A DNA stretch of 64,000 nt from the NCBI GenBank assembly GCA_902364065.1, contig CABJCJ010000010.1, forward strand, positions 14,873-78,872, given 5' to 3'. The notes beneath the pieces are model-generated. The model searched no databases, had not been told where the DNA came from, and saw only the letters and a list, made by a program, of their open reading frames with translations. The stretch is from Veillonellaceae bacterium SB90. Lineage in GTDB: Bacteria > Bacillota > Negativicutes > Selenomonadales > Selenomonadaceae. The translations under genes and the position numbers were made by a program. Below are positions 1 to 64,000 of this stretch, in pieces (position 1 is the first letter of the stretch; the number at the start of each line of letters is the position of its first letter).

Positions 1-17
1 TTTTTTAGGAAATGATA

Positions 18-46
18 TTGACATTTTGACTTAGAGGGGTTAATAT
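18..46 (+). promoter_or_regulatory. Sigma-A promoter of groES-groEL
   Basis: TTGACA at 18-23 and TAATAT at 41-46 are separated by exactly 17 bases, a near-consensus housekeeping promoter. The CIRCE operator begins 11 bases downstream of the -10, so the repressor site covers the transcription start region. Confidence 0.85.
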
Positions 47-57
47 AAAAACTGTAG

Positions 58-84
58 TTAGCACTCGGGACTGGTGAGTGCTAA
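58..84 (+). promoter_or_regulatory. CIRCE operator (HrcA binding site)
   Basis: The sequence has the perfect inverted repeat TTAGCACTC, nine bases, GAGTGCTAA, which is the consensus CIRCE element bound by the HrcA repressor. It lies between the groES promoter and start codon. It predicts HrcA repression of groES-groEL that is relieved by heat shock; hrcA itself is not in the window. Confidence 0.97.
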
Positions 85-126
85 CAGCATGATTATGTAA
101 ATTCATTTTATAGGAGGAAGATACCT

Positions 127-408
127 ATGATTAAGCCATTGGGCGAAAGAGTTGTCATCGAAGTTGCAGAAAGCGATGTAAAGACGGCCAGCGGCATTGT
201 GCTGCCGGATACGGCGAAAGAGAAGCCGCAGAAGGGCACGGTCGTTGCTGTTGGCACTGGCAAGCTGCTCGATAATGGCGAGCGCGCAGCCATGGAAGTC
301 AAGGTTGGCGATGGCGTCATCTTCTCCAAATATTCGGGCTCGGAAGTCAAGGTTGACGGCAAGGATTATCTGATTGTCCGCGAGAGCGACATCCTCGCAG
401 TCATCTGA
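127..408 (+). CDS. groES: Co-chaperonin GroES
   Basis: A 93-residue protein, normal length for the Cpn10 family, opening with the typical [12 protein letters not shown] strand. It forms the heptameric lid of the GroEL folding chamber in the cytoplasm. The mobile-loop region (about residues 17-35, around [13 protein letters not shown]) that contacts GroEL is intact. A strong AGGAGG site lies just upstream of the ATG. The gene is first in a two-gene operon with groEL, 51 bases downstream, under the CIRCE-controlled promoter. Confidence 0.98.
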
Positions 409-459
409 CCGCGACTCGGCCGGAATTGCAGAACATAGATTTTTCGGAGGTAATCATAA

Positions 460-2085
<1,626 letters not shown>

Positions 2086-2141
2086 TCCTGCCGTCACGAA
2101 GGTGACAGGGAGGGCGTCAGGCCTTTCAAAAGCAATACAGA

Positions 2142-2175
2142 AGCCCTGTGAGACATGGTCTCGCGGGGCTTTTTA
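2142..2175 (+). terminator. Intrinsic terminator after groEL
   Basis: A 13-base-pair stem (AGCCCTGTGAGAC with GTCTCGCGGGGCT, one G-T pair) with a three-base loop is followed by a T run. It closes the groES-groEL operon. Confidence 0.85.
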
Positions 2176-2204
2176 TTGACTTTCTTTCATTTATAAGATA
2201 CAAT
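2176..2204 (+). promoter_or_regulatory. Sigma-A promoter of glmS
   Basis: TTGACT at 2176-2181 and TACAAT at 2199-2204 have a 17-base spacer. It starts directly in the T run of the preceding terminator and drives a leader of roughly 265 bases that contains the glmS ribozyme. Confidence 0.75.
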
Positions 2205-2302
2205 AGCTATTGCCGTAGGGCAAAGAAAAATCCAGAGTCAAAACCTGCTGTTCTGGTAGTAAGAAAAGAGCATGGTCAGCTCCCCTGAGCTTCCGTGATT
2301 TA

Positions 2303-2450
2303 GCGCTTGCTCTCATGCGCCCTGGTGCGTGAGAGGACGAGGAGAAGGTTGTCGAATCATCAGCGGATGCCTTCCGGCCGGTCCGGCCGACAGATCTTCG
2401 TGAAAACTCCTGTGCAAGCGGGACGACAAAACGAAGAGGGGACGACAGCA
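2303..2450 (+). ncRNA. glmS ribozyme (GlcN6P-activated self-cleaving RNA)
   Basis: The 5' UTR of glmS carries the hallmarks of this ribozyme: AGCGC at the cleavage site (predicted cut between A2302 and G2303), a P1 hairpin formed by CTCTCATGCGCC and the following GGTGCGTGAGAG, the conserved GACGAGGAGAAGG segment, the core CGGATGCC, and an ACAGAT element. CGCTTGC at 2304-2310 is exactly complementary to GCAAGCG at 2414-2420, a long-range pairing that brings the 3' part back to the cleavage site. In the family, glucosamine-6-phosphate acts as the cofactor for cleavage, and the cleaved mRNA is degraded, giving end-product control of glmS. The 3' boundary is approximate. Confidence 0.9.
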
Positions 2451-2474
2451 GGAACCTGTTAGGAGGTTTCCATT

Positions 2475-4304
2475 ATGTGTGGTATTGTAGGTTATGTAGG
2501 TGACAAGCAGGCAGCAGAATTCCTGCTCGAGGGCCTGTCGAAGCTCGAGTATCGTGGTTACGACTCGGCTGGCATCGCCGTATTCGACGGCAAGGAGATT
2601 CGCGTCGAGAAGAGCGTCGGCCGCCTGGCTGCACTGCGCGACAAGATCAAGGACAACATGCCGCAGGGCACGATGGGCATCGGACATACGCGCTGGGCTA
2701 CGCACGGCCGTCCGTCTGACCGCAACGCACATCCGCATACGGACTGCTCCGGTGATTTCGTCGTCGTTCACAACGGCATCATCGAGAACTACCTGTCCCT
2801 CAAAGAGGATCTCATCGAGAAGGGCCATGTCTTCAAATCCGAGACGGATACGGAAGTCGTCGCTCACCTCATCGAGGAAGTCTACAACGGCGATTTTGTT
2901 TCCTCCGTCCGCGAGGTACTGCGCCGCATCGAAGGTTCTTATTCGCTCGTATTCATGTGCAAGAAGCACCCGGGCGAGCTCATCTGCACGAAGCAGGATA
3001 ACCCGCTCGTCATCGGCATCGGCGAAGGTGAGAACTTCATTGCTTCCGATATCCCGGCCATCATTTCGCGCACGCGCCGCACGTACATCCTCAACGATGG
3101 CGAGCTGGCCGTTGTCACGAAGGATTCCATCAAAATCACGAATCGTCAGGGCGAGCCTGTGACGAAGAAAGTCTTCGAGGTCAACTGGAATGCAGAGGCT
3201 GCCGAGAAGGGCGGCTACGAGCACTTCATGCTCAAGGAAATCCACGAGCAGCCGAAGGCTGTCCGCGACACGATGAGCCAGCGCATTGCCAAGGACGGCA
3301 AGAGCATCGTCATGGACGAGCTCAAGTGGGATGCGGATTACCTCAATTCCTTCAACAAGATTTACATCGTTGCCTGCGGCACGGCTTACCATGCCGGTCT
3401 CGTCGGCAAGTTCTACATCGAGAAGCTGGCCCGCACGGTCGTCGAAGTCGATGTCGCTTCCGAGTTCCGTTATCGCGATCCAATCGTCGATGAGAACACG
3501 CTGTTCATCGCCGTTTCCCAGTCGGGTGAGACGAGTGATACGCTCGCAGCCATGAAGGAGTCGAAGCGTCTCGGCGCCAAGACGCTGGCTTTGACGAACG
3601 TTGTCGGTTCTTCCATCGCCCGCGAGGCTGATCAGGTCCTCTACACCTGGGCTGGCCCGGAGATCGCCGTCGCTTCGACGAAGGCCTATACGACGCAGCT
3701 CATCCTGTTCTTCATGCTGGCCCTCTACATGGCTCAGATCAAGAAGACGCAGACGCCGGAGCGCATCGAGTCGCTCATCAGCCAGCTCAAGAACATCCCG
3801 GCTCAGGTCAGCGAGACGCTTTCCGATGTCGAGCCGATCAAGACGTTTGCCAAGCAGTACGGTTTCAATGAAGATGTCTTCTACATCGGCCGTTCGCTCG
3901 ACTACGATGTTGCTCTCGAGGGTGCGCTGAAGCTCAAGGAAGTTTCCTACATCCATGCCGAGGCATATGCGGCAGGTGAGCTCAAGCACGGCACGCTGGC
4001 CCTGATTGTCGAAGGTGTCCCGGTCATCGCTCTCGCTACGCAGAAGAGCGTTTACGAGAAGACCCTTTCGAACATCAAGGAGGTTAAGGCCCGTGACGCC
4101 GTCGTCATCGGCATTGCAGCCGAGGGTGATACGGAGCTCGAGAAGTACGTCGACCACGTCATGAAGGTTCCGGAGACGGATGAACTCCTGATTCCGCTGC
4201 TGACGGTCGTGCCGCTGCAGCTCCTCGCTTACTACGCTGCCATCACGCGTGGCTGCGACGTCGACAAACCGCGTAACCTCGCGAAGTCTGTCACGGTCGA
4301 GTAA
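2475..4304 (+). CDS. glmS: Glutamine-fructose-6-phosphate aminotransferase (isomerizing)
   Basis: A 609-residue enzyme making glucosamine-6-phosphate from fructose-6-phosphate and glutamine, the first committed step to UDP-GlcNAc, peptidoglycan and LPS. The start MCGIVGYVG exposes the catalytic Cys2 of the class II glutaminase domain (about residues 2-220). Two SIS sugar-isomerase domains follow, with SQSGETSDT near residue 350, and the C-terminal LAKSVTVE tail is intact. AGGAGG precedes the ATG. It is controlled by the ribozyme in its leader; glmU, which acts later in the same pathway, lies about 52 kb downstream. Confidence 0.98.
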   Translation: MCGIVGYVGDKQAAEFLLEGLSKLEYRGYDSAGIAVFDGKEIRVEKSVGRLAALRDKIKDNMPQGTMGIGHTRWATHGRPSDRNAHPHTDCSGDFVVVHNGIIENYLSLKEDLIEKGHVFKSETDTEVVAHLIEEVYNGDFVSSVREVLRRIEGSYSLVFMCKKHPGELICTKQDNPLVIGIGEGENFIASDIPAIISRTRRTYILNDGELAVVTKDSIKITNRQGEPVTKKVFEVNWNAEAAEKGGYEHFMLKEIHEQPKAVRDTMSQRIAKDGKSIVMDELKWDADYLNSFNKIYIVACGTAYHAGLVGKFYIEKLARTVVEVDVASEFRYRDPIVDENTLFIAVSQSGETSDTLAAMKESKRLGAKTLALTNVVGSSIAREADQVLYTWAGPEIAVASTKAYTTQLILFFMLALYMAQIKKTQTPERIESLISQLKNIPAQVSETLSDVEPIKTFAKQYGFNEDVFYIGRSLDYDVALEGALKLKEVSYIHAEAYAAGELKHGTLALIVEGVPVIALATQKSVYEKTLSNIKEVKARDAVVIGIAAEGDTELEKYVDHVMKVPETDELLIPLLTVVPLQLLAYYAAITRGCDVDKPRNLAKSVTVE

Positions 4305-4347
4305 GCAAAATGACCGGCTGATCTCAGCCCTGGATTTGATTTTATAC

Positions 4348-4384
4348 GAGAAGCCTTTCTGCCGATGCAGGAGGCTTCTTGTTC
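4348..4384 (+). terminator. Intrinsic terminator after glmS
   Basis: GAAGCC...GCAG/GGCTTC hairpin (GAAGCCTTTCTGC paired with GCAGGAGGCTTC, a four-base loop) followed by a T-rich tract. The longest ORF reading of the next gene starts inside this hairpin, one reason for choosing the later ATG there. Confidence 0.7.
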
Positions 4385-4427
4385 TATCCATAAGAATAAG
4401 AGAGTGAGGAGAAAACGGAGGTTTTGC

Positions 4428-5084
4428 ATGAAAGCGTTTATTTACGATATGGATGGTGTCATTGTGGATACAGAGCCGCTTCATCTGGAAGCCATCGTTC
4501 ATGTCCTGAACAAGATGGGCGTACATGATATTCATGTGGATGATCTTGTGAAATACCAGGGAACAACGGATCTCATGGTATATGAGGATCTGCGCAAGAC
4601 GCATCCGTTCAAGCCGACGCCCGAGCAGGCCGTCAAGGCCAAGGATTATCTGTTTCAGCGTCTGCTTGAGGAAAAGGGCATCGATCCGATTGACGGCACC
4701 ATTGACCTCATCCATCAGACGGCAGACCTGCGCTCATCGGGCGTGCGCACGGCCATCGCGAGCTCGAGTGCCGATTCCTTCATCGAGTATGTGGTCAGGC
4801 ACTTTGATATTGTGGATTGCTTTGACTGCCTCGTCAGCGGCACGAATCTGCCGGAATCGAAGCCGAATCCGGCCATCTACCTGCAGACGGCGGCTTACCT
4901 CAACGTGGACCCGCGCGAGTGCGTTGTGCTCGAGGATTCGGGCAACGGCGCCAAGGCAGCCAAGGCGGCCGGCATGACCTGCATCGGCTATCGCGCTCCC
5001 GGCAGCATTCAGGACCTTTCCATCTGCGACGTCGTCGTGGAGAAAATCCAGGACATCGATCTTACGCAGTTCTTTGATGCATGA
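4428..5084 (+). CDS. HAD-superfamily phosphatase/phosphomutase (beta-PGM-like)
   Basis: 218 residues from the ATG at 4428, which has ACGGAGG spaced 6 bases upstream; an in-frame upstream start lies in the glmS terminator and is rejected. Motif I is YDMDGVIVDTEP (residues about 5-16), with the nucleophile and acid Asp residues two apart. Motif II is IASSSADS, and the SKPNPAIYL plus EDSGNG segments give motifs III and IV. The cap domain lies after motif I, as in subfamily IA (beta-phosphoglucomutase, phosphoglycolate phosphatase and relatives). The substrate cannot be read from the sequence. It stands alone between two terminators. Confidence 0.85.
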   Translation: MKAFIYDMDGVIVDTEPLHLEAIVHVLNKMGVHDIHVDDLVKYQGTTDLMVYEDLRKTHPFKPTPEQAVKAKDYLFQRLLEEKGIDPIDGTIDLIHQTADLRSSGVRTAIASSSADSFIEYVVRHFDIVDCFDCLVSGTNLPESKPNPAIYLQTAAYLNVDPRECVVLEDSGNGAKAAKAAGMTCIGYRAPGSIQDLSICDVVVEKIQDIDLTQFFDA

Positions 5085-5085
5085 G

Positions 5086-5134
5086 AAAAAGGCTTTCCGC
5101 CCGATGAGCATATCATCGGCGGAAAGCCTTTTTG
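5086..5134. terminator. Bidirectional terminator between HAD gene and bioB
   Basis: AAAAAGGCTTTCCGCC pairs with GGCGGAAAGCCTTTTT, with the inner CGATGA/TCATCG extending the stem. A-run on one side and T-run on the other allow it to end both convergent transcripts. Confidence 0.88.
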
Positions 5135-5168
5135 TATGGATAAGCAGATATGTTCAGGAACGGCTGTC

Positions 5169-6173
5169 TCAGCGGTGTGCGCCGCATGTCGTGACTTCTT
5201 CTTCCTCGTCATTCGTGAGGCCCAGGCGCTTGAGCATCTCCATGTCGTCCTTGATGGTTGTGCCCGAGGTCGTCAGCATATCGCCCGTAATGGAGGCGGA
5301 GGCACCGGCACGCAGGGCCGTCGCGCCGTTCTCAGGCAGCAGCTTGCGGCCGGCTGCCAGGCGGATGTTTGCCGTCGGATTGATGAAGCGGAAAATCGCA
5401 ATGGTGCGCAGGATATCTTCGGCGGGAAGGGAAGGACGGCCTTCCATGCCCGTGCCCGGGATGGCCATGAGTGCATTGATGGGGATGGACTCGATGCCGA
5501 GCTCCTGCAGAGCGAAGGCCATGTCGAGGCGGTCCTGCCATGTCTCACCCATGCCGATGATGCCGCCCGAGCAGACGCAGAAGCCTTCCGCCTGCGCGAG
5601 TTTGATGGTGCGGATGCGGTCGTCGTACGTATGGCTCGTGCAAATCTGCGGGAAGAAGCGGCGGCTCGTCTCGATGTTGTGGTGATAGCTGCGCACGCCG
5701 GCCGCATAGAGACGGTGGAGCTGTTCACGCGTCAGCAGACCGTGTGAAGCGCAAAGGCCGATGGACAGCGTCGCGTTCATTTCCTTGTAGGCCTCGATGG
5801 CCTTGTCGAAGTCACGGCCTGTGAGCGCGCGTCCCGAGGTCACGATGGCAAAGCGGTTGGCGCCGGCGTCCTGATTGGCTTTGGCGTGGCGTATGATTTC
5901 TTCCTTCGGCAGGAAATCGTACGTGTCGATGCCCGTATGGTGGCAGGCGGCCTGCGCACAGTACTTGCAGTTCTCGCCGCAGCGTCCGCTGCGCCCGTTG
6001 ATGATCGTGCAGAAATCGACATGGTTGCCGCAGAATTCATCCTGCAGGCGGCGCGCGCCTTCCTGCAGCTCGGCAAGGTCTGCCGTGAGCAGCAGGCTGA
6101 CATCGTCCTGAGGCTTCAGGCGATAGCCCGCGAGAATCTGGTCGGTGAGTTTGGCAATGCTGGTAATCTTCAT
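5169..6173 (-). CDS. bioB: Biotin synthase (radical SAM)
   Basis: 334 residues from the ATG at 6173, chosen because GAGG lies 8 bases upstream and the length then matches BioB; an in-frame start at 6320 would read through the promoter. The radical SAM cluster motif is CGENCKYCAQ (CxxxCxxC), followed by the conserved HHTGIDTYDFLP region and an ASxGL-type core (CASHGLLT). The enzyme inserts sulfur into dethiobiotin, the last step of biotin synthesis. No other bio gene is in the window, so it may act on imported dethiobiotin or with genes elsewhere. Its promoter overlaps a biotin-repressor-like operator. Confidence 0.95.
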   Translation of the reverse strand: MKITSIAKLTDQILAGYRLKPQDDVSLLLTADLAELQEGARRLQDEFCGNHVDFCTIINGRSGRCGENCKYCAQAACHHTGIDTYDFLPKEEIIRHAKANQDAGANRFAIVTSGRALTGRDFDKAIEAYKEMNATLSIGLCASHGLLTREQLHRLYAAGVRSYHHNIETSRRFFPQICTSHTYDDRIRTIKLAQAEGFCVCSGGIIGMGETWQDRLDMAFALQELGIESIPINALMAIPGTGMEGRPSLPAEDILRTIAIFRFINPTANIRLAAGRKLLPENGATALRAGASASITGDMLTTSGTTIKDDMEMLKRLGLTNDEEEEVTTCGAHR

Positions 6174-6222
6174 CGTGATGGCCTCGATTCGTTTCATGAT
6201 TGTGATGGGATCAAATCGCTTA

Positions 6223-6259
6223 TAGTCAACATTATAAACACAATAAGGTTTACAGTCAA
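6223..6259 (-). promoter_or_regulatory. bioB promoter overlapped by a BirA-like operator
   Basis: On the minus strand TTGACT (6259-6254) and TATAAT (6236-6231) are spaced by 17 bases. The half sites TGTAAACC (6254-6247) and GTTGACTA (6230-6223), 16 bases apart, resemble the two arms of the biotin repressor box TTGTAAACC-N15-GGTTTACAA found upstream of biotin genes. The left arm is imperfect, so the operator call is weaker than the promoter call. Confidence 0.6.
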
Positions 6260-6332
6260 CTCGTTTATCTGTCATAGTTAACTTATATCCGGCAGGGATT
6301 TTGCCGGTAATTTTCTGCAAGGCCCCGATTTA

Positions 6333-6341
6333 TGTTATAAT
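6333..6341 (+). promoter_or_regulatory. Extended -10 promoter of the phoH operon
   Basis: TGTTATAAT is a perfect extended -10 element (TGn plus TATAAT) about 90 bases before the phoH start; the -35 region (TTCTGC at 6313) is poor, as expected for extended -10 promoters. It is divergent from the bioB promoter. Confidence 0.6.
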
Positions 6342-6431
6342 GAAAGAATCACGCCGGGGTGTCTTGGGGCATCCGTAAAAGAAATGTACTGGATTGAAAC
6401 AATCAGAGAAAGAAGCAGGTGAATCAATTCG

Positions 6432-7457
6432 TTGCAACAGGCATTGGAACGACAGATCGTTTTTGGCGATCATAAAGAAGCATATGCGCTCTTGGGGGAC
6501 CGGGATGAATTCCTGCAGGTGCTCCGGGAGAATTTCGCTTGCCAGTTCATCAGCCGCGGCGAGCAGCTTGAGATCTTGGGCGAGGGCGCCGAAGTCACGA
6601 TGGCGGCGACGCTCGTGGAGGAACTGCAGTATCTCTACCGTCAGGGAACGACGATCACGATGCATGAGGTGCGCTACGGCATTGGCCTCGTGCGCGGTGG
6701 CAAGGGAGAAGCCCTGCACACCTTGTTCGGCGACACGATTCTCGTGACCTCGCGCGGACGTCACGTGCGCCCGAAAACACTGGGGCAGCGCCGCTACCTC
6801 GATGCCATCCGCCACAGTGCCATCACGTTTGGCATCGGGCCGGCCGGCACGGGCAAGACGTACCTGGCCGTCGTCATGGCCGTGGCCGCGCTGCGCAACA
6901 AAGAGGTGCGGCGCATCATCCTGACGCGTCCGGCCGTCGAAGCGGGCGAACGGCTCGGCTTCCTGCCGGGCGACCTGCAGGATAAGGTCGATCCGTACCT
7001 GCGGCCGCTCTACGATGCCCTGCAGGACATCTTGGGGCAGGACAGCTACCAGAAGCTCATGGCCAAGGGCATCATCGAGATCGCACCGCTTGCCTACATG
7101 CGTGGCCGCACGCTCGAGGATGCGTTTGTCATCCTCGACGAGGCGCAGAACACGACGGATAAGCAGATGAAGATGTTCCTGACGCGCCTGGGCTTCGGCT
7201 CACGCATGGTCGTCACGGGCGACCTCGGGCAGGTGGACCTGCCGCGCGGCGTGACGAGCGGCCTGCGCGAGGCCAGCCAGGTACTCCGGGATGTCAAGGG
7301 CATCAGCATCGTGCGCATGGCTCCCGTCGATGTCATCCGCCACGATGTCGTGACGCGCATCGTCGAGGCCTACGGCGCCTGGGAAGAGAAGAAAAAGAAG
7401 GAAAAGGAACGGGAACTCAAGCAGCGCGAGAAAGAACGCGAGGTGCGAAAATCATGA
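6432..7457 (+). CDS. phoH: PhoH-family P-loop ATPase
   Basis: 341 residues, starting at TTG 6432. An N-terminal R3H-like segment precedes the PhoH ATPase domain: Walker [13 protein letters not shown] near residue 138 and Walker [10 protein letters not shown] near residue 235, followed by the [14 protein letters not shown] signature. The C-terminus is a run of Lys/Glu-rich residues. PhoH proteins are nucleotide-binding proteins linked to RNA metabolism; here, as in many bacteria, the gene overlaps ybeY (16S rRNA maturation endonuclease) by four bases and sits before era, which supports a ribosome-biogenesis role. Confidence 0.93.
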
Positions 7458-7918
7458 ATGTCATCATCAGCAATTACCCCGAGGACCTCAGTGTCCCGGC
7501 AGAATACGTCGAGAATGTGACGGCTGCGGCAGAGAAGGTGGGCGATCTTTACGGCGTGGAGAACGGCGAGGTCAGCATCACGCTGACCAACAATGCCTAT
7601 ATCCACGAGCTCAACCGCGAGTACCGCGGCATCGACCGCCCCACAGACGTGCTCTCCTTCGCGCTCAATGAGAGCGAGGAGCCCGAGGTCAAGGGCGGCG
7701 TCGACCTCAACGTTCTCGGCGATCTCGTGATTTCCGTGGAGCGCGCTGAAGAACAGGCCGCAGAATACGGGCACAGCGTCAAGCGCGAGATGGCCTTCCT
7801 GACGGTTCACGGCATGTTGCACCTCCTGGGGTACGACCATATGGAGGAAGCCGACCGCCTCGAAATGGAAGCCGAACAGCGCTTCGTCATGGAAAAACTT
7901 GGTATTAGAAGGGAATAA
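7454..7918 (+). CDS. ybeY: Endoribonuclease YbeY (rRNA maturation)
   Basis: 154 residues with the zinc motif [20 protein letters not shown] (HxxxHxxGyDH), which holds the catalytic zinc of this single-strand-specific RNase acting in 16S rRNA 3' processing and ribosome quality control. The [14 protein letters not shown] segment near residue 57 is also a family signature. Its ATG overlaps the phoH stop (ATGA), so the two are translationally coupled; era begins five bases after its stop. Confidence 0.96.
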
Positions 7919-7922
7919 TCGT

Positions 7923-8828
7923 ATGGAACAGAACACGAAACACAAATCCGGCTTTGTCGCCGTCATCGGCCGCCCGAACGTCGGCAAATCGACGCTCATC
8001 AACACCCTGATCGGTCAGAAGATCGCCATCATGAGCGATAAGCCACAGACCACGCAGAACCGCATCCTCTGCATTCTCACGGAACCCGATGCCCAGATCA
8101 TCTTCCTCGACACGCCGGGCATCCACAAGCCGAAGCACAAGCTCGGCGAGTACATGGTCAAGGCCGCTGAAGGCACGCTGAAGGAAGTCGATGCCATCCT
8201 GTTCGTCGTCGATGCGACGGAGAAGATGGGCCCGGGTGAATACTACATCCTCGAACGCCTGCAGGCCACCTGCAAGCCGGTCATCCTTGTCGTCAACAAG
8301 CTCGACCTCATCGAGAAGGAACAGGCGCTGCCCATCATCTCGCGCTATACGGAGAAATATCCGTTCGTCGGCGTTGTGCCAATCTCGGCCAAGACGGAAC
8401 TCAATCTTGATGCCCTGCTGACCGAAGTCAAGAAATACCTGCCGGAGGGGCCGCAGTATTATCCGGAGGACATGATAACGGACCAGCCGGAGCGCCTGAT
8501 CGTGGCTGAGCTCGTCCGCGAGAAGGTCCTGCAGCTCACGCGCGACGAAGTGCCGCATGCCGTCGCCGTGGAAACGGATGAGATGACCACGCGCGAGAAC
8601 GGCGATGTCTACATCCGCGCGACCATCTACGTGGAGCGCGATTCCCAGAAGGGCATCATCATCGGCGCCAAGGGCGCCATGCTCAAGGAAATCGGCCGGC
8701 TGGCCCGCACGGACATCGAGGCGCTGCTCGGCTCCCGCGTCTTCCTCGAGCTCTGGGTCAAGGTCAAGAAGGACTGGCGCAACCGCGAGGGCGTGCTGCA
8801 TAACTTCGGATTTGGAGTGGAATCCTGA
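7923..8828 (+). CDS. era: GTPase Era
   Basis: 301 residues from ATG 7923; an in-frame start at 7899 lies within ybeY and lacks a ribosome site. G1 is GRPNVGKST (residues about 15-23), G2 is around TTQNR, G3 is DTPGIHKPKH, G4 is NKLD, and a C-terminal KH RNA-binding domain has the IIGAKGAMLKEIG loop near residue 245. Era binds the 3' end of 16S rRNA and checks 30S maturation, matching its neighbours phoH and ybeY. The stop overlaps the next start (TGATG). Confidence 0.97.
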   Translation: MEQNTKHKSGFVAVIGRPNVGKSTLINTLIGQKIAIMSDKPQTTQNRILCILTEPDAQIIFLDTPGIHKPKHKLGEYMVKAAEGTLKEVDAILFVVDATEKMGPGEYYILERLQATCKPVILVVNKLDLIEKEQALPIISRYTEKYPFVGVVPISAKTELNLDALLTEVKKYLPEGPQYYPEDMITDQPERLIVAELVREKVLQLTRDEVPHAVAVETDEMTTRENGDVYIRATIYVERDSQKGIIIGAKGAMLKEIGRLARTDIEALLGSRVFLELWVKVKKDWRNREGVLHNFGFGVES

Positions 8829-9493
8829 TGGAAAAGGAAGAAAAAGGACGCAAGAGCTGGTCGCGGTGCATCTCCCGCCGTTTCGTCAACGGGCTCATCA
8901 TCCTTGTGCCGCTGCTCATCACGCTGCTCGTGGTGGAGCAGGCCCTGCACTTCACGGAAGGCGTGCTCGGCAAGCACCTGCCGTTCTATTTTCCCGGCAT
9001 GGGACTCATCACGGTGCTGCTTGTCATCTACTTCGTGGGCTGGCTTTCTTCCTACTGGATCATGCGCCGGATGATTCACTTCGGCGAAGTCCTGCTCGGC
9101 AAGATCCCCGTGGTAAAATTCATCTACAACAGCGTCAAGCATCTGTCGACGGCTGTCTTCGAATCGAACAATATGTTCGATCATGTGGTGCTCGTGCCAT
9201 TCCATCAGTCAAAAGCACTGGGCTTCATCATGGCCGATGTGCCGCAGGCGCTGAAGGATGCACTCGGGGATGATTATGTCTGTGTATTCGTGCCCTGGAG
9301 CCTCAATATGACCTCTGGCACGAATCTTTTCGTCAAGAAGAGTGATGTCATTTACCTCGACATCAGCAGCGAATCGGCCCTGCAGTACATGTTGACGGCT
9401 GGTGCTGTCATGCCGCGGCGCAATGAGCCGCCGCAGGAGCCGGGACGCCCGTCGTCCGAAAAAACTGCCGGCAGGGAAGAAGGGCATTCCTGA
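8828..9493 (+). CDS. DUF502 family membrane protein
   Basis: 221 residues of the DUF502 family. Two hydrophobic membrane segments lie at about residues 18-40 and 58-78, followed by the family-typical stretch GKIPVVKFIYNSVKHL and a soluble region ending in a Pro/Glu-rich tail. The biochemical function is unknown. It overlaps era by one base and recO by one base, so it is translated from the same operon message. Confidence 0.85.
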   Translation: MEKEEKGRKSWSRCISRRFVNGLIILVPLLITLLVVEQALHFTEGVLGKHLPFYFPGMGLITVLLVIYFVGWLSSYWIMRRMIHFGEVLLGKIPVVKFIYNSVKHLSTAVFESNNMFDHVVLVPFHQSKALGFIMADVPQALKDALGDDYVCVFVPWSLNMTSGTNLFVKKSDVIYLDISSESALQYMLTAGAVMPRRNEPPQEPGRPSSEKTAGREEGHS

Positions 9494-10224
9494 TGGCCCT
9501 GTATCAGACGGAAGCCGTCGTGCTCGGCTCGAAGAACTGGGGAGAAGCCGACAAGGTCATGACGCTTTTCACGCGCGAACGCGGCCTCGTGCGCGCGGCG
9601 GCCTTCGGCTGCCGCCGGCCGCGCAGCCCGCTCGCCGGCGCCATGCAGATGTTCTCGCATCTCGACGTGCAGCTGGCGGAGGGCAGAAGGCTTGAGACGG
9701 TCAGGCAGGCTTCGCTCATCGAGCATTACCGCAGGCTCAGCGAAGACCTCACGGCCATGGCCTACGGCAGCTTTGTCATGGAGTTCTTGCGGGAGTTCCT
9801 GCCGGAAGGGCAGCCGGAGCCTCGGATGCTCGATCAGCTCCTGCTGATCCTCAAGGCATTTGAGACGCGCAACCCGCGCGTGACGGCTCTGGCCGGTGTC
9901 TATCAGCTCATGGAATTCACGGGCATGCAGCTGCACTTCGAGCACTGCGGCCACTGCGGCAGGGATGTGAAAGGCGAAGCGTACTTCTCCCTGCGGGAGG
10001 GCGGCGTGCTCTGCTCTGACTGCCGCACGGAGTACGCGGAGCCCTTCCCGGAGGATTTGCGCCAGCTCATCCTCTCGCTGCGCGACCTTGACTGGCAGGC
10101 GGGCGGGACGCTGCGCATCCGTTCCGCCCTGCTCGTCCAGGCAGAATCCATCCTGCTCCAATATCTCCAGCAGCTCCTCGGCCGTCCGCTGCGTTCTCTC
10201 GAATTCATCCAGCAGCTCTCGTGA
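9493..10224 (+). CDS. recO: DNA repair protein RecO
   Basis: 243 residues. The N-terminal OB-fold opens with MALYQTEAVVLGSKNWGEADK and is followed by the alpha-helical RecO domain. A zinc site is formed by CGHCGRD near residue 153 and CSDC near residue 174. RecO helps RecR load RecA onto SSB-coated single-strand DNA. It closes the phoH-ybeY-era-DUF502-recO operon; the next gene is convergent after 12 bases. Confidence 0.94.
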   Translation: MALYQTEAVVLGSKNWGEADKVMTLFTRERGLVRAAAFGCRRPRSPLAGAMQMFSHLDVQLAEGRRLETVRQASLIEHYRRLSEDLTAMAYGSFVMEFLREFLPEGQPEPRMLDQLLLILKAFETRNPRVTALAGVYQLMEFTGMQLHFEHCGHCGRDVKGEAYFSLREGGVLCSDCRTEYAEPFPEDLRQLILSLRDLDWQAGGTLRIRSALLVQAESILLQYLQQLLGRPLRSLEFIQQLS

Positions 10225-10236
10225 TTCTTTTTTGGT

Positions 10237-10947
10237 TCATACTGGCCAGAAGATGGCGATGAGCAGGGATGGCAGCAGGTTGGCGACGCGGATGCGGTAG
10301 CCGAACAAGAGATTGATGCCGACACAGAAGATCAAGATATTGCCGACATAGGAGAGATTGGCGAGAGCCGGCTCGGTCATCCACGGAGCGATGAGGCGCG
10401 CAAAGAGCGTGATGCTGCCCTGGAAGATGCCGACGGAGATTGCCGAGAAGATGCAGCCCCTGCCGAGCGTGGCCGTCATGATCATGACGATGATGAGGTC
10501 GAGGACCGTCTTGGCAAAGAGGATGGCATGGTCGCCCTGCAGGCTGTCGGTGATGGAGCCGATGACTGCCATGGCCCCGATACAGACGGTCAGCGAAGCC
10601 GTGACGAATCCTTCGACGAACGAGGAATCGCCGCTGCTGCCGGATTTCTTCTTGAGCCACTCGCCAAAAGAGGCGAGGTGGTCCTCGAGGTTGATGAGCT
10701 CACCGATGAGTGCACCACCTGAAAGGCTCGCGATCATCATCATGGTGCCGGTCGCCTCAAGGCCATTCGGCGTGAGGTGGAGCATCTGACGCAGCGTGCC
10801 GCCGATGCCGATGAAGATGACGGCGACGGCGGCGGCCATCATCAGCGTGTCCTGCAGGCGCTTCGTGAGCAGTCGGCCGCAGCCGAGTCCAATCAGTCCG
10901 CCGACGACGATACCGCATACATTTACAATGGTGCCAAGTCCTGGCAT
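10237..10947 (-). CDS. DUF554 family membrane protein
   Basis: 236 residues from ATG 10947; an ATG two codons upstream leaves no spacing to the GGAAGAAGG ribosome site, so the second is preferred. It is strongly hydrophobic with about six to seven predicted membrane segments and glycine-rich motifs (MPGLGTIVNVCGIVVGG, IGIGGTLRQML). This matches DUF554 (YdfK-like) proteins, a family of unknown transport role. It is convergent with recO and lies downstream of the lgt and SpeD-like genes on the same strand. Confidence 0.8.
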   Translation of the reverse strand: MPGLGTIVNVCGIVVGGLIGLGCGRLLTKRLQDTLMMAAAVAVIFIGIGGTLRQMLHLTPNGLEATGTMMMIASLSGGALIGELINLEDHLASFGEWLKKKSGSSGDSSFVEGFVTASLTVCIGAMAVIGSITDSLQGDHAILFAKTVLDLIIVMIMTATLGRGCIFSAISVGIFQGSITLFARLIAPWMTEPALANLSYVGNILIFCVGINLLFGYRIRVANLLPSLLIAIFWPV

Positions 10948-10991
10948 AAGCATCCTTCTTCCCTGGTGTCGATTTCTACGATAACAGCCCG

Positions 10992-11026
10992 CCGGCGAAA
11001 TTCGTCAGCGGGCTGTTTTTCTTTTC
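10992..11026. terminator. Hairpin with T run on the plus strand
   Basis: ACAGCCCGC...GCGGGCTGT hairpin followed by TTTTTCTTTT on the plus strand. On the minus strand it follows the SpeD-like gene but has only a weak T tract. It may stop minus-strand readthrough from lgt/SpeD or plus-strand readthrough from the recO operon. Confidence 0.6.
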
Positions 11027-11042
11027 CTGATCCGATGGCCTG

Positions 11043-11501
11043 TCAGCTGCGGTTGCGGCGGGCCAGGACGCGCAGGACCTTGGCTCCCGTGTTGTGGATC
11101 TTGCGCAGCGGCGCCACTCTTGTCTTGACCTTCGGGCGGATGTCCTTGGGCGTACCGAAACTGCCGCGTTTCAGGAGTGTGGATTTTATTTTATCCGGCT
11201 TGAAGAAATTGCGCATGGCCTGTGCGATGCGCTCCGGCTCGGCCTGTTCCTGGCAGAGGAAGATGTCGATGGCCACATACTTGAGTTCGGTGTAGATGTG
11301 CAGGACGATATGGCCTTCGCGGAAGAGCAGCATGATGGCGTAATGATGCTCGTCGAGCTGCTCCGAGCAGCTGTTGATTGGTGTGAAGTGGAACTGTTCC
11401 TGGATTTCCTCGATGGCCTCGTTGATCTGCTTGCTGTCCTTGAGCTTGCTGTTCTTGCAGTTGAAGAGATCCACCGTGAGATGACGTGCTAAGATTTTCA
11501 T
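11043..11501 (-). CDS. SpeD (AdoMet decarboxylase)-like protein lacking the pyruvoyl serine
   Basis: 152 residues from ATG 11501, which has AAGGAG nine bases upstream. The fold signature of prokaryotic S-adenosylmethionine decarboxylase is clear: HLTVDLFNC at residues 7-15, the segment REGHIVLHIYTE at 61-72, and VAIDIFLC at 76-83. Numbering coincides with the Thermotoga enzyme: His68 and Cys83 are kept, but position 63, where the family has the serine that becomes the pyruvoyl cofactor (E-S-H), is glycine (codon GGC at 11315-11313). A protein with E-G-H cannot form pyruvate by serinolysis. A basic 30-residue tail follows the domain. It lies 81 bases after lgt on the same strand. It may be a pseudoenzyme, a regulator or a recently inactivated enzyme. 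Confidence 0.8.
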   Translation of the reverse strand: MKILARHLTVDLFNCKNSKLKDSKQINEAIEEIQEQFHFTPINSCSEQLDEHHYAIMLLFREGHIVLHIYTELKYVAIDIFLCQEQAEPERIAQAMRNFFKPDKIKSTLLKRGSFGTPKDIRPKVKTRVAPLRKIHNTGAKVLRVLARRNRS

Positions 11502-11582
11502 AAATCCGCGCTCCTTCATGAAATGATAATGAATTCTTGTTATGAGTCCAGACTCCATTATAGAGGATGGAAGGGGCTGGCG

Positions 11583-12404
11583 TCAATTCTTTCGCCGTGA
11601 CTTGGCAGGGATTTCCTTTTGTTTGGTCGGGACGTTCTTCTGGTAAAAATGGAGGCCGATGAAGAAGAGCAGCGCGATGGTGAAGGCGGCAAGGCTTGTC
11701 GTCTGGGCGCTCGTGAAGAGTCCGAACACTTTTTCCGTGTAGTCGCCGCGCAGGAATTCGAGGCCGAAGCGGGCGGCGCTGTAGAGCATGACGTAGAGGG
11801 CGAAGCACTGCCCTTTGGCGTGCTGCGTCGTGCGGAACATCAGGAGCAGGGCGAAGATGACGAGGTCGAGCTGGCCCTCCCAGACCTCGGCCGGCCAGAG
11901 CGGCTGATTGCCGTAGACGTGATGCGCGAGCGTCGTGGCCGGGTAGACGATGCCGAACGAGGAGCCCGTTGGGGCGCCGAAGGCATCGCCGTTGAGGAGG
12001 TTGGCGCAGCGCCCGAGCGCCTGTCCGAGCACGATGGCCGGGGCCAGTACATCCATGAGGTGCACGGTGTCGAGATGGTGGCGGCGGCAGTACCAGACAC
12101 CCGTGAGGACGCCGAGAATGACGCCGCCCTGGATGGCCATGCCGCCCCGCCAGACGTTGAAGAGCTCTGTCAGGTGACTGCCGTAATAGTCCCAGTCGAA
12201 GAAGAATACATCCCAGAGCCGTGCGCCGAGTAGCCCCGCGACGCCGCAGTAGATGCCGAGATCGACGATATGGCCTTCGTAGCCGCGCCGATCGGCCTTT
12301 GCGAGGAAGTAGCCGACGCCCGTGGCCAGGATGATGGAAAGCGAGAGAACGAGTCCGTACGTGCGGATGGGGAACCCGTCGATGAAAAAGAGATATTGAT
12401 GCAT
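11583..12404 (-). CDS. lgt: Prolipoprotein diacylglyceryl transferase
   Basis: 273 residues from ATG 12404 with GGAAGG six bases upstream. The seven-helix inner-membrane enzyme is recognised by DGFPIRTYGLV near the N-terminus, GLLGARLWDV, RGGMAIQGGV (the Arg/Gly-rich active-site segment) and GQALGRCANLLNGDAFG (Lgt signature near residue 133). It transfers diacylglycerol from phosphatidylglycerol to the lipobox cysteine, the first step in lipoprotein maturation. It heads a minus-strand group with the SpeD-like gene. Confidence 0.96.
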   Translation of the reverse strand: MHQYLFFIDGFPIRTYGLVLSLSIILATGVGYFLAKADRRGYEGHIVDLGIYCGVAGLLGARLWDVFFFDWDYYGSHLTELFNVWRGGMAIQGGVILGVLTGVWYCRRHHLDTVHLMDVLAPAIVLGQALGRCANLLNGDAFGAPTGSSFGIVYPATTLAHHVYGNQPLWPAEVWEGQLDLVIFALLLMFRTTQHAKGQCFALYVMLYSAARFGLEFLRGDYTEKVFGLFTSAQTTSLAAFTIALLFFIGLHFYQKNVPTKQKEIPAKSRRKN

Positions 12405-12534
12405 AAGGAACCTTCCTTTTTCTTTTTTAGCTGTTTTTAACCGTTGCCTGTGGAAGCTGGCGGCTATCAGGTGCCGCAAACAGCCCATAGCGCTATTATA
12501 GACGATGTGGCGGGAAAAAAGAAGCAAAATAGAT

Positions 12535-12816
12535 TTGAATTCCGTCCACCCCTGTGGTACAATGAATCCTGTCAACATGTAAATAAATGCGGTGAGGAAG
12601 AGAGTACCTTATCTTGAACGCGATAGCGAACCGGGAATGGTGGGAGCCGGGCGTCAGTAAGGACAAGGGAAGATCACTTCGGAGCAGCGGGCTGAACAAA
12701 GTAGGTTTCGCCGGTATTCCCCGTTACGGAACAGCGCATGGTGGTGCGTGAGTCAAAATAGGTGGTTTTAACGTAGGTAACAAGCCTGCATCCTGTTTGG
12801 GTGCAGGTTTTTATTT
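12535..12816 (+). promoter_or_regulatory. T-box leader of ileS (isoleucine, ATC specifier)
   Basis: A promoter (TTGAAT 12535-12540, 17 bases, TACAAT 12558-12563 with extended TG) leads into a T-box riboswitch. Stem I has AGTA at 12602, a distal loop region with GGTGGGAGCC, and on the 3' side GGGAAG-ATC-ACTTCGGAGCAG, where ATC at 12673-12675 is the isoleucine specifier; this aligns base for base with the leuA leader in this window, which has CTC there. The T-box sequence is TAGGTGGTTTTAACG (12760-12774), a diverged form that keeps the TGG bulge. The terminator GCCTGCATCC/GGGTGCAGG plus T run is at 12784-12816. Uncharged tRNA-Ile should allow readthrough. Confidence 0.88.
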
Positions 12817-12835
12817 TTGTAAGGAGGTATTTCGT

Positions 12836-15800
12836 TTGTACAGCAAAGTAGATACCAATCTGAATTTCGTTGCACGCGAAAGAGAAATTGCGAAGTTCTG
12901 GAAGGAACACAACATCGCACAGAAAGCCATTGACCAGCGCGAGGGATGCGACACCTTCACGTTTTACGACGGCCCGCCGACGGCAAACGGCAAGCCGCAC
13001 ATCGGCCATGTGCTGACGCGCGTCATCAAGGACATGCTGCCGCGCTTCCAGTCCATGAAGGGCAAGAAGGTCCTGCGCAAGGCCGGCTGGGATACGCACG
13101 GCCTGCCCGTTGAGCTCGAGGTTGAGAAAGCCATCGGCATCAACGGCAAGGAGCAGATCGAGAAGTACGGCATCGAGCCGTTCATCAAGAAATGCCGCGA
13201 ATCCGTCTGGAAATACAAGGGCATGTGGGAGCAGTTCTCCGAGGTCGTCGGCTTCTGGGCCGATATGGATCATCCGTACATCACGTACGAGAACAACTTC
13301 ATCGAGTCCGAGTGGTGGGCGCTCAAGGAAATCTGGAACAAGGGCCTGCTCTATGAAGGCTACAAGGTCGTTCCGTACTGCCCGCGCTGCGGCACTCCGC
13401 TTTCCTCGCACGAGGTGGCACAGGGCTACAAGGATGTCACGGAGCGTTCGGCCATGGTCAAGTTCAAGGTCAAGGGCGAAGATGCTTACTTCCTGGCCTG
13501 GACGACGACGCCGTGGACGCTGCCGTCGAACCTTGCGCTCTGCGTCAATCCGGAAGTCGATTACGTCAAGGTGCGCGTGAACGGCACGGTCTACATCCTC
13601 GCTGAAGCTCTCGTCGATACGGTCTTTGATGGTGTTGAGGGCGAGCGCGAAGTCCTTGGCAAATGCAAGGGCAAGGAGCTCGAGTACAAAGAGTACGAGC
13701 CGCTCTATCCGTTTGCCAACGCTGCCGTGGAAAAACAGGCGAAAGCCGGCAAGAAAGCCTTCATCGTCACGTGCGATGATTACGTCACGACGGAAGACGG
13801 CACGGGCATTGTCCACATGGCTCCGGCCTTCGGTGAAGACGATAACCGCGTCTGCCGCAACTACAACGTCGCATTCGTCAATCTCGTCAACAGCAAGGGT
13901 GAGCTGACGGCAGAGACGGCCTGGCCGGGCGTCTTCGTCAAGAAGGCCGACCCCATGATCCTCGATGACCTCAAGCAGCAGGGCAAGCTCTTCAAGGCGC
14001 CGGAATTCACGCACAGCTATCCGCATTGCTGGCGTTGCGATACGCCGCTGCTTTACTACTCGTTCCCGACCTGGTTCATCAAGATGACGGCGGTCAAGGA
14101 CGAGCTCGTGGCCAACAACAAGACGGTAAACTGGATCCCGAAATCCATCGGCGAGGGCCGCTTCGGCAACTGGCTCGAGCACGTGCAGGACTGGGGCCTC
14201 TCGCGCAACCGTTACTGGGGCACGCCGCTGCCGGTATGGCAGTGCGAATGCGGCCATCAGCATGTCATCGGCTCCATCGCAGAGCTCAAGAGCCTCAGTG
14301 ACAACTGCCCCGATGATATCGAGCTGCATCGCCCGTACATCGACAAGGTCACGATCAAGTGCCCGGACTGCGGCCAGGAGATGCATCGCGTGCCGGAAGT
14401 CATCGACTGCTGGTTCGATTCCGGCTCCATGCCGTTCGCGCAGTGGCACTATCCGTTTGAGAACAAGGAAATCTTTGCCAAGCGCTTCCCGGCGGACTTC
14501 ATCTCCGAAGCCGTCGATCAGACGCGCGGCTGGTTCTATTCGCTGATCGCCATCTCGACGCTGCTCTTCCACAAGGCTCCGTACAAGAATGTCATCGTGC
14601 TCGGCCATGTCCAGGATAAGGATGGCCGCAAGATGTCGAAGTCGAAGGGCAATGCCGTCGATCCGATGGAGGCGCTCAACAAGCATGGCGCCGATGCCAT
14701 CCGCTGGTACTTCTATGAGAACAGCGCGCCGTGGCTGCCGAACCGCTTCCACGACGATGCCGTGCAGGAAGGCCAGCGCAAGTTCATGGGCACTCTCTGG
14801 AATACGTATGCGTTCTTCGTACTTTACGCCAACATTGACAACTTCGATGCGACGAAGTACACGCTCGACTATGACAAACTGCCGGTCATGGACAAGTGGT
14901 GCCTCTCGCGCCTCAATACGATGGTCAAGGATGTCGATTACGACCTCTCGAACTACCGCGTCACGGAAGCCGCGAAGGCACTTGAGCAGTTCGTCGATGA
15001 ACTCTCGAACTGGTATGTTCGCCGCAGCCGCAGCCGCTTCTGGGCCAAGGGCATGGAGCAGGATAAGATCAATGCCTATATGACGCTTTACACGGCGCTC
15101 GTGACGACGGTGAAGGCCGCTGCGCCGATGATCCCGTTCATGACGGAATCCATTTACCGCAACCTCGTCTGCAGCATCGACAAGCAGGCGCCGGAATCCG
15201 TCCACCTCTGCGATTTCCCGCAGGTCAACGAAGCGCACATCGATAAGGAACTCGAGAAGAACATGGGCGAGGTCCTTGAGATCGTCGTGCTCGGCCGTGC
15301 AGCCCGCAACGAGGCGAATATCAAGAACCGCCAGCCAATCGGCAATATGTATGTCAAGGCTCCGGTCGTCCTGCCGGACTTCTACAAGCAGATTGTTGAG
15401 GAAGAGCTCAACGTCAAGCAGGTCGTCTTCAAGGATGATATGGAAGCGTACCTCACGTACAGCTTCAAGCCGCAGTTCCGCGTGCTCGGCCCGAAGGTCG
15501 GCAAGAAGATGGGCGCCATCCAGAAGGCACTCAAAGCCGTCAACGGCCACAAGGCCAAGGAAGAACTCGACACGACGGGCAAACTCGTCATCTCGCTGCC
15601 GGACGGCGACGTGACGTTGCTGCCGGAAGATGTCGAAGTCTCCATGGCACAGACGGAAGGCTACAACTGCCAGCGCTACAACGGCGTGACGATTGCCCTC
15701 GAGACGACGCTTTCCGAGGAACTCCTCGAGGAAGGCTTCGTGCGCGAGATCATCAGCAAGATCCAGACGATGCGCAAGGAAAACGGCTATGAGGTCACCG

Positions 15801-15973
15801 ACCACATCAAGGTTGGCATGGCAGGCAACGAGAAACTGGAGAGCCTCGTCCGCAAGAACGAGTCCTTCCTCAAGGATATCACGCTCTGCGACGAAGTGAC
15901 GTATGACGCCCTCGATGGCCATGAAAAAGAATGGAACATCAACGGCGAGACGGTAACGCTCTCCGTGAAGTAA
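12836..15973 (+). CDS. ileS: Isoleucyl-tRNA synthetase (long, IleRS2-like)
   Basis: 1045 residues from TTG 12836, eight bases after AAGGAGG; the longer in-frame reading begins inside the T-box terminator and is rejected. Class I motifs are PHIGH (about residue 58) and KMSKS in GRKMSKSKGN (about residue 600). The CP1 editing domain with TTTPWTLPSN lies between them. The length and the N-terminal sequence fit the eukaryote-like IleRS2 clade, not the roughly 930-residue IleRS1 form with its C-terminal zinc finger. IleRS2 enzymes are in general insensitive to mupirocin. Expression is controlled by the T-box. Confidence 0.96.
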   Translation: MYSKVDTNLNFVAREREIAKFWKEHNIAQKAIDQREGCDTFTFYDGPPTANGKPHIGHVLTRVIKDMLPRFQSMKGKKVLRKAGWDTHGLPVELEVEKAIGINGKEQIEKYGIEPFIKKCRESVWKYKGMWEQFSEVVGFWADMDHPYITYENNFIESEWWALKEIWNKGLLYEGYKVVPYCPRCGTPLSSHEVAQGYKDVTERSAMVKFKVKGEDAYFLAWTTTPWTLPSNLALCVNPEVDYVKVRVNGTVYILAEALVDTVFDGVEGEREVLGKCKGKELEYKEYEPLYPFANAAVEKQAKAGKKAFIVTCDDYVTTEDGTGIVHMAPAFGEDDNRVCRNYNVAFVNLVNSKGELTAETAWPGVFVKKADPMILDDLKQQGKLFKAPEFTHSYPHCWRCDTPLLYYSFPTWFIKMTAVKDELVANNKTVNWIPKSIGEGRFGNWLEHVQDWGLSRNRYWGTPLPVWQCECGHQHVIGSIAELKSLSDNCPDDIELHRPYIDKVTIKCPDCGQEMHRVPEVIDCWFDSGSMPFAQWHYPFENKEIFAKRFPADFISEAVDQTRGWFYSLIAISTLLFHKAPYKNVIVLGHVQDKDGRKMSKSKGNAVDPMEALNKHGADAIRWYFYENSAPWLPNRFHDDAVQEGQRKFMGTLWNTYAFFVLYANIDNFDATKYTLDYDKLPVMDKWCLSRLNTMVKDVDYDLSNYRVTEAAKALEQFVDELSNWYVRRSRSRFWAKGMEQDKINAYMTLYTALVTTVKAAAPMIPFMTESIYRNLVCSIDKQAPESVHLCDFPQVNEAHIDKELEKNMGEVLEIVVLGRAARNEANIKNRQPIGNMYVKAPVVLPDFYKQIVEEELNVKQVVFKDDMEAYLTYSFKPQFRVLGPKVGKKMGAIQKALKAVNGHKAKEELDTTGKLVISLPDGDVTLLPEDVEVSMAQTEGYNCQRYNGVTIALETTLSEELLEEGFVREIISKIQTMRKENGYEVTDHIKVGMAGNEKLESLVRKNESFLKDITLCDEVTYDALDGHEKEWNINGETVTLSVK

Positions 15974-16009
15974 GCATCTGGCGGCAAATCGCCGTGCGTG
16001 TCCATTTCG

Positions 16010-16042
16010 TCCAAGCTCCCTTTCTTCGGAAGGGGAGCTTTT
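16010..16042 (+). terminator. Intrinsic terminator after ileS
   Basis: CAAGCTCCC...GGGGAGCTTTTGG hairpin with a TTCGGA-type loop ends the ileS transcript 37 bases after the stop. Confidence 0.75.
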
Positions 16043-16100
16043 GGTTTACGCAGTGAAACAGATTCGTTAGCAGGAGATTTGCAGGGCGGCGCGAATTTTA

Positions 16101-16149
16101 TGTTATAATATTTGTTATAATATTATTGGATGCATGAGAGCAGTCATGC
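16101..16149 (+). promoter_or_regulatory. Tandem extended -10 elements and inverted repeat before csoR-like gene
   Basis: TGTTATAATATT occurs twice in perfect head-to-tail repeat (16101-16112 and 16113-16124), each copy holding an extended -10 (TGn-TATAAT). Next, GCATGA (16132-16137) and TCATGC (16144-16149) form a six-base-pair inverted repeat that could be an operator. It is not the G-tract type often bound by CsoR proteins. Confidence 0.5.
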
Positions 16150-16167
16150 GGGAAAGGAGGGATAGTT

Positions 16168-16503
16168 GTGGAGGAACATACCCATGTGCTGGCTGACGGC
16201 ACCGTCGTGACGCACACACATGGTGCACACGGTCATCAGCACAGCCATACGCAGACCAAGGCCGTCCTCAACCGCATGGCGCGGCTCATCGGTCATCTCG
16301 AATCCATCAAGCAGATGATTGCCGATGGCCGGGACTGCAGCGACGTGCTCATCCAGCTTTCGGCCGTCGACAGCGCCATCAAGGGCGTCAGCCGCATCAT
16401 CCTGAAGGATCATCTCGAGCATTGCATCGTGGATGCCGTGCGGGAGAACGACAAGGAGGCGCTCGATCAGCTCAACAAAGCAATTGACCGTTTTCTGAAA
16501 TGA
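16168..16503 (+). CDS. CsoR/FrmR-family metal- or formaldehyde-sensing repressor
   Basis: 111 residues from GTG 16168, seven bases after AAAGGAGG. The all-helical family body covers about residues 30-111. Conserved ligands are Cys in GRDCSDVL, His and Cys in KDHLEHCIVDAV (the C-H-C set of copper-sensing CsoR). The N-terminal extension is unusual: HTHVLADGTVVTHTHGAHGH contains many histidines before the domain, suggesting nickel/zinc/cobalt binding in addition or instead. No metal exporter is adjacent, so the regulated target is not visible here. A specific metal cannot be assigned. Confidence 0.85.
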   Translation: MEEHTHVLADGTVVTHTHGAHGHQHSHTQTKAVLNRMARLIGHLESIKQMIADGRDCSDVLIQLSAVDSAIKGVSRIILKDHLEHCIVDAVRENDKEALDQLNKAIDRFLK

Positions 16504-16704
16504 TGAGGCAGAAGTTGTATGATGGTTTTGTGAGAGAATCACATTTCTCTTGGCACGTTTATGCTATAATGAAATGCATCGTAATAAACGACATTTATAT
16601 ACAATTTCTCCCTTTTTCTTATCGGAATTTAAGAAACAGATGAAATGATAATCGGGAGAATCTATTTCAGGTGACGGCGAATAAACGATTTGCAGGAGGT
16701 TTTT

Positions 16705-17220
16705 ATGGCACAGACAAAGATTGTGATTAGCCAGGTCATGATGCCGAGTCAGACGAATCCAAACGGCAATGTGCATGGCGGCGAAATTATGAAGATGATG
16801 GACTCGACGGCGTATGCTGCGGCCCGCAAGTATGCACGCTCCAATGTGGTGACGGCCCGCGTCGACGAGCTCGAGTTCCACCTGCCAATTCTCATCGGCG
16901 ACCTCGTGACCTGCACGGCGGAAATCGTCTTTGTCGGCCACAGCTCGATGGAGATTGCCGTCAATGTGGACGTCGAGGACCTCGATCAGGAAGGCAAGCC
17001 GCAGCGCGCGCTGTCTGCTTATTTCACGATGGTTGCGCTCGACCGCAATTCGCGTCCGAAGCCGGTACCGCCGCTCATCCTCGATTCGGAGGAAGCCAAG
17101 CGCGCGTTTGAGGACGGCCGCCGCCGCTACGAGGCACACAAGGAGCGCAAGCGTCAGCAGCGTGAGGCCGAGAAGGTCCGCTCTGCTGCCAAGAAGACGC
17201 TGCGCGAGCCGCAGGACTGA
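16705..17220 (+). CDS. Acyl-CoA thioesterase (hotdog fold, YciA/BFIT type)
   Basis: 171 residues from ATG 16705, with AGGAGG five bases upstream. A single hotdog domain holds NPNGNVHGGEIMKMMDSTAYAAA-type sequence near residues 17-37, with the HGG turn and downstream Asp of the YciA/acyl-CoA hydrolase family, then RVDELEFHLPILIGD. A highly charged Lys/Arg/Glu tail of about 40 residues follows. It likely cleaves acyl-CoA to free acid and CoA; chain preference is unknown. It is flanked upstream by an extended -10 (TGCTATAAT at 16562-16570) and downstream by the leuA T-box leader. Confidence 0.88.
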   Translation: MAQTKIVISQVMMPSQTNPNGNVHGGEIMKMMDSTAYAAARKYARSNVVTARVDELEFHLPILIGDLVTCTAEIVFVGHSSMEIAVNVDVEDLDQEGKPQRALSAYFTMVALDRNSRPKPVPPLILDSEEAKRAFEDGRRRYEAHKERKRQQREAEKVRSAAKKTLREPQD

Positions 17221-17271
17221 TTCTGGCCTGGGAGTTCATCGTAAAAAAGTTTACAGTTTTACAAAAAGTGC

Positions 17272-17585
17272 TTGCCAAATGTATATGGTTGTGCTATTCT
17301 AGTATCCAACACAGGGAAATGCAGTGACGAAGAATAGTACACATCCTGTACATCGCAAGAGAGTTGCCGTCTGGTGCGAGGCAATGGTGAAGGGATGAGG
17401 AACTCGCTTCGAAGCAGTCCACTGAACACCCGCGCTTCGGGCACGAGCTATTAGGCTGGAACGGGACTGACCGTTACATCAGGGGGATTTGGCAGAATCC
17501 CGCAGAGATGCTCCTTGCGAGCATGAATTTGAGTGGTAACACGCAGGCACAGGCCTTCGTCTCATGGACGGAGGCCTTTTTCTAT
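17272..17585 (+). promoter_or_regulatory. T-box leader of leuA (leucine, CTC specifier)
   Basis: TTGCCA (17272-17277), 17 bases and TATTCT (17295-17300) form the promoter. Stem I includes AGTA near 17335, the distal AGAGAGTTGCC and GGTGCGAGGCAA segments, and the specifier region GAGGAA-CTC-GCTTCGAAGCAG with CTC at 17403-17405 (leucine). The T-box sequence GAGTGGTAACACG lies at 17531-17543. The terminator AGGCCTTCGTC/GGACGGAGGCCT with a T run lies at 17551-17584. Low charged tRNA-Leu should favour readthrough into leuA. Confidence 0.92.
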
Positions 17586-17601
17586 TGGGAGGTTTTGCAT
17601 T

Positions 17602-19272
17602 ATGATGAATTATCAGAAGTACAGTAAAGGTTATTTCATGCCGCCGGAAATCGATCTCGAGTGGGCGAAGAAGGATGCGCCGGACCATGCGCCTGTCTGG
17701 TGCAGCGTTGACCTGCGCGACGGCAACCAGTCTCTGGTAATTCCGATGAGTCTCGATGAGAAGCTGGAATTCTACAAGATGCTCCTCCGCGTCGGCTTCA
17801 AGGAAATCGAAGTCGGCTTTCCGGCTGCATCGGAAACGGAGTACGAGTTCCTGCGCCGCCTCGTCGAGGATGACCTCATCCCGGACGATGTCACGATCCA
17901 GGTACTCACGCAGGCGCGCGAGCACATCATCCGCAAGACCTTTGATGCCCTCAAGGGCGTCAAGAACGCCATCGTCCATGTCTACAACTCCACGTCGGTT
18001 GCACAGCGCCAGCAGGTGTTCCGCAAGGATAAGGAGCAGATCAAGCAGATGGCTGTCGATGGCGCGAAGCTCCTCAAGGAGCTGACCGAAGAAGCCGGTG
18101 CCAACTACCGCTTCGAGTATTCGCCGGAGTCCTTCACGGGCACGGAGCCGGAATACGCCCTGGAAGTCTGCAACGCCGTGCTCGATGTATGGCAGCCGAC
18201 GGCTGACCGCAAGGCCATCATCAACCTGCCGGCTACGGTCGAGATGAGCATGCCGCATGTCTTTGCCATGCAGGTCGCTTACATGAACAAACACCTCAAG
18301 TACCGCGACAATGTCGTCCTCTCGCTGCATCCGCACAATGACCGCGGCTGCGGCGTGGCCGATACGGAGATGGGTGTCCTGGCCGGTGCAGACCGCGTCG
18401 AAGGCACGCTGTTCGGCAATGGCGAGCGCACGGGCAATGTTGATATCATCACGGTGGCGATGAACATGTTCGCCCTCGGCGTTGATCCGGAGCTCGATTT
18501 CTCGAATATGCCGGAGCTCGTCGAGATGTATGAGCGCGTGACGCGCATGCATGTTTCGCCGCGCCAGCCGTATGCCGGTGACCTCGTGTTCGCCGCTTTC
18601 TCGGGTTCGCATCAGGATGCCATCGCGAAGGGCATGCACTGGAAGGAAGAGAAGAACCCGGACAAATGGACGCTGCCGTACCTCTACATCGATCCGAAGG
18701 ATGTCGGCCGCGAGTACGACGGCGACGTCATCCGCATCAACAGCCAGTCCGGCAAAGGCGGTGTCGGCTTCATCATGGAGCAGAAGTACGGCATCGATAT
18801 GCCGAAGAAGATGCGCGAGGATTTCGGTTACTGCGTCAAGGGTGTTTCCGATCACAAGCACAAGGAGCTCATGCCGGATGAGATCTATCAGATCTTTCAG
18901 GATGAGTATGTCAATGTCGATTCGCCGTACAAGCTCGACGATTTCCTGCTCAAGAAGGAGCCGGACGGCACGCGCAAGGGCACAGTCGACATTTTCGTCA
19001 ACGGCAAGTCGGAGACGTTCATTGCCAAGGGCAACGGCCGCCTCGATGCTGTTTCCAATGCATTGCAGCAGAATCTCGGCGTGAGTTACAAGGATCTGAC
19101 GTACAGCGAGCACGCGCTGGAAATCGGCCAGAACAGCCGCGCGATGGCCTATATCGGCATCACGAACGATGATGGACACATCACTTGGGGTGCCGGCATG
19201 GATACGGATATCATCACGGCTTCCATCCAGGCGCTCATCAGTGCCATCAACCGCATGAAGGCTGGTAAATAA
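17602..19272 (+). CDS. leuA: 2-isopropylmalate synthase, long (LeuA2/yeast-like) form
   Basis: 556 residues from ATG 17602 (GGGAGG nine bases upstream). The HMGL-like TIM barrel begins at CSVDLRDGNQSL (residues about 36-47) and includes ETEYEFLRRL, LHPHNDRGCGVA (metal-binding HxH) and the LFGNGERTGNVD motif. A C-terminal LeuA dimer/allosteric domain (about 430-556) is complete. The length and sequence fit the 556-residue yeast-type subfamily, not the common 510-residue bacterial form. It catalyses acetyl-CoA plus 2-ketoisovalerate condensation, the committed leucine step, and is regulated by the T-box. Confidence 0.96.
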   Translation: MMNYQKYSKGYFMPPEIDLEWAKKDAPDHAPVWCSVDLRDGNQSLVIPMSLDEKLEFYKMLLRVGFKEIEVGFPAASETEYEFLRRLVEDDLIPDDVTIQVLTQAREHIIRKTFDALKGVKNAIVHVYNSTSVAQRQQVFRKDKEQIKQMAVDGAKLLKELTEEAGANYRFEYSPESFTGTEPEYALEVCNAVLDVWQPTADRKAIINLPATVEMSMPHVFAMQVAYMNKHLKYRDNVVLSLHPHNDRGCGVADTEMGVLAGADRVEGTLFGNGERTGNVDIITVAMNMFALGVDPELDFSNMPELVEMYERVTRMHVSPRQPYAGDLVFAAFSGSHQDAIAKGMHWKEEKNPDKWTLPYLYIDPKDVGREYDGDVIRINSQSGKGGVGFIMEQKYGIDMPKKMREDFGYCVKGVSDHKHKELMPDEIYQIFQDEYVNVDSPYKLDDFLLKKEPDGTRKGTVDIFVNGKSETFIAKGNGRLDAVSNALQQNLGVSYKDLTYSEHALEIGQNSRAMAYIGITNDDGHITWGAGMDTDIITASIQALISAINRMKAGK

Positions 19273-19286
19273 ACAAAAGACGGTAA

Positions 19287-19328
19287 AAGCTGACGTATGG
19301 ACGAAATCCGTACGTCAGCTTTTTGTTT
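19287..19328 (+). terminator. Strong terminator after leuA
   Basis: AAAGCTGACGTA pairs with TACGTCAGCTTTTT, with a GGA/TCC continuation and T run, 16 bases after the leuA stop. Confidence 0.9.
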
Positions 19329-19340
19329 GCAAACTGCTGC

Positions 19341-19675
19341 CTTCCCCGCGCATGGGCGCGAAGCGCGGGATGCCGGGGGCATCCCCGGAGAAGGTGGCCC
19401 GAAGGGCCGGAAGAGGTCCATGGACAAGGATTCTCTCGTGTCCAAGGCGCTGCGGGATGTATTCCGGCTTCGGCGCGCAGCTGAATGTGACCCAACTTAC
19501 GGTGAGCAGCAAAGGAGTTTCGCCGCCTGCCGCGGCGTTCTAACATCCGGCATGACGTTCCTTCATGTTGGGCCCCAGCCCTGCGGGCAGACGCTGGACG
19601 CTTCCAGGCGGAATACATCCCTCCGCTCAGGCTCATGTCTTGGTGCCCCGAAGGGCCGGAGGAAGTCCTTGGGCT
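19341..19675. repeat. GC-rich dispersed intergenic repeat region, copy at 19.3 kb
   Basis: No credible gene lies between the leuA terminator and the SDR gene. A 51-base core at 19344-19394 (CCCCGCGCATGGGCGC... to ...CCCCGGAGAAGG) is 49/51 identical to cores at 37662-37712 and 37794-37844. It folds into nested palindromes: CCGCGC/GCGCGG, GATGCCGGGGGCATC and GGCCCGAAGGGCC. The downstream GGAAGAGGTCCATGGAC is also shared. A second, diverged copy of the CCCGAAGGGCCGGA-GA-GTCC part occurs at 19647-19669, right against the stop codon of the convergent SDR gene. Confidence 0.85.
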
Positions 19676-20449
19676 TTATAAATGCCGGTAAAGGTTGATA
19701 AGACGGAGTATGAGGGCATTGGGAACGAAGGCACTGAAGAAGCGGTCGAGTGTTGAGACGAGGTCGGGCGTGCAGATGGCGTGGCCGTTCTGTGCTGCAC
19801 GCAGCGAACGGCGTGCGACAGTATGTTTGTCCGTGGCGAGCGGGAAGCCGTGAAAGAGGCCCTCGTGGTCGGTTTCCTTGGCCCCGGCGATGAATTCGGT
19901 ATCGCGGATCCAGTACGGGCAGACGGCCGTGACAGAGATGCCGCGTGGCGCGAGCTCCGCACAGAGGCCGCGGCTGTAGCGCAGCAGGAAGGCCTTGGTG
20001 GCGGCGTAGGTCGTCAGGTAAGGGATGGGCTGGAAGGCGGCGCAGGAACAGACCTCGATGATATGAGAGCCTTCTCTCATGTGCGGCAGGCATAGTTCTG
20101 TCATGGCCACAGCCGCACGGCAGTTGAGCTCAATCATGCGGCTTTCGGTCATCACGCCGATCGTTCCGCAGCTGCCGATGCGGCCGAATCCCGCGGCGTT
20201 TATGAGCCAGTTCACGGTGAGGTCCTCTGTATGCTGCAGGCGGTCGCGTACCTGCCGCAGGGATTCTTCCCGCGTGAGGTCGAGCGGCAGCAGGCGGCAG
20301 GGCAGAGGCAGCGAGCGGGCAAGCATTTCGAGCCGTTCCTTTCTCCTGGCGATGAGCCAGATTTCCTCGAGCCCGGTCTCCTCGGCGAGCAGCCGGGCGT
20401 ATTCCGCCCCGAGGCCGCTCGAAGCACCCGTAATGATGGCAATGCGCAT
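19676..20449 (-). CDS. Short-chain dehydrogenase/reductase
   Basis: 257 residues from ATG 20449 with GGGGAGG seven bases upstream; the longer reading to 20626 crosses the divergent jetA start. The Rossmann motif TGASSGLG sits at residues 7-14, NAAG near residue 80, the catalytic Ser in EVCSCAAF near 130, and YAATK gives the Tyr-Lys pair near 146. This is a classical NAD(P)H-dependent SDR of unknown substrate, close to the DltE/YqjQ-like subgroup by general look. It is divergent from jetABC; its TATAAT (minus strand, 20485-20480) lies about 20 bases from the jetA -10. Confidence 0.88.
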   Translation of the reverse strand: MRIAIITGASSGLGAEYARLLAEETGLEEIWLIARRKERLEMLARSLPLPCRLLPLDLTREESLRQVRDRLQHTEDLTVNWLINAAGFGRIGSCGTIGVMTESRMIELNCRAAVAMTELCLPHMREGSHIIEVCSCAAFQPIPYLTTYAATKAFLLRYSRGLCAELAPRGISVTAVCPYWIRDTEFIAGAKETDHEGLFHGFPLATDKHTVARRSLRAAQNGHAICTPDLVSTLDRFFSAFVPNALILRLINLYRHL

Positions 20450-20567
20450 GATGATTCCTCCCCAGCATCGTTTTCTTTTATTATACCGTTTAGACTTTTT
20501 TGTGTATAATAGAAGATATGTGATTTTGAGCAATAATCCTGCCGAGAGGCAGGTTCGGGAGGGAAAC

Positions 20568-22076
20568 GTGTTGAACGAAGAGCGGGCGGATATGGGCTTT
20601 GCGGCCTTGAAGGAATTGCGGGCCAAAAGCCCTGCCTGGCGGCTGCTGGCGGCAGAACACGGGCCGCTGGCCGCGGCCTTCTTTTATGAGGTCTTTCTGC
20701 AAAAGAGAACGCGGGCTTTGCCCGAGGAGAAGCTGCTCGATGCGCTGACCAGCTTCCTTTATGAGACGGGAGCCGCGGGAAATACGGCGGAACTTGCGCG
20801 GCAGGCCGGCAGCCTGCTTCTGAGCTGGTCGGACGAGCAGCACCGCTGGCTGCGGCGCTTCTATGGCCCCGATAACGAAGTGCTCTACGATCTGACATCT
20901 GATGCCCAGAAAGCCGTGGAATGGCTCGCAGGACTTCATCATCGCCCGTTCATCGGCACGGAATCGCGCCTGCGCACGGTCTTCTCGCTGCTGCATGAGG
21001 TGGAGCGCGAGACGGACCGGGATCCGCAGCACCGCATGGACTGGCTGCGCCGGCAGAAGGATGCCATCGAGCGGGAGATGGCGGCGATTGAGGCGAGCGG
21101 CAGAGTGGAGCCTGCGCTCAGCGCTGTCCAGGTCAAGGAGCGCTTCCTGCAGGCCGTGCAGACATCTGAGGGCCTGCTCGCCGATTTTCGCGAGGTCGAG
21201 GAGAATTTCCGCCTGCTCGAGCACCGGCTCATGACGGACGTCATGACCTGGAAACAGGGCAAGGGCGATCTGCTCGAGGAGATCTTTGTGCAGCGCGATG
21301 TCATCCGTCAGTCAGAGCAGGGGCAGAGTTTTGAGGCGTTCTGGCGCTTCCTCATGACGGGATTCAAGCAGGAGGATTTCCGCGCAACTCTTGCCCATCT
21401 CGAGGAGGTGCCGGAGCTCCGCCCGATGCTCAAGGAACATCCGCTCGGCGAGATGATGCAGGACTGGCTGCGCGCGGCGGCTGCCGTGGAGCAGACGGTG
21501 GGGGCGCTTGACAAGCAGATTCGCCGCTTCGTCGATGAACACACTCTGCAGGAGGAGCGGTATATCTATGAGCTCATCGGCCGCATCGAGCAGCGGGCGG
21601 CAAAGCTTCCGGAGGTGCCGAACGGCCCGTTCACGGCCATCGACGGCATGGCGCCTTCCATCTCCCTGCCGATGGACCGGCGCATGTTCGTCCTGCCGAA
21701 GCGCACGCGGCTGCGCGATCAGGATCTCATCGAGGGGGTGGCCGATGGCCCCGTGACGGCACTGCTGCGGGAACGCCCGATTGACCGCCGGCGCCTGCAG
21801 GCGCAGATTGACGGCATGCTGGAGCAGCAGGAAACGGTGACGCTCGGCGAGGTGATCCGCTCCCATCCGCTCGAGCAGGGACTGGGCGAACTGCTCGCCT
21901 ATCTCGTCATCGCGAGCCGCCGCGAAGGCAGCGAGGTGCGGGAGGACGAGTGGCAGGACATCCTCTACTGCAGGGACGGCCAGGAGGTGGCTGCGCGCTG
22001 CGAGACGATTGTCTTTCACCGGAAACGACCGGATGGCCGCCATCATCATGCCGCAAGGAAAGGAGAACACGCTTAA
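20568..22076 (+). CDS. jetA: JetA/MksF, kleisin-like subunit of Wadjet/MksBEF SMC complex (DUF3375)
   Basis: About 502 residues from GTG 20568 (TTG 20571 is the alternative; GGGAGGG lies 4-8 bases upstream). The longer reading would run through the SDR gene. The protein is helical and charged, with a DUF3375-like N-terminus (FAALKELRAKSPAWRLLAAEHGPLAA), a winged-helix-rich N-terminal half, long helices around residues 140-230 and a C-terminal winged-helix-like part. In Wadjet/Mks systems this subunit bridges the SMC heads as a kleisin. Its stop overlaps the jetB start (TAATG). TATAAT at 20505-20510 is the likely -10. Confidence 0.87.
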   Translation: MLNEERADMGFAALKELRAKSPAWRLLAAEHGPLAAAFFYEVFLQKRTRALPEEKLLDALTSFLYETGAAGNTAELARQAGSLLLSWSDEQHRWLRRFYGPDNEVLYDLTSDAQKAVEWLAGLHHRPFIGTESRLRTVFSLLHEVERETDRDPQHRMDWLRRQKDAIEREMAAIEASGRVEPALSAVQVKERFLQAVQTSEGLLADFREVEENFRLLEHRLMTDVMTWKQGKGDLLEEIFVQRDVIRQSEQGQSFEAFWRFLMTGFKQEDFRATLAHLEEVPELRPMLKEHPLGEMMQDWLRAAAAVEQTVGALDKQIRRFVDEHTLQEERYIYELIGRIEQRAAKLPEVPNGPFTAIDGMAPSISLPMDRRMFVLPKRTRLRDQDLIEGVADGPVTALLRERPIDRRRLQAQIDGMLEQQETVTLGEVIRSHPLEQGLGELLAYLVIASRREGSEVREDEWQDILYCRDGQEVAARCETIVFHRKRPDGRHHHAARKGEHA

Positions 22077-22762
22077 TGGGAATCGAAAATCGGGATGACA
22101 GGACGGTCTGGGAAGATACGGAACCGGAAGCTGGCGTGACTTCGTCGGGAGAAGCCGCGTTTTCTTCCGACAAAGAACAGGCAGACGATGCCGCTCCGTT
22201 CGCGCGCGCGGCCATTGCGCTCCTGCGCGGCGTCGTCTTTCGCGACAAGGATGAGGCGCTCTGGCAGACGGTCTGGAAAGAACGCGTGCGGCTCATGGAT
22301 TACTTCCGCGTCATCGGCCTGCAGCTCTACGTCGATGAAGCCGATGAATACGCCTATCTGCGCCAGGACGAATCCTCGGGGCTGCCGCGCATCATGCCGC
22401 GTCATCCGCTGGGCTTCAGCCTCAGCATGATGCTCGTGACGCTGCGGAAGAAACTCGGAGAATTCGATGCAGCCCGCGGCGATGCGCGCCTCATCGTGAC
22501 GCGCGACGATCTGGAACTCTCGCTGCGCCCATATTTCCCGCCCGTGACGAATGAGACACAGTTCCTCATGCGCGTCGACCGCGACATCCAGCAGGCCGTG
22601 CAGATGGGCTTTCTCGAGCCGGTTGGGGCGGAGGCGGCCTATGCCGTGCGCCCGCTCCTGCGCAGCTTCGTGACGGCGGAATGGCTGCGTGATTTTGAGG
22701 CGCGCCTCAAGGAATACGAGGCATACGGTCAGCAGGACGGTGGAGAGGAGGCCGGAAAATGA
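22076..22762 (+). CDS. jetB: JetB/MksE, KITE-like subunit (DUF4194)
   Basis: 228 residues, DUF4194. After an acidic, low-complexity N-terminus of about 35 residues comes a winged-helix region (FARAAIALLRGVVFRDKDEALWQTV) and the family-typical LGLQLYVDEADEYAYLRQ-like segment (seen as IGLQLYVDEADEYAYL near residue 80), then RHPLGFSLSMMLVTLRKKL. MksE/JetB dimers bind the JetA kleisin. AAGGAG precedes the ATG, which overlaps the jetA stop; the jetB stop overlaps jetC (ATGA). The three genes are therefore translationally coupled. Confidence 0.88.
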   Translation: MGIENRDDRTVWEDTEPEAGVTSSGEAAFSSDKEQADDAAPFARAAIALLRGVVFRDKDEALWQTVWKERVRLMDYFRVIGLQLYVDEADEYAYLRQDESSGLPRIMPRHPLGFSLSMMLVTLRKKLGEFDAARGDARLIVTRDDLELSLRPYFPPVTNETQFLMRVDRDIQQAVQMGFLEPVGAEAAYAVRPLLRSFVTAEWLRDFEARLKEYEAYGQQDGGEEAGK

Positions 22763-25700
22763 ATTTATTTGATACGACGGGCGAGCTTCCGAAGCTCGGC
22801 TACCGCCTGCAGCGGCTCGAGGTCTATAACTGGGGAACGTTCGACCAGCGCGTCTGGTCGTTTGAACTCGGCGGCGAGGCCGCACTGCTCACGGGCGATG
22901 TCGGCTCCGGCAAGTCGACGCTCGTCGATGCCATACTGACGCTGCTCGTGCCGCCGCGCAAAGTCACGTACAACAAGGCGGCCGACGCCGATGCGCGCGA
23001 ACGCGACCTCGCGAGCTACGTGCTCGGCTATTATGCGCAGCGCCGGACCGAGGACGGCGGCGGACGCCCGCTGGCCCTGCGCGACCGCAGCCAGTACAGC
23101 GTCATCCTCGGGATTTTTGCCGATGAGAATTTCGGCAAGACGATGACACTCGCGCAGGTCTTCTGGTTCCGCGATGAGAGCATCCGCTATCCGAGCCGTT
23201 TCTACGTGGCAGCCAATAAGGAGCTCCATATCTGCGATGCGTTCAGCAAGATTGGCCCGGATATGCGCCGCTTCAAGAAGGAGCTTTCCTCGCAGGAAGG
23301 CCTCGAGGTCTTCGATGACTATCCGGCCTATGCGCGCGTCTTTCGGCGCGCGTTCGGCCTCCATCAGGAACAGGCCATGGAGCTCTTCCAGCAGACCGTC
23401 TCGATGAAGAAGGTCGATTCGCTGACGGACTTCGTGCGCCAGAGCATGCTCGATGTGCCGGATACGGATGCTTATGTCGAGAACCTGCTGCACCATTACC
23501 ACGACCTGGAGGCGGCGCATCAGTCTGTCCTGCAGGCGCGGAGCCAGCAGGAGCTCTTGAAGCCCCTTGTTGAGGACGGCATGGTCTACCGCCGCCTCCA
23601 GCGCCGCCGTCAGGAACTCATCGACATGCGCGAGGTGCTGCCGGCCTGGCTCGCGGGCATGGCCTGCGAGGCTCTCTCGAAGAAGGCGGAAAGCCTGCAG
23701 CAGGAACAGGCCGCGCGCCAGCGGGAATTTGAGGACGAGCAGCGGCGTCAGGAGGCGCTTGAACAGGAATTCCTGACGGCAAGCCAGGCCCTTGTCCAGC
23801 ATGGCGGGCAGCGCCTCAGCGAACTCGTCGGCAGGATCAGGCTGGCGGAAGCAGCCCTCGCCGCGCGCGAGGAGGCTGCCGCCAAGTATGGCGAGGCCCT
23901 TTCGTCTGCTGGCGTGACCGGCTGCCGTCTCCCGCAGAGCCTGGAGGAATTCGCGGAAAACCGGGAGAAAATCACTGCCTTGCGTCAGGCTGCCGAGCAG
24001 CGCCTCGACGAGATCGGCGACGAGCGCGCCGCGGCCCGCAGCAACGAGGCGGAGATGAAGAAGCGTGCGGAAACGCTCGCGACGGAGCTGACCTCTCTGC
24101 GCGGCCGTCAGTCGAACATCCCGCACGAGTACGTCAGGCTGCGCGAGCAGCTGGCGGAAAGCCTGAACCTCGCGCCGAGTGAGATGCCGTTTGTCGGCGA
24201 GCTCCTGGAGGTCCGCGAGGATGAACAGGAATGGGAAGGGGCGCTCGAGCGCCTGCTGCACAGCTTCGGCCTCTCGCTCATCGTGCCGCAGACGCATTAC
24301 GGCGAAGTGGCCAACTGGCTCGAGCGCCATCCGCTGCACCTGAAGCTCGTCTACTACTGCGTCGATGAGCTCGTGCAGGAAAACTTGCCGGAGGTTCCTC
24401 AAGATGCAGCCTGCAGCAAGCTGAACCTTCGCGAAGATTCCCCGTATGCGAATTGGCTGCAGGCGGAGCTTGCGCGCCGCTTTGCCCATACATGTGTCGA
24501 GGAAATGAAGGAGTTCCGCCATGCGCGCTTCGCGTTGACAAAAGCAGGCCAGATCAAGACGGGCGGCCGCCGTCACGAGAAGGACGACCGCCGCGATATC
24601 GGCGACCGCAGCCGCTACATCCTGGGCTTCTCGAATCAGCGCAAGGTCCAGGCACTCGAAGCGGAGCAGCTCGACCTGCAGGAGGAGGAACGCTACTTCC
24701 ATCAGGCGGCTCAGAAACTCAAGCGGGAAGAAAGGGACATCCAAGGAAAACTGCGCCAGTTTGACCGGCTCACGGCCGTGACGGCCTTTGGCGCAATTGA
24801 TACGGAACCGCTGCGAAAATCCCTCGCCGCCCTGCGCGAGGAACGCCGGCAGCTCGAACAGGGCAATGAGGATTACCGCCTGCAGCAGCAGCGCGTGCAG
24901 GACTTGCAGGAACGCCGCGCGGCTCAGCAGAAGAAGATGTATCTTCTGCGCGATGCCCTGACGCGCGGTGCGCAGAGCCTGCAGGACCTTTCCGGGCGCA
25001 TGCAGGCGGCAAAGGCCAGTCGAGATGCCGTCCCCAGCGCGAAGTGGCAGGCAATCTCACCGCTCCTTGAGCGCGACCGGCCGGACAAAAGCGGCGGTGC
25101 ACAGTCTGGCAGGGATCTGCGTACGGCGTATGAAGCCTGGCTGAAGAAGCATCTGGAACGCGCGGATGAGGAGCTTGCCGCGCGCAGCAGACGCATGGTC
25201 AGCCAGATGGCGCTGTTCCGGGAACGCTATCCGCAGGCAGGGCGTGACCTTGCCGTCACGCCGGAAGCCCTGCGCGATTACGAAGCCATCCTCGAGCGAT
25301 TGCAGGCAGATGATCTGCCGCGCTTCGAGAGCCGTTTCCGCGCCCTGCTGCGGGAAAACACCATCAAGCAGATGACGCTCTTCCGGGCGCATCTTGAGGC
25401 AGCGGCCCGCGATATCGAGGAGCGCATTGCGCGCATCAACACCTCGCTTTACGACATCGACTACAATCCCGGACGCTACATCCAGATGGAATGCGTGCAG
25501 GCGGCTGACGAGCGCGTGCGTTCCTTCCGCATGGACCTGGCGGCCTGCACGGACGCAGAGTCAGAGCAGCCGGACGAGGCTGCTGCCTATGGCGAGCAGC
25601 AGTTCCAGAAGGTGTCGGCCATGGTACAGCGCCTCGAGGGGTGTCCCGGCCACACGGGCGAAGATCTTGCCTGGCGCCGTCACGTCACCGACGTGCGCAA

Positions 25701-26142
25701 CTGGTTTGCCTTTGCAGCGGCCGAGCACTGGCGTGAGGATGACAGTGAATACGAGCATTACACGGATTCGGGCGGCAAGTCCGGCGGGCAGAAGGAAAAG
25801 CTCGCCTACACGATCCTCGCGGCCAGCATCGTCTACAACTTCGGCATCGAGGGCAAGCATGCGGGCGAGCAGTCCTTCCGTTTCGTCGCCATCGATGAGG
25901 CCTTCCTCAAGAGTTCGGATGAGGCGGCGGCCTTTGGACTCGAGCTCTTCCGCAAGCTGGACCTCCAGCTGCTCGTTGTGACGCCTCTCCTGAAGCTTGC
26001 GACCATCGAGCCGTATGTGCGCCATGTGGGTTTCGTCTATTTCCATGACGATGAGCATCGTTCGTATCTGCAGAATCTCTCCATCGAGGAGCTGCGTGCG
26101 CAGCAGGATGATCCACAGCCAGCGAACAATAACGACGAATGA
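22759..26142 (+). CDS. jetC: JetC/MksB, SMC-like ATPase of Wadjet/Mks complex
   Basis: 1127 residues. Walker A GDVGSGKST is at residues 46-54, preceded by LEVYNWGTFDQ, the start typical of SbcC/MukB-like heads in this family. Two long coiled-coil arms rich in Glu/Arg/Gln run from about 280 to 460 and 640 to 900, around a short hinge. The ABC signature SGGKSGGQKEKL begins at about 1004, Walker B VAIDEAF has Asp1046/Glu1047, and the distal LLVVTPLLKL follows. It is the ATP-driven loop-extrusion motor of MksBEF/JetABC. A terminator begins only four bases after the stop, and the next gene is convergent, so no jetD follows. Confidence 0.95.
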   Translation: MNLFDTTGELPKLGYRLQRLEVYNWGTFDQRVWSFELGGEAALLTGDVGSGKSTLVDAILTLLVPPRKVTYNKAADADARERDLASYVLGYYAQRRTEDGGGRPLALRDRSQYSVILGIFADENFGKTMTLAQVFWFRDESIRYPSRFYVAANKELHICDAFSKIGPDMRRFKKELSSQEGLEVFDDYPAYARVFRRAFGLHQEQAMELFQQTVSMKKVDSLTDFVRQSMLDVPDTDAYVENLLHHYHDLEAAHQSVLQARSQQELLKPLVEDGMVYRRLQRRRQELIDMREVLPAWLAGMACEALSKKAESLQQEQAARQREFEDEQRRQEALEQEFLTASQALVQHGGQRLSELVGRIRLAEAALAAREEAAAKYGEALSSAGVTGCRLPQSLEEFAENREKITALRQAAEQRLDEIGDERAAARSNEAEMKKRAETLATELTSLRGRQSNIPHEYVRLREQLAESLNLAPSEMPFVGELLEVREDEQEWEGALERLLHSFGLSLIVPQTHYGEVANWLERHPLHLKLVYYCVDELVQENLPEVPQDAACSKLNLREDSPYANWLQAELARRFAHTCVEEMKEFRHARFALTKAGQIKTGGRRHEKDDRRDIGDRSRYILGFSNQRKVQALEAEQLDLQEEERYFHQAAQKLKREERDIQGKLRQFDRLTAVTAFGAIDTEPLRKSLAALREERRQLEQGNEDYRLQQQRVQDLQERRAAQQKKMYLLRDALTRGAQSLQDLSGRMQAAKASRDAVPSAKWQAISPLLERDRPDKSGGAQSGRDLRTAYEAWLKKHLERADEELAARSRRMVSQMALFRERYPQAGRDLAVTPEALRDYEAILERLQADDLPRFESRFRALLRENTIKQMTLFRAHLEAAARDIEERIARINTSLYDIDYNPGRYIQMECVQAADERVRSFRMDLAACTDAESEQPDEAAAYGEQQFQKVSAMVQRLEGCPGHTGEDLAWRRHVTDVRNWFAFAAAEHWREDDSEYEHYTDSGGKSGGQKEKLAYTILAASIVYNFGIEGKHAGEQSFRFVAIDEAFLKSSDEAAAFGLELFRKLDLQLLVVTPLLKLATIEPYVRHVGFVYFHDDEHRSYLQNLSIEELRAQQDDPQPANNNDE

Positions 26143-26145
26143 TAA

Positions 26146-26192
26146 AAAATCCCGCTCCTGGGAACATGTCCTGGGAAGCGGGATTTTTACAT
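26146..26192. terminator. Bidirectional terminator after jetC
   Basis: AAAAATCCCGCT pairs with AGCGGGATTTTT, with inner CCTGGGA repeats. It starts four bases after the jetC stop and lies between convergent jetC and the glucosidase gene, so it physically ends the jet operon. Confidence 0.88.
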
Positions 26193-26212
26193 CCTTTGCA
26201 GGATGAGGCGCA

Positions 26213-27895
26213 TTATTTATCGGTGAGCACGACACGCGCTTCGTAAGGCTGCAGAATGCCAGCTTTATGGCTCGGGTAATTCGAGATGAGTTCCTCGCCC
26301 GGATTTTCGTCAAAGAGGCTGCAGGGAACCTCGTGCTCCGTCCAGTTGCAGGCGACTGTCAGGCGCTTGCCGTCGAGCTCGCGCGCGAAGGCGTAAATCG
26401 TCTCACTGTCCTCGAGCAGCGGCTCGAAGGTGCCATAGACGATGATGGGATGTGCATGGCGCAGCCGGATGAGCTTCTGGTAGTAGTAGAAGGTGGAATC
26501 CGGGTCCTTGAGCGCGGCTTCGGCGTTGATTTCCGTGTAGTTGGGGTTGACGGCGAGCCAGGGCTTGCCCGTCGTGAAGCCGGCGTTGGCACTTGCATCC
26601 CACTGCATCGGCGTGCGCGCGTTGTCGCGGGCCATGGTGTCGAAGCACTGGAGCATCGTCTCGGCCGATACCTTCTTCTGTTCGTCGACATACTGGTGCC
26701 AGGCGTTGATTTCCTCGAGATCCTGGCAGTCTGCGAGCGAGTGGAATTTCGTGTTCGTCATGCCGAGTTCCTCGCCCTGATAGATGTACGGCGTGCCCTT
26801 CTGCATGTGCAGGCAGGTCGCGAGCATCTTGGCGGAGAGCACGCGCCACTCGGGGCTGTCGTTGCCGAACGTCGAGACGCAGCGCGGCTGATCGTGATTG
26901 TCGAGATAGAGTGAGTTCCAGGCTTTGCCATCAAGCTCCCGCTGCCATTTGTTGAGGATGGCGCGGACCTTCGGCATCTGCGGCTTGCCCGTCGTCCACT
27001 TGTCGATAATGCTGCCCTTGCCGTTCTCCGGGCCGACATGCTCGAACTGGAAGACCATGCCGAGCTCTTTACCATCGCTGCGCGCGTACTTCTTGGCTTC
27101 ATCAATCGTGACGCCGGCAGCTTCGCCGACGGTCAGCAGATCGTAATGGGAAAGTACGCGGCGATTCATTTCCTGCAGGTATTCATGGACGCGCGGCCCA
27201 TTGCAGACGTGCGGCGAAAGGTCGCCGTAGCCGTCCGCCTTGACGGGGCCGTCCGGGAAGGACTGGTCCTTCGAGATCATCGAGATGACATCCATGCGGA
27301 AGCCGTCGATGCCCTTCTCGCACCACCAGGTCATCATGTCGAAGACGGCATCGCGGACCTTGGGGTTCTCCCAGTTGAGGTCGGGCTGTTTCTTCGAGAA
27401 GCAGTGCAGGTAATACTGATCCGTGGCCTCATCGTACTGCCAGGCCGGGCCGCTGAAGTATGACTCCCAGTTGTTCGGTGCGCCGCCGTTCCTGCCATCT
27501 TTCCAGATGTAGAAATCCCGGTACGGATTCTCGCGGGACTTGCGGCTCTCGACGAACCAGGCATGTTCATCGGACGTATGGTTGACGACGAGATCCATGA
27601 CGATCTTGATGCCGGCCTCGTGTGCCGTCTTGAGCAAGGTGTCGAAATCCGCCATCGTGCCGAAATCGTCCATGATGGCCCGGTAATCGGAGATGTCATA
27701 GCCGTTGTCGTCATTCGGGGACCGATAAATCGGGGAGAGCCAGATGACGTCGACCCCGAGTTTCCGGAGATAGGGGATGCGTTGCGTGATGCCCGGCAAA
27801 TCGCCGATGCCATCGCCGTTGGAATCCTGGAAACTGCGCGGATAGATCTGATAGATGACGGCCTCTTTCCACCAGGCCTTCTGTTCATTTGCCAT
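26213..27895 (-). CDS. GH13 alpha-glucosidase, predicted oligo-1,6-glucosidase
   Basis: 560 residues from ATG 27895 (GGAGG upstream). GH13 regions are complete: VMDLVVNHTSDEH, GIDGFRMDVI (nucleophile Asp), VGEAAGVT (acid/base Glu) and YLDNHDQPR. The residue after the nucleophile is Val, which in this subfamily goes with alpha-1,6 (isomaltose, panose, dextran-oligosaccharide) specificity; maltases have Thr. The calcium-type DSNGDGIGDL loop is near residue 22. No signal peptide, so it acts in the cytoplasm on imported oligosaccharides. Trehalose-6-phosphate hydrolase is a less likely alternative. It stands alone with no transporter beside it. Confidence 0.9.
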   Translation of the reverse strand: MANEQKAWWKEAVIYQIYPRSFQDSNGDGIGDLPGITQRIPYLRKLGVDVIWLSPIYRSPNDDNGYDISDYRAIMDDFGTMADFDTLLKTAHEAGIKIVMDLVVNHTSDEHAWFVESRKSRENPYRDFYIWKDGRNGGAPNNWESYFSGPAWQYDEATDQYYLHCFSKKQPDLNWENPKVRDAVFDMMTWWCEKGIDGFRMDVISMISKDQSFPDGPVKADGYGDLSPHVCNGPRVHEYLQEMNRRVLSHYDLLTVGEAAGVTIDEAKKYARSDGKELGMVFQFEHVGPENGKGSIIDKWTTGKPQMPKVRAILNKWQRELDGKAWNSLYLDNHDQPRCVSTFGNDSPEWRVLSAKMLATCLHMQKGTPYIYQGEELGMTNTKFHSLADCQDLEEINAWHQYVDEQKKVSAETMLQCFDTMARDNARTPMQWDASANAGFTTGKPWLAVNPNYTEINAEAALKDPDSTFYYYQKLIRLRHAHPIIVYGTFEPLLEDSETIYAFARELDGKRLTVACNWTEHEVPCSLFDENPGEELISNYPSHKAGILQPYEARVVLTDK

Positions 27896-27977
27896 AAAAA
27901 AACCTCCTGCCAAATCTTGATGTTTCTTATTTCGTTCCTTCCAGCGGTGATTCCTACCCGAAACCGGTACAAAAAAT

Positions 27978-28039
27978 GGACATAAGTCCGAAATTTTTGG
28001 TCAAATGTCCTTTTATCTTTATATTTTAAGACTTATAAT
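27978..28039 (+). promoter_or_regulatory. Candidate promoter/operator of the acid phosphatase gene
   Basis: TATAAT at 28034-28039 is the best -10, with a poor -35. An inverted repeat GGACAT (27978-27983) and ATGTCC (28005-28010) lies just upstream. No known box (for instance a Pho box) is clearly present. The rest of this 212-base gap shows nothing else. Confidence 0.4.
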
Positions 28040-28108
28040 AATATTGTTTATTGAAAACGAGAGAGATTCTTGGAGCATCGCTCCGAGAGGGAAAATGGAG
28101 GAATGACG

Positions 28109-29005
28109 ATGACGTTCATGAGCAAGAAGAAGAGCCTGCTGGTTGCTGCCGCTTTGGGGATTTCGCTGATCACGGGTGCACCGCAGACGACGTTTGCCGC
28201 AGAAGCACAGGCTTACACGCAGCAGGACCTCAACGCCGAACTGACGATGGCCGCTGCCTGGATGCAGAACTCGGCCGAATACCGCGAGCTCTGCTATCAG
28301 GCATACAATGCCGCCCTTGATCAGGTCGTGCGCGCCGTGGCTCATCACAAGGCTGGCGACAAGCCACTGGCCATCGTGCTCGATGCCGACGAGACGGTTC
28401 TTGACAACAGCGCCTTTGAGGCCGGCCTCATCGGCACGGACAACGCCTACAGCAACAAGAACTGGGATGCCTGGTGCGCTGCCGCCAAAGCCACGGCCAT
28501 GCCGGGTGCCGCAGAGTTCCTGCAGTCGGTTGACAAGCTCGGCGTCGACATCTTCTATGTCACGAACCGTAGCATGAAGACGCAGTACGATGGCTCGGCC
28601 AAGAACATGAAGGCCGTCGGCTTTCCGCAGATCGACCGCGAGCACATGCTCTTCAAGACGGATACGAGCAACAAGCAGCCGCGCTACGATGCGGTCAGCC
28701 AGAAATACGACGTCGTCGTCTACCTCGGTGACAATGCAGGCGACCTGCCAATCGGCACGTACCACAAGGGACAGAAGGAGCGCAATGCTCTCGTTGACCA
28801 GCACAAGGCAGAGTTTGGGCATCGCTTCATCGCCCTGCCGAACCCGACGTACGGCGATTGGGAGCCGGCACTCAAGCAGGATGGCAAATTCGGAGATTAC
28901 TGGAAGCTGACGCCGGAGGAGAAGAGCAAGGTCCGCAACGAGGCCATGCGCAAGTGGCAGCCAGAAGGGACGAAAACGTCTGATGCCGCTCAGGTTGCCA
29001 AATAA
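28109..29005 (+). CDS. Class C (HAD) acid phosphatase, e(P4)-like, secreted
   Basis: About 298 residues from ATG 28109 (GGAGG seven bases before). A signal peptide, KKKSLLVAAALGISLITG, ends in TTFAA|EAQ; it lacks the lipobox cysteine of the e(P4) lipoprotein, so the product should be free in the periplasm or secreted. The catalytic motif is LDADETVLDNS (near residue 93), then VTNRS and YLGDNAGDL, giving the four aspartates of class C nonspecific acid phosphatases. These hydrolyse nucleotide monophosphates and other phosphomonoesters. A strong terminator follows. Confidence 0.92.
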   Translation: MTFMSKKKSLLVAAALGISLITGAPQTTFAAEAQAYTQQDLNAELTMAAAWMQNSAEYRELCYQAYNAALDQVVRAVAHHKAGDKPLAIVLDADETVLDNSAFEAGLIGTDNAYSNKNWDAWCAAAKATAMPGAAEFLQSVDKLGVDIFYVTNRSMKTQYDGSAKNMKAVGFPQIDREHMLFKTDTSNKQPRYDAVSQKYDVVVYLGDNAGDLPIGTYHKGQKERNALVDQHKAEFGHRFIALPNPTYGDWEPALKQDGKFGDYWKLTPEEKSKVRNEAMRKWQPEGTKTSDAAQVAK

Positions 29006-29039
29006 CGGGCGGACAAACGTATAAGGCAATATGGATGAA

Positions 29040-29093
29040 CAGGGGACGCTCCGGCACGCATATATGTGCCGGGAACGTCCCCTGTTCTTTTCT
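29040..29093 (+). terminator. Strong terminator after acid phosphatase
   Basis: AGGGGACG and CGGCAC pair with GTGCCG and CGTCCCCT around a short ATAT loop, followed by GTTCTTTTC. A second small hairpin (TTCCCGGCACatcGTGTCGGGAA) follows at 29106-29128. Confidence 0.85.
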
Positions 29094-29179
29094 GTGCGTA
29101 AAAAAATTCCCGGCACATCGTGTCGGGAATCCTGCTGCAGGTCACGCAGCCTTTGCTGAAACCTGTTATTGCCATATAG

Positions 29180-29254
29180 TGGTGCGCTCGGGCAGAGTCG
29201 AACTGCCGCTTTCGGCTCCGGAGGCCAACGTCCTATCCACTGGACTACGAGCGC
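29180..29254 (-). tRNA. tRNA-Arg (anticodon CCG)
   Basis: On the minus strand: acceptor GCGCTCG pairs with CGAGCGC, the D arm is GTCC-AGTGGATA-GGAC, the anticodon arm TTGGC-CTCCGGA-GCCGA carries CCG at positions 34-36, and the T arm GGCAG-TTCGACT-CTGCC is canonical. The 3' CCA is encoded (29182-29180). It reads the CGG codon. It lies alone between the phosphatase terminator and a small membrane protein gene. Confidence 0.95.
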
Positions 29255-29336
29255 ATATGTCCGGAACAGGAAATAGTATACCATGAACGGTATGCTTTGT
29301 CAACGATGCGGCCGCCGGCAGCCTCTTGAGAGACAG

Positions 29337-29558
29337 TCAGGGATCGGTGCGGAATCCGTTGCCCTCGATGAAATTGCAGACGCGGTCGGTGAGTGACGCG
29401 AGCACGAGATAACAGACGACACAGACGGCGAAGAAGAGGACCGGTACCGCGATGCATATGAGTGTGAGCTCCAGGATGTGATAATCCACGCGGACGCGGA
29501 TGTATTCCGAAAGAAATGCGGCGGCGACGATGAGCGCATAGCCCCTGGACCAATCCAT
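29337..29558 (-). CDS. Small two-helix membrane protein of unknown function
   Basis: 73 residues with a good ribosome site (GGAGG six bases before the ATG). One hydrophobic stretch lies at about residues 7-20 and a long one at about 28-55 (LELTLICIAVPVLFFAVCVV). No family is recognised. It is just upstream of tRNA-Arg in the same direction, and the short size makes it less certain than the neighbours. Confidence 0.6.
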   Translation of the reverse strand: MDWSRGYALIVAAAFLSEYIRVRVDYHILELTLICIAVPVLFFAVCVVCYLVLASLTDRVCNFIEGNGFRTDP

Positions 29559-29741
29559 GACAAACCTCCTGTAACAAAGCGATCAACTTACGAGATTGTT
29601 CCATTATATCACAGTGCGGTCGTTTGACAAGTGGACTGACAGGAAAATCCGGAAATGCGAAGAAGAAAACGGCAGGCATACAAAAACAGACCCCGTCATA
29701 CGCGTAAACGCAGGTCGGGGCCTGTTGACATGCTGCTGTTT

Positions 29742-30932
29742 TTATCGCTTGGGATGGTTCTTGAGGAAGTTCTCGATGCGCGCGAGGGCTTCGGAAATCT
29801 TGTCGATGGACGTCGCATAGGAACAGCGCACATGACCTTCGCCGCAGGCGCCGAACGCGGAACCCGGGATCAGGGCGACGTGTTCGCTCTTCAGGAGTTC
29901 CTCGGCAAATTCCTCGGAGGTGTAGCCTGTGCTCGTGATGTTCGGGAAGATGTAGAAGGCACCTTTCGGCTCGAAGCAGGAGAGGCCCATCTTCGTGAAG
30001 CCGTCGTAGATGAGGTGACGGCGGCGGTCGTATTCCGCGACCATCTTCTGCATGTACTTCTTGCCGTGACGCAGGGCCTCAATGGCGGCAATTTGAGCCG
30101 TGATCGGCGCGCAGAGCATCGTGTACTGATGGATCTTCGTCATCGCGCTGATGATTGTCGGATTGCTCATCGCGTAACCGATGCGCCACCCCGTCATCGC
30201 GTATGCCTTCGAGAAGCCATTCAGGAGGATCGTGCGCTCCTGCATGTCGGGCAGCGAGGAGAAGCAGACGTGTTCCTCGCCGCCATACGTGAGATCGCCG
30301 TAAATCTCGTCAGAAATGACGATGAGGTCATGCTTCTTCGCGAAGGCTGCGATGGCCATGAGGTCCTCACGGCGCATGATGGCGCCCGTCGGGTTGTTCG
30401 GGTAGCCGATGAGCAGTACCTTCGTCCTGTCGGTGACGTGCTCCTCGAGCTCCTGCGGCGTGATGCGGAATTCGTTTTCAATCTTGGCGGGCACGGCCAC
30501 GGGAACACCGCCGGCAAGCGTCGTGCAGGCCTGGTACGAGACGTAGCAGGGCTCCGGGATCAGGACTTCGTCGCCGGGGGCGAGGATGGCGCGCATCGCG
30601 AGATCGAGTGCCTCGCTGACGCCGACGGTCACGAGGATATCGGTCCTGGCCTCATACGAGCAGTCGTACTCTTCTTTGTAGTGCTTGGCAATCTCTTCGC
30701 GCAGCTCGGGCAGGCCACGGTTGGCCGTGTACGAGGTGTATCCCTGTTCGAGGCCATAGACGCAGCTCTCGCGGATGGACCATGGTGTCACAAAATCCGG
30801 CTCGCCGACGCCAAGGGAGATGACATCTTCCATCTGGGCGGCGATATCAAAGAATTTGCGGATACCAGACGGTGCAATGGCATTGACGGCGGGGGAAAGG
30901 CGGTCATGCCAGTCAGAGCGGGTCTCAATCAT
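29742..30932 (-). CDS. PLP-dependent class I aminotransferase
   Basis: 396 residues of the aspartate/aromatic aminotransferase fold type I. Key features are GVGEPDFVTPW near residue 41, YTANRGLPELREEIA, the GYPNNPTGA loop near 177, SDEIYGDLTY and the PLP lysine in NGFSKAYAMTGWRIGY (about residue 236). It resembles PatA/N-acetyl-diaminopimelate or aromatic aminotransferases, but the substrate is not fixed by sequence. Its ATG overlaps the stop of the upstream Lrp-family regulator (ATGA), which suggests the regulator controls amino-acid metabolism through this enzyme. Confidence 0.92.
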   Translation of the reverse strand: MIETRSDWHDRLSPAVNAIAPSGIRKFFDIAAQMEDVISLGVGEPDFVTPWSIRESCVYGLEQGYTSYTANRGLPELREEIAKHYKEEYDCSYEARTDILVTVGVSEALDLAMRAILAPGDEVLIPEPCYVSYQACTTLAGGVPVAVPAKIENEFRITPQELEEHVTDRTKVLLIGYPNNPTGAIMRREDLMAIAAFAKKHDLIVISDEIYGDLTYGGEEHVCFSSLPDMQERTILLNGFSKAYAMTGWRIGYAMSNPTIISAMTKIHQYTMLCAPITAQIAAIEALRHGKKYMQKMVAEYDRRRHLIYDGFTKMGLSCFEPKGAFYIFPNITSTGYTSEEFAEELLKSEHVALIPGSAFGACGEGHVRCSYATSIDKISEALARIENFLKNHPKR

Positions 30933-31408
30933 GGCGTCACCACCAGTCTGCGGTCGCGTTCCTCATCGTTGATGATGACGCCGTCCTTCTTGTACGGCTT
31001 GAGCATGAAATGGCTGCGCGTCTGCGTCACACCCTCAATCGTGGCGAGGCGTGTCGCGACGAAATTGGCCACGTCCTTCAGCGATTTGCCCTCGATGATG
31101 ACGAGCAGGTCGAAGCTGCCGCTCATGAGGTAGACCGTGCGGACCTCGTCGAAACGGTAGATGCGCTCGGCAATCGCGTCGAAGCCGACCTCGCGCTGCG
31201 GGGTCAGGTTGATCTCGATGATGGCCGTGACCGTATCCGTGCCGAATTTTTCCCAGTTGATCAACGTGTTGTAGGACAGGATAATCTTGTCCTTCTCGAG
31301 CTTCTTGATGTCCTGCTCGACCTCGTATTCACTGCGGTGCAGCATGGATGCCAGCTCACTGACGGGGCGGCGCGCGTCATGTTCCAGGAGCTCTAGCAGT
31401 TCTTTCAT
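30929..31408 (-). CDS. Lrp/AsnC-family transcriptional regulator
   Basis: 159 residues from ATG 31408 with GGAGGG eight bases upstream; a longer reading to 31729 would overlap purL. The N-terminal winged helix (ARRPVSELASMLHRSEYEVEQDIKKLEKDKII) covers about residues 11-42, and the C-terminal RAM/AsnC ligand domain follows, including VRTVYLMSGSFDLLVIIEG. Lrp proteins sense amino acids as octamers. Translational coupling to the aminotransferase gene points to a local target. Confidence 0.92.
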   Translation of the reverse strand: MKELLELLEHDARRPVSELASMLHRSEYEVEQDIKKLEKDKIILSYNTLINWEKFGTDTVTAIIEINLTPQREVGFDAIAERIYRFDEVRTVYLMSGSFDLLVIIEGKSLKDVANFVATRLATIEGVTQTRSHFMLKPYKKDGVIINDEERDRRLVVTP

Positions 31409-31562
31409 GTTCCAGGCCCTCCTTTTGGTCAAATCACATGTAAAACAATTCATAGAAATTAGAACAATTATATCATAAGTGCAAGCAATAATAAAGCAAA
31501 TGCTGATACTATCCACCAGAAGGAAACAAATGATGAATAACTGCTGGACAAGCGTCTCTTTG

Positions 31563-31612
31563 CGAAAAGATTGTGATGGCTTCTTGCATCTGCCAAATCT
31601 TTTCGGTACAAT
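31563..31612 (+). promoter_or_regulatory. purL promoter with overlapping inverted-repeat operator
   Basis: TTGCAT (31584-31589), 17 bases and TACAAT (31607-31612) form the promoter. A perfect 10-base inverted repeat, CGAAAAGATT (31563-31572) and AATCTTTTCG (31596-31605), brackets the -35 and abuts the -10. Its placement fits a repressor operator. The CGAA ends recall PurR boxes, but the match to the Bacillus consensus is only partial. The rest of the 323-base gap between lrp and purL shows no gene. Confidence 0.6.
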
Positions 31613-31731
31613 ACGAATATAGAAGCAAATTTTCACGTCTGCACCCGTGGCAGCTCCTGCGGGCAAGATTGCAGTCGATCGCTTGTGAGGGAATTGGTTC
31701 ATCTCGTTGTATTTGGAGGAAAGAAACACTC

Positions 31732-34700
31732 ATGACGGTAAGAAGAATTTTCGTAGAAAAAAGACAGGGATTCGATATCGCAGCTCAGCAGCTCTGCGAC
31801 GACCTCAAGGAGACCTTCCATCTCGAAGGCCTGCAGTCGGTGCGGATCATCAAGCGCTACGATATGGAAGGTCTCAGCGAGGAAGAGTATGAGCAGGTCA
31901 AGTTCGTCGTCTTCGCCGAAGCTCCGGTAGACCAGGTCTACGAGGAGACGCTGCCGGATTTCCCGCATTCCCGCGTATTTGCCGTCGAGTACCTGCCAGG
32001 CCAGTATGACCAGACAGCCGACTCGGCCGCCCAGTGCGTCCAGCTCGTCACGCAGAAGGAACGCCCGGAAATCGCGACGGCCCGCGTCATCGTGCTGACG
32101 GGCGAGGTCAGTGATGCCGACTTTGCCAAGATCAAGGATTACTGCATCAACGCCGTCGAGAGCCGCGAGGCCTCGCTCGAGAAGCCGGAATCCCTCGACA
32201 TGGTGACGACGGAGCCGGCCGACGTCGAAGTCCTGAGTGAGTTCAACGACCTCGATGAAACCGGTTTGCACGCTTTCATGGATGCGCGCGGCTTTGCCAT
32301 GAGCTTTGAGGACCTTAAGTTCTGCCAGACGTATTTCCGCGGCACGGAGCACCGCGCCCCGACGATCACGGAGCTGCGCGTCATCGACACGTACTGGTCG
32401 GATCACTGCCGCCACACGACATTCACGACGGCCATCGACGACGTGAAGATCGAGGACGGCTACTTCACGCCGGCCATGAAGAAGGCGTATGACCAGTATA
32501 TGAAAGACCGCAAAGACCTCTACGGTGAGGATACGGATCGCGCGGTCACGCTCATGGACATCGCTATCATCGGCATGAAGGCACTGCGCAAGCAGGGCCT
32601 GCTCGAAGACCTCGATAAATCCGAGGAAATCAATGCCTGCAGCATTGAGATCAAGGCCGATATCGGCGGCAGGCAGGAAGACTGGCTCGTCATGTTCAAG
32701 AACGAGACGCACAACCATCCGACGGAAATCGAGCCGTTCGGCGGCGCGGCCACCTGCCTCGGCGGTGCCATCCGCGATCCGCTCTCCGGCCGTTCCTACG
32801 TCTATCAGGCCATGCGCGTGACGGGCGCTGCCGATCCGCGCCGCCCGTTCAGTGAGACGCTGCCGGGCAAGCTGCCGCAGAAGAAAATCACGCTCGGCGC
32901 CGCAGCCGGCTACAGCTCCTACGGCAATCAGATCGGCCTCGCGACGGGCCAGGTCCGCGAAGTCTACCACGAAGGCTACATGGCCAAGCGTATGGAAATT
33001 GGCGCCGTCATCGCGGCGGCACCGAAGGAGAACGTCGTGCGCGAGCGTCCGGCAGCCGGCGACATCATCGTGCTCGTCGGCGGCCGCACGGGCCGTGACG
33101 GCTGCGGCGGTGCAACGGGTTCCTCGAAGGAGCATACGGAAGAATCGCTGACGACCTGCGGCGCTGAGGTCCAGAAGGGCAATCCGCCGACGGAGCGCAA
33201 GATCCAGCGCCTTTTCCGCAACCCGAGCGTCTCGCGCATGATCAAGCGCTGCAACGACTTCGGTGCCGGCGGCGTTGCCGTTGCCATCGGCGAGCTCGCC
33301 GACGGCCTCGTCATCGACCTCGATACCGTCAAGAAGAAATACAAGGGCCTCGACGGTACGGAACTGGCCATCTCCGAATCGCAGGAGCGCATGGCCGTCG
33401 TACTTGACCCGAAGGATGTCGAAGCCTTCCAGAAGTTCTCGGATGATGAGAACCTCGAGGCGACGCCGGTCGCCATCGTCACCGAGAAACCGCGCCTCAT
33501 CATGAAGTGGCGCGGCAAGGAAATCGTGCAGATGAACCGCGCCTTCCTCGACACGAACGGCGTGCGCCAGCACGTCACGGCTGTCATCGCCCAGCCGGAT
33601 ACGGCCAAGCGCTACCTTTTCGAGGTGCCTGCAGCCGTCGCTGCCTGCGACGACCTTGCAACAGCCTGGCTCAAGAACCTGCAGGACCTCAACGTCTGCA
33701 GCCAGAAGGGCCTTGCCGAACGCTTTGACTCGACCATCGGCGGCAACAGCGTGCTGATGCCGTTCGGCGGCAAGACGCAGCTGACCCCGTCTGAAGGCAT
33801 GGTTGCCAAACTGCCGGTGCTCGGCGCAGAGACGAACACGGCCACGGCCATGACGTTCGGCCTCAATCCGGCCTTCACGACCTGGAGCCCGTTCCACGGT
33901 GCTCTGTATTCCGTGGTCGAGGCTGCGGCCAAGATGGTCGCACTCGGCGGCGATGCCTCCAAGGTTCGCCTGACCTTCCAGGAATACTTCGAGAGCCTCG
34001 GCAAGGACCCTGCGAAGTGGGGCAATCCGTTTGCTGCACTCATCGGCGCCCTCTGGGCTCAGCACGAGATGGGCATCCCGGCCATCGGCGGCAAGGACTC
34101 CATGTCCGGCACCTTTGAGCACATCCACGTGCCGCCGACGCTCGCCGCCTTTGCCGTCGACGTCATGAAGGCCGACCATGCGCTCTCGCCGGAGTTCAAG
34201 CAGGCCGGCAGCCGCGTCTACCTTGTGCCGGCGCCGAAGGATGAGCAGGATCTGCCGGTCTTCGCGAAACTCCGCGAGAACTTTGCGAGGATCCATGACC
34301 TCACGGCTGCAGGCAAGGTACTCTCCGCACAGAGCATCGGCGTGGGCGGCGTCGCCGCTGCCGTCACGAAGATGGCATTCGGCAATGAGATCGGCTTCAC
34401 CTTTGCGAAGGACATGACGAAGGAAGAACTCTTCTGCGCCGATTACGGCACGATCCTGCTCGAAGTGGCCACTGGCGTCGACGTGGAAGCTGCGCTTGCC
34501 GGCACGGGCGCTTATGTGCTCGGCCAGACGACGGCTGCGCAGGAAATTGTCTGCAACGGCACGACGGTTGCGCTGAGCGCCGCCGTCGCGGCCTACACGA
34601 CGCCGCTCGAGAAAATCTTCCCGACGAACGTTCACAAGAAGGCCAAATCGGAAGCCATCTTCACGCCGTACACGAAGGGCAATGTCCTCACGGGCGGCAC

Positions 34701-35508
34701 GCACATCGCGCGTCCGCGCGTCTTCATCCCGGTATTCCCGGGCACGAACTGCGAGTACGATTCGGCCCGCGCCTGGGAGCGCGCCGGCGCCGATGCTGAG
34801 ACGCTGATCGTCCGCAACCTGACGCCGGCTGCCGTTGAAGAAACGGTCGCAGCCATCGTCAAGGGCATCGAGCAGGCCAACATCATCATGCTGCCGGGCG
34901 GCTTCAGCGGCGGTGACGAACCGGACGGCTCCGGCAAATTCATCGCGGCTATGTTCCGCAATCCGCGCATCAAGGAAGAAGTCATGAACCTGCTCGAGAA
35001 GCGCGACGGCCTGATGCTTGGCATCTGCAACGGCTTTCAGGCACTCATCAAGCTCGGCCTCGTGCCGTACGGCGAGATCCGCGACCTCTCGCAGAATTCC
35101 CCGACGCTCACTCACAACACGCTCGGCCGTCACGTCTCCTGCATGGTCGAGACGCGCGTCGCCTCGAACCTCTCGCCGTGGTTCAACAACGTCTCGGTCG
35201 GCGATGTCCACTCGATTGCCGTTTCCCATGGCGAAGGTCGCTTCGTAGCCGATGAGGCCACGATTGAGCAGCTGCGCCGCAACGGCCAGATCGCGACGCA
35301 GTACGTCGATGCCGCCGGCAATCCGTCGATGGACATCCCGTTCAATCCGAACGGCTCCATCGATGCCATCGAGGGTATCACGAGCCCCGACGGCCGCGTG
35401 CTCGGCAAGATGGGGCATTCGGAGCGCATCGGCGCCGACATCGCAAAGAACGTTCCGGGCGCCAAGGACCAGCAGCTCTTCGAGGCCGGTGTCCGTTACT
35501 ACAAATAA
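31732..35508 (+). CDS. purL: Phosphoribosylformylglycinamidine synthase, single-chain
   Basis: 1258 residues from ATG 31732. This is the long clostridial type in which the PurS-like N-terminus, the ATP-binding synthetase core (FKNETHNHPTEIEPFGGAATCLGGA near residue 323, YSSYGNQIG and GGKDSMSGT) and the C-terminal class I glutaminase are fused. The glutaminase has FPGTNCEYDSA and the nucleophile region LGICNGFQAL near residue 1097. It converts FGAR to FGAM using glutamine and ATP in purine synthesis. No other pur gene adjoins it; prs, which makes PRPP, lies about 23 kb downstream. Confidence 0.97.
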   Translation: MTVRRIFVEKRQGFDIAAQQLCDDLKETFHLEGLQSVRIIKRYDMEGLSEEEYEQVKFVVFAEAPVDQVYEETLPDFPHSRVFAVEYLPGQYDQTADSAAQCVQLVTQKERPEIATARVIVLTGEVSDADFAKIKDYCINAVESREASLEKPESLDMVTTEPADVEVLSEFNDLDETGLHAFMDARGFAMSFEDLKFCQTYFRGTEHRAPTITELRVIDTYWSDHCRHTTFTTAIDDVKIEDGYFTPAMKKAYDQYMKDRKDLYGEDTDRAVTLMDIAIIGMKALRKQGLLEDLDKSEEINACSIEIKADIGGRQEDWLVMFKNETHNHPTEIEPFGGAATCLGGAIRDPLSGRSYVYQAMRVTGAADPRRPFSETLPGKLPQKKITLGAAAGYSSYGNQIGLATGQVREVYHEGYMAKRMEIGAVIAAAPKENVVRERPAAGDIIVLVGGRTGRDGCGGATGSSKEHTEESLTTCGAEVQKGNPPTERKIQRLFRNPSVSRMIKRCNDFGAGGVAVAIGELADGLVIDLDTVKKKYKGLDGTELAISESQERMAVVLDPKDVEAFQKFSDDENLEATPVAIVTEKPRLIMKWRGKEIVQMNRAFLDTNGVRQHVTAVIAQPDTAKRYLFEVPAAVAACDDLATAWLKNLQDLNVCSQKGLAERFDSTIGGNSVLMPFGGKTQLTPSEGMVAKLPVLGAETNTATAMTFGLNPAFTTWSPFHGALYSVVEAAAKMVALGGDASKVRLTFQEYFESLGKDPAKWGNPFAALIGALWAQHEMGIPAIGGKDSMSGTFEHIHVPPTLAAFAVDVMKADHALSPEFKQAGSRVYLVPAPKDEQDLPVFAKLRENFARIHDLTAAGKVLSAQSIGVGGVAAAVTKMAFGNEIGFTFAKDMTKEELFCADYGTILLEVATGVDVEAALAGTGAYVLGQTTAAQEIVCNGTTVALSAAVAAYTTPLEKIFPTNVHKKAKSEAIFTPYTKGNVLTGGTHIARPRVFIPVFPGTNCEYDSARAWERAGADAETLIVRNLTPAAVEETVAAIVKGIEQANIIMLPGGFSGGDEPDGSGKFIAAMFRNPRIKEEVMNLLEKRDGLMLGICNGFQALIKLGLVPYGEIRDLSQNSPTLTHNTLGRHVSCMVETRVASNLSPWFNNVSVGDVHSIAVSHGEGRFVADEATIEQLRRNGQIATQYVDAAGNPSMDIPFNPNGSIDAIEGITSPDGRVLGKMGHSERIGADIAKNVPGAKDQQLFEAGVRYYK

Positions 35509-35546
35509 GTCGCACACGGCTTGCCGTGTCCATGCCATAAAGATGA

Positions 35547-35582
35547 ATCATGCGGTCAGCTCTGCTGGCCGCATTTCATCGC
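35547..35582 (+). terminator. Hairpin between purL and dhaM-like gene
   Basis: ATGCGGTCAGC pairs with GCTGGCCGCAT around TCT, followed by TTCAT. A smaller hairpin, CACACGGCTTGCCGTGT, is at 35512-35529. The T tract is short, so termination may be partial. Confidence 0.55.
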
Positions 35583-35597
35583 AAGGGGGGAATTTTT

Positions 35598-35987
35598 GTG
35601 GTTGGTATTGTAATCGTATCGCACAGCCAGAAGCTCGCGGAAGGCGTCAGGGAACTGGCCGCGATGATGACGCACGGCGACGTGCCCATCGAAGCGGCAG
35701 GCGGCCTTGAAGACGGCATGCTCGGCACGAGTTTCTCGCGGGTCAAGACGGCCATTGAGGAAGTCTGCGGCATGGATGGTGCCGTCGTCCTCATGGATAT
35801 GGGCTCCGCCGTCATGACGGCAGAGCTTGCCGTCGAGGAATGCCGTGATGACGCTGTGCGCCTCGTCGACTGCCCGCTCGCCGAGGGGGCGGTGCTCGCT
35901 GCCGTGGCCGCAGCCGGCGGCGCCGGTCTTGAGGAGGTCGTGCGCCAGGCGGAAGCAGCCCGTCAGATGAAGAAACTGGAATCCTGA
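35598..35987 (+). CDS. DhaM-like PTS EIIA-man phosphocarrier domain
   Basis: 129 residues from GTG 35598 (GGGGGG eight bases upstream). MVGIVIVSHSQKLAEGV carries the phosphorylatable His9, and AAGGLEDGMLGTSFSRVKTAI and VLMDMGSAVMTAEL are hallmarks of the DhaM N-terminal domain. DhaM passes phosphate from HPr to the DhaL-bound nucleotide for dihydroxyacetone phosphorylation. It is the single-domain form, and neither dhaK nor dhaL is next to it or elsewhere in the window, so it is an orphan here. Confidence 0.88.
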   Translation: MVGIVIVSHSQKLAEGVRELAAMMTHGDVPIEAAGGLEDGMLGTSFSRVKTAIEEVCGMDGAVVLMDMGSAVMTAELAVEECRDDAVRLVDCPLAEGAVLAAVAAAGGAGLEEVVRQAEAARQMKKLES

Positions 35988-36104
35988 ACGCCGCGCGGCA
36001 GAACGCGGCACATCCCGCCAAGGACAGCAAGTGAGTCAGTCACATACAGGATTTGACATCGTTGATATAATAAATGAATAACAAGTATAGTTTTCACCGG
36101 GGGG

Positions 36105-37010
36105 ATGAGCATCATCGAATTCCAGTTATTGCAAAAAGAAGACAAACCGGTGCTGGACCGTTATTTTGCCAGCCGTTATTATGAGAATTCCCATTTCACG
36201 TTCACGAATTTCTACATGTGGCGTGAACCGTACCACATCCAGTGGGCCGAGGAAGATGGGATCCTCTACATGATCTGTGAATGGGAAGGACAGCATATGG
36301 CCATCCAGCCGTTCTGCGACGAAGACCGGTGGCAGGAGGCTGTCGATTCTTTCCTTGCTTATTTCAAGGAACAGGGCTGGCCTTTCTACTTCACGGGCCT
36401 CGAAAAGCCGTTTGCGGAATTCCTCGCAGGCTACAAGGGCGCGGCATTCACGATCGAAGACGATCGCGACAATTGGGATTACGTCTATGAGGCCGAAAAG
36501 CTCACGACGCTCTCGGGCCGCAAGCTCCATTCGAAAAAGAATCATCTCAATGCGTTCCGCAAGCTCTATCCGGAAGCCGAATACCTGCCCATCACGGACG
36601 ACATTATCACGGCCTGCAAGATTGAGCTCAACAACTGGTACAAGCTGCGCCTGCAGGATGAACCGGACGACCCCTTCATCGCCTGGGAGCGCAAGGCCAT
36701 CCTTGAAATACTCAACGACTACGCGTATTTCAAGCTCAAGGGCGGTGCCATCCGGCTCGACAACCGCATCATCGCATTCACCTTCGGCGAGCCGCTCAAT
36801 GCGGACACGGCCGTCATCCATGTCGAGAAGGCCGACCCGAACATCCGCGGCGCGTATCCTGCCATCAACCAGGGCTTCGTCGCCAATGCCTGGCAGGACA
36901 TGACCTACATCAACCGTGAGGAAGACATGGGCCACGAAGGCCTGCGCAAGGCCAAGGAGTCGTACAAACCGTTCAAGATGGTCGAGAAATTCAACGCCTG
37001 GATTGCGTAA
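36105..37010 (+). CDS. DUF2156 (GNAT-like phosphatidylglycerol lysyltransferase C-domain) protein
   Basis: 301 residues from ATG 36105. The opening segment (ASRYYENSHFTFTNFYMWREPY), the SGRKLHSKKNHLNAFRK motif near residue 138 and the AYPAINQGFVANAW region near 245 fit DUF2156, a tandem GNAT fold related to the aminoacyl-transferase domain of MprF. It has no membrane domain. The substrate is unknown. The G-run ribosome site is almost against the ATG, so the real start could be slightly downstream. It stands alone between dhaM and desulfoferrodoxin. Confidence 0.82.
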   Translation: MSIIEFQLLQKEDKPVLDRYFASRYYENSHFTFTNFYMWREPYHIQWAEEDGILYMICEWEGQHMAIQPFCDEDRWQEAVDSFLAYFKEQGWPFYFTGLEKPFAEFLAGYKGAAFTIEDDRDNWDYVYEAEKLTTLSGRKLHSKKNHLNAFRKLYPEAEYLPITDDIITACKIELNNWYKLRLQDEPDDPFIAWERKAILEILNDYAYFKLKGGAIRLDNRIIAFTFGEPLNADTAVIHVEKADPNIRGAYPAINQGFVANAWQDMTYINREEDMGHEGLRKAKESYKPFKMVEKFNAWIA

Positions 37011-37051
37011 GGAGCAGGGCTGACGAAAGATAAGAAATATCTGAAAATACC

Positions 37052-37080
37052 TTGCCAGTCCGCATGGGAATCGGTACAAT
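37052..37080 (+). promoter_or_regulatory. Promoter of desulfoferrodoxin gene
   Basis: TTGCCA (37052-37057), a 17-base spacer and TACAAT (37075-37080), about 40 bases before the start codon. No clear PerR box is seen. Confidence 0.75.
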
Positions 37081-37119
37081 AGTGATAGTGACAAGTATTT
37101 TTGCAAGGAGGGCTTTTTT

Positions 37120-37506
37120 ATGGCAAAACGTTTCTTTGTATGCAAGACTTGTGGTAATATCGTCGGACTCATCGAGGACCGCGGCGGTACGCTCTCGTGT
37201 TGCTCGGCTCCGATGACGGAGCTCATCCCGAACACGCAGGATGCCGCGCAGGAAAAACACGTACCGGAAGTGACGTTTGACCGCGAAGGCGGCGAAGTCA
37301 CCGTCCAGGTCGGTAAAGTCGCGCATCCGATGCTGCCGGAACACTACATCGAGTGGATTCATCTCCAGACGGAGCAGGGCGCTCAGATCAAGCACCTCAA
37401 ACCCGGTGACACGCCGGAAGCCGTCTTCAAGGTAGCCGGCGACGACAAGCCCGTAGCGGCCTTCGCCTACTGCAACCTCCACGGCCTCTGGAAAGCAGAC
37501 TTCTAA
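37120..37506 (+). CDS. dfx: Desulfoferrodoxin (superoxide reductase)
   Basis: 128 residues. The N-terminal desulforedoxin-type iron site is FVCKTCGN plus SCCSAPM (four Cys). The catalytic centre II has the Glu/His pair in EKHVPEVTF, histidines in VAHPM and HYIEWI, and the Cys/His pair in YCNLHGLWK. It reduces superoxide to peroxide without making oxygen, an anaerobe defence. GGAGG precedes the ATG. The gene is monocistronic between its own promoter and terminator. Confidence 0.97.
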   Translation: MAKRFFVCKTCGNIVGLIEDRGGTLSCCSAPMTELIPNTQDAAQEKHVPEVTFDREGGEVTVQVGKVAHPMLPEHYIEWIHLQTEQGAQIKHLKPGDTPEAVFKVAGDDKPVAAFAYCNLHGLWKADF

Positions 37507-37523
37507 ACGCATATCGTCACGAA

Positions 37524-37559
37524 CAAGACCCGCTGTCAATCACAGCGGGTCTTTTTAGC
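37524..37559 (+). terminator. Terminator after desulfoferrodoxin
   Basis: AAGACCCGCTGT pairs with ACAGCGGGTCTT around CAATC, followed by a T run. Confidence 0.9.
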
Positions 37560-37874
37560 CTTCCCCGCGCACGGGGAAGGGGGACCGCGCAGCGGTGGAA
37601 GAGGTCCATGGACTGACGGGAAAGAACAACACTTGATTATGCGTCTTTACAAGCGTCGCAGCCCCGCGCACGGGCGCAAAGCGCGGGATGCCGGGGGCAT
37701 CCCCGGAGAAGGGGGACCGCGCAGCAGTGGAAGAGGTCCATGGACTGACGGAAAAGAACAACACTTGATTATGCGTCTTTACAAGCGTCGCAGCCCCGCG
37801 CACGGGCGCAAAGCGCGGGATGCCGGGGGCATCCCCGGAGAAGGGGGACCGCACAGCGGTAGAAGAGGTCCTGA
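37560..37874. repeat. 132-bp tandem repeat array of the dispersed GC-rich element
   Basis: Two full 132-bp units (37577-37708 and 37709-37840, 130/132 identical) are followed by a partial third unit (37841-37874), and a shortened core precedes them. Each unit contains the same 51-base palindromic core found at 19344-19394, then GGAAGAGGTCC, and a unit-specific stretch (AAAGAACAACACTTGATTATG and on). Small ORFs across it on both strands are artefacts of the repeat. Like the 19.3-kb copy it lies directly after a gene's terminator. The rest of the gap up to 37985 holds an extended -10 (TGCTATAAT, 37914-37922) for the next operon. Confidence 0.88.
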
Positions 37875-37985
37875 AGAAAAATTTTCGATTTTCCGGCACA
37901 GTACAGAATTCGATGCTATAATGGTCGTTGTATGATTTTTTGCGTGAATTTGTGGAAAAATTTTTCTGGAAAGGGTATACTAGCG

Positions 37986-38945
37986 ATGAAGAAGATTCTT
38001 GTATCCTGTCTTTTGACGGCGGTCATCGTGGTGGCGGCGATGGTTGTTGGGGCAGGATATTTTGTTGGCAATTACTTTGTGCATTTCGGCCTGGAACGCG
38101 GGACGGCGGAGAATCCGCAGGAGCCGCCGAAGGCGTATGCACTCTTGATGCCGCCGGAGGCTCGGCAGTTCACGAAGCCGGATTATCCGTCCGAGGAGTG
38201 GGAGCTGACGTCGTTTGACGGCCTCATGCTCAAGGCCACGCGTTTTTCGCCGGGGCAGGACGGACACCGTTGGGTCATCGTGGCGCACGGATATGGCTGC
38301 ACGCAGCAGAATTCGTGGTATATCGCGGCGAATTATCTTGCGCGCGGGTATCAGGTGCTGACGCCGGATCTCAGGGCTTCGGGCGCGAGCGAGGGACGTT
38401 ATCTGACGATGGGATATCGCGAGAGCCGCGACCTTGTCGACTGGGCGAAGAAGATTGCCCGCACGGACCCCGATGCGAAGATCATTCTGCACGGTGTCTC
38501 GATGGGGGCGGCTTCCGTCATGATGGCCTCGGCTGCGCCGGAGCTGCCGCAAAATGTCGTGGCCTGCGTGGAAGACTGCGGCTATACGGATGCGTACGAT
38601 TTGCTCGCGTATCAGCTCGAGTCGTCCTTTGGCCTGCCGTCTTTCCCGGCGATGAATCTGCTCGACTGGCGCTGCAAGGCCAAGACGGATTTCAGCCTGC
38701 ATGAGGCTTCGCCGCTCGTGGCGGAGCAGCACGCGAAGATCCCGACGCTCTTTATCCATGGCGATAAGGATACGCTCGTGCCGCCTGAGATGGCCCGCCA
38801 GCTCTACGATGCCTCGACGGCTCCACAGAAGCAGCTGCTGATGGTGTCGGGAGCCGTGCATGCGGCGGCCAGCCAGCAGGATCAGAAAAAGTATTTCGCG
38901 ACGATCCGCGATTTCGTCGCACCGTATATGGAGGGAATCAAATGA
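37986..38945 (+). CDS. Alpha/beta hydrolase, membrane-anchored or secreted
   Basis: 319 residues from ATG 37986, chosen because the signal-anchor MKKILVSCLLTAVIVVAAMVV starts there. The alpha/beta hydrolase core has VIVAHGYGCTQQN (oxyanion), the nucleophile elbow LHGVSMGAAS near residue 176, the Asp in HGDKDTLVPP near 260 and the His in SGAVHAAAS. It resembles YqkD/BEM46-type serine hydrolases. The substrate is unknown. It is first in an operon with dtd (ATGA overlap), the M29 aminopeptidase, a secreted protein and YitT. Confidence 0.87.
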   Translation: MKKILVSCLLTAVIVVAAMVVGAGYFVGNYFVHFGLERGTAENPQEPPKAYALLMPPEARQFTKPDYPSEEWELTSFDGLMLKATRFSPGQDGHRWVIVAHGYGCTQQNSWYIAANYLARGYQVLTPDLRASGASEGRYLTMGYRESRDLVDWAKKIARTDPDAKIILHGVSMGAASVMMASAAPELPQNVVACVEDCGYTDAYDLLAYQLESSFGLPSFPAMNLLDWRCKAKTDFSLHEASPLVAEQHAKIPTLFIHGDKDTLVPPEMARQLYDASTAPQKQLLMVSGAVHAAASQQDQKKYFATIRDFVAPYMEGIK

Positions 38946-39385
38946 AGGCGGTCGTGACGCGTGTGACGTCCGCGAGCGTGACCATCGAGGGGACGGTTCG
39001 CGGCAGGATCGAGAACGGATTCCTCGTGCTCCTGGGCGTGGGGCCTGAGGATACGGAGGAGGTCTGCGACCATCTGGCGGAGAAGGTCGCCCATGTCCGG
39101 GTCTTTTCGGATGAAGCGGGCAAGATGAACAAGAGCATTGATCAGGTGGGCGGGGCGTTCCTCGTCATTTCGCAGTTCACGCTCTATGCGGATCTCAAGA
39201 AGCGCCGCCCGGGCTTTTCGCATGCGGCGAAGCCGGAGCTTGCGGAGCCTCTTTATGAGCGCTTCATGGCGGATCTGCGCGCCAAAGGCTTCCACGTCGA
39301 GCACGGGGAGTTCGGGGCGGAGATGCAGGTCGCTTCGGTCAACGATGGCCCGGTCACGCTGCTCTTTGATACGGATGAAGTTTGA
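38942..39385 (+). CDS. dtd: D-aminoacyl-tRNA deacylase
   Basis: 147 residues of normal length. The active-site motif is SQFTLYADLKK near residue 77, and the cross-subunit NDGPVT motif is near 133 (the family's Gly-cisPro element). It hydrolyses D-aminoacyl-tRNA and Gly-tRNA-Ala as a homodimer. It overlaps the hydrolase gene by four bases. Confidence 0.96.
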   Translation: MKAVVTRVTSASVTIEGTVRGRIENGFLVLLGVGPEDTEEVCDHLAEKVAHVRVFSDEAGKMNKSIDQVGGAFLVISQFTLYADLKKRRPGFSHAAKPELAEPLYERFMADLRAKGFHVEHGEFGAEMQVASVNDGPVTLLFDTDEV

Positions 39386-39423
39386 TGGCTGAGATAATGA
39401 TAAAGAATGGAAAGGAATATATC

Positions 39424-40656
39424 ATGAACCAGGAATTACTGACCTCGTATGCACGGCTGGTCGTGCGCGTGGGTGTCAATCTGCAGAAGGACCAGATTCT
39501 CGTGATCCAGTCGCCAATCGAGTGTGCGGCGTTTGCGCGCACGATTGCAAAAGAAGCGTTTGCGGCCGGTGCGCATGATGTCGTGGTGAGCTGGGGCGAT
39601 GAAGAGCTCGCGCATATCCGCTATGCGGAGGGCGATAAGCAGCTTTTCACGGAGTTTCCCGAGTGGCGCCGGGCGTTCTTTACGGATTACGCCGAGCAGG
39701 GTGCAGCCTTTGTGTCGATTGCGGCGCGCAATCCCGAGATTTTCCAGGACATCGATGCCGAGAAGCTCAAGCTCGCGAATCAGGCGGCTGGGGCGGCGCT
39801 TCTTGAGTACCGCGCACGCCTGATGAACAACCGGAATACGTGGTGCGTCGTGTCGGTGCCGACGAAGTCCTGGGCGCGCAAGGTATTCCCACAGCTTGGC
39901 GAGGAAGAGGCCGTCGCGCGTCTCTGGCGGGAGATCTTCCAGACGGTCCGCGTGGGCGAAGGCATCGACACAGTAGCTGCCTGGCGCGAGCATATCGATT
40001 TCCTGCATCGGGCGGCGGATTTCCTCAACCGCCACGATTTCCAGTTTCTGCATTACACGAACGCTCTCGGCACGGACCTCACGATTGAACTGCCGGAGGG
40101 CCATATCTGGGCCGGCGGTGCCGAGAAATCGGAACTCGGCGTGATGTTTGCGGCCAACATGCCGACGGAGGAAGTCTACACGCTGCCGAAGCGCGATGGC
40201 GTCAACGGCGTGGTCTATGCGACGAAGCCGCTGAATTTCGACGGCAACCTCATCGAGGGCTTCCACTTTGTCTTCCGCGATGGCAAGGTCGTGGACTTCG
40301 GCGCGGAGAAGGGGGCCGATATCCTCAAGGGACTGCTCGATACGGACGAGGGGGCGCGCTATCTCGGCGAGGTGGCGCTCGTGCCGTTTGATTCGCCCAT
40401 CTCCAGGAGCGGCGTGCTCTTCTACAACACGCTGTTCGATGAGAATGCCGCCTGTCATCTGGCACTCGGCAAGGCGTATCCGACCTGCCTCAAGGGCGGG
40501 GAGAAGATGGACAGCGTGACGCTTCTGCAGCATGGTGTCAATGATTCCCTCGTGCATGAGGACTTCATGATCGGCAGTGCGGATCTGGAGATCGTCGGCA
40601 CGACGCGCAGCGGGCAGCAGGTGCCCATTTTCCATCAGGGCAATTTTGCTTTTTGA
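39424..40656 (+). CDS. Aminopeptidase, M29 (AmpS/PepS/thermophilic) family
   Basis: 410 residues from ATG 39424 (GGAAAGGA seven bases upstream); the in-frame start at 39382 overlaps the dtd stop. M29 landmarks are TNALGTDLTIELPEG near residue 220, NMPTEEVYTLPKRDGVNGVVY (metal-ligand Glu), EGFHFVFRDGKV, LGEVALVP and NTLFDENAACHLALGKAY. It is a cytoplasmic dinuclear metallo-aminopeptidase that trims peptides from the N-terminus. It is the third gene of the operon. Confidence 0.94.
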   Translation: MNQELLTSYARLVVRVGVNLQKDQILVIQSPIECAAFARTIAKEAFAAGAHDVVVSWGDEELAHIRYAEGDKQLFTEFPEWRRAFFTDYAEQGAAFVSIAARNPEIFQDIDAEKLKLANQAAGAALLEYRARLMNNRNTWCVVSVPTKSWARKVFPQLGEEEAVARLWREIFQTVRVGEGIDTVAAWREHIDFLHRAADFLNRHDFQFLHYTNALGTDLTIELPEGHIWAGGAEKSELGVMFAANMPTEEVYTLPKRDGVNGVVYATKPLNFDGNLIEGFHFVFRDGKVVDFGAEKGADILKGLLDTDEGARYLGEVALVPFDSPISRSGVLFYNTLFDENAACHLALGKAYPTCLKGGEKMDSVTLLQHGVNDSLVHEDFMIGSADLEIVGTTRSGQQVPIFHQGNFAF

Positions 40657-40689
40657 GCCACTGATAATTTGTAACGGGAGGATATTACG

Positions 40690-41328
40690 ATGAGATTACG
40701 GCTGATCCGGGGCGTGACCGCCCTGTTTCTGCTGCTGATCCTGGTGGTGGCAGCACTGCCGGCGGAGGCAGCCGGCAAGGTCGAGGAGGCGGATTTTTCC
40801 TGCCGCGGGGTGTCCCTGGGGGATACGGAAGCGCAGCTGCTCGAAAAATTCGGCACGCCGCTCTTTGATAAAGAAATCACGCGTCAGGGCGTGCCCGTGA
40901 AGGTTTATACGTTCAAGAACCACGATGAGGCGGCGGTGAGCCGCAGGACGGGCAAGGTCGTGGACATTGTTGTCGGCGATGACCGCTATGAGGCACGTGA
41001 CGGCATTCGCTTTGGTGCGACCTCGTACTGGATTCGGCAGACGTATGGCAAAAAAGACCGCCAGATGATCGATGGTGCAATCTGCTATGTCTACGCGCGC
41101 GAGGGCCATCCGCACGACCGGCTGGTGCTGACAGTCGATGCCGAGCAGGGCTATCTGACCGGGATGCGCATCACGTCGCTGCCGCTGACGGATGAGGAAG
41201 CCGAGCAGTGGGAGATTGCGGGTGAGACGGAGGAAGGCCCGCTCGACTGGCGCATTGCCGAAAAGGAAATCGATACGTCGCGCCTGCCGAAAGATAAGGC
41301 CGTCGTGCTGAAGGGAGATGAATCGTAA
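40690..41328 (+). CDS. Secreted protein of unknown function with internal repeat
   Basis: 212 residues with GGGAGG nine bases before the ATG. A signal peptide (LIRGVTALFLLLILVVAALPAEA) likely ends at AEA|AGK. Mature residues include two related segments, VSLGDTEAQLLEKFGTP and IRFGATSYWIRQTYGKK, each at the start of a small alpha/beta unit; this pattern resembles BamE/SmpA-like or PepSY-like duplicated folds, but no family is certain. The stop overlaps the start of yitT (TAATG). Confidence 0.7.
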   Translation: MRLRLIRGVTALFLLLILVVAALPAEAAGKVEEADFSCRGVSLGDTEAQLLEKFGTPLFDKEITRQGVPVKVYTFKNHDEAAVSRRTGKVVDIVVGDDRYEARDGIRFGATSYWIRQTYGKKDRQMIDGAICYVYAREGHPHDRLVLTVDAEQGYLTGMRITSLPLTDEEAEQWEIAGETEEGPLDWRIAEKEIDTSRLPKDKAVVLKGDES

Positions 41329-42242
41329 TGGTGGTGACGATGAAGATGATGCATCATCGCGCGCTGCGGTATCTGGGCATCACGCTGGGCTGTCTGATCG
41401 CCAGCTGCTCCATCAATCTTTTTCTCGTTCCTTCTCATCTCCTGACGGGCGGTGCTACGGGCATTGCCATTATCGTTTACTATCTGACGCAGCTGCCCAT
41501 CGGCTTGCAGACGTTCCTCTACAATATCCCGCTTCTGGCGACGGCCTGGAAGACGATGGGGCGCAGCTATACGATCGATGTCATCATCGGCACGGGCATT
41601 TTCTCCCTGTGCCTGGACCTCACGCGCTTTCTCAATGCGTATGCGCCGGTCAATGATGTCATGCTGGCGGCCATCTTCGGCGGTGTATTCAACGGCATCG
41701 GCTACGGCATCGTCTTCCGCATGAATGGCAGCACGGGCGGTTTCGATATCGTTGGTGCGATTGCCAAGAAGTATTATTCGCTCAATATGGGCGGCGTCAT
41801 CTTCGCGTTCAACTGCATGATTATGTGCGTGGCGGCGTTCCTGTTCGGCGTGGCGCCGGCGATGTTCACGCTCATTTGCATGTATATGAACGGCATGGTC
41901 ACAGATAAGGTCATCGCGGGCTTCAACAGCCGCAAGGCCGTGCTGATCATCTCGGACCATTCCAACCAGATTGCCGACGGCATCATGGAGGTCGGACGCG
42001 GCGTCACGTTCCTGCACGGGCAGGGTGCATTCACGCGCAAGGAGCGCAATGTCGTCTTTGTCGTCGTCAAGCTCACGCAGGTCAGCAAGATCAAGCTGAT
42101 TGCGCACGCCATTGACCCGCATGCCTTCATGCTCATCGTGCCGGCCAGCGAGGTCATGGGCCGCGGCTTCAGCGAGCCGGGCATTGCGTTCAAGCGCTTC
42201 ATGAACCATCATCCGCTGCAGAATCCCGAGGAGCATTCCTAA
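41328..42242 (+). CDS. YitT family membrane protein (DUF161/DUF2179)
   Basis: 304 residues. Five to six membrane segments are followed by a soluble C-terminal DUF2179 domain (about residues 215-295, including GRGVTFLHGQGAFTRKERNVVFVVV). The INLFLVPSHLLTGGATGIAII segment near residue 31 and GYGIVFRMNGSTGGFDI near residue 125 are typical. The function is unsettled (proposed transport). It ends the operon that starts with the alpha/beta hydrolase, and a strong terminator follows. Confidence 0.9.
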   Translation: MVVTMKMMHHRALRYLGITLGCLIASCSINLFLVPSHLLTGGATGIAIIVYYLTQLPIGLQTFLYNIPLLATAWKTMGRSYTIDVIIGTGIFSLCLDLTRFLNAYAPVNDVMLAAIFGGVFNGIGYGIVFRMNGSTGGFDIVGAIAKKYYSLNMGGVIFAFNCMIMCVAAFLFGVAPAMFTLICMYMNGMVTDKVIAGFNSRKAVLIISDHSNQIADGIMEVGRGVTFLHGQGAFTRKERNVVFVVVKLTQVSKIKLIAHAIDPHAFMLIVPASEVMGRGFSEPGIAFKRFMNHHPLQNPEEHS

Positions 42243-42264
42243 AATCAACGGGCTTTGGCACATC

Positions 42265-42322
42265 AAAACTGCTTCACATCTGTCAGACAAGGGAACTGGC
42301 AGGGTGAAGCAGTTTTTTGCAT
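42265..42322 (+). terminator. Terminator after yitT
   Basis: AAACTGCTTCAC pairs with GTGAAGCAGTTTTTT; the large loop contains a second short pairing (CTGTCAGA...TGGCAG). Confidence 0.8.
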
Positions 42323-42435
42323 CTTGACGGGATAATTGTCTTGACTCTATTATGGTTGTAGCGTTTATCATGGAGGAGAACGCGGGAATGGCATGTATCC
42401 CGCTAACTGTCGAGGAATGGGGTGGAGGTTGAATC

Positions 42436-43794
42436 TTGGTCAGGAATTTTACCACAGGCAGTGTCTTGAAGAATATCGGACTATTCTCACTGCCATATTT
42501 TTTCTCGTATTTTTTGCAGACGCTTTATGGCATGGCGGATCTTTTCATCATCGGTCAGTTCGAGGGGGCTGCCAGTATCACGGCCGTATCGGTGGGCAGC
42601 CAGGTCATGCATATGATCACCGTCATGATCGTCGGCCTCGCGATGGGCACGACGGTCTGCATCGCACAGGCGGTGGGGGCGGAGGACCGGGAGCGCGTGG
42701 CGCGGAATATCGGCAATACGACGGTCCTGTTCCTCGTCGTTTCATTCGTGCTCTCCCTGATGCTTGTCCATCTGACCGCGGATATCACGGGCTGGATGGC
42801 GACGCCGGCGGAAGCCGTCGCAGGTACGGAGGCCTATCTCTGGATCTGCTTCATCGGCATCCCGTTCATCACGGCGTACAACATCATCAGTGCGATTTTC
42901 CGCGGACTCGGCGATGCGCGGACGCCGATGTATATCATCCTGGCGGCCTGTCTCGTCAACATCGGGCTCGATTATCTCTTCATGGGGTATTTCCATTTTG
43001 GGCCCGCCGGTGCGGCACTCGGCACGACGATTTCGCAGGCTGCCAGCGTCCTGCTCGGCATCTTCTTCATGAAGCGGGATGAGCTCGGCGCCTGGGTCAC
43101 TCGTCAGGCCTTCCAGCCCTGCCGGGCGGTCATGGGCGGCATTTTACGTATCGGTGTGCCGATTGCCCTGCAGGATGGCTTCATTCAGATTGCCTTCCTC
43201 GTCATCACGGTCATCGCCAATGGCCGTGGCCTCACCGATGCAGCCGCCGTGGGCATCGTGGAGAAGATCATCAGCTTCATTTTCCTCGTGCCCTCGTCGA
43301 TGCTCTCGACGGTATCGGCCCTCGGCGCACAGAATATCGGTGCCGGCAAGGGCGAGCAAGCCATAAAGACACTGCATTACGCCATGCGCATCACGGTGGG
43401 ATACGGCGTCTTCGTGGCTGCCGTCGTGCAGATCCTCGCGCCGCAGGCCGTGGCCCTCTTCACTTCGGATGCAGCGGTAGTGGCGGCCGGTGCCGATTAT
43501 TTCCGCGGCTACGTCTTCGATACGATCTTTGCCGGCGTCCATTTCAGTTTCAGCGGCTACTTCTGTGCCTGCGGCCGCTCGGAACTTTCCTTCCTGCACA
43601 ATGTCGTTTCCATCGTGTCGACGCGCATCCCGCTGGTGTACCTGACGTCGGTGTGGTTCCCGGCGACACTGTTCCCCATGGGACTCGCGACGGTTTCGGG
43701 CTCGCTCGTCTCGGTCGCTATCTGTCTGCTGGCCTTTGCTTATTTGCGGCGGAAAGAGCATCAGGCCGGAAAGGAGGAACTCCATGCCAGTTGA
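42436..43794 (+). CDS. MATE-family multidrug efflux transporter
   Basis: 452 residues from TTG 42436, seven bases after GGTGGAGG. Twelve membrane segments in two homologous halves; family markers include LPYFFSYFLQTLYGMADLFIIGQF at the N-terminus and the second-half counterpart GVPIALQDGFIQIAFLVI. It is a cation-coupled drug/metabolite exporter (DinF/NorM-like); substrates cannot be read. The downstream merR-type gene starts 11 bases before its stop, so pump and regulator are coupled. TTGACG and TATTAT near 42324-42353 are a possible promoter. Confidence 0.93.
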   Translation: MVRNFTTGSVLKNIGLFSLPYFFSYFLQTLYGMADLFIIGQFEGAASITAVSVGSQVMHMITVMIVGLAMGTTVCIAQAVGAEDRERVARNIGNTTVLFLVVSFVLSLMLVHLTADITGWMATPAEAVAGTEAYLWICFIGIPFITAYNIISAIFRGLGDARTPMYIILAACLVNIGLDYLFMGYFHFGPAGAALGTTISQAASVLLGIFFMKRDELGAWVTRQAFQPCRAVMGGILRIGVPIALQDGFIQIAFLVITVIANGRGLTDAAAVGIVEKIISFIFLVPSSMLSTVSALGAQNIGAGKGEQAIKTLHYAMRITVGYGVFVAAVVQILAPQAVALFTSDAAVVAAGADYFRGYVFDTIFAGVHFSFSGYFCACGRSELSFLHNVVSIVSTRIPLVYLTSVWFPATLFPMGLATVSGSLVSVAICLLAFAYLRRKEHQAGKEELHAS

Positions 43795-44644
43795 GAAGAA
43801 GGAGAGTGCCTGCCAGGCGGAGCGCGGCGATCTGCTGCGCATCGGCGAGGTGGCGCGGCTGTGCCATATCAGCGTCAGCAGCCTGCGGCACTATGAGGAG
43901 CTCGGTTTTTTGCAGCCGGAGTACACCGACCCGTTGAGCCGTTACCGGTATTATGGTCCGCGTCAGCTTGAGACGCTCAATACGATTCGCTATCTGCGTG
44001 CGCTCGATACACCGCTCACTGAAATTGCCGATTTTCTCCGGCACAAGGATGTGAGCCGCATGGAGGCCCTGCTGCAGAGCCAGCAGCAGGCAGTCGAGGA
44101 AAAGATTCGGGAGTGGCAGCGCATCGGGCAGAAGATCAGCCGGCGGCTGGAACGCCTGCGGGAAGCCAAGCGGGAGCCGCTCGATATGATCCGGCTGGTC
44201 AGACGCGGACCGCTGCGCATGGCCTGGCTGCGCGAGAGTCTGCGTCAGCCCGCCTCGCAGGATATGGAGCTGCCGATTCGCCAACTGGAGCGGGAGCAGC
44301 AGGAGCCGCTGGTTTTTCTTGGCAAGATTGGCCTGAGTCTTGCGCAGGAGTCCTTGGTGCGGGGCCGTTACGAGCAGTACGACGGTATTTTCCTGTTGCT
44401 CGATGAAGCCGATGATTATCACGGGGCGGTGGAGGTCCTGCCGGCTGCCGATTACGCCGTCGTGTGCTTCCGGGGCAGTCACCATGAGGCGCCGCAGGAG
44501 TACCGCCGCCTCATGGCGTTCCTCGCAGCGCAGGGCTGGCAGGTGACAGGCTCCGCGCAGGAAGTGACGCTTATCGATTACGGCTTGACGAACAGCCGCG
44601 AGGAATTCGTGACGGAGATCGCGATTCCCGTGCAGAAAGAATGA
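43784..44644 (+). CDS. MerR-family regulator (BmrR-like)
   Basis: 286 residues from ATG 43784, with AAGGAGG nine bases upstream, inside the MATE gene end. The MerR winged helix LLRIGEVARLCHISVSSLRHYEELGFLQPEYTD covers about residues 16-48, a long coiled-coil helix (about 85-130) follows, and a C-terminal region of about 150 residues could be a GyrI-like effector domain. BmrR-type proteins bind cationic drugs and activate a pump. Overlap with the MATE gene points to local control. Confidence 0.9.
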   Translation: MPVEKKESACQAERGDLLRIGEVARLCHISVSSLRHYEELGFLQPEYTDPLSRYRYYGPRQLETLNTIRYLRALDTPLTEIADFLRHKDVSRMEALLQSQQQAVEEKIREWQRIGQKISRRLERLREAKREPLDMIRLVRRGPLRMAWLRESLRQPASQDMELPIRQLEREQQEPLVFLGKIGLSLAQESLVRGRYEQYDGIFLLLDEADDYHGAVEVLPAADYAVVCFRGSHHEAPQEYRRLMAFLAAQGWQVTGSAQEVTLIDYGLTNSREEFVTEIAIPVQKE

Positions 44645-44653
44645 ATATGCGCT

Positions 44654-44706
44654 CATGAAAAAACATGCGCCCGGTCAGGGAGCTTTGACCGGGCGCATGT
44701 TTTTTA
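44654..44706. terminator. Bidirectional terminator
   Basis: AAAAAACATGCGCCCGGTCA pairs with TGACCGGGCGCATGTTTTTT, a 20-base-pair stem, between the convergent merR-type and M15-like genes. Confidence 0.95.
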
Positions 44707-44728
44707 TGGCTGTACCGTATGTTGTATG

Positions 44729-45481
44729 TTATTCGTCATCATCCTCGGTGCCGTGGTTGGCGCCGGAGTAGGACCCCGTATAGTCAGCGGGGTAGATCGT
44801 GATGTCGAAGTGGTTGTTGTTCCATTCGTGGGAAAGGTGATGCTTGTAGGGGGCGAGCGCCTCGAGCAGCACGCGGTAGGCTGTCGTGCCCGCGTAGACG
44901 CCGTCATCGGAGATATCGACCTTGTAGCCGTTCTCATGGGAATACGTGCCGTGGGCATGGTAGCCGCGCTCGGCACCGCCCGTGATGACGAAGGAGACGC
45001 CGGCCGCACGGGCTTCGGCGTTCAAAGTGTCGAGGAAGGCGACGGTCGAGCTCTGCAGATGTGCGGTATCGGTCACGTCGTTCTCGTCCCATGATGTATC
45101 CATGCCGTAGACGCTGCTCCATTTGTGCAGGTTGCTCTTGCCAAAATCATTGCGGACGGCATAGGCCGCAGCCGTGGCATCGCCGTCATGCGGCGCGAGG
45201 ATCGAGGGGAGCTGCGTGGCGGGCGTGACCGGCATTGTCGGCGTGATCGGAGAGAGAGGCGCAATCTTGCGCGTCATCTGTGCGCGGCGTGCGGAACGCT
45301 GGTAAGCAGGATGAGAATCGGCAGGTGCAGCGGCCGGTACAGTGCTTGCTGCGGCGGCATCCGGCAGGCTGGCTGCGGAGACGGCTGCTGGCTTGACAGG
45401 CGAGGCGGCTGCGGTGCCGGTAACGAGTACGCAGCCCATCAGGAATGTGGCGGTCATAAACGTTCTCATACTGCTGATCAA
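44729..45481 (-). CDS. Secreted peptidase M15-like protein
   Basis: 250 residues from TTG 45481 (GGGGGA seven bases upstream; ATG 45469 is the alternative). A signal peptide (RTFMTATFLMGCVLVTGTAAA) is followed by an Ala/Pro-rich linker to about residue 90. The C-terminal half has SHENGYKVDI, matching the SxHxxGxxxD zinc motif of D,D-/L,D-carboxypeptidase-like M15 enzymes, and HEWNNNHFDI, which fits the second metal His. It probably cleaves peptidoglycan peptides. The very acidic tail GTEDDDE is unusual. Confidence 0.72.
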   Translation of the reverse strand: MISSMRTFMTATFLMGCVLVTGTAAASPVKPAAVSAASLPDAAAASTVPAAAPADSHPAYQRSARRAQMTRKIAPLSPITPTMPVTPATQLPSILAPHDGDATAAAYAVRNDFGKSNLHKWSSVYGMDTSWDENDVTDTAHLQSSTVAFLDTLNAEARAAGVSFVITGGAERGYHAHGTYSHENGYKVDISDDGVYAGTTAYRVLLEALAPYKHHLSHEWNNNHFDITIYPADYTGSYSGANHGTEDDDE

Positions 45482-45598
45482 TAGGAGTTCCCCCTTAAAA
45501 TCTATGTGACATCATGGCGTAAATTGCCTTAAAAATTTGATATTATGTTACAATTATAGTACATTTGTATCGATTCGTAAAGTCTCATGGCTTGACAA

Positions 45599-45646
45599 AA
45601 AAGGCCACGAGGCCCAATCTGGCGGAATCAGACGGGCTCCATGGCC
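45599..45646 (-). terminator. Terminator after the TPR gene
   Basis: On the minus strand GGCCATGGAGCCC pairs with GGGCCTCGTGGCC, followed by TTTTTTG. It ends the convergent minus-strand gene that stops at 45708. Confidence 0.75.
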
Positions 45647-45707
45647 GTTATATTGCCGATTTTTTCAATAAGATACCTGAAATCAGCGAACAGATGCATA
45701 GCTTTGT

Positions 45708-46412
45708 TCAGATATCCCAGTGGAGATTGTCGGGGTTCGGCGTGGCTTTGTCGACTTCGGTCAGGATCCAGGACGCGTTGTCGTGCGTGGCGGCGAAGGC
45801 CTTCTCAAGGCCGGCCTCGTATTCCTTCGGGATCTCCATGGCGTGCAGGGCCATGTGCATGTAGTCCTTGGCTACAAGCGTAACGCCGCGTTCGGCGGAG
45901 AGCTGTGCCTTGAAGCGGTAGCCGTAATAAAGGTAGCTGTTGTGGTGGATAGGGATGTCCTTGTAGGCTTCAATGCGCTCATCGACCTCGGCTTCGGCTT
46001 CCTTGGTCATGTTCATCTTGTGCATGAGGTTCCAGCGGTCAGCCCAGAGCTCTCCGCGCAGGATGTACTTGTAGAGAAAATCGGTCGATTCTGCAAGTTC
46101 GATGGCCTGGTCGATATGGCGCAGGGCATCGTCATGCTGGCCGAGCTCTTTTTCGAGCGAGCTCAGGCGCTGCAGCGCGAAGACCTTTTCTTCGACATCC
46201 TCGGCCTTCTCGTCGTCGATGTCCGCGTCGACGACACTGTGGAAGAGTTCAAGGGCTTCCTTTGTCTTGTCGATGCCCTTCATGGCGAGGAAGTGGGCGA
46301 GGCGGGCGCGGGCATGCCAGCTGTCCATACCGCCGATGAAGAGTTTCTCGGGCGGATGAGCCGGCGAATCCATTACGAAATGGACAAGCTTATGAAATTC
46401 ATCTTGTGTCAT
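45708..46412 (-). CDS. TPR-repeat protein of unknown function
   Basis: 234 residues with GGAGG six bases before the ATG. Helix pairs at about residues 30-60, 73-108 and 115-150 look like tetratricopeptide repeats (for instance FALQRLSSLEKELGQHDDALRHIDQAIELAES). It has no signal peptide and no catalytic motif. It is divergent from the EptA-like gene, with overlapping promoter space of 65 bases. A scaffold or adaptor role is only a guess. Confidence 0.75.
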   Translation of the reverse strand: MTQDEFHKLVHFVMDSPAHPPEKLFIGGMDSWHARARLAHFLAMKGIDKTKEALELFHSVVDADIDDEKAEDVEEKVFALQRLSSLEKELGQHDDALRHIDQAIELAESTDFLYKYILRGELWADRWNLMHKMNMTKEAEAEVDERIEAYKDIPIHHNSYLYYGYRFKAQLSAERGVTLVAKDYMHMALHAMEIPKEYEAGLEKAFAATHDNASWILTEVDKATPNPDNLHWDI

Positions 46413-46477
46413 GAAAAAACCTCCTGAATTTATGGTATAATATTCAATTATATCATCTTTGTAGGAGGTTTGGGAAT

Positions 46478-48184
46478 GTGCCTGCCTTGAAACGTTTTTT
46501 GCTGCGGGCCTGGGCGCGCGGCACGCATATCGCGGAACACGAAGCGGGACTGCTGGCAGTCCTGTACGTGCTGAATCTGGCGCCGATTGCCTGGCTCAAT
46601 ATCCATATGTACAAGGGGGAGCAGCTCGGCGTGCTCGCGGCCGATGCCGTGTTCCTGCTCGGCGGGGTGCTGCTCTATATCCTCGTGCTGGGCTTCATTC
46701 CCGTGCGGCGGCTGCGGCGGTTCCTGTTCGCGGCGTCGTTTTTTCTGTCTCTGCTGCTCGGAGGCCTGGAGTTCTTTTCCATCGTGCAGTACAGCTCGCT
46801 CATCGGCGCGGGCATCGTGACGGCTGTCCTGCAGACGAATCCGCGGGAGGCTGGTGAGTTCCTGCGCATGTACATGGGGTGGCAGGGCGTGGCGGCCTCC
46901 ATCCTGCTCGTGGCGGCCGGTGTATTCATCTACCGCCGCCTGGGTAGGTGCCGGATTCCTTTTCTGTCGCGCCATCGCCTCTCGCATGCGCTGCCCTTCG
47001 TGTTCCTGGCGTCGCTGCTCGCGGGGACCATCCTGCTTTCGGAGTATTATTCGTTTATCATCAACGATTCGCTCGATGTGCCCGTCGTGCGCGTGAGCCG
47101 GGCGGCCACAACCTCCGTCGAGAACATCCAGGCGTTCGAGAAGCTCAAGAACGAGGCGGCGAGTGATGTGGAAATCACGGAGAACCGCAGTGATACGCCG
47201 TATGTGGTCTTCATCCTCGGCGAGTCGACGAACCGCGCCCGCATGCATCTCTACGGCTATCCGCTCGAGAACACGCCGAATCTCGATGAGCTGGCAGCCA
47301 AGGGGGAGCTCGCGGTCTTTCGGGATACAATTAGCCCGGAGGCGGCGACCGTGGCCGTCCTGCGCAAGCTTTTGACGTTCGCGGACATGGATTCGTCAAA
47401 ACCCTGGTATGAATACAACAACATGATCGATGTCATGAAGGCGGCGGGCTACCGGACGTACTGGCTCTCTAATCAGGAGAGCTCGGGCATCTGGGGCAAT
47501 GTGGCGCAGCTCTTTGCCGGCCGCAGTCATTACAGCCGCTTTACGCGGCTGCGTGAATCGCATGAGGACAACGGCATTTACGATGAGGCGCTTTTCCCGC
47601 TCGTCGATGAGGTGCTCGCGCAGCCGGCTGCCAAGAATTTCTACGTCATCCACCTGATGGGCGGCCACGGCCTCTATTACATGCGGTTCCCGTATCTGTT
47701 CTCGAAGTTTACGGCCGATGACGTGCCGCCGCCGCAGGATACGCTGTCCCTGGAGAAGCGCACGGAGATCGCGCAGTACGAGAACGCCCTGTTCTACAAT
47801 GATTTCGTCGTGACGAGCCTCATGGGCAAGTTTGCCGATAAGGATGCGCTGGTCGTCTACATCCCCGACCATGGGGAGGCCGTGTACGACCATGGCAGTT
47901 TCTCGGGCCACGTCGAGGAGCATCCGACGAAGGAGACGCTCGAGGTGCCGATGATTTTCTGGGCGTCGCCTGCCTACCGCGCGCATCACCCTGAGAAGTG
48001 GCAGGCACTCCAGGCGGCGGTGAACCGCCCGTACATGACGGATGATTTCATCCACACGCTTCTGGATCTCTTGGACATCCGCACGCCGGAGTACGACGCG
48101 AAAAAGAGCGTCATCAATCCCGCTTTTGTACCGCGTCCGCACCGCATGGTGCAGGGGCACGACTACGATACCGAAATGAAATGA
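46478..48184 (+). CDS. EptA-like phosphoethanolamine transferase (LPS/lipid A modifying)
   Basis: 568 residues from GTG 46478 (TAGGAGG nine bases upstream). Five membrane helices fill about residues 25-200, then a periplasmic sulfatase-like domain: metal Glu249 in ILGESTNRARMHLYGYPLENTPNL, nucleophile Thr291 in SPEAATVAVLRKLL, HLMGGHG, and PDHGEAVYDHG plus HVEEHPTKE for the zinc site. The family adds phosphoethanolamine to lipid A, LPS core or surface polymers, so it implies an outer membrane. Whether it changes polymyxin sensitivity here cannot be told. Confidence 0.9.
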   Translation: MPALKRFLLRAWARGTHIAEHEAGLLAVLYVLNLAPIAWLNIHMYKGEQLGVLAADAVFLLGGVLLYILVLGFIPVRRLRRFLFAASFFLSLLLGGLEFFSIVQYSSLIGAGIVTAVLQTNPREAGEFLRMYMGWQGVAASILLVAAGVFIYRRLGRCRIPFLSRHRLSHALPFVFLASLLAGTILLSEYYSFIINDSLDVPVVRVSRAATTSVENIQAFEKLKNEAASDVEITENRSDTPYVVFILGESTNRARMHLYGYPLENTPNLDELAAKGELAVFRDTISPEAATVAVLRKLLTFADMDSSKPWYEYNNMIDVMKAAGYRTYWLSNQESSGIWGNVAQLFAGRSHYSRFTRLRESHEDNGIYDEALFPLVDEVLAQPAAKNFYVIHLMGGHGLYYMRFPYLFSKFTADDVPPPQDTLSLEKRTEIAQYENALFYNDFVVTSLMGKFADKDALVVYIPDHGEAVYDHGSFSGHVEEHPTKETLEVPMIFWASPAYRAHHPEKWQALQAAVNRPYMTDDFIHTLLDLLDIRTPEYDAKKSVINPAFVPRPHRMVQGHDYDTEMK

Positions 48185-48189
48185 GCAGA

Positions 48190-48240
48190 CAAAATGAGCC
48201 GCTGCAGGCCGGGAAGCTTTGCAGCGGCTCATTTTTATTT
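48190..48240. terminator. Bidirectional terminator between eptA-like and cydC
   Basis: AAATGAGCCGCTGC pairs with GCAGCGGCTCATTT and is followed by TTTATTT. Confidence 0.9.
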
Positions 48241-48241
48241 G

Positions 48242-49876
48242 TCACTTTTTGAGTTCGATGATCTGCGGGAAGTCCCTTAGGATCTCGCGTTCATGCGTGA
48301 TGACGAGCAGGGTCTGGCCGGTCTTTTTGACTCTGGCGAAAAGGTTCGTCAGGAGAGCCCCGGCTGTCTCATGGTCAAGGCCGCAGGTCGGCTCATCGAG
48401 CAGGATGACGGGCTCTTTGCCCGCGATGGCGATGGCTGTCAGCAGGCGATTGCGCTGGCCACCGGAGAGGCCGCAGGCATCTTCGCCGAGCGGCGTATCG
48501 ATGCCTTGCGGCAGCTGTTTTACGAGGTCCGTGAGCTGTGCCGTGTCAAGTGCCGCACGCATGTCGCTTTCGCTGCACGCGGGGCGGTACCGCTGGAAAT
48601 TCTCGCGCATGGATCCGGCGAACAGGACGCTGCCCTGGGGCAGTGCGGCGATGGCCGTATGAAGCACGTCATGGGAAATGTGCTGGCAGGATGTTCCATG
48701 CAGCAGCAGCGTTCCCGCGTCGGGCGGCCAGACGCCGAGCAGGAGATAGGCGAGCGTGGTCTTGCCGGAGCCGCTGGCTCCGATGATGGCGGTGTGCTGG
48801 CCGGGGCGGATGGCAAAGGAAAGATCGTGCAGGAGATCCTGACCCCGACGGTAGGAAAAGGCGAGTCCCTGCGCGGCAAGGATGGGCCCGTCTGTCGAAG
48901 CGGCAGGCGCATCCGGTACATGATCCGGGCGGGAGTCGTCATCGCCGTCAGGCGTCTGCCGTTTTTCGGGCAGGCAGGAGGCGGCTGCCAGGCTGCACCG
49001 TCCCTGGCGCACGGCTTCGGGCAGCGTGCGGAATTCGACGAGCAGGGTTTGCAGGATCAGGAACCAGACGCAGAGGTCGATGCCACTCAGCTTATCCTGC
49101 GTGACGCAGAGGATCAGCAGCGCAAGCAGGGTGAGCAGGACGGCGGTATCAAGAAGATTGGCGCCGGCATCGCGCCGCGCATCGCCGCGTGCAAGACGGG
49201 TATCCCCCTGCAGCAGGGCCTGGGCGTTTCTTGCGAGAAGTCTGGCAGCGGGCCCGGATCCCGCCCGGATGAGCTCGTCGGCACCGGCACTGACATCAAG
49301 GAGCGCGCTGCGGTAGGCGGCGTCAAGCGCACGACGCTGGTCTTCTTCGGCGGGCCGGCGGAGGCAGGCGAGTACGAGCCGCAGGAGGTAGAGCAGGGGC
49401 AGCAGCAGGGCGATGCAGCCGAGTACGCGCGCGAGCAGCCAGGTGGCAAGTGCCGTGACGAGGCCGATGGCAAGTACGGGCAGCAGGGAGCGGACGTAGA
49501 AGTCGCGCAGTTCATCGGCTCCTGTCAGGAGGTCGTGCAGGAATTCTCCCTGACGGGCGGGGCCGCTGCGCAGCGGCAGGATGGAAGCTGCCCGGTCGTA
49601 GAGAGAGAGCCGGATTTCCGTCAGAATGCGGAAGGCCATGCGGTGCGAGAGATAGCGTTCGCCATAGCGGAAGACGGCGCGGCCGATGCCGCAGGCCCGC
49701 ACGGTGGTGATGCCGAGTGCCAGCGTGTACAAGGGCGGCATGAGTGCGGCCGAGGCGACGAGCCAGGCCGAGGCGCCAAGCAGCGCCAGTCCCGTGAAGA
49801 GAGCGATGAGGCTCACCAGAAGGACGGGCAGGAACTCTGGGAGGGAGGTCAGCTGCAGGAGTTTTCTCATATGCAT
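48242..49876 (-). CDS. cydC: ABC transporter CydC (thiol/heme export for cytochrome bd assembly)
   Basis: 544 residues: six-helix membrane domain (about 1-300) and ATPase with Walker A IGASGSGKTTL, signature LSGGQRNRLL and Walker B VILLDEPTCGLD. It forms a heterodimer with CydD that exports cysteine/glutathione and is needed to assemble cytochrome bd. It overlaps cydD by 10 bases and is the last gene of cydABDC. Confidence 0.93.
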   Translation of the reverse strand: MHMRKLLQLTSLPEFLPVLLVSLIALFTGLALLGASAWLVASAALMPPLYTLALGITTVRACGIGRAVFRYGERYLSHRMAFRILTEIRLSLYDRAASILPLRSGPARQGEFLHDLLTGADELRDFYVRSLLPVLAIGLVTALATWLLARVLGCIALLLPLLYLLRLVLACLRRPAEEDQRRALDAAYRSALLDVSAGADELIRAGSGPAARLLARNAQALLQGDTRLARGDARRDAGANLLDTAVLLTLLALLILCVTQDKLSGIDLCVWFLILQTLLVEFRTLPEAVRQGRCSLAAASCLPEKRQTPDGDDDSRPDHVPDAPAASTDGPILAAQGLAFSYRRGQDLLHDLSFAIRPGQHTAIIGASGSGKTTLAYLLLGVWPPDAGTLLLHGTSCQHISHDVLHTAIAALPQGSVLFAGSMRENFQRYRPACSESDMRAALDTAQLTDLVKQLPQGIDTPLGEDACGLSGGQRNRLLTAIAIAGKEPVILLDEPTCGLDHETAGALLTNLFARVKKTGQTLLVITHEREILRDFPQIIELKK

Positions 49877-51519
49877 GCATCTCCTTCCTGATGGGTATCG
49901 TTCTCGCCGGTGATATCATCCCATGCGAGCAGCTGGTCGGCAGCTTTTTGCAGCGCTTCGTCATGGCTGATGACAAAGAGCGTGTGCGAGCCGCGCAGCG
50001 AGAGCAGTGCAGCGCGGATGATGGCGGCCGTTTCTTCATCGAGTGCCGCCGTCGGCTCATCGAGCAGCAGGAGCGGGCGGTCCTGCAGGAGGACGCGGGC
50101 GAGCCCCAGGCGCTTGCGCTGTCCCTGCGAGAGGCTCTGCCCGCCTTCACCCAGGGGCGTGTCAAGTCCCTGCGGCAGGCCCCGCACCATATCCGTCAGG
50201 TCAAGGCGCCGAAGTGCCTGCAGGGCGTCATCTTCACGGTACTCTTCGTGAAAGAGCGTGACGTTTTCGAGCAGCGTGCCGTTGTACAGATGGGGCTCCT
50301 GCGGCACATAGCTCCAGCCGTCGGCAGATGTCTGCCGGCGCAGGATTGTTCCCGCCTCCGGCATCAGCAGGCCCGCGAGCAGGCGGATGAGCGTGGTCTT
50401 GCCGCAGCCGCTCGGCCCGTGGAGAACGGTCATGCCGCCATGCTTGACGGCAATATGTACGCCATTCATGAGGGGGAGCGGACTGCCCGCATAGCGGAAG
50501 GAAAGATCCTGCGCAGCAAGGGCGAAGCCCGCGGGGCAGCTGCCTTTGTCTGCGGCCGGTGCCGGTCCCCGCGTCAGGCAGTACGGTCTCAGGGCCTGCT
50601 CGGCCGTGAAGGCCGTCATGCCGCTGTGGAAAGCCGTGCCGGAGAGGCGCAGAGGCTGATAGAATTCCGGCGTCAAGAGCAGCACGAAGAATGCTGCCGT
50701 GAACGTCAGCTGGCCGTAGAGCAGACGCAGCCCGATGCTCACGGCAATGATGGCGATGGCCAGTGTCGTGATGAGCTCGAGGGCAAATGCCGAGACAAAG
50801 GAAAGCTGCAGGACGCGCAGCGCCGCCTGCGCAAATTCCTGGCTGAGCATCCTGACGCGGCGGCGTTCGTCCCGTTCGCGCGCAAAGAGCTTGAGCGTGG
50901 GCAGCGCGCGCAGGATCTCGGCGAGCCCTGAGGAGAAGCGGTTCATCTGCCGCCACTGCTGCTGGCTCGCCTCTTTTGTCACGCGCCCGATGAGGTAGAG
51001 CAGGAAGGGCGCGATGGGGACCGTTATGAGCATCAGGAGGCCCGTGACCGGATCGATGAAGAAGGCGGCAATCAGCAGGCAGGGCATGGCGACGAGGATG
51101 CCGAGCACGACGGGCAGGACCTTCGTGAACCAGGCATCGAGGGCATCCGTGCTCTCGAGTGCGAGCGGCAGCAGCTGGCGGCGGAAGCTGCGGTCCGTTT
51201 GTCCTTCCGGCGACAGAAGACGCAGGTGAAGACGATGGCGCACGTCATGGCGCAGCGCTGCAGACAGGCCCTGCAGCAGATGATCCTGACGCAGGGCCAG
51301 GAGATGGAGAAGCCCGAGTACAAGAAACAGCACCAGGAGGACTGGTGCTGTTTCCGTAAGGCTTCCCTTTCCGAGAAATACCTGGTCGATGGCCAGGCTG
51401 GCAGCCCCGCAGGCACCGAGAACGGCCATGGCGCGCAGGAGCTCCGTGAGGAACAGCTGGTTTCTCGTATGCGTTTGCTCATGCAGGGCTTTGAAAAGAA
51501 AGGTCTGCTTCATATTCAT
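49867..51519 (-). CDS. cydD: ABC transporter CydD
   Basis: 550 residues with six membrane helices, Walker A LHGPSGCGKTTL, signature LSQGQRKRLGLARVL and Walker B LLLLDEPTAALDE. The signature has Gln for the first Gly of the usual LSGGQ. It pairs with CydC. The start (ATG 51519) has no clear Shine-Dalgarno, and a second ATG two codons on is equally weak, so translation may depend on coupling to cydB 39 bases upstream. Confidence 0.93.
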   Translation of the reverse strand: MNMKQTFLFKALHEQTHTRNQLFLTELLRAMAVLGACGAASLAIDQVFLGKGSLTETAPVLLVLFLVLGLLHLLALRQDHLLQGLSAALRHDVRHRLHLRLLSPEGQTDRSFRRQLLPLALESTDALDAWFTKVLPVVLGILVAMPCLLIAAFFIDPVTGLLMLITVPIAPFLLYLIGRVTKEASQQQWRQMNRFSSGLAEILRALPTLKLFARERDERRRVRMLSQEFAQAALRVLQLSFVSAFALELITTLAIAIIAVSIGLRLLYGQLTFTAAFFVLLLTPEFYQPLRLSGTAFHSGMTAFTAEQALRPYCLTRGPAPAADKGSCPAGFALAAQDLSFRYAGSPLPLMNGVHIAVKHGGMTVLHGPSGCGKTTLIRLLAGLLMPEAGTILRRQTSADGWSYVPQEPHLYNGTLLENVTLFHEEYREDDALQALRRLDLTDMVRGLPQGLDTPLGEGGQSLSQGQRKRLGLARVLLQDRPLLLLDEPTAALDEETAAIIRAALLSLRGSHTLFVISHDEALQKAADQLLAWDDITGENDTHQEGDACI

Positions 51520-51558
51520 AATCGTTGTTTCATGGTGAGGTCGTGTCTTCCGGACGGC

Positions 51559-52575
51559 TCAATAATGCTCTTCGGCATCCTTGGGCGTGACGCGTTTGCG
51601 GAAGATGTAATACGACCAGATCTGGTAGAGAAGGACAATCGGCACGAAGATGCCGGCGGCGACTGTCATGACGGAGAGCGTATAAGGCGACGAGGAGGCG
51701 TTCGTGATCGTCAGGCTCCACGCCGGGTTCAGGCTCGAAACCATGAGGCGCGGGAAGAGGCCGGCGAAGAAGGCGACCGTCGTGGCGACGATGGCCAGCG
51801 AGCTCAGGATAAAGCTGGCCTTGCCCTTGCCGAGGTTCATGCTCAGAAGAGCGATGACGAAGAGCAGGGCGGCGCCAAAGAGGGCGACGGCTGCCAGCGG
51901 GCTCTGGAAGAGGTCCGTGTGTTCAAAGGTCAGCAGCATGCAGAGCACGAAGAAGATGGCAGCGGTGACGCCGACTTTGAGTGCGAGCGCCTGGCAGCGC
52001 AGGATGAGGCCCGTGTCCTTGAGGCGCAGCGTCAGGAAGGCAGCGCCGTGGAACAGGAAGACGAACAGGAACGCAAGGCCGCCGACAATCGTGTAGAGCG
52101 ACAGCAGGTCGAAGAAACCGCCCATGTAGTTCATCTGGGCATTGATGGGCAGACCGGCGATGAGATTCGTGACGGCGACGCCCCAGAGAAAGGCTGGCAC
52201 GACGCTGCCGAAGCAGATGGCACCGTCCCAGAAGCGACGCCAGCAGGGCGATTCCTGACGGCCGCGCAGGTCGAAGGCCACGCCGCGCAGGATGAGGGCG
52301 ACGAGCATCAGGAAGAGTGCGAGGTAGAAGGCCGAGAACATCGTGGCGTAGACGTGCGGGAAGGCCGCAAAGAGCGCGCCGCCCGCCGTGATCATCCAGA
52401 CTTCGTTGCCGTCCCATACGGGCGTGATGGTGCGCAGGATGACGCCGCGGTCCTCTTCCCGCGAGGAGAGGAAGGGCAGCAGTCCGCCGACACCGTAGTC
52501 AAAGCCTTCGAGGAAAAAGAAACCGGTGAACAGTACGACGATGAGGATGAACCAGAGAATGTTGAGATCCATCAT
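51559..52575 (-). CDS. cydB: Cytochrome bd ubiquinol/menaquinol oxidase subunit II
   Basis: 338 residues, eight to nine membrane helices. The N-terminal FFFLEGFDYGVGGLLPFL segment and GNEVWMITAGGALFAAFP near residue 58 are characteristic of CydB. With CydA it forms the high-affinity oxidase that reduces oxygen to water, letting an anaerobe scavenge oxygen. It overlaps the cydA stop by four bases. Confidence 0.97.
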   Translation of the reverse strand: MMDLNILWFILIVVLFTGFFFLEGFDYGVGGLLPFLSSREEDRGVILRTITPVWDGNEVWMITAGGALFAAFPHVYATMFSAFYLALFLMLVALILRGVAFDLRGRQESPCWRRFWDGAICFGSVVPAFLWGVAVTNLIAGLPINAQMNYMGGFFDLLSLYTIVGGLAFLFVFLFHGAAFLTLRLKDTGLILRCQALALKVGVTAAIFFVLCMLLTFEHTDLFQSPLAAVALFGAALLFVIALLSMNLGKGKASFILSSLAIVATTVAFFAGLFPRLMVSSLNPAWSLTITNASSSPYTLSVMTVAAGIFVPIVLLYQIWSYYIFRKRVTPKDAEEHY

Positions 52576-53939
52576 GCGTCCCTCCCTTCCATTGCGATGC
52601 GGGTCTTGCGGACAAAGCGGATGGCAATCCAGAAGGCAACGATGGCCAGCAGCAGGTAGAGCACCGTAAAGCCGATCATCGTGATCCAGACATCCGTACC
52701 CGTGAGATTCGGCGAAACGGCTTCAGCCGTTTTCTGCAGGCCAACGACAATCCAGGGCTGACGTCCGGCTTCCGCGATGTACCAGCCGACGGAGTTGGCG
52801 ATGTAAGGAAGCGGCAGCAGCCACGGCAGTACCTTGAGGAGCAGCGGGCAGGCCAGCGGACGCTTCTTCCAGGTGAGGTAGAGCGTGATGAGGCCTAAAA
52901 GGATCATGAGCCCGCCGATACCGATCATGAGGCGGAAGCTCCAGAAGAGGCCCTTCACATCCGGACGGTACTCGCCGGGGCCATACGTCGCGGCGTATTC
53001 CTGCTGCAGCTGATTGATGCCCTTGACGGCACCCGTCGGTGTATTGTAGAGCATGAAGGAGAAGGCGCCCGGTACGGTGATCTCCATGTTGTTCCTGTGG
53101 CTTTCCTCGTCGATGTCGGCGACGATAGCAAACGGAGCCGGATCAGCCGTTTCCCAGAGTGCCTCTACAGAGGAGAGTTTCATGGGGTTGGCCTGAGCGA
53201 GGTACTGGGCATGCATGTGGCCGCTGCCCATGGTGGCAAAGAGGCCGACGAGCATGTAGATGGCGCCGGCTTTGAGCGTCTGCGTGAAGGCGGCGCGGGA
53301 TACTTCGTCATGCAGCACCTTCCAGGCAGAGACGGCCAGTACGAGGAAGCCGGCCGTGGCGATGGCCGAGAAGAGCGTATGCGAGTATTCGCCGAGGATG
53401 TAGTGATTTGTCACGAGAGAAAAGAAATCCGTCATCTCGGCGCGGCCGTTGTTGAGGGTGTAGCCGACCGGATGCTGCATGAAGGAGTTGGCGACGAGAA
53501 TCCAGAAGGCAGACAGATTGCTCGCGAAGGCCACAATCCAAATGCAGATGCAGTGTGCCTTTTCTGAGAGTTTGTCCCAGCCGAAGATCCAGATGCCGAG
53601 GAACGTGGACTCGAGGAAGAAGGCGGTCAGGGCTTCGAGTGCCAGCGGGGCGCCGAAAATATCGCCCATGAAGCGGGAATATTCCGACCAATTCATGCCA
53701 AAATGAAATTCCTGTACGATACCGGTGACAACGCCCATCGAGAAATTGATGATGAAGAGCGTGCCGAAGAATTTCACGAGCTTGCGTGACGCGGCCTTCC
53801 ACTGGGGACGCTTCGTCCGCACGTAACACGTCTCGAGCAGGGCCACGAAAATCGAGAGCCCCAGTGTTACGGGGACGAAGAGGAAATGGTAGACGGTTGT
53901 GATGGCGAATTGCCATCGTGATAGGATCAGTGCTTCCAT
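52572..53939 (-). CDS. cydA: Cytochrome bd oxidase subunit I
   Basis: 455 residues, GGAGG seven bases before the ATG. Heme ligands are visible: His18 in TTVYHFLF for heme b595, the His in LGEYSHTLFSA and the Met in WSFRLMIGIGG for heme b558. The conserved GWYIAEAGRQPW follows. The Q loop is of the short type common in Firmicutes. It is the first gene of cydABDC and carries the quinol site. Confidence 0.97.
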   Translation of the reverse strand: MEALILSRWQFAITTVYHFLFVPVTLGLSIFVALLETCYVRTKRPQWKAASRKLVKFFGTLFIINFSMGVVTGIVQEFHFGMNWSEYSRFMGDIFGAPLALEALTAFFLESTFLGIWIFGWDKLSEKAHCICIWIVAFASNLSAFWILVANSFMQHPVGYTLNNGRAEMTDFFSLVTNHYILGEYSHTLFSAIATAGFLVLAVSAWKVLHDEVSRAAFTQTLKAGAIYMLVGLFATMGSGHMHAQYLAQANPMKLSSVEALWETADPAPFAIVADIDEESHRNNMEITVPGAFSFMLYNTPTGAVKGINQLQQEYAATYGPGEYRPDVKGLFWSFRLMIGIGGLMILLGLITLYLTWKKRPLACPLLLKVLPWLLPLPYIANSVGWYIAEAGRQPWIVVGLQKTAEAVSPNLTGTDVWITMIGFTVLYLLLAIVAFWIAIRFVRKTRIAMEGRDA

Positions 53940-53988
53940 TGAAATAGCCTCCTTTGATTATTTTGGGATGAATCAGGCTTATGTTTGT

Positions 53989-54017
53989 ATTATATCGCAA
54001 AAGTCAGACGGAAACAA
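53989..54017 (-). promoter_or_regulatory. Promoter of cydABDC
   Basis: On the minus strand TTGTTT (54017-54012), 17 bases and TATAAT (53994-53989) precede cydA by about 50 bases. The region to 54100 is AT-rich and could hold a Rex or Crp/Fnr site, but no clear box is seen. A divergent extended -10 (TGGTATAAT, 54097-54105) drives the ferredoxin-like gene. Confidence 0.65.
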
Positions 54018-54140
54018 TGGAAGCGGCAAGTAATTTTTAAAAGAAAACTATTATCGCTGATAAACACCATTTTTTCTGCAGTCAGCTATGCAGTTATGGT
54101 ATAATAGGGTTCAAAATGAAGGACAGGAGTCATAGAGAAA

Positions 54141-55010
54141 ATGCGAACGATTGATTTGAACCGCTGCCTCGTGCGCTATGCACAAGGGCAGTGCGATGCT
54201 TGTGAGGCCATCTGCCCGCAGGGAGCCGTTCATCAGCATGTGATAGATCCGAAGAAATGTGATGACTGCGGGCTTTGCCAGGCCGTTTGTCCCGCGGGGG
54301 CCATTGCGGGGACCGATGATTGTGCGGGGGCTCTTGCGAGGACCCGTCATCTGACTCGTCAGGTGCTCATGTGCCGCCGGGTGGAGGAGGCGGCACCTTC
54401 CTGCCTGGGCTTTCTGAACAGAAGGCTTCTCTGGTCGCTGACGCGCGAGCGTGAGCTCGCCATCGATATCTCGCGTTGCGAAACTTGCCGCCCGGCCGTT
54501 TTTCACTGGCTCGAGCAGGAGATTGCTGCTTGTCAGCAGGCCCTGGCAAAGGAGGGCCTGCCGCCCATTCGTCTCGTGAGGGTCCATCCGCGTGAACAGG
54601 CGCCGGCAGCCCCCGTCGTAGAACGCCGCAATTTTTTTCGCTCGCTTTTCCATTCGGCGACGGAAGGACTGCAGACCCTGGCTGAAGCACAGCAGACGAA
54701 GCTGTATGCCTTTGATTCCGCGCTCTGGATTGCCGCACAGGGCGGTGAACCTGGCGAACTCTTCCCGCAGCTCACGATTTCATCGGCCTGCAACACCTGC
54801 GGCCTCTGCACGGTGCTCTGCCCTGAGCGCGCTCTCTCGATGCGTCAGCCGGAGGGCATGCCGAAGACGCTGTACGTCTCGGCACTGGCCTGCAGCGGCT
54901 GCGGGCTCTGCGAGGCGAGCTGTCCGGTAAAAGCCATCACCTGCAAAAAAAACGGTGCAGATGTGCGATTGCCCGCCGATGGAGGCAGGGGAAAGCACAA
55001 TGTATGTTGA
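54141..55010 (+). CDS. Multi-cluster 4Fe-4S ferredoxin-like protein
   Basis: 289 residues. Two ferredoxin-type pairs sit at the ends: CDACEAICP and CDDCGLCQAVCP in the first 55 residues, and CNTCGLCTVLCP and CSGCGLCEASCP in the last 75, enough for about four 4Fe-4S clusters. The middle has additional Cys (LMCRRV, SCLGFL, CETC) and a disordered segment. No membrane or catalytic domain is present. It is divergent from cydA, so a role in electron transfer to a respiratory chain is possible, but no specific family is recognised. The C-terminus is Cys. Confidence 0.82.
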   Translation: MRTIDLNRCLVRYAQGQCDACEAICPQGAVHQHVIDPKKCDDCGLCQAVCPAGAIAGTDDCAGALARTRHLTRQVLMCRRVEEAAPSCLGFLNRRLLWSLTRERELAIDISRCETCRPAVFHWLEQEIAACQQALAKEGLPPIRLVRVHPREQAPAAPVVERRNFFRSLFHSATEGLQTLAEAQQTKLYAFDSALWIAAQGGEPGELFPQLTISSACNTCGLCTVLCPERALSMRQPEGMPKTLYVSALACSGCGLCEASCPVKAITCKKNGADVRLPADGGRGKHNVC

Positions 55011-55079
55011 ATACATAAAGCATATTCCATATAATAATGTAGGACAGCTTATTTCGGTATGGATGAAGGAAGTGGGATA

Positions 55080-55943
55080 TTGATTACGATAAATGGTGAG
55101 GCGAAAATCAACCTGACGCTTGACATCTTGGGCAAGCGCCCCGATGGCTACCATGAAGTCTCCATGGTCATGCAATCGGTGAGCCTTCATGATACGCTGC
55201 AACTGGAACGGATTCCAGAAGGCATTGAGCTCTTGATCGACGTGCCATGGCTCAAGGCTGACGACAAGAATCTCGCGTATCGCGCGGCGGCCCTGCTGCT
55301 TGCGCACAGCAGGGTACAGGGAGGTGTCCGGATCCATCTTACGAAGCGCATTCCAATGGCAGCGGGGCTGGCGGGCGGCAGCGCCGACGCGGCGGCTGTG
55401 CTGCGCGGCGTCAATGCGCTCTATGAGCTCGGGCTTTCCGTCGAAGAGCTCTGTGAGCTCGCCGGCAGGATTGGTTCGGACATCCCGTTCTGCGTGCGCG
55501 GCGGCACGATGCTGGCCACGGGGCGCGGCGAGGTCCTGAGGCGCCTGCCGCCTGTCCCTGCGTTTTGGGTCGTGCTCGCCAAGCCGCCGATTTCCGTATC
55601 GACGGCCTGGGCCTATCAGCATTACGATGCCGAGGGGGCCGCGCGCCATCCGGACAACGATGCCATGTGCCGGGCCCTTGCTGCAGGCAGCAGGGAGGAG
55701 CTTGCGCCGTTGTTGTGCAATGTCCTCGAAAGTGTTACTATAAAACAGTATCCTGTCATCGCCGCGTATAAGGAACAGATGATGCAGCAGGGTGCTCTGG
55801 CGAGTATGATGTCGGGCAGCGGGCCGACGGTCTTTGGCCTGCTGGAGACGAGAGAGGCGGCAGAACGGTTGGCCGCAGCGCTCAGAGAAAAGACTGATGC
55901 AGACGTGTTCGTCTGCCATACGACCCAGGAAGATTACGTTTAG
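55080..55943 (+). CDS. ispE: 4-diphosphocytidyl-2-C-methyl-D-erythritol kinase
   Basis: 287 residues from TTG 55080, nine bases after AAGGA; ATG 55059 is an alternative with a weaker site. GHMP kinase features are EAKINLTLDILGKRPDGYHEV at the start, the ATP loop PMAAGLAGGSADAAA near residue 93, and MMSGSGPTVFGL near residue 245. It phosphorylates CDP-ME in the MEP isoprenoid pathway, feeding undecaprenyl and quinone synthesis. TATAAT at 55030-55035 is a possible -10. Confidence 0.96.
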   Translation: MITINGEAKINLTLDILGKRPDGYHEVSMVMQSVSLHDTLQLERIPEGIELLIDVPWLKADDKNLAYRAAALLLAHSRVQGGVRIHLTKRIPMAAGLAGGSADAAAVLRGVNALYELGLSVEELCELAGRIGSDIPFCVRGGTMLATGRGEVLRRLPPVPAFWVVLAKPPISVSTAWAYQHYDAEGAARHPDNDAMCRALAAGSREELAPLLCNVLESVTIKQYPVIAAYKEQMMQQGALASMMSGSGPTVFGLLETREAAERLAAALREKTDADVFVCHTTQEDYV

Positions 55944-55959
55944 AATTGAGGGAACCATT

Positions 55960-56688
55960 ATGGATCAGAGATTAGCTCCGATTAAATTAGACAGCTATCA
56001 ACCGTTACGCGAAGTCGTCTGCGAGTCCTTGCGTGATGCCATCCGCAAGGGCATCCTGAAACCCGGTGAGCGCATCATGGAAATCAAGCTGGCCGAGGAA
56101 CTCGGTGTGAGCCGCACGCCTGTGCGCGAGGCCATCCGCAAGCTTGAGCTCGAGGGCTATGTGGTCATGATGCCGCGCCGCGGCACATACGTCGCCGATA
56201 TGTCCATCCGCGACATCAATGAGATCTTTGAGATCCGTACGGCGCTCGAATCGCTCTCGAACGGGCTGGCGGCCGAACACATCACCGAGGACGAGCTTGA
56301 GCATCTGCAGCGCCTGCTCGTCATCATCGGCGGTTACATCAAAGAAGGGGACATGGACAAGATTGTCGAAACGGATATCGAGTTCCACGATCTCCTCTAT
56401 CATGCGGCACGCAACAACCGCCTCGTCGGCATCATCTCGAATCTGCGCGATCAGCTCACGCGTTTCCGCACGCTCTCGATGTCGTATCCCGGCCGCCTCG
56501 AGGCCACGCTCGACGAGCACCGGGCCATCGTGGAAGCGATTGCCAATGGCGATGACCGTGCAGCCCGCAAGGCTGCCGAGCACCATATGGAGAATTCGGA
56601 GAAGACCCTGCTGAAGGCCATGGACGCCCAGAAGAAGCAGCAGGAAGCCCTTGCAGCCAAGAAGAGAGCGCATGCGGGCCGCAAGTAA
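55960..56688 (+). CDS. GntR-family regulator with FCD domain
   Basis: 242 residues from ATG 55960, with GAGGGA six bases upstream. The winged helix (LREVVCESLRDAIRKGILKPGERIMEIKLAEELGVSRTPVREAIRKLELEGYV) spans about residues 15-70. The FCD helical ligand domain follows, with metal-binding-type residues in EFHDLLYHAARN and DEHRAIVEAI. It has a Lys/Ala-rich tail. It lies 16 bases after ispE and 67 before glmU; its effector is not evident. Confidence 0.92.
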   Translation: MDQRLAPIKLDSYQPLREVVCESLRDAIRKGILKPGERIMEIKLAEELGVSRTPVREAIRKLELEGYVVMMPRRGTYVADMSIRDINEIFEIRTALESLSNGLAAEHITEDELEHLQRLLVIIGGYIKEGDMDKIVETDIEFHDLLYHAARNNRLVGIISNLRDQLTRFRTLSMSYPGRLEATLDEHRAIVEAIANGDDRAARKAAEHHMENSEKTLLKAMDAQKKQQEALAAKKRAHAGRK

Positions 56689-56755
56689 TCCTGCGGACAA
56701 GACGTGTGCGTCAAGGCATAACCAAACATTATTTTAGATAGGAGTCGTTTGAAAC

Positions 56756-58123
56756 ATGTCAGATTTAGTAACGGTAATCCTCGCGGCCGGTAAGGGTACG
56801 CGCATGAAATCGAAGCTGCCGAAAGTCCTGCACAAGGCCGGCGGCAAGACGATGCTGCAGCATGTCATCGATGCAGCCAAGGCGGCCGGTGCCAGGCGCA
56901 ATATCGTCGTGACGGGCTTTGGCGGCGACGAAGTGCGCGCAGCCATCGGCGACCAGGCGGAATTCGTCACGCAGACGGAGCAGCTCGGCACGGGCCATGC
57001 CGTCCTGCAGACGGCAGACCTCCTGAAGGATGAGCAGGGCACGGTCATGGTCCTCTGCGGCGATACGCCGCTTCTGACTGGGGCGCTGCTCAAGAAGCTC
57101 TATGAAGAACATGTCGCAGCCGGTGCCAAGGCGACGGTGCTGACGGCCATCATGCCCGATGCCACGGGCTATGGCCGCATCATCCGTTCGGCAGACGGCT
57201 CGGTCGAGAAAATCGTCGAGCACAAGGACGCGACGGAAGAGGAGCGCCAGGTGAAGGAAGTCAATTCCGGCATTTACTGCTTTGCCGCCCGCGACCTCTT
57301 TAAAGCACTCTCGCACGTCACGAACGACAATGCACAGGGTGAGTATTACCTGCCGGATGTGCTGGAGATCCTCAAGAAGAAGGGCGAGAAGATCTGGGCC
57401 GTCGCTGCCGATGATTATGAGGATACGCTCGGCATCAATTCGCGCCAGCAGCTCGCAGGTGCCGAAAAGATCCTGCGCCGCCGCAAGAATGAGGAGCTCA
57501 TGGCAGCGGGCGTCACGATCATGGACCCCGATACGACGTATGTTGATGACGATGTCGTCGTCGGCCGCGACACGATCCTCTATCCGGGGACCTGGCTCGA
57601 GCACGGCACGGTCATCGGTGAGGAATGCGAGCTCGGCCCGAATGTCCGCTTCCAGGACGTCAAATGCGGCAACCGCGTGACGGGGCAGTTCGTCTACGCG
57701 CACGAGTGCCAGATTGATGATGATGTCAAGCTCGGCCAGTTCGTCCATCTGCGCCCGAATACGCATCTCTTTGAGGGCGTCAAGATCGACAACTTCATCG
57801 AGGTCAAGAACTCAAACATCGGCAAGGGCTCGAAACTGCCGCATCTCTCCTACATCGGCGACTGCGACATGGGCGAGAATGTCAACATGGGCTGCGGCAC
57901 GATCACGGTCAATTACGACGGCAAGATCAAGCACCGCACGAAGATTGGCGACAATGTCTTCGTCGGCTGCAACTCGAATCTCGTCGCACCGGTGACGCTT
58001 GAAGACGGTGCCTACATCGCGGCGGGCTCCACGATCACGAAGACGGCACCGGGCGGCAAGCTGACGATTGCCCGCGCCCGCCAGACCACGATCGAGAGAT
58101 GGAGTGACAAGCGCGATCAGTGA
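56756..58123 (+). CDS. glmU: Bifunctional GlmU (GlcN-1-P acetyltransferase / GlcNAc-1-P uridyltransferase)
   Basis: 455 residues of full length. The pyrophosphorylase domain opens with VTVILAAGKGTRMKSKLPKVLH and has LCGDTPLL and NSGIYCF. The C-terminal left-handed beta-helix hexapeptide repeats start near residue 255, with the acetyl-CoA region GAYIAAGSTITK near residue 420. It makes UDP-GlcNAc from GlcN-1-P, acting downstream of GlmS in the same pathway. AGGAG lies 11 bases before the ATG. Confidence 0.97.
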   Translation: MSDLVTVILAAGKGTRMKSKLPKVLHKAGGKTMLQHVIDAAKAAGARRNIVVTGFGGDEVRAAIGDQAEFVTQTEQLGTGHAVLQTADLLKDEQGTVMVLCGDTPLLTGALLKKLYEEHVAAGAKATVLTAIMPDATGYGRIIRSADGSVEKIVEHKDATEEERQVKEVNSGIYCFAARDLFKALSHVTNDNAQGEYYLPDVLEILKKKGEKIWAVAADDYEDTLGINSRQQLAGAEKILRRRKNEELMAAGVTIMDPDTTYVDDDVVVGRDTILYPGTWLEHGTVIGEECELGPNVRFQDVKCGNRVTGQFVYAHECQIDDDVKLGQFVHLRPNTHLFEGVKIDNFIEVKNSNIGKGSKLPHLSYIGDCDMGENVNMGCGTITVNYDGKIKHRTKIGDNVFVGCNSNLVAPVTLEDGAYIAAGSTITKTAPGGKLTIARARQTTIERWSDKRDQ

Positions 58124-58224
58124 GAATCCGCGAGAACCTGTGAGATAACGGGGCAGGAAGACGCGCAGGGAAAAAAGAAATGGGCAAATTTCAAGTCCAT
58201 ATGTCCTTTTTTGTCCAATCGTGT

Positions 58225-58230
58225 TATACT
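58225..58230 (+). promoter_or_regulatory. -10 element of prs promoter
   Basis: TGTTATACT (58222-58230) gives an extended -10 in the 187-base glmU-prs gap. No convincing -35 or riboswitch is seen in the rest of the gap. Confidence 0.45.
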
Positions 58231-58310
58231 GATAAAAGAAGGAAGGCAGGTTCCAGCCTGCTCTTCCGGCAGAGAGATGTACATGTAAGGATTTGGAGGT
58301 TTTTTACAAA

Positions 58311-59258
58311 ATGGCTTTAGACACTGGAAACTTATGCATCCTGACCGGTAACGCAAACCCGGATCTGGCGAAGAAGATTGCCGATCACATTGGCGTGAAC
58401 CTCTGCGATGCATATGTCGGTCATTTCAACAACGGTGAGACGCAGGTCATGATCAGTGAGAGCATCCGCGGCAAGGATATCTTCATCATCCAGCCGACGT
58501 CTTATCCAGTCAATGATAACCTCATGGAGCTGCTCATCATGGCAGATGCCTGCAAGCGCGCTTCGGCACACAGCATCACGGCTGTCGTCCCGTATTATGC
58601 CTATGCTCGTCAGGATCGCAAGACGCGCGGCCGTGAGCCGATTTCCGCAAAGCTCGTGGCAAATCTCATGACCACGGCTGGTGTAACTCGTGTCGTAACG
58701 GTTGACCTCCATGCCGGTCAGATCCAGGGCTTCTTTGATATCCCTGTCGATCATCTGGCTGCTGCCCCGGTCATTGCGAACTATTTCCGTACGCAGAAGC
58801 TCGAAGATGTCGTCGTTGTCTCGCCGGATCTCGGCGGTGTAACGCGTGCGCGCATCCTCGCCGATCACCTGCAGGCACCGATCGCCATCATCGAGAAGCG
58901 CCGTCCGCGTCCGGGCTGCGCTGAGGTCATGAACCTCATCGGCGATGTCGAGGGCAAGACTGCCATCATCATCGATGATATCGTCGATACGGCCGGCTCC
59001 CTCTGCGAAGGCGCCCGCGCACTCGAGAAACGCGGTGCCAAGCGCATCTTCGCTTCCTGCTCCCATGCCATCCTGTCCGATCCGGCAGTCCAGCGCATCA
59101 ACGAGTCTCCAATTGAGAAGCTCGTCATCACGGATACGATTCCGCTGCCGCCAGAGAAGCAGTCCGACAAGATCGTCGTCCTCTCGCTGGCTGATGCCCT
59201 AGGCGATGTCATCATGCGCATCCAGAGCCATCGTTCGGTCAGCCAGCTCTTCCGCTGA
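58311..59258 (+). CDS. prs: Ribose-phosphate pyrophosphokinase (PRPP synthetase)
   Basis: 315 residues from ATG 58311 (GGAGG 11 bases upstream). Landmarks are YYAYARQDRKTRGREPISAK near residue 97, VDLHAGQIQGFF near residue 130 (PRPP synthetase signature) and the PRPP loop IIDDIVDTAGS near residue 220. It makes PRPP from ribose-5-phosphate for nucleotide, histidine and NAD synthesis. It follows glmU, an arrangement common in Firmicutes. Confidence 0.97.
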   Translation: MALDTGNLCILTGNANPDLAKKIADHIGVNLCDAYVGHFNNGETQVMISESIRGKDIFIIQPTSYPVNDNLMELLIMADACKRASAHSITAVVPYYAYARQDRKTRGREPISAKLVANLMTTAGVTRVVTVDLHAGQIQGFFDIPVDHLAAAPVIANYFRTQKLEDVVVVSPDLGGVTRARILADHLQAPIAIIEKRRPRPGCAEVMNLIGDVEGKTAIIIDDIVDTAGSLCEGARALEKRGAKRIFASCSHAILSDPAVQRINESPIEKLVITDTIPLPPEKQSDKIVVLSLADALGDVIMRIQSHRSVSQLFR

Positions 59259-59278
59259 TTTTCGGAAGCGCAGGCAAT

Positions 59279-59310
59279 GGATCCCGGCCCGTGTGGCCGG
59301 GATTTTTCTA
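59279..59310 (+). terminator. Terminator after prs
   Basis: ATCCCGGCC pairs with GGCCGGGAT, followed by TTTTTC. Confidence 0.88.
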
Positions 59311-59377
59311 TCTCAGGACGTGTTTTGGACGTGTTCCCTGGCCGGAGGTCCCGGTATTGCGAGGTTTATAGATTGCT

Positions 59378-60061
59378 ATGGCAGAAAAGAATGCGACGGA
59401 CCTCTTTATCCGTCATTTTGATTTTTGGCCGCATCTGAGCGACCAGGAGAAGGCCCTTCTGAACGAGCATACACATGCCGTCCATTACGAGGCGGGCACA
59501 CAGGTGCACCGCGGGCCATTTGACTGCATCGGCGTGCTGCTCGTCAAGAAGGGGCAGCTGCGCGTCTACACGCTGTCGGAGGATGGGCGCGATGTGACGC
59601 TTTACCGCCTGTTTGCCGACGACATCGGCATCTTGTCGGCAGCCTGTACGCTCGATGCCGTGACGTTCGATGTCTACATCGATGCCGAGGAGGATACGGA
59701 TGTGCTGCTCACGGATGCCGCCTCGTTCCGCCGCCTGGCTGACAACAACATCTACGTGCGCTGCTATGGCTACGAGATGGCAGCCGGCCGCCTGTCGGAG
59801 ATGCTGTTCAAGATGCAGCAGGTGCTGTTCCTCTCGGCTGACCGCCGCTTTGCAATCTTTTTGCTCGAGGAGTGCGAGAAGACGAAGCAGGATGAGATTC
59901 ATCTGACGCATGAGCAGATGGCGCGCTACATGGGCACGGCGCGTGAGGTCGTGAGCCGTCTCGTCAAGTATTTCGGCCAGGAAGGCTGGGTGCAGTCGGC
60001 GCGCGGCAGGCTGCGCATCCTCAACAAAGAAGCGCTGAAGAAGCTCGCAGGAGAATATTGA
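59378..60061 (+). CDS. Crp/Fnr-family transcriptional regulator
   Basis: 227 residues. A cyclic-nucleotide-binding-like beta-roll spans about residues 20-120 (EAGTQVHRGPFDCIGVLLVKKGQLRVYTLSEDGRDVTLYRL), then a dimer helix and a winged helix with HLTHEQMARYMGTAREVVSRLVKYF near residue 175. It has a lone Cys at about 50 and no N-terminal FeS Cys set, so it is not an Fnr-type cluster sensor. This branch of the family often controls anaerobic or oxidative responses; the effector is unknown. It is convergent with trxA. Confidence 0.93.
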   Translation: MAEKNATDLFIRHFDFWPHLSDQEKALLNEHTHAVHYEAGTQVHRGPFDCIGVLLVKKGQLRVYTLSEDGRDVTLYRLFADDIGILSAACTLDAVTFDVYIDAEEDTDVLLTDAASFRRLADNNIYVRCYGYEMAAGRLSEMLFKMQQVLFLSADRRFAIFLLEECEKTKQDEIHLTHEQMARYMGTAREVVSRLVKYFGQEGWVQSARGRLRILNKEALKKLAGEY

Positions 60062-60065
60062 CAGA

Positions 60066-60116
60066 TAAAAGAGCCGCCCCGCAGCACGATATGTGCAGGG
60101 GACGGCTCTTTTCTGT
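60066..60116. terminator. Bidirectional terminator between crp-like gene and trxA
   Basis: AAAAGAGCCG and CCC...GCAC pair with GTGC...GGG and CGGCTCTTTT, with T runs in both directions. Confidence 0.88.
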
Positions 60117-60152
60117 GACAGGAGTATGGGAATGTGTACGGGAATGGGGATT

Positions 60153-60461
60153 TCAGCTTAGCAGAGACTCTACCTTTTCCTTCGGGATGAGTCCGACAGA
60201 TTCATTGACTTTCTGGCCGTTGCGGAAAACGAGCAGCGTCGGGATGCTCATGATGTCGAACTGCTGCGCGAGTTCCGGCTGTTCGTCGACGTTGATCTTG
60301 CCGACTTTGACTTCCGGGCGTTCTTCGGCAACCTGATCGACGATTGGGGAGAGCATGCGGCAGGGACCGCACCAGGTAGCCCAGAAATCGACGAGTACCG
60401 TGCCGCTGGCCTTCAGGACCTCGGCTTCGAAATTCTCTTTGGTGATGACGATGGCAGACAT
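60153..60461 (-). CDS. trxA: Thioredoxin
   Basis: 102 residues from ATG 60461 (GGAGG seven bases upstream); the longer reading to 60587 adds a non-thioredoxin extension through the promoter. The active site is FWATWCGPCRM (residues about 26-36), and the cis-Pro loop is SIPTLL. It is the general cytoplasmic disulfide reductase, fitting an anaerobe with desulfoferrodoxin nearby. A possible -10 TATACT lies on the minus strand at 60552-60547. Confidence 0.96.
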   Translation of the reverse strand: MSAIVITKENFEAEVLKASGTVLVDFWATWCGPCRMLSPIVDQVAEERPEVKVGKINVDEQPELAQQFDIMSIPTLLVFRNGQKVNESVGLIPKEKVESLLS

Positions 60462-60783
60462 GATAAAACCTCCTATGGCTTCGATATGAAAATCGTATTG
60501 CAAGCGCTGCGCTGGAGAAAAGCGGTGCTTTGTTATCGTTGCTTTTAGTATAGTCGGAAGAACGGAGGTTTTCTGTGATTTACTCACATTTCCGCGGGAG
60601 GAAGGCCGGATGCACTTTTTTTCGCGTTGTTTAAGTCCTGTTTACCTTGGTTTGCTATACTCGGGCCATAAACAGAAGGTTGAGAGCCGCATGATTCCTG
60701 TAAATTTCCATGCATAGCCCTTGGAGCTGTGCTATAATGGGACATGCTGCAACAAAGAAAACAAACCGTAGGGGGAGAAAAAC
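60462..60783. other. Divergent promoter region between trxA and uppP
   Basis: No gene is seen in this 322-base gap. It holds the trxA leader and promoter (about 60547-60575, minus strand) and, for uppP, an extended -10 TGCTATAAT at 60730-60738 on the plus strand. Another TATACT (near 60655) has no visible partner. No riboswitch or clear operator was recognised. Confidence 0.55.
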
Positions 60784-61632
60784 GTGGATTTAAGTATTGC
60801 CGATTTGCTCAAAACCATCATTCTGGGCATCGTCGAGGGCCTGACGGAATGGCTGCCGGTATCGAGTACGGGTCATATGATCCTGGTTGATGAGTTCATC
60901 AAGCTCAATGTCACAAAACAGTTCATGGACATGTTCCTTGTGGTCATCCAGCTCGGCGCCATCATGGCCGTCGTCGTGCTGAGCTTCGAGAAACTCAACC
61001 CGTTCTCGTCCTGGAAGACGCGTCAGGAAAAGCGGGATACCGTACAGCTTTGGATGAAGGTCATCGTAGCCTGCATCCCGGCGGCCGTCATCGGCCTGCT
61101 CTTCAACAAGTACATGGAAGAGCATTTCATGACGGCTCTCGTCGTGGCGACGACGCTGATTTTCTACGGCATCATGTTCATCATCGTCGAGAATTACAAC
61201 AAGCATCGCCGTCCGCGCATCACGGATCTGCGCCGCCTCGACTACAAGACGGCACTCATCATCGGCCTCTTCCAGGTGCTCTCGCTGGTGCCTGGCACGA
61301 GCCGGTCCGGTGCGACGATCCTCGGCGGCCTGCTCTTCGGCACGAGCCGCACGGTGGCTGCCGAGTTCACGTTTTTCCTGGCGATCCCCGTCATGTTCGG
61401 CGCCAGCGCGCTCAAGATGGTCAAGTTCGGCTTCCACTATACGGGCGCTGAGATCGTCATCATGGTCGTGGGCATGGTCACGGCATTCATCGTCTCCGTC
61501 TTGTCCATCAAGTTCCTGATGCGCTATATCAAGACGAATGACTTCAAGGCGTTCGGCTGGTACCGCATCGCACTCGGCATCGTCGTGCTCGCTTACCTGT
61601 TCTTGGTTGGCGATCCGACGGCCAACGACTGA
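60784..61632 (+). CDS. uppP: Undecaprenyl-diphosphatase
   Basis: 282 residues from GTG 60784 (GGGGGAG eight bases upstream). Eight or so membrane helices; catalytic motifs are [14 protein letters not shown] (residues about 18-31) and [10 protein letters not shown] near residue 174. It dephosphorylates undecaprenyl pyrophosphate, recycling the lipid carrier for peptidoglycan and LPS; loss or gain alters bacitracin sensitivity in other bacteria. A strong terminator follows. Confidence 0.97.
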
Positions 61633-61649
61633 TTTTCATCGGCTTTCAG

Positions 61650-61687
61650 GCTGCTGCACAGGCATTTGCTGTGCAGCAGTTTTTTCA
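61650..61687 (+). terminator. Terminator after uppP
   Basis: CTGCTGCACAG pairs with CTGTGCAGCAG around GCATTTG, followed by TTTTTT. Confidence 0.92.
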
Positions 61688-61811
61688 TTATGGAAGCAAG
61701 GGCCTTTGTGACCTGGGTCTTGGTGCTGACAGTATGGCTTCGATGTGATAAACTTATTGGTACAATGTTTGTTGACGTTTTGTTTCATAATAATAGAAAG
61801 AGGATCATTGC

Positions 61812-62459
61812 ATGAAAATCATCGCAGGCCTTGGCAATCCGGGAACGGAGTATGCCAGGACGAAACACAATGTGGGCTTTATGTTTGTCGACGCGCTGGC
61901 GGAGGCACTGGGCGTCTCCGCCTCGGAATGGCAGGCGAAGTTCGATGCGCTCGTCGCTCCTGCCCGCATCGGCACGCAGAAGGTGCTGCTCGTCAAACCG
62001 CAGACGTACATGAATGAGAGTGGCCGCGCCATCGGACCGCTGCTCTCCTGGTACAAGCTCGAGCCGGAGGATCTCATCGTCGTGCACGACGATATGGATA
62101 TACCCGTGGGCACCATCCGCATCCGCAAGAAGGGCAGTGCGGGCGGTCACAACGGCATCAAGTCCATTCTCGCGCATGTCGGGGACGAGCATTTCGCGCG
62201 CGTGCGCATCGGCATCGGCCGGCCGCTGCCGGGCTGGACGGTCGTCAATCACGTGCTGGCACCATTTTCTGACGAAGGGCAGCAGAAGATCGAGGATGCA
62301 ATCAAGTACCTGGAACCCGCAGTGGAATGCATCGTGACGGATGATGTCGATGTGGCGATGAACCGTTACAATCCCAAGAAGCAGAAGAAAAAGAAGGCAA
62401 AGCAGGAAACGGCAGAGCCCGTTTCAGCAGGACAGAAGGAGCTTATAACTGTTAAATAA
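61812..62459 (+). CDS. pth: Peptidyl-tRNA hydrolase
   Basis: 215 residues. KIIAGLGNPGTEYARTKHNVGF (catalytic His20) is canonical, with KPQTYMNESG, VVHDDMDIPVG and GSAGGHNGIKS further on. It frees tRNA from stalled peptidyl-tRNA. The last about 30 residues (KKQKKKKAKQETAEP...) are a basic extension beyond the usual 185-195 residues. TTG-like extended -10 (TGGTACAAT at 61758-61766) precedes it. No terminator is seen, and an IS4-type element lies right downstream. Confidence 0.95.
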   Translation: MKIIAGLGNPGTEYARTKHNVGFMFVDALAEALGVSASEWQAKFDALVAPARIGTQKVLLVKPQTYMNESGRAIGPLLSWYKLEPEDLIVVHDDMDIPVGTIRIRKKGSAGGHNGIKSILAHVGDEHFARVRIGIGRPLPGWTVVNHVLAPFSDEGQQKIEDAIKYLEPAVECIVTDDVDVAMNRYNPKKQKKKKAKQETAEPVSAGQKELITVK

Positions 62460-62500
62460 AATATAGAACTCAAACTTCGCACACCTGAATCCCTCATAAG

Positions 62501-63986
62501 ATAAGGCCCCATCAGGTTTGCAGACATCTATCAATATCGCATCATGCACACTGTATTAGGCATCTTCCCCAGAAATCGGGCAGTTTTGCCAGGAACAGAT
62601 TGAGCAACTTCTTAAGCTGCTTTTCGTCAAGAATATTGGCTTCCTTGGCGCAATTTATCAGAAGTTCCAGCAACAAACTCAATGCGTCCAGATAGCGCAA
62701 ATCTTCCAGTTCATCTATCGTCAGAAAAAACAATTCGCCAATGCTTCGTTTGTCTACTTGGCGGCGCTGTTCCAGCGCGAGCATCATATAGCGTGCGAAG
62801 ACAATAGAAGTATGCGCCGTCAGGGCATCATACGAAATCGAGCGCGTTTCTTTTCCCAGTTTCAGGTAGGATTTGCACATCTTGAAGAAGACTTCAATGC
62901 TCCAGCGTTTACCATAGATCTGGATGACATCCTTTTCTGACAGGGTGAGATCCGTCGTAACCAGGACGAGATAATCGCCCTTCTTAGAGGCATTACGGAC
63001 GAAGACCAGCCTTACGGGCAAGTGCTTGCCATCCTTGACGGCTTCAGCCCGGACGGAGAGCAGGTAAGTGGAGCGCCCCGGACGTTTCTTCTGATTCCGG
63101 TAAATCATCTTGACATCCTGCATGCGCCCTTGAAAAAAGAAGCGGAGTTTCTCGCTTTTCTTGACACGGGCGATGACATCATAGCCGAGCTCGTGAATCT
63201 GGTGCAGGGATGCCGGTGAGCAGAACCAGGAATCGAACAGGACGTGCTGCGCAGGAACCTGCGCGGCCTTTGCTTCCTTCAGCAATTCGAGGACGACCTC
63301 CGGGGCCTTGCGCTGTGCCAGTTTCCGCTGCTTGCCACCATTGCTGCGCGGGTCGATGTCCGCTGACGCACCTTGCAATTGCTGTCGCTTTGATGCAGAT
63401 GAAAGCAAGCAGTGGCTGAGTGGCAGAAACGTATTCCCATCGCTCCAGCCGAGCGTGAGCATGCGGAAGCCTTTCACGTACGTGCCACTGACATGGTCGT
63501 AGACGCGTGCCAGCAATTCCACTTTCTTGGAGCGGTTGCGGCTGAACACCGAATCGTCAATGATGAGGACATTCCTCCTGGATTCGCTCGTCAGCGGTGC
63601 AATAACCTTCTGGATGATGGCCGTGCTCAGGAGCAGCGTGAACTTGCGCCAATGGATGGTACAGGAGTTCAGAAAGCGGTAGAAGGTGTCCTGCTCAAAG
63701 GGGATGGATTCCGGAGCATCCTTCTTCTGCTGGTAGAAGGACCGATGATGAAAGGCTGCTTCAAATGCGACCAGAAAGATGGACAGTACCTTGAAGCCAC
63801 GCAGCTTATATGCATTACAACTGCGAAGGATTTGCCCGACATGGAATTCCGCAAAGAATTTCAGGATCTGAGAAGAAACTGGTTCACAGGAGCGATGATG
63901 ATGTGCTACAATATTCATGGCATAAGCCCTCCGTTTGTGTTGTGGATTTTTCGTCACTTTCATTATACAAAACGGAAATGGCTTAT
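62501..63986 (-). mobile_element. IS4-family insertion sequence (ends tentative)
   Basis: A single transposase gene filling about 1.5 kb. Imperfect terminal similarity is seen between ATAAGGCCCCATCAGGTTTGCA (62501-62522) and the reverse complement of 63966-63986 (ATAAGCCATTTCCGTTTTGTA), which could be the terminal inverted repeats. No target-site duplication is convincing, and the right end is close to the window edge, so the borders are provisional. Confidence 0.5.
62542..63918 (-). CDS. IS4-family transposase
   Basis: 458 residues from ATG 63918 with GGAGGG eight bases upstream. DDE residues are D121 or D122 in LIIDDSVFSR, D229 in VLFDSWFCSP and E342 in the YREK motif YGKRWSIEVFFKMCK (Y335, R338, E342, K349). 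The frame is intact from start to stop, so the element could be active. Codon use is less GC-rich than the flanking genes, as expected for a mobile element. Confidence 0.93.
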   Translation of the reverse strand: MNIVAHHHRSCEPVSSQILKFFAEFHVGQILRSCNAYKLRGFKVLSIFLVAFEAAFHHRSFYQQKKDAPESIPFEQDTFYRFLNSCTIHWRKFTLLLSTAIIQKVIAPLTSESRRNVLIIDDSVFSRNRSKKVELLARVYDHVSGTYVKGFRMLTLGWSDGNTFLPLSHCLLSSASKRQQLQGASADIDPRSNGGKQRKLAQRKAPEVVLELLKEAKAAQVPAQHVLFDSWFCSPASLHQIHELGYDVIARVKKSEKLRFFFQGRMQDVKMIYRNQKKRPGRSTYLLSVRAEAVKDGKHLPVRLVFVRNASKKGDYLVLVTTDLTLSEKDVIQIYGKRWSIEVFFKMCKSYLKLGKETRSISYDALTAHTSIVFARYMMLALEQRRQVDKRSIGELFFLTIDELEDLRYLDALSLLLELLINCAKEANILDEKQLKKLLNLFLAKLPDFWGRCLIQCA

Positions 63987-64000
63987 GCTATTTTTATTTG

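What the first reader, a model, noticed from the sequence alone, without database searches (positions are those of the whole stretch)
20568..26142. Complete JetA-JetB-JetC (MksFEB) operon without the JetD nuclease
Three translationally coupled genes encode the DUF3375 kleisin, the DUF4194 KITE protein and the 1127-residue SMC ATPase with intact Walker A (G46-T54), signature and Walker B (D1046/E1047). Known Wadjet anti-plasmid loci carry a fourth gene, jetD (TOPRIM-type nuclease), next to these. Here a terminator starts four bases after jetC and a convergent glucosidase follows; upstream is a divergent SDR gene, and no jetD-like gene is seen in the 64 kb. The complex may act as a condensin only (MksBEF), or use a nuclease encoded in trans or of another family.
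Basis: partly seen in the sequence, partly recalled or inferred. Interest (0 to 1): 0.75.

Follow-up and report, generated by a model that had tools for sequence, protein, structure and literature searches.

The report
Plasmid-defence SMC complex lacking its nuclease
A bacterial DNA-looping machine normally paired with a plasmid-cutting enzyme is kept intact here without that enzyme, and its relatives show the enzyme moved elsewhere in the genome, broken or gone, so this family may show a defence system turning into something else.

Summary
Confirmed: window 20568-26142 holds intact, overlapping type I Wadjet jetA, jetB and jetC, closed by a strong terminator, with no JetD-like sequence in the 64 kb. 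This is not one odd contig. The nearest genome (JetC 88%) has the same jetD-less locus. Of 31 Selenomonadaceae-type genomes with full-length JetC, none shows jetD beside jetC (one has only 264 bases there). Nine have an intact jetD elsewhere, at about five sites, tracking JetC (Mantel r 0.93) and sister to the cis jetD of Veillonellaceae. Two have a remnant with the same ~0.7 kb deletion; twenty show no trace. The window lies in an 8-row group without jetD. JetC motifs are intact and dN/dS stays low (0.04-0.13 in 7 of 8 jetD-less pairs), so JetABC probably keeps a nuclease-independent job, likely MksBEF-like loop extrusion beside SMC-ScpAB. Against: JetC is patchy (25 of 101 family genomes). 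The window's genome is not held, so jetD in trans is not excluded. A conserved jetD-less Wadjet I is already reported in Stenotrophomonas maltophilia, there called probably inactive; the graded series cis, trans, remnant, none is the new part.

The parts
20568..22076 (+). jetA (mksF-like kleisin, DUF3375), 502 aa, GTG start
   Evidence: Pfam PF11855 366.5 bits; PADLOC JetA1 1.1e-142; 83% identical to L001; dN/dS 0.118 against L001
22076..22762 (+). jetB (KITE, DUF4194/MksE), 228 aa; overlaps the jetA stop by 1 base (TAATG)
   Evidence: Pfam PF13835 118.4 bits; PADLOC JetB1 3.1e-56; overlap read from sequence; dN/dS 0.126
22759..26142 (+). jetC (mksB-like SMC ATPase), 1127 aa; overlaps the jetB stop by 4 bases (ATGA)
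   Evidence: PADLOC JetC1 1259.7 bits; solved JetC chains matched at 1.7e-70; Walker A G46-T54, signature region 1004-1013, Walker B D1046/E1047; dN/dS 0.084
26145..26188 (+). strong intrinsic terminator between jetC and the convergent glucosidase; symmetric, so it could serve both strands (inference)
   Evidence: -28.3 kcal/mol, z -5.33
   Evidence: open frame
26213..27913 (-). convergent alpha-amylase family glucosidase, unrelated neighbour; also downstream of jetC in L001
   Evidence: Pfam PF00128 573.6 bits; cluster 29 in WIN and L001

Best explanation
This is the motor part (kleisin, KITE, SMC ATPase) of a type I Wadjet system from which the nuclease JetD has been uncoupled and, in this lineage, most likely lost. 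JetABC would still load on DNA, dimerise through the kleisin and extrude loops using ATP, but would not cut plasmids. It would act like MksBEF, an accessory condensin on chromosome (and perhaps resident plasmid) DNA beside SMC-ScpAB. Shown here: intact genes and ATPase motifs, purifying selection, no jetD in the window or in the nearest genome, and repeated absence or breakage of jetD in related JetABC carriers. Inferred: loop extrusion, no plasmid cleavage, loss rather than later gain of jetD, and any chromosomal role.
For: No JetD in the window or in the nearest genome G001. None of 31 related genomes shows jetD after jetC (bases held after jetC listed), and 22 of 31 have no intact jetD by Pfam JetD_C or by a 16-sequence JetD profile that in the same call scores 338 and 381 bits on JetD of two genomes of other phyla. 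Two of the 22 carry remnants with the same internal deletion beside intact jetABC. The jetD-less label needs at least 7 changes on well-supported branches. Walker A, SGG and Walker B are present in 32 of 32 rows of this clade (31 genomes and the window). jetC dN/dS is 0.038-0.246 in 8 jetD-less pairs (median 0.08), 0.084 for window/L001, against 0.012-0.087 for four neighbouring genes of that pair. Positions conserved in other phyla are lost at similar rates in jetD-less and jetD-bearing rows for JetC and JetB. Dependence is one-way: 12 of 12 genomes with strong JetD in the class sample have strong JetC, while 18 of 30 with strong JetC lack strong JetD (counted). ScpA is found in 29 of 31, G001 included. 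A review says that P. [quoted passage not shown]
Against: JetC is patchy: 25 close full-length copies (27 genomes with any match) among 101 family genomes, 1 of 3 in the genus, more like an accessory or defence trait than a core condensin. jetD-less pairs show somewhat higher dN/dS than the three trans pairs (0.043-0.051), with one clear outlier, L107/L113, at 0.25-0.52. JetA of the window's group has lost slightly more otherwise conserved positions (0.38-0.41) than the trans rows (0.34). The window's genome is not held; G001 is a MAG of unstated completeness. The C. glutamicum complex, which has MksG, does not organise the chromosome (PMC7083940, passages). Authors of a Stenotrophomonas study call the jetD-less Wadjet I there probably inactive (PMC11680222, passages). 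No functional data exist for this lineage.
Confidence: 0.5

Rival explanations
1. A complete Wadjet system whose jetD is encoded in trans elsewhere in the window's own genome, as in Selenomonas ruminantium relatives.
For: Nine of 31 relatives have an intact jetD away from jetABC, with the invariant acidic residues kept; the trans JetDs are monophyletic (100/98) and branch with the Veillonellaceae cis JetDs, with JetC-JetD distance correlation r 0.93, p 0.0002 over the nine. The window's genome cannot be searched.
Against: The 8 rows of the window's group in the JetC tree (95; 94/86) are the window and seven genomes, and the JetD profile finds nothing in the seven. G001's two congeners G080 and G051, which lack JetC, have none either.
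Confidence: 0.15
2. JetABC works with a different nuclease or effector encoded elsewhere, for example the ~370 aa TOPRIM proteins with weak JetD_C/DUF2399 similarity.
For: These occur in 7 of 25 JetC-bearing and 7 of 74 JetC-lacking family genomes (counts; Fisher p 0.04; G114 and G058 dropped), including three of the seven genomes grouped with the window (G066, G113, G121). By eye they carry VENK-like and GDxD-like motifs.
Against: Absent from G001 and from 18 of 25 JetC-bearing genomes; the association is weak and uncorrected for kinship; one copy (G110) has two stops. No gene is conserved beside jetC across lineages.
Confidence: 0.1
3. JetABC hinders plasmids without cutting them, by loop extrusion that silences, sequesters or mis-segregates small circles.
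For: Would fit a patchy, defence-like distribution together with purifying selection.
Against: [quoted passage not shown] subtilis (PMC10586767, passages); [quoted passage not shown] glutamicum (PMC10123090, passages).
Confidence: 0.13
4. A decaying leftover: JetABC is no longer useful and has simply not yet been lost. This is close to the published view of the jetD-less Wadjet I of S. maltophilia ('probably inactive').
For: Patchy presence; L107/L113 dN/dS 0.25-0.52; insertions between jetB and jetC in one clade; relic of jetC-jetD in G058; published view for S. maltophilia (PMC11680222, passages).
Against: Open frames and motifs intact in nearly all rows; window/L001 dN/dS 0.08-0.13 at dS about 0.86. 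The S. maltophilia form is itself reported as conserved.
Confidence: 0.12

Closest known systems
Wadjet type I (JetABCD / MksBEFG / EptABCD)
   Same: JetA, JetB and JetC families, gene order A-B-C, overlapping genes, ATPase motifs; solved JetA and JetC chains are the nearest structures by sequence
   Different: No JetD next to JetC, in the window, or in the nearest genome
jetD-less Wadjet I of Stenotrophomonas maltophilia (incomplete Wadjet I, defence island 27)
   Same: jetA, jetB and jetC of type I without jetD, conserved across strains (PMC11680222, passages)
   Different: There judged probably inactive, in a defence island with RecBCD. Here another phylum, a locus without other defence genes next to it (by eye), dN/dS and motif evidence for retained function, and relatives with jetD in trans or as remnant. 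The two were not aligned
MksBEF of Pseudomonas aeruginosa (condensin without nuclease)
   Same: Three-subunit complex with no nuclease subunit, beside SMC-ScpAB (ScpA found in relatives); JetB also matches Pfam MksE
   Different: By sequence the window is type I JetABC, nested among cis-JetD Wadjet in the tree, so its loss of JetD looks independent. P. aeruginosa PAO1 MksBEF itself was not aligned here
Borrelia burgdorferi MksB
   Same: An Mks-type SMC in a genome without the usual partners that shapes chromosome contacts (PMC10406323, passages)
   Different: Borrelia lacks MksE and MksF too; here kleisin and KITE are intact

Membership tests
Wadjet type I | DUF3375 kleisin JetA | tested here: met
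   366.5 bits, PADLOC JetA1
Wadjet type I | DUF4194 KITE JetB | tested here: met
   118.4 bits, PADLOC JetB1
Wadjet type I | JetC SMC ATPase with Walker A, signature, Walker B | tested here: met
   PADLOC JetC1; GDVGSGKST, SGGKSGGQKE, FVAIDEA
Wadjet type I | JetD nuclease (DUF3322 + JetD_C) in the same operon | tested here: not met
   No JetD-like sequence in 64 kb; terminator directly after jetC
Wadjet type I | JetD anywhere in the genome | not testable with these tools
   Window genome not held; not found in nearest relative G001, a MAG
Wadjet type I | Restricts small circular plasmids by cleavage | not testable with these tools
   Needs an experiment
MksBEF-type accessory condensin | Kleisin, KITE and SMC without nuclease, beside SMC-ScpAB | tested here: inconclusive
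   Met in G001 (JetABC, no JetD found, ScpA present); the window genome itself untested
MksBEF-type accessory condensin | Contributes to chromosome organisation or segregation | not testable with these tools
   Needs Hi-C or segregation assays; patchy distribution argues against a core role

The most novel reading that the evidence does not exclude
Selenomonadaceae are caught converting an anti-plasmid machine into a nuclease-free DNA organiser: jetD first left the jetABC operon, then became optional, and was lost some seven to nine times, while JetABC stayed under selection for a separate function. The family would offer natural cis (in sister families), trans, remnant and none states of one system, and would support an origin of MksBEF-like condensins from Wadjet.
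Probability: 0.4. Interest if true: 0.75.

Novelty: new variant of a known kind. Interest (0 to 1): 0.55.

Why it matters
Whether JetABC does anything without JetD, and whether MksBEF-type condensins come from Wadjet, are open questions; [quoted passage not shown] A jetD-less Wadjet I was called probably inactive in S. maltophilia (PMC11680222, passages). Here related bacteria carry the same JetABC with JetD in trans, as a remnant, or absent, and Veillonellaceae relatives have it in cis, so inactivity and a nuclease-free role can be told apart by comparison. It also warns that defence finders which call Wadjet from JetABC, or discard it when JetD is not adjacent, will err in this family in one direction or the other.

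Tried and rejected
1. IFDR motif at the JetB N-terminus (said to contact JetD, PMC10586767 passage) as a test of nuclease coupling: by eye no such motif in the JetB starts of cis-JetD relatives printed, so it is not a usable test. 2. Search for JetD-dependent positions: of columns at least 90% conserved in cis and trans rows, 7 of 90 (JetA), 1 of 33 (JetB) and 7 of 260 (JetC) are lost in at least 40% of the deep jetD-less rows; the reverse test (conserved in cis and jetD-less rows, lost in trans) gave 0 of 71, 1 of 29 and 1 of 249, but the trans rows are fewer and closer to each other. JetB D200 (T or N in deep jetD-less rows, D in all trans and recent-loss rows, N also in cis G165/G178) and JetC R534 (kept in some deep jetD-less rows) are leads only, picked after the fact, without a significance test. 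3. Clearly faster erosion of conserved positions in jetD-less rows: not found. 4. A conserved fourth gene beside jetC: none across lineages. 5. JetABC on a plasmid: 17 plasmid records match JetC, all under 60% identity; none of the organisms shown is a Selenomonas, two records and the names of two organisms were not listed. GC3 of jetABC (0.74-0.79) is like that of six other genes of the window (0.69-0.81). 6. Pfam PF11796 was a wrong accession for the JetD N-terminus (it is DUF3323; DUF3322 is PF11795); its negative result is not used. 7. One neighbour frame (cluster 28, dN/dS 1.43) is probably not a real gene and was dropped as baseline; jetB L108/L111 (1.05) comes from an L108 JetB whose end does not align.
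Full report
Observation. The three genes exist as described, with the given coordinates, overlaps and motifs. PADLOC assigns all three to Wadjet type I. A strong hairpin follows jetC (z -5.33), and a convergent glucosidase is next. A JetD profile built from 16 JetD proteins (alignment A1) finds nothing in the six frames of the window (best E 3). GC3 of jetABC is like that of other genes of the window, so the genes are not recent arrivals by this measure.

Where it is from. No whole genome is held for the window. The single scan of genome contigs with JetC gave 42 loci. The nearest is L001 (Selenomonadaceae MAG SUG1706, handle G001): JetC 88%, JetA 83%, JetB 79%, with the same glucosidase downstream and the same leuA-like gene (name by eye) upstream. 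The next are Selenomonas at about 50-52%.

JetD in other loci. Of the 42 genomes behind that scan, 37 have a JetD_C match over the Pfam cut-off. Six of the 42 loci belong to the Selenomonas group. Of the other 36, 31 have a JetD match downstream of JetC on the locus; L008, L029, L034, L036 and L037 do not. L034 and L036 end inside jetC. L029 and L037 (Saprospiraceae MAGs) have only 1.4 and 1.0 kb after jetC, and JetD was not found in their genomes. In L008 (Azonexus) jetD lies about 42 kb away on what must be the same contig (same length), and the 20 kb around it hold no second jetABC.

JetD in the window's own clade. Two samples were drawn around G001: 101 genomes of its family (JetC, JetD_C) and 300 of its class (in one search at most two candidates per genome were scored). 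The tool names no groups; 'Selenomonadaceae-type' rests on the record titles of G001-G004, G022 and G042 and on the JetC tree. Full-length JetC of this clade is found in 31 different genomes (25, six more). Not counted: G351 (JetC cut by a contig end; no JetD on its 6.6 kb contig), G058 (relic) and G114, a family genome with a divergent JetC (23%) that has JetD directly after it. In none of the 31 is JetD found after jetC on the fetched locus. The bases held after jetC are at least 4.8 kb in 29, 2.3 kb in G134 and only 264 in G128. Nine of 31 carry an intact jetD elsewhere: G003, G004, G022, G042, G110 (35 kb away on the same contig), G111, G275, G286, G305. By contrast the four other class genomes with strong JetC (G165, G178, G039 Dialister, G337) have jetD directly after jetC. 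The remaining 22 were searched again with the A1 profile: 20 have nothing, and G002 and G119 have fragments. In the same call the profile scored 338 and 381 bits on JetD of two genomes of other phyla, so the search is not blind. Some of the 22 (G065, G066, G089, G113, G121) gave weak JetD_C hits of 20-26 bits; these belong to another TOPRIM family.

The trans jetD genes. One (L043) was tested by Pfam and has both JetD domains; the others align over their length and keep the invariant EN, GDxD and R-EQE residues. Acidic residues of the JetD TOPRIM and its E-x-E pair are discussed for MksG/JetD in PMC10123090 (passages). They sit at about five unrelated sites: one shared by G003, G004, G022 and G286, and others in G111/G275, G305/G099, G042 and G110. 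The ten trans JetDs (nine plus G099, which has no JetC) are monophyletic (100/98), and they and the two Veillonellaceae-type cis JetDs (G039, G337) are parted from all other rows at 100/100. The JetDs of G165 and G178 fall among the outgroup rows, whereas their JetCs are basal in the class clade; this is compatible with, but does not add to, co-inheritance. JetC and JetD distances correlate over the nine genomes (Mantel r 0.93, p 0.0002). The simplest reading is that jetD left the operon and was inherited with JetABC.

Remnants. In G002 and G119 the jetD site carries only the start and end of the gene. Both lack the same stretch of about 700 bases that holds the TOPRIM core, with one and the same breakpoint; G002 lacks a further ~100 bases. 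JetABC is intact in both. The remnant regions are 97.6% identical over 553 bases (91.5% over another 458) although the JetC of these genomes are not sisters, so the broken allele may have spread by recombination. A third relic, in G058, has pieces of jetC directly followed by a piece of jetD, as expected if the cis order was once present there.

Tree. In the careful tree of 40 JetC rows (36 of the class, 4 outgroup) the window and L001 are a pair (100/100) inside an 8-row group without JetD (94/86; 95 by SH-aLRT in the 70-row quick tree). A second jetD-less group has 6 rows, a third 2; the 16-row Selenomonas group is 9 trans and 7 none. The jetD-less label needs 8 changes, at least 7 forced by well-supported branches. 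If jetD cannot be regained, I count nine losses by eye, eight if the shared deletion is one event. Regain in the Selenomonas group is not formally excluded.

Is JetABC still working? Walker A, SGG and Walker B are present in 32 of 32 rows of the clade. jetA and jetB are found with full length beside jetC in most; jetA and part of jetB of G134 and part of jetA of G121 are beyond contig ends, and in G112 jetAB lie about 10.5 kb from jetC. The G066 JetC hit was flagged with one stop, but a 1102-codon frame is found. Pairwise dN/dS (NG86, 15 pairs): jetC 0.038-0.246 for eight jetD-less pairs (median 0.08), 0.043-0.051 for three trans pairs, 0.044-0.071 for four mixed pairs. The window/L001 pair gives 0.118, 0.126 and 0.084 for jetA, jetB and jetC at dS near 0.86; four neighbouring genes of the same pair give 0.012 to 0.087. 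So constraint is strong but slightly weaker than with JetD, and clearly relaxed in one pair (L107/L113, 0.25-0.52). Positions conserved across other phyla are lost at similar rates in jetD-less, trans and cis rows for JetB and JetC; for JetA the window's group is slightly higher (0.38-0.41 against 0.34 in trans rows and 0.22-0.40 in cis rows of the class).

One-way dependence. In the class sample all 12 genomes with JetD_C over 120 bits also have JetC over 800 bits, while 18 of the 30 genomes with such JetC lack such JetD (counted from the tables). In the family sample 4 of 25 JetC genomes and 1 of 74 others (G099) have JetD over 120 bits (G114 and G058 dropped; Fisher p 0.014). The nuclease goes with the motor; the motor does without the nuclease. 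These counts ignore kinship.

Other partners. Genes after jetC are alike within subclades but differ between them; of these a chemotaxis receptor and a riboflavin kinase were named by Pfam. A family of ~370 aa TOPRIM proteins with weak JetD_C similarity is in 14 of 101 family genomes, 7 of them with JetC, not in G001. ScpA, the kleisin of SMC-ScpAB, is in 29 of 31 genomes; the two without (G045, G074) are the smallest assemblies.

Reading. The best-supported view is a motor complex that outlived its nuclease and keeps a separate job; the known precedent is MksBEF of P. aeruginosa (PMC10586767, passages; PMC7485682, start of abstract and passages). The strongest point against a housekeeping condensin is that JetC is found in only about a quarter of family genomes and one of three of the genus. 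The job may therefore be conditional, or still directed at plasmids without cutting. The function is inferred, not shown.

Literature. I made six searches of the held library and saw passages, not whole texts, of PMC10123090, PMC10586767, PMC7083940, PMC10512200, PMC10406323, PMC12287153, PMC7485682 and PMC11680222. A jetD-less Wadjet I is in print: in S. maltophilia it is the more frequent variant, conserved, and called probably inactive (PMC11680222). [quoted passage not shown] In these listings and passages I saw no report of jetD in trans, nor of jetD-less JetABC in Selenomonadaceae; the library lacks most subscription papers.

Noticed in passing
L049 about 14450-14757 (G002) and L144 about 8082-8548 (G119): Two Selenomonas-group genomes share the same internal deletion of a trans jetD, with 97.6% identical DNA over 553 bases there although their JetC are not sisters: a null allele that may spread by recombination.
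   Followed up: partly
L147 3596-4079 (G058): Relic in which fragments of jetC are directly followed by a fragment of jetD, a decayed cis arrangement in a genome of the same family.
   Followed up: partly
L114, L117, L115/L146 (G120, G062, G112): Insertions of about 2, 3 and 10.5 kb split jetB from jetC while the genes stay open.
   Followed up: partly
L090 1228-2340 and relatives: A family of ~370 aa TOPRIM proteins with weak JetD_C/DUF2399 similarity, in 14 of 101 family genomes, of unknown function.
   Followed up: partly
L008 and L145 (Azonexus G008): Outside this class, another type I Wadjet with jetD about 42 kb from jetABC and jetB split from jetC by about 3 kb.
   Followed up: partly
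window 17315-17567 and 2291-2448: T-box leader upstream of the leuA-like gene, and a glmS ribozyme, both above Rfam gathering scores.
   Followed up: no
L107 and L113 (G090, G128): jetABC of this pair shows higher dN/dS (0.25-0.52) than other pairs, apart from one misaligned jetB pair; possibly decay under way.
   Followed up: no
window JetB residue 200 and JetC residue 534: Positions nearly invariant where JetD exists but changed in most old jetD-less lineages; candidate contacts with JetD, found post hoc.
   Followed up: partly
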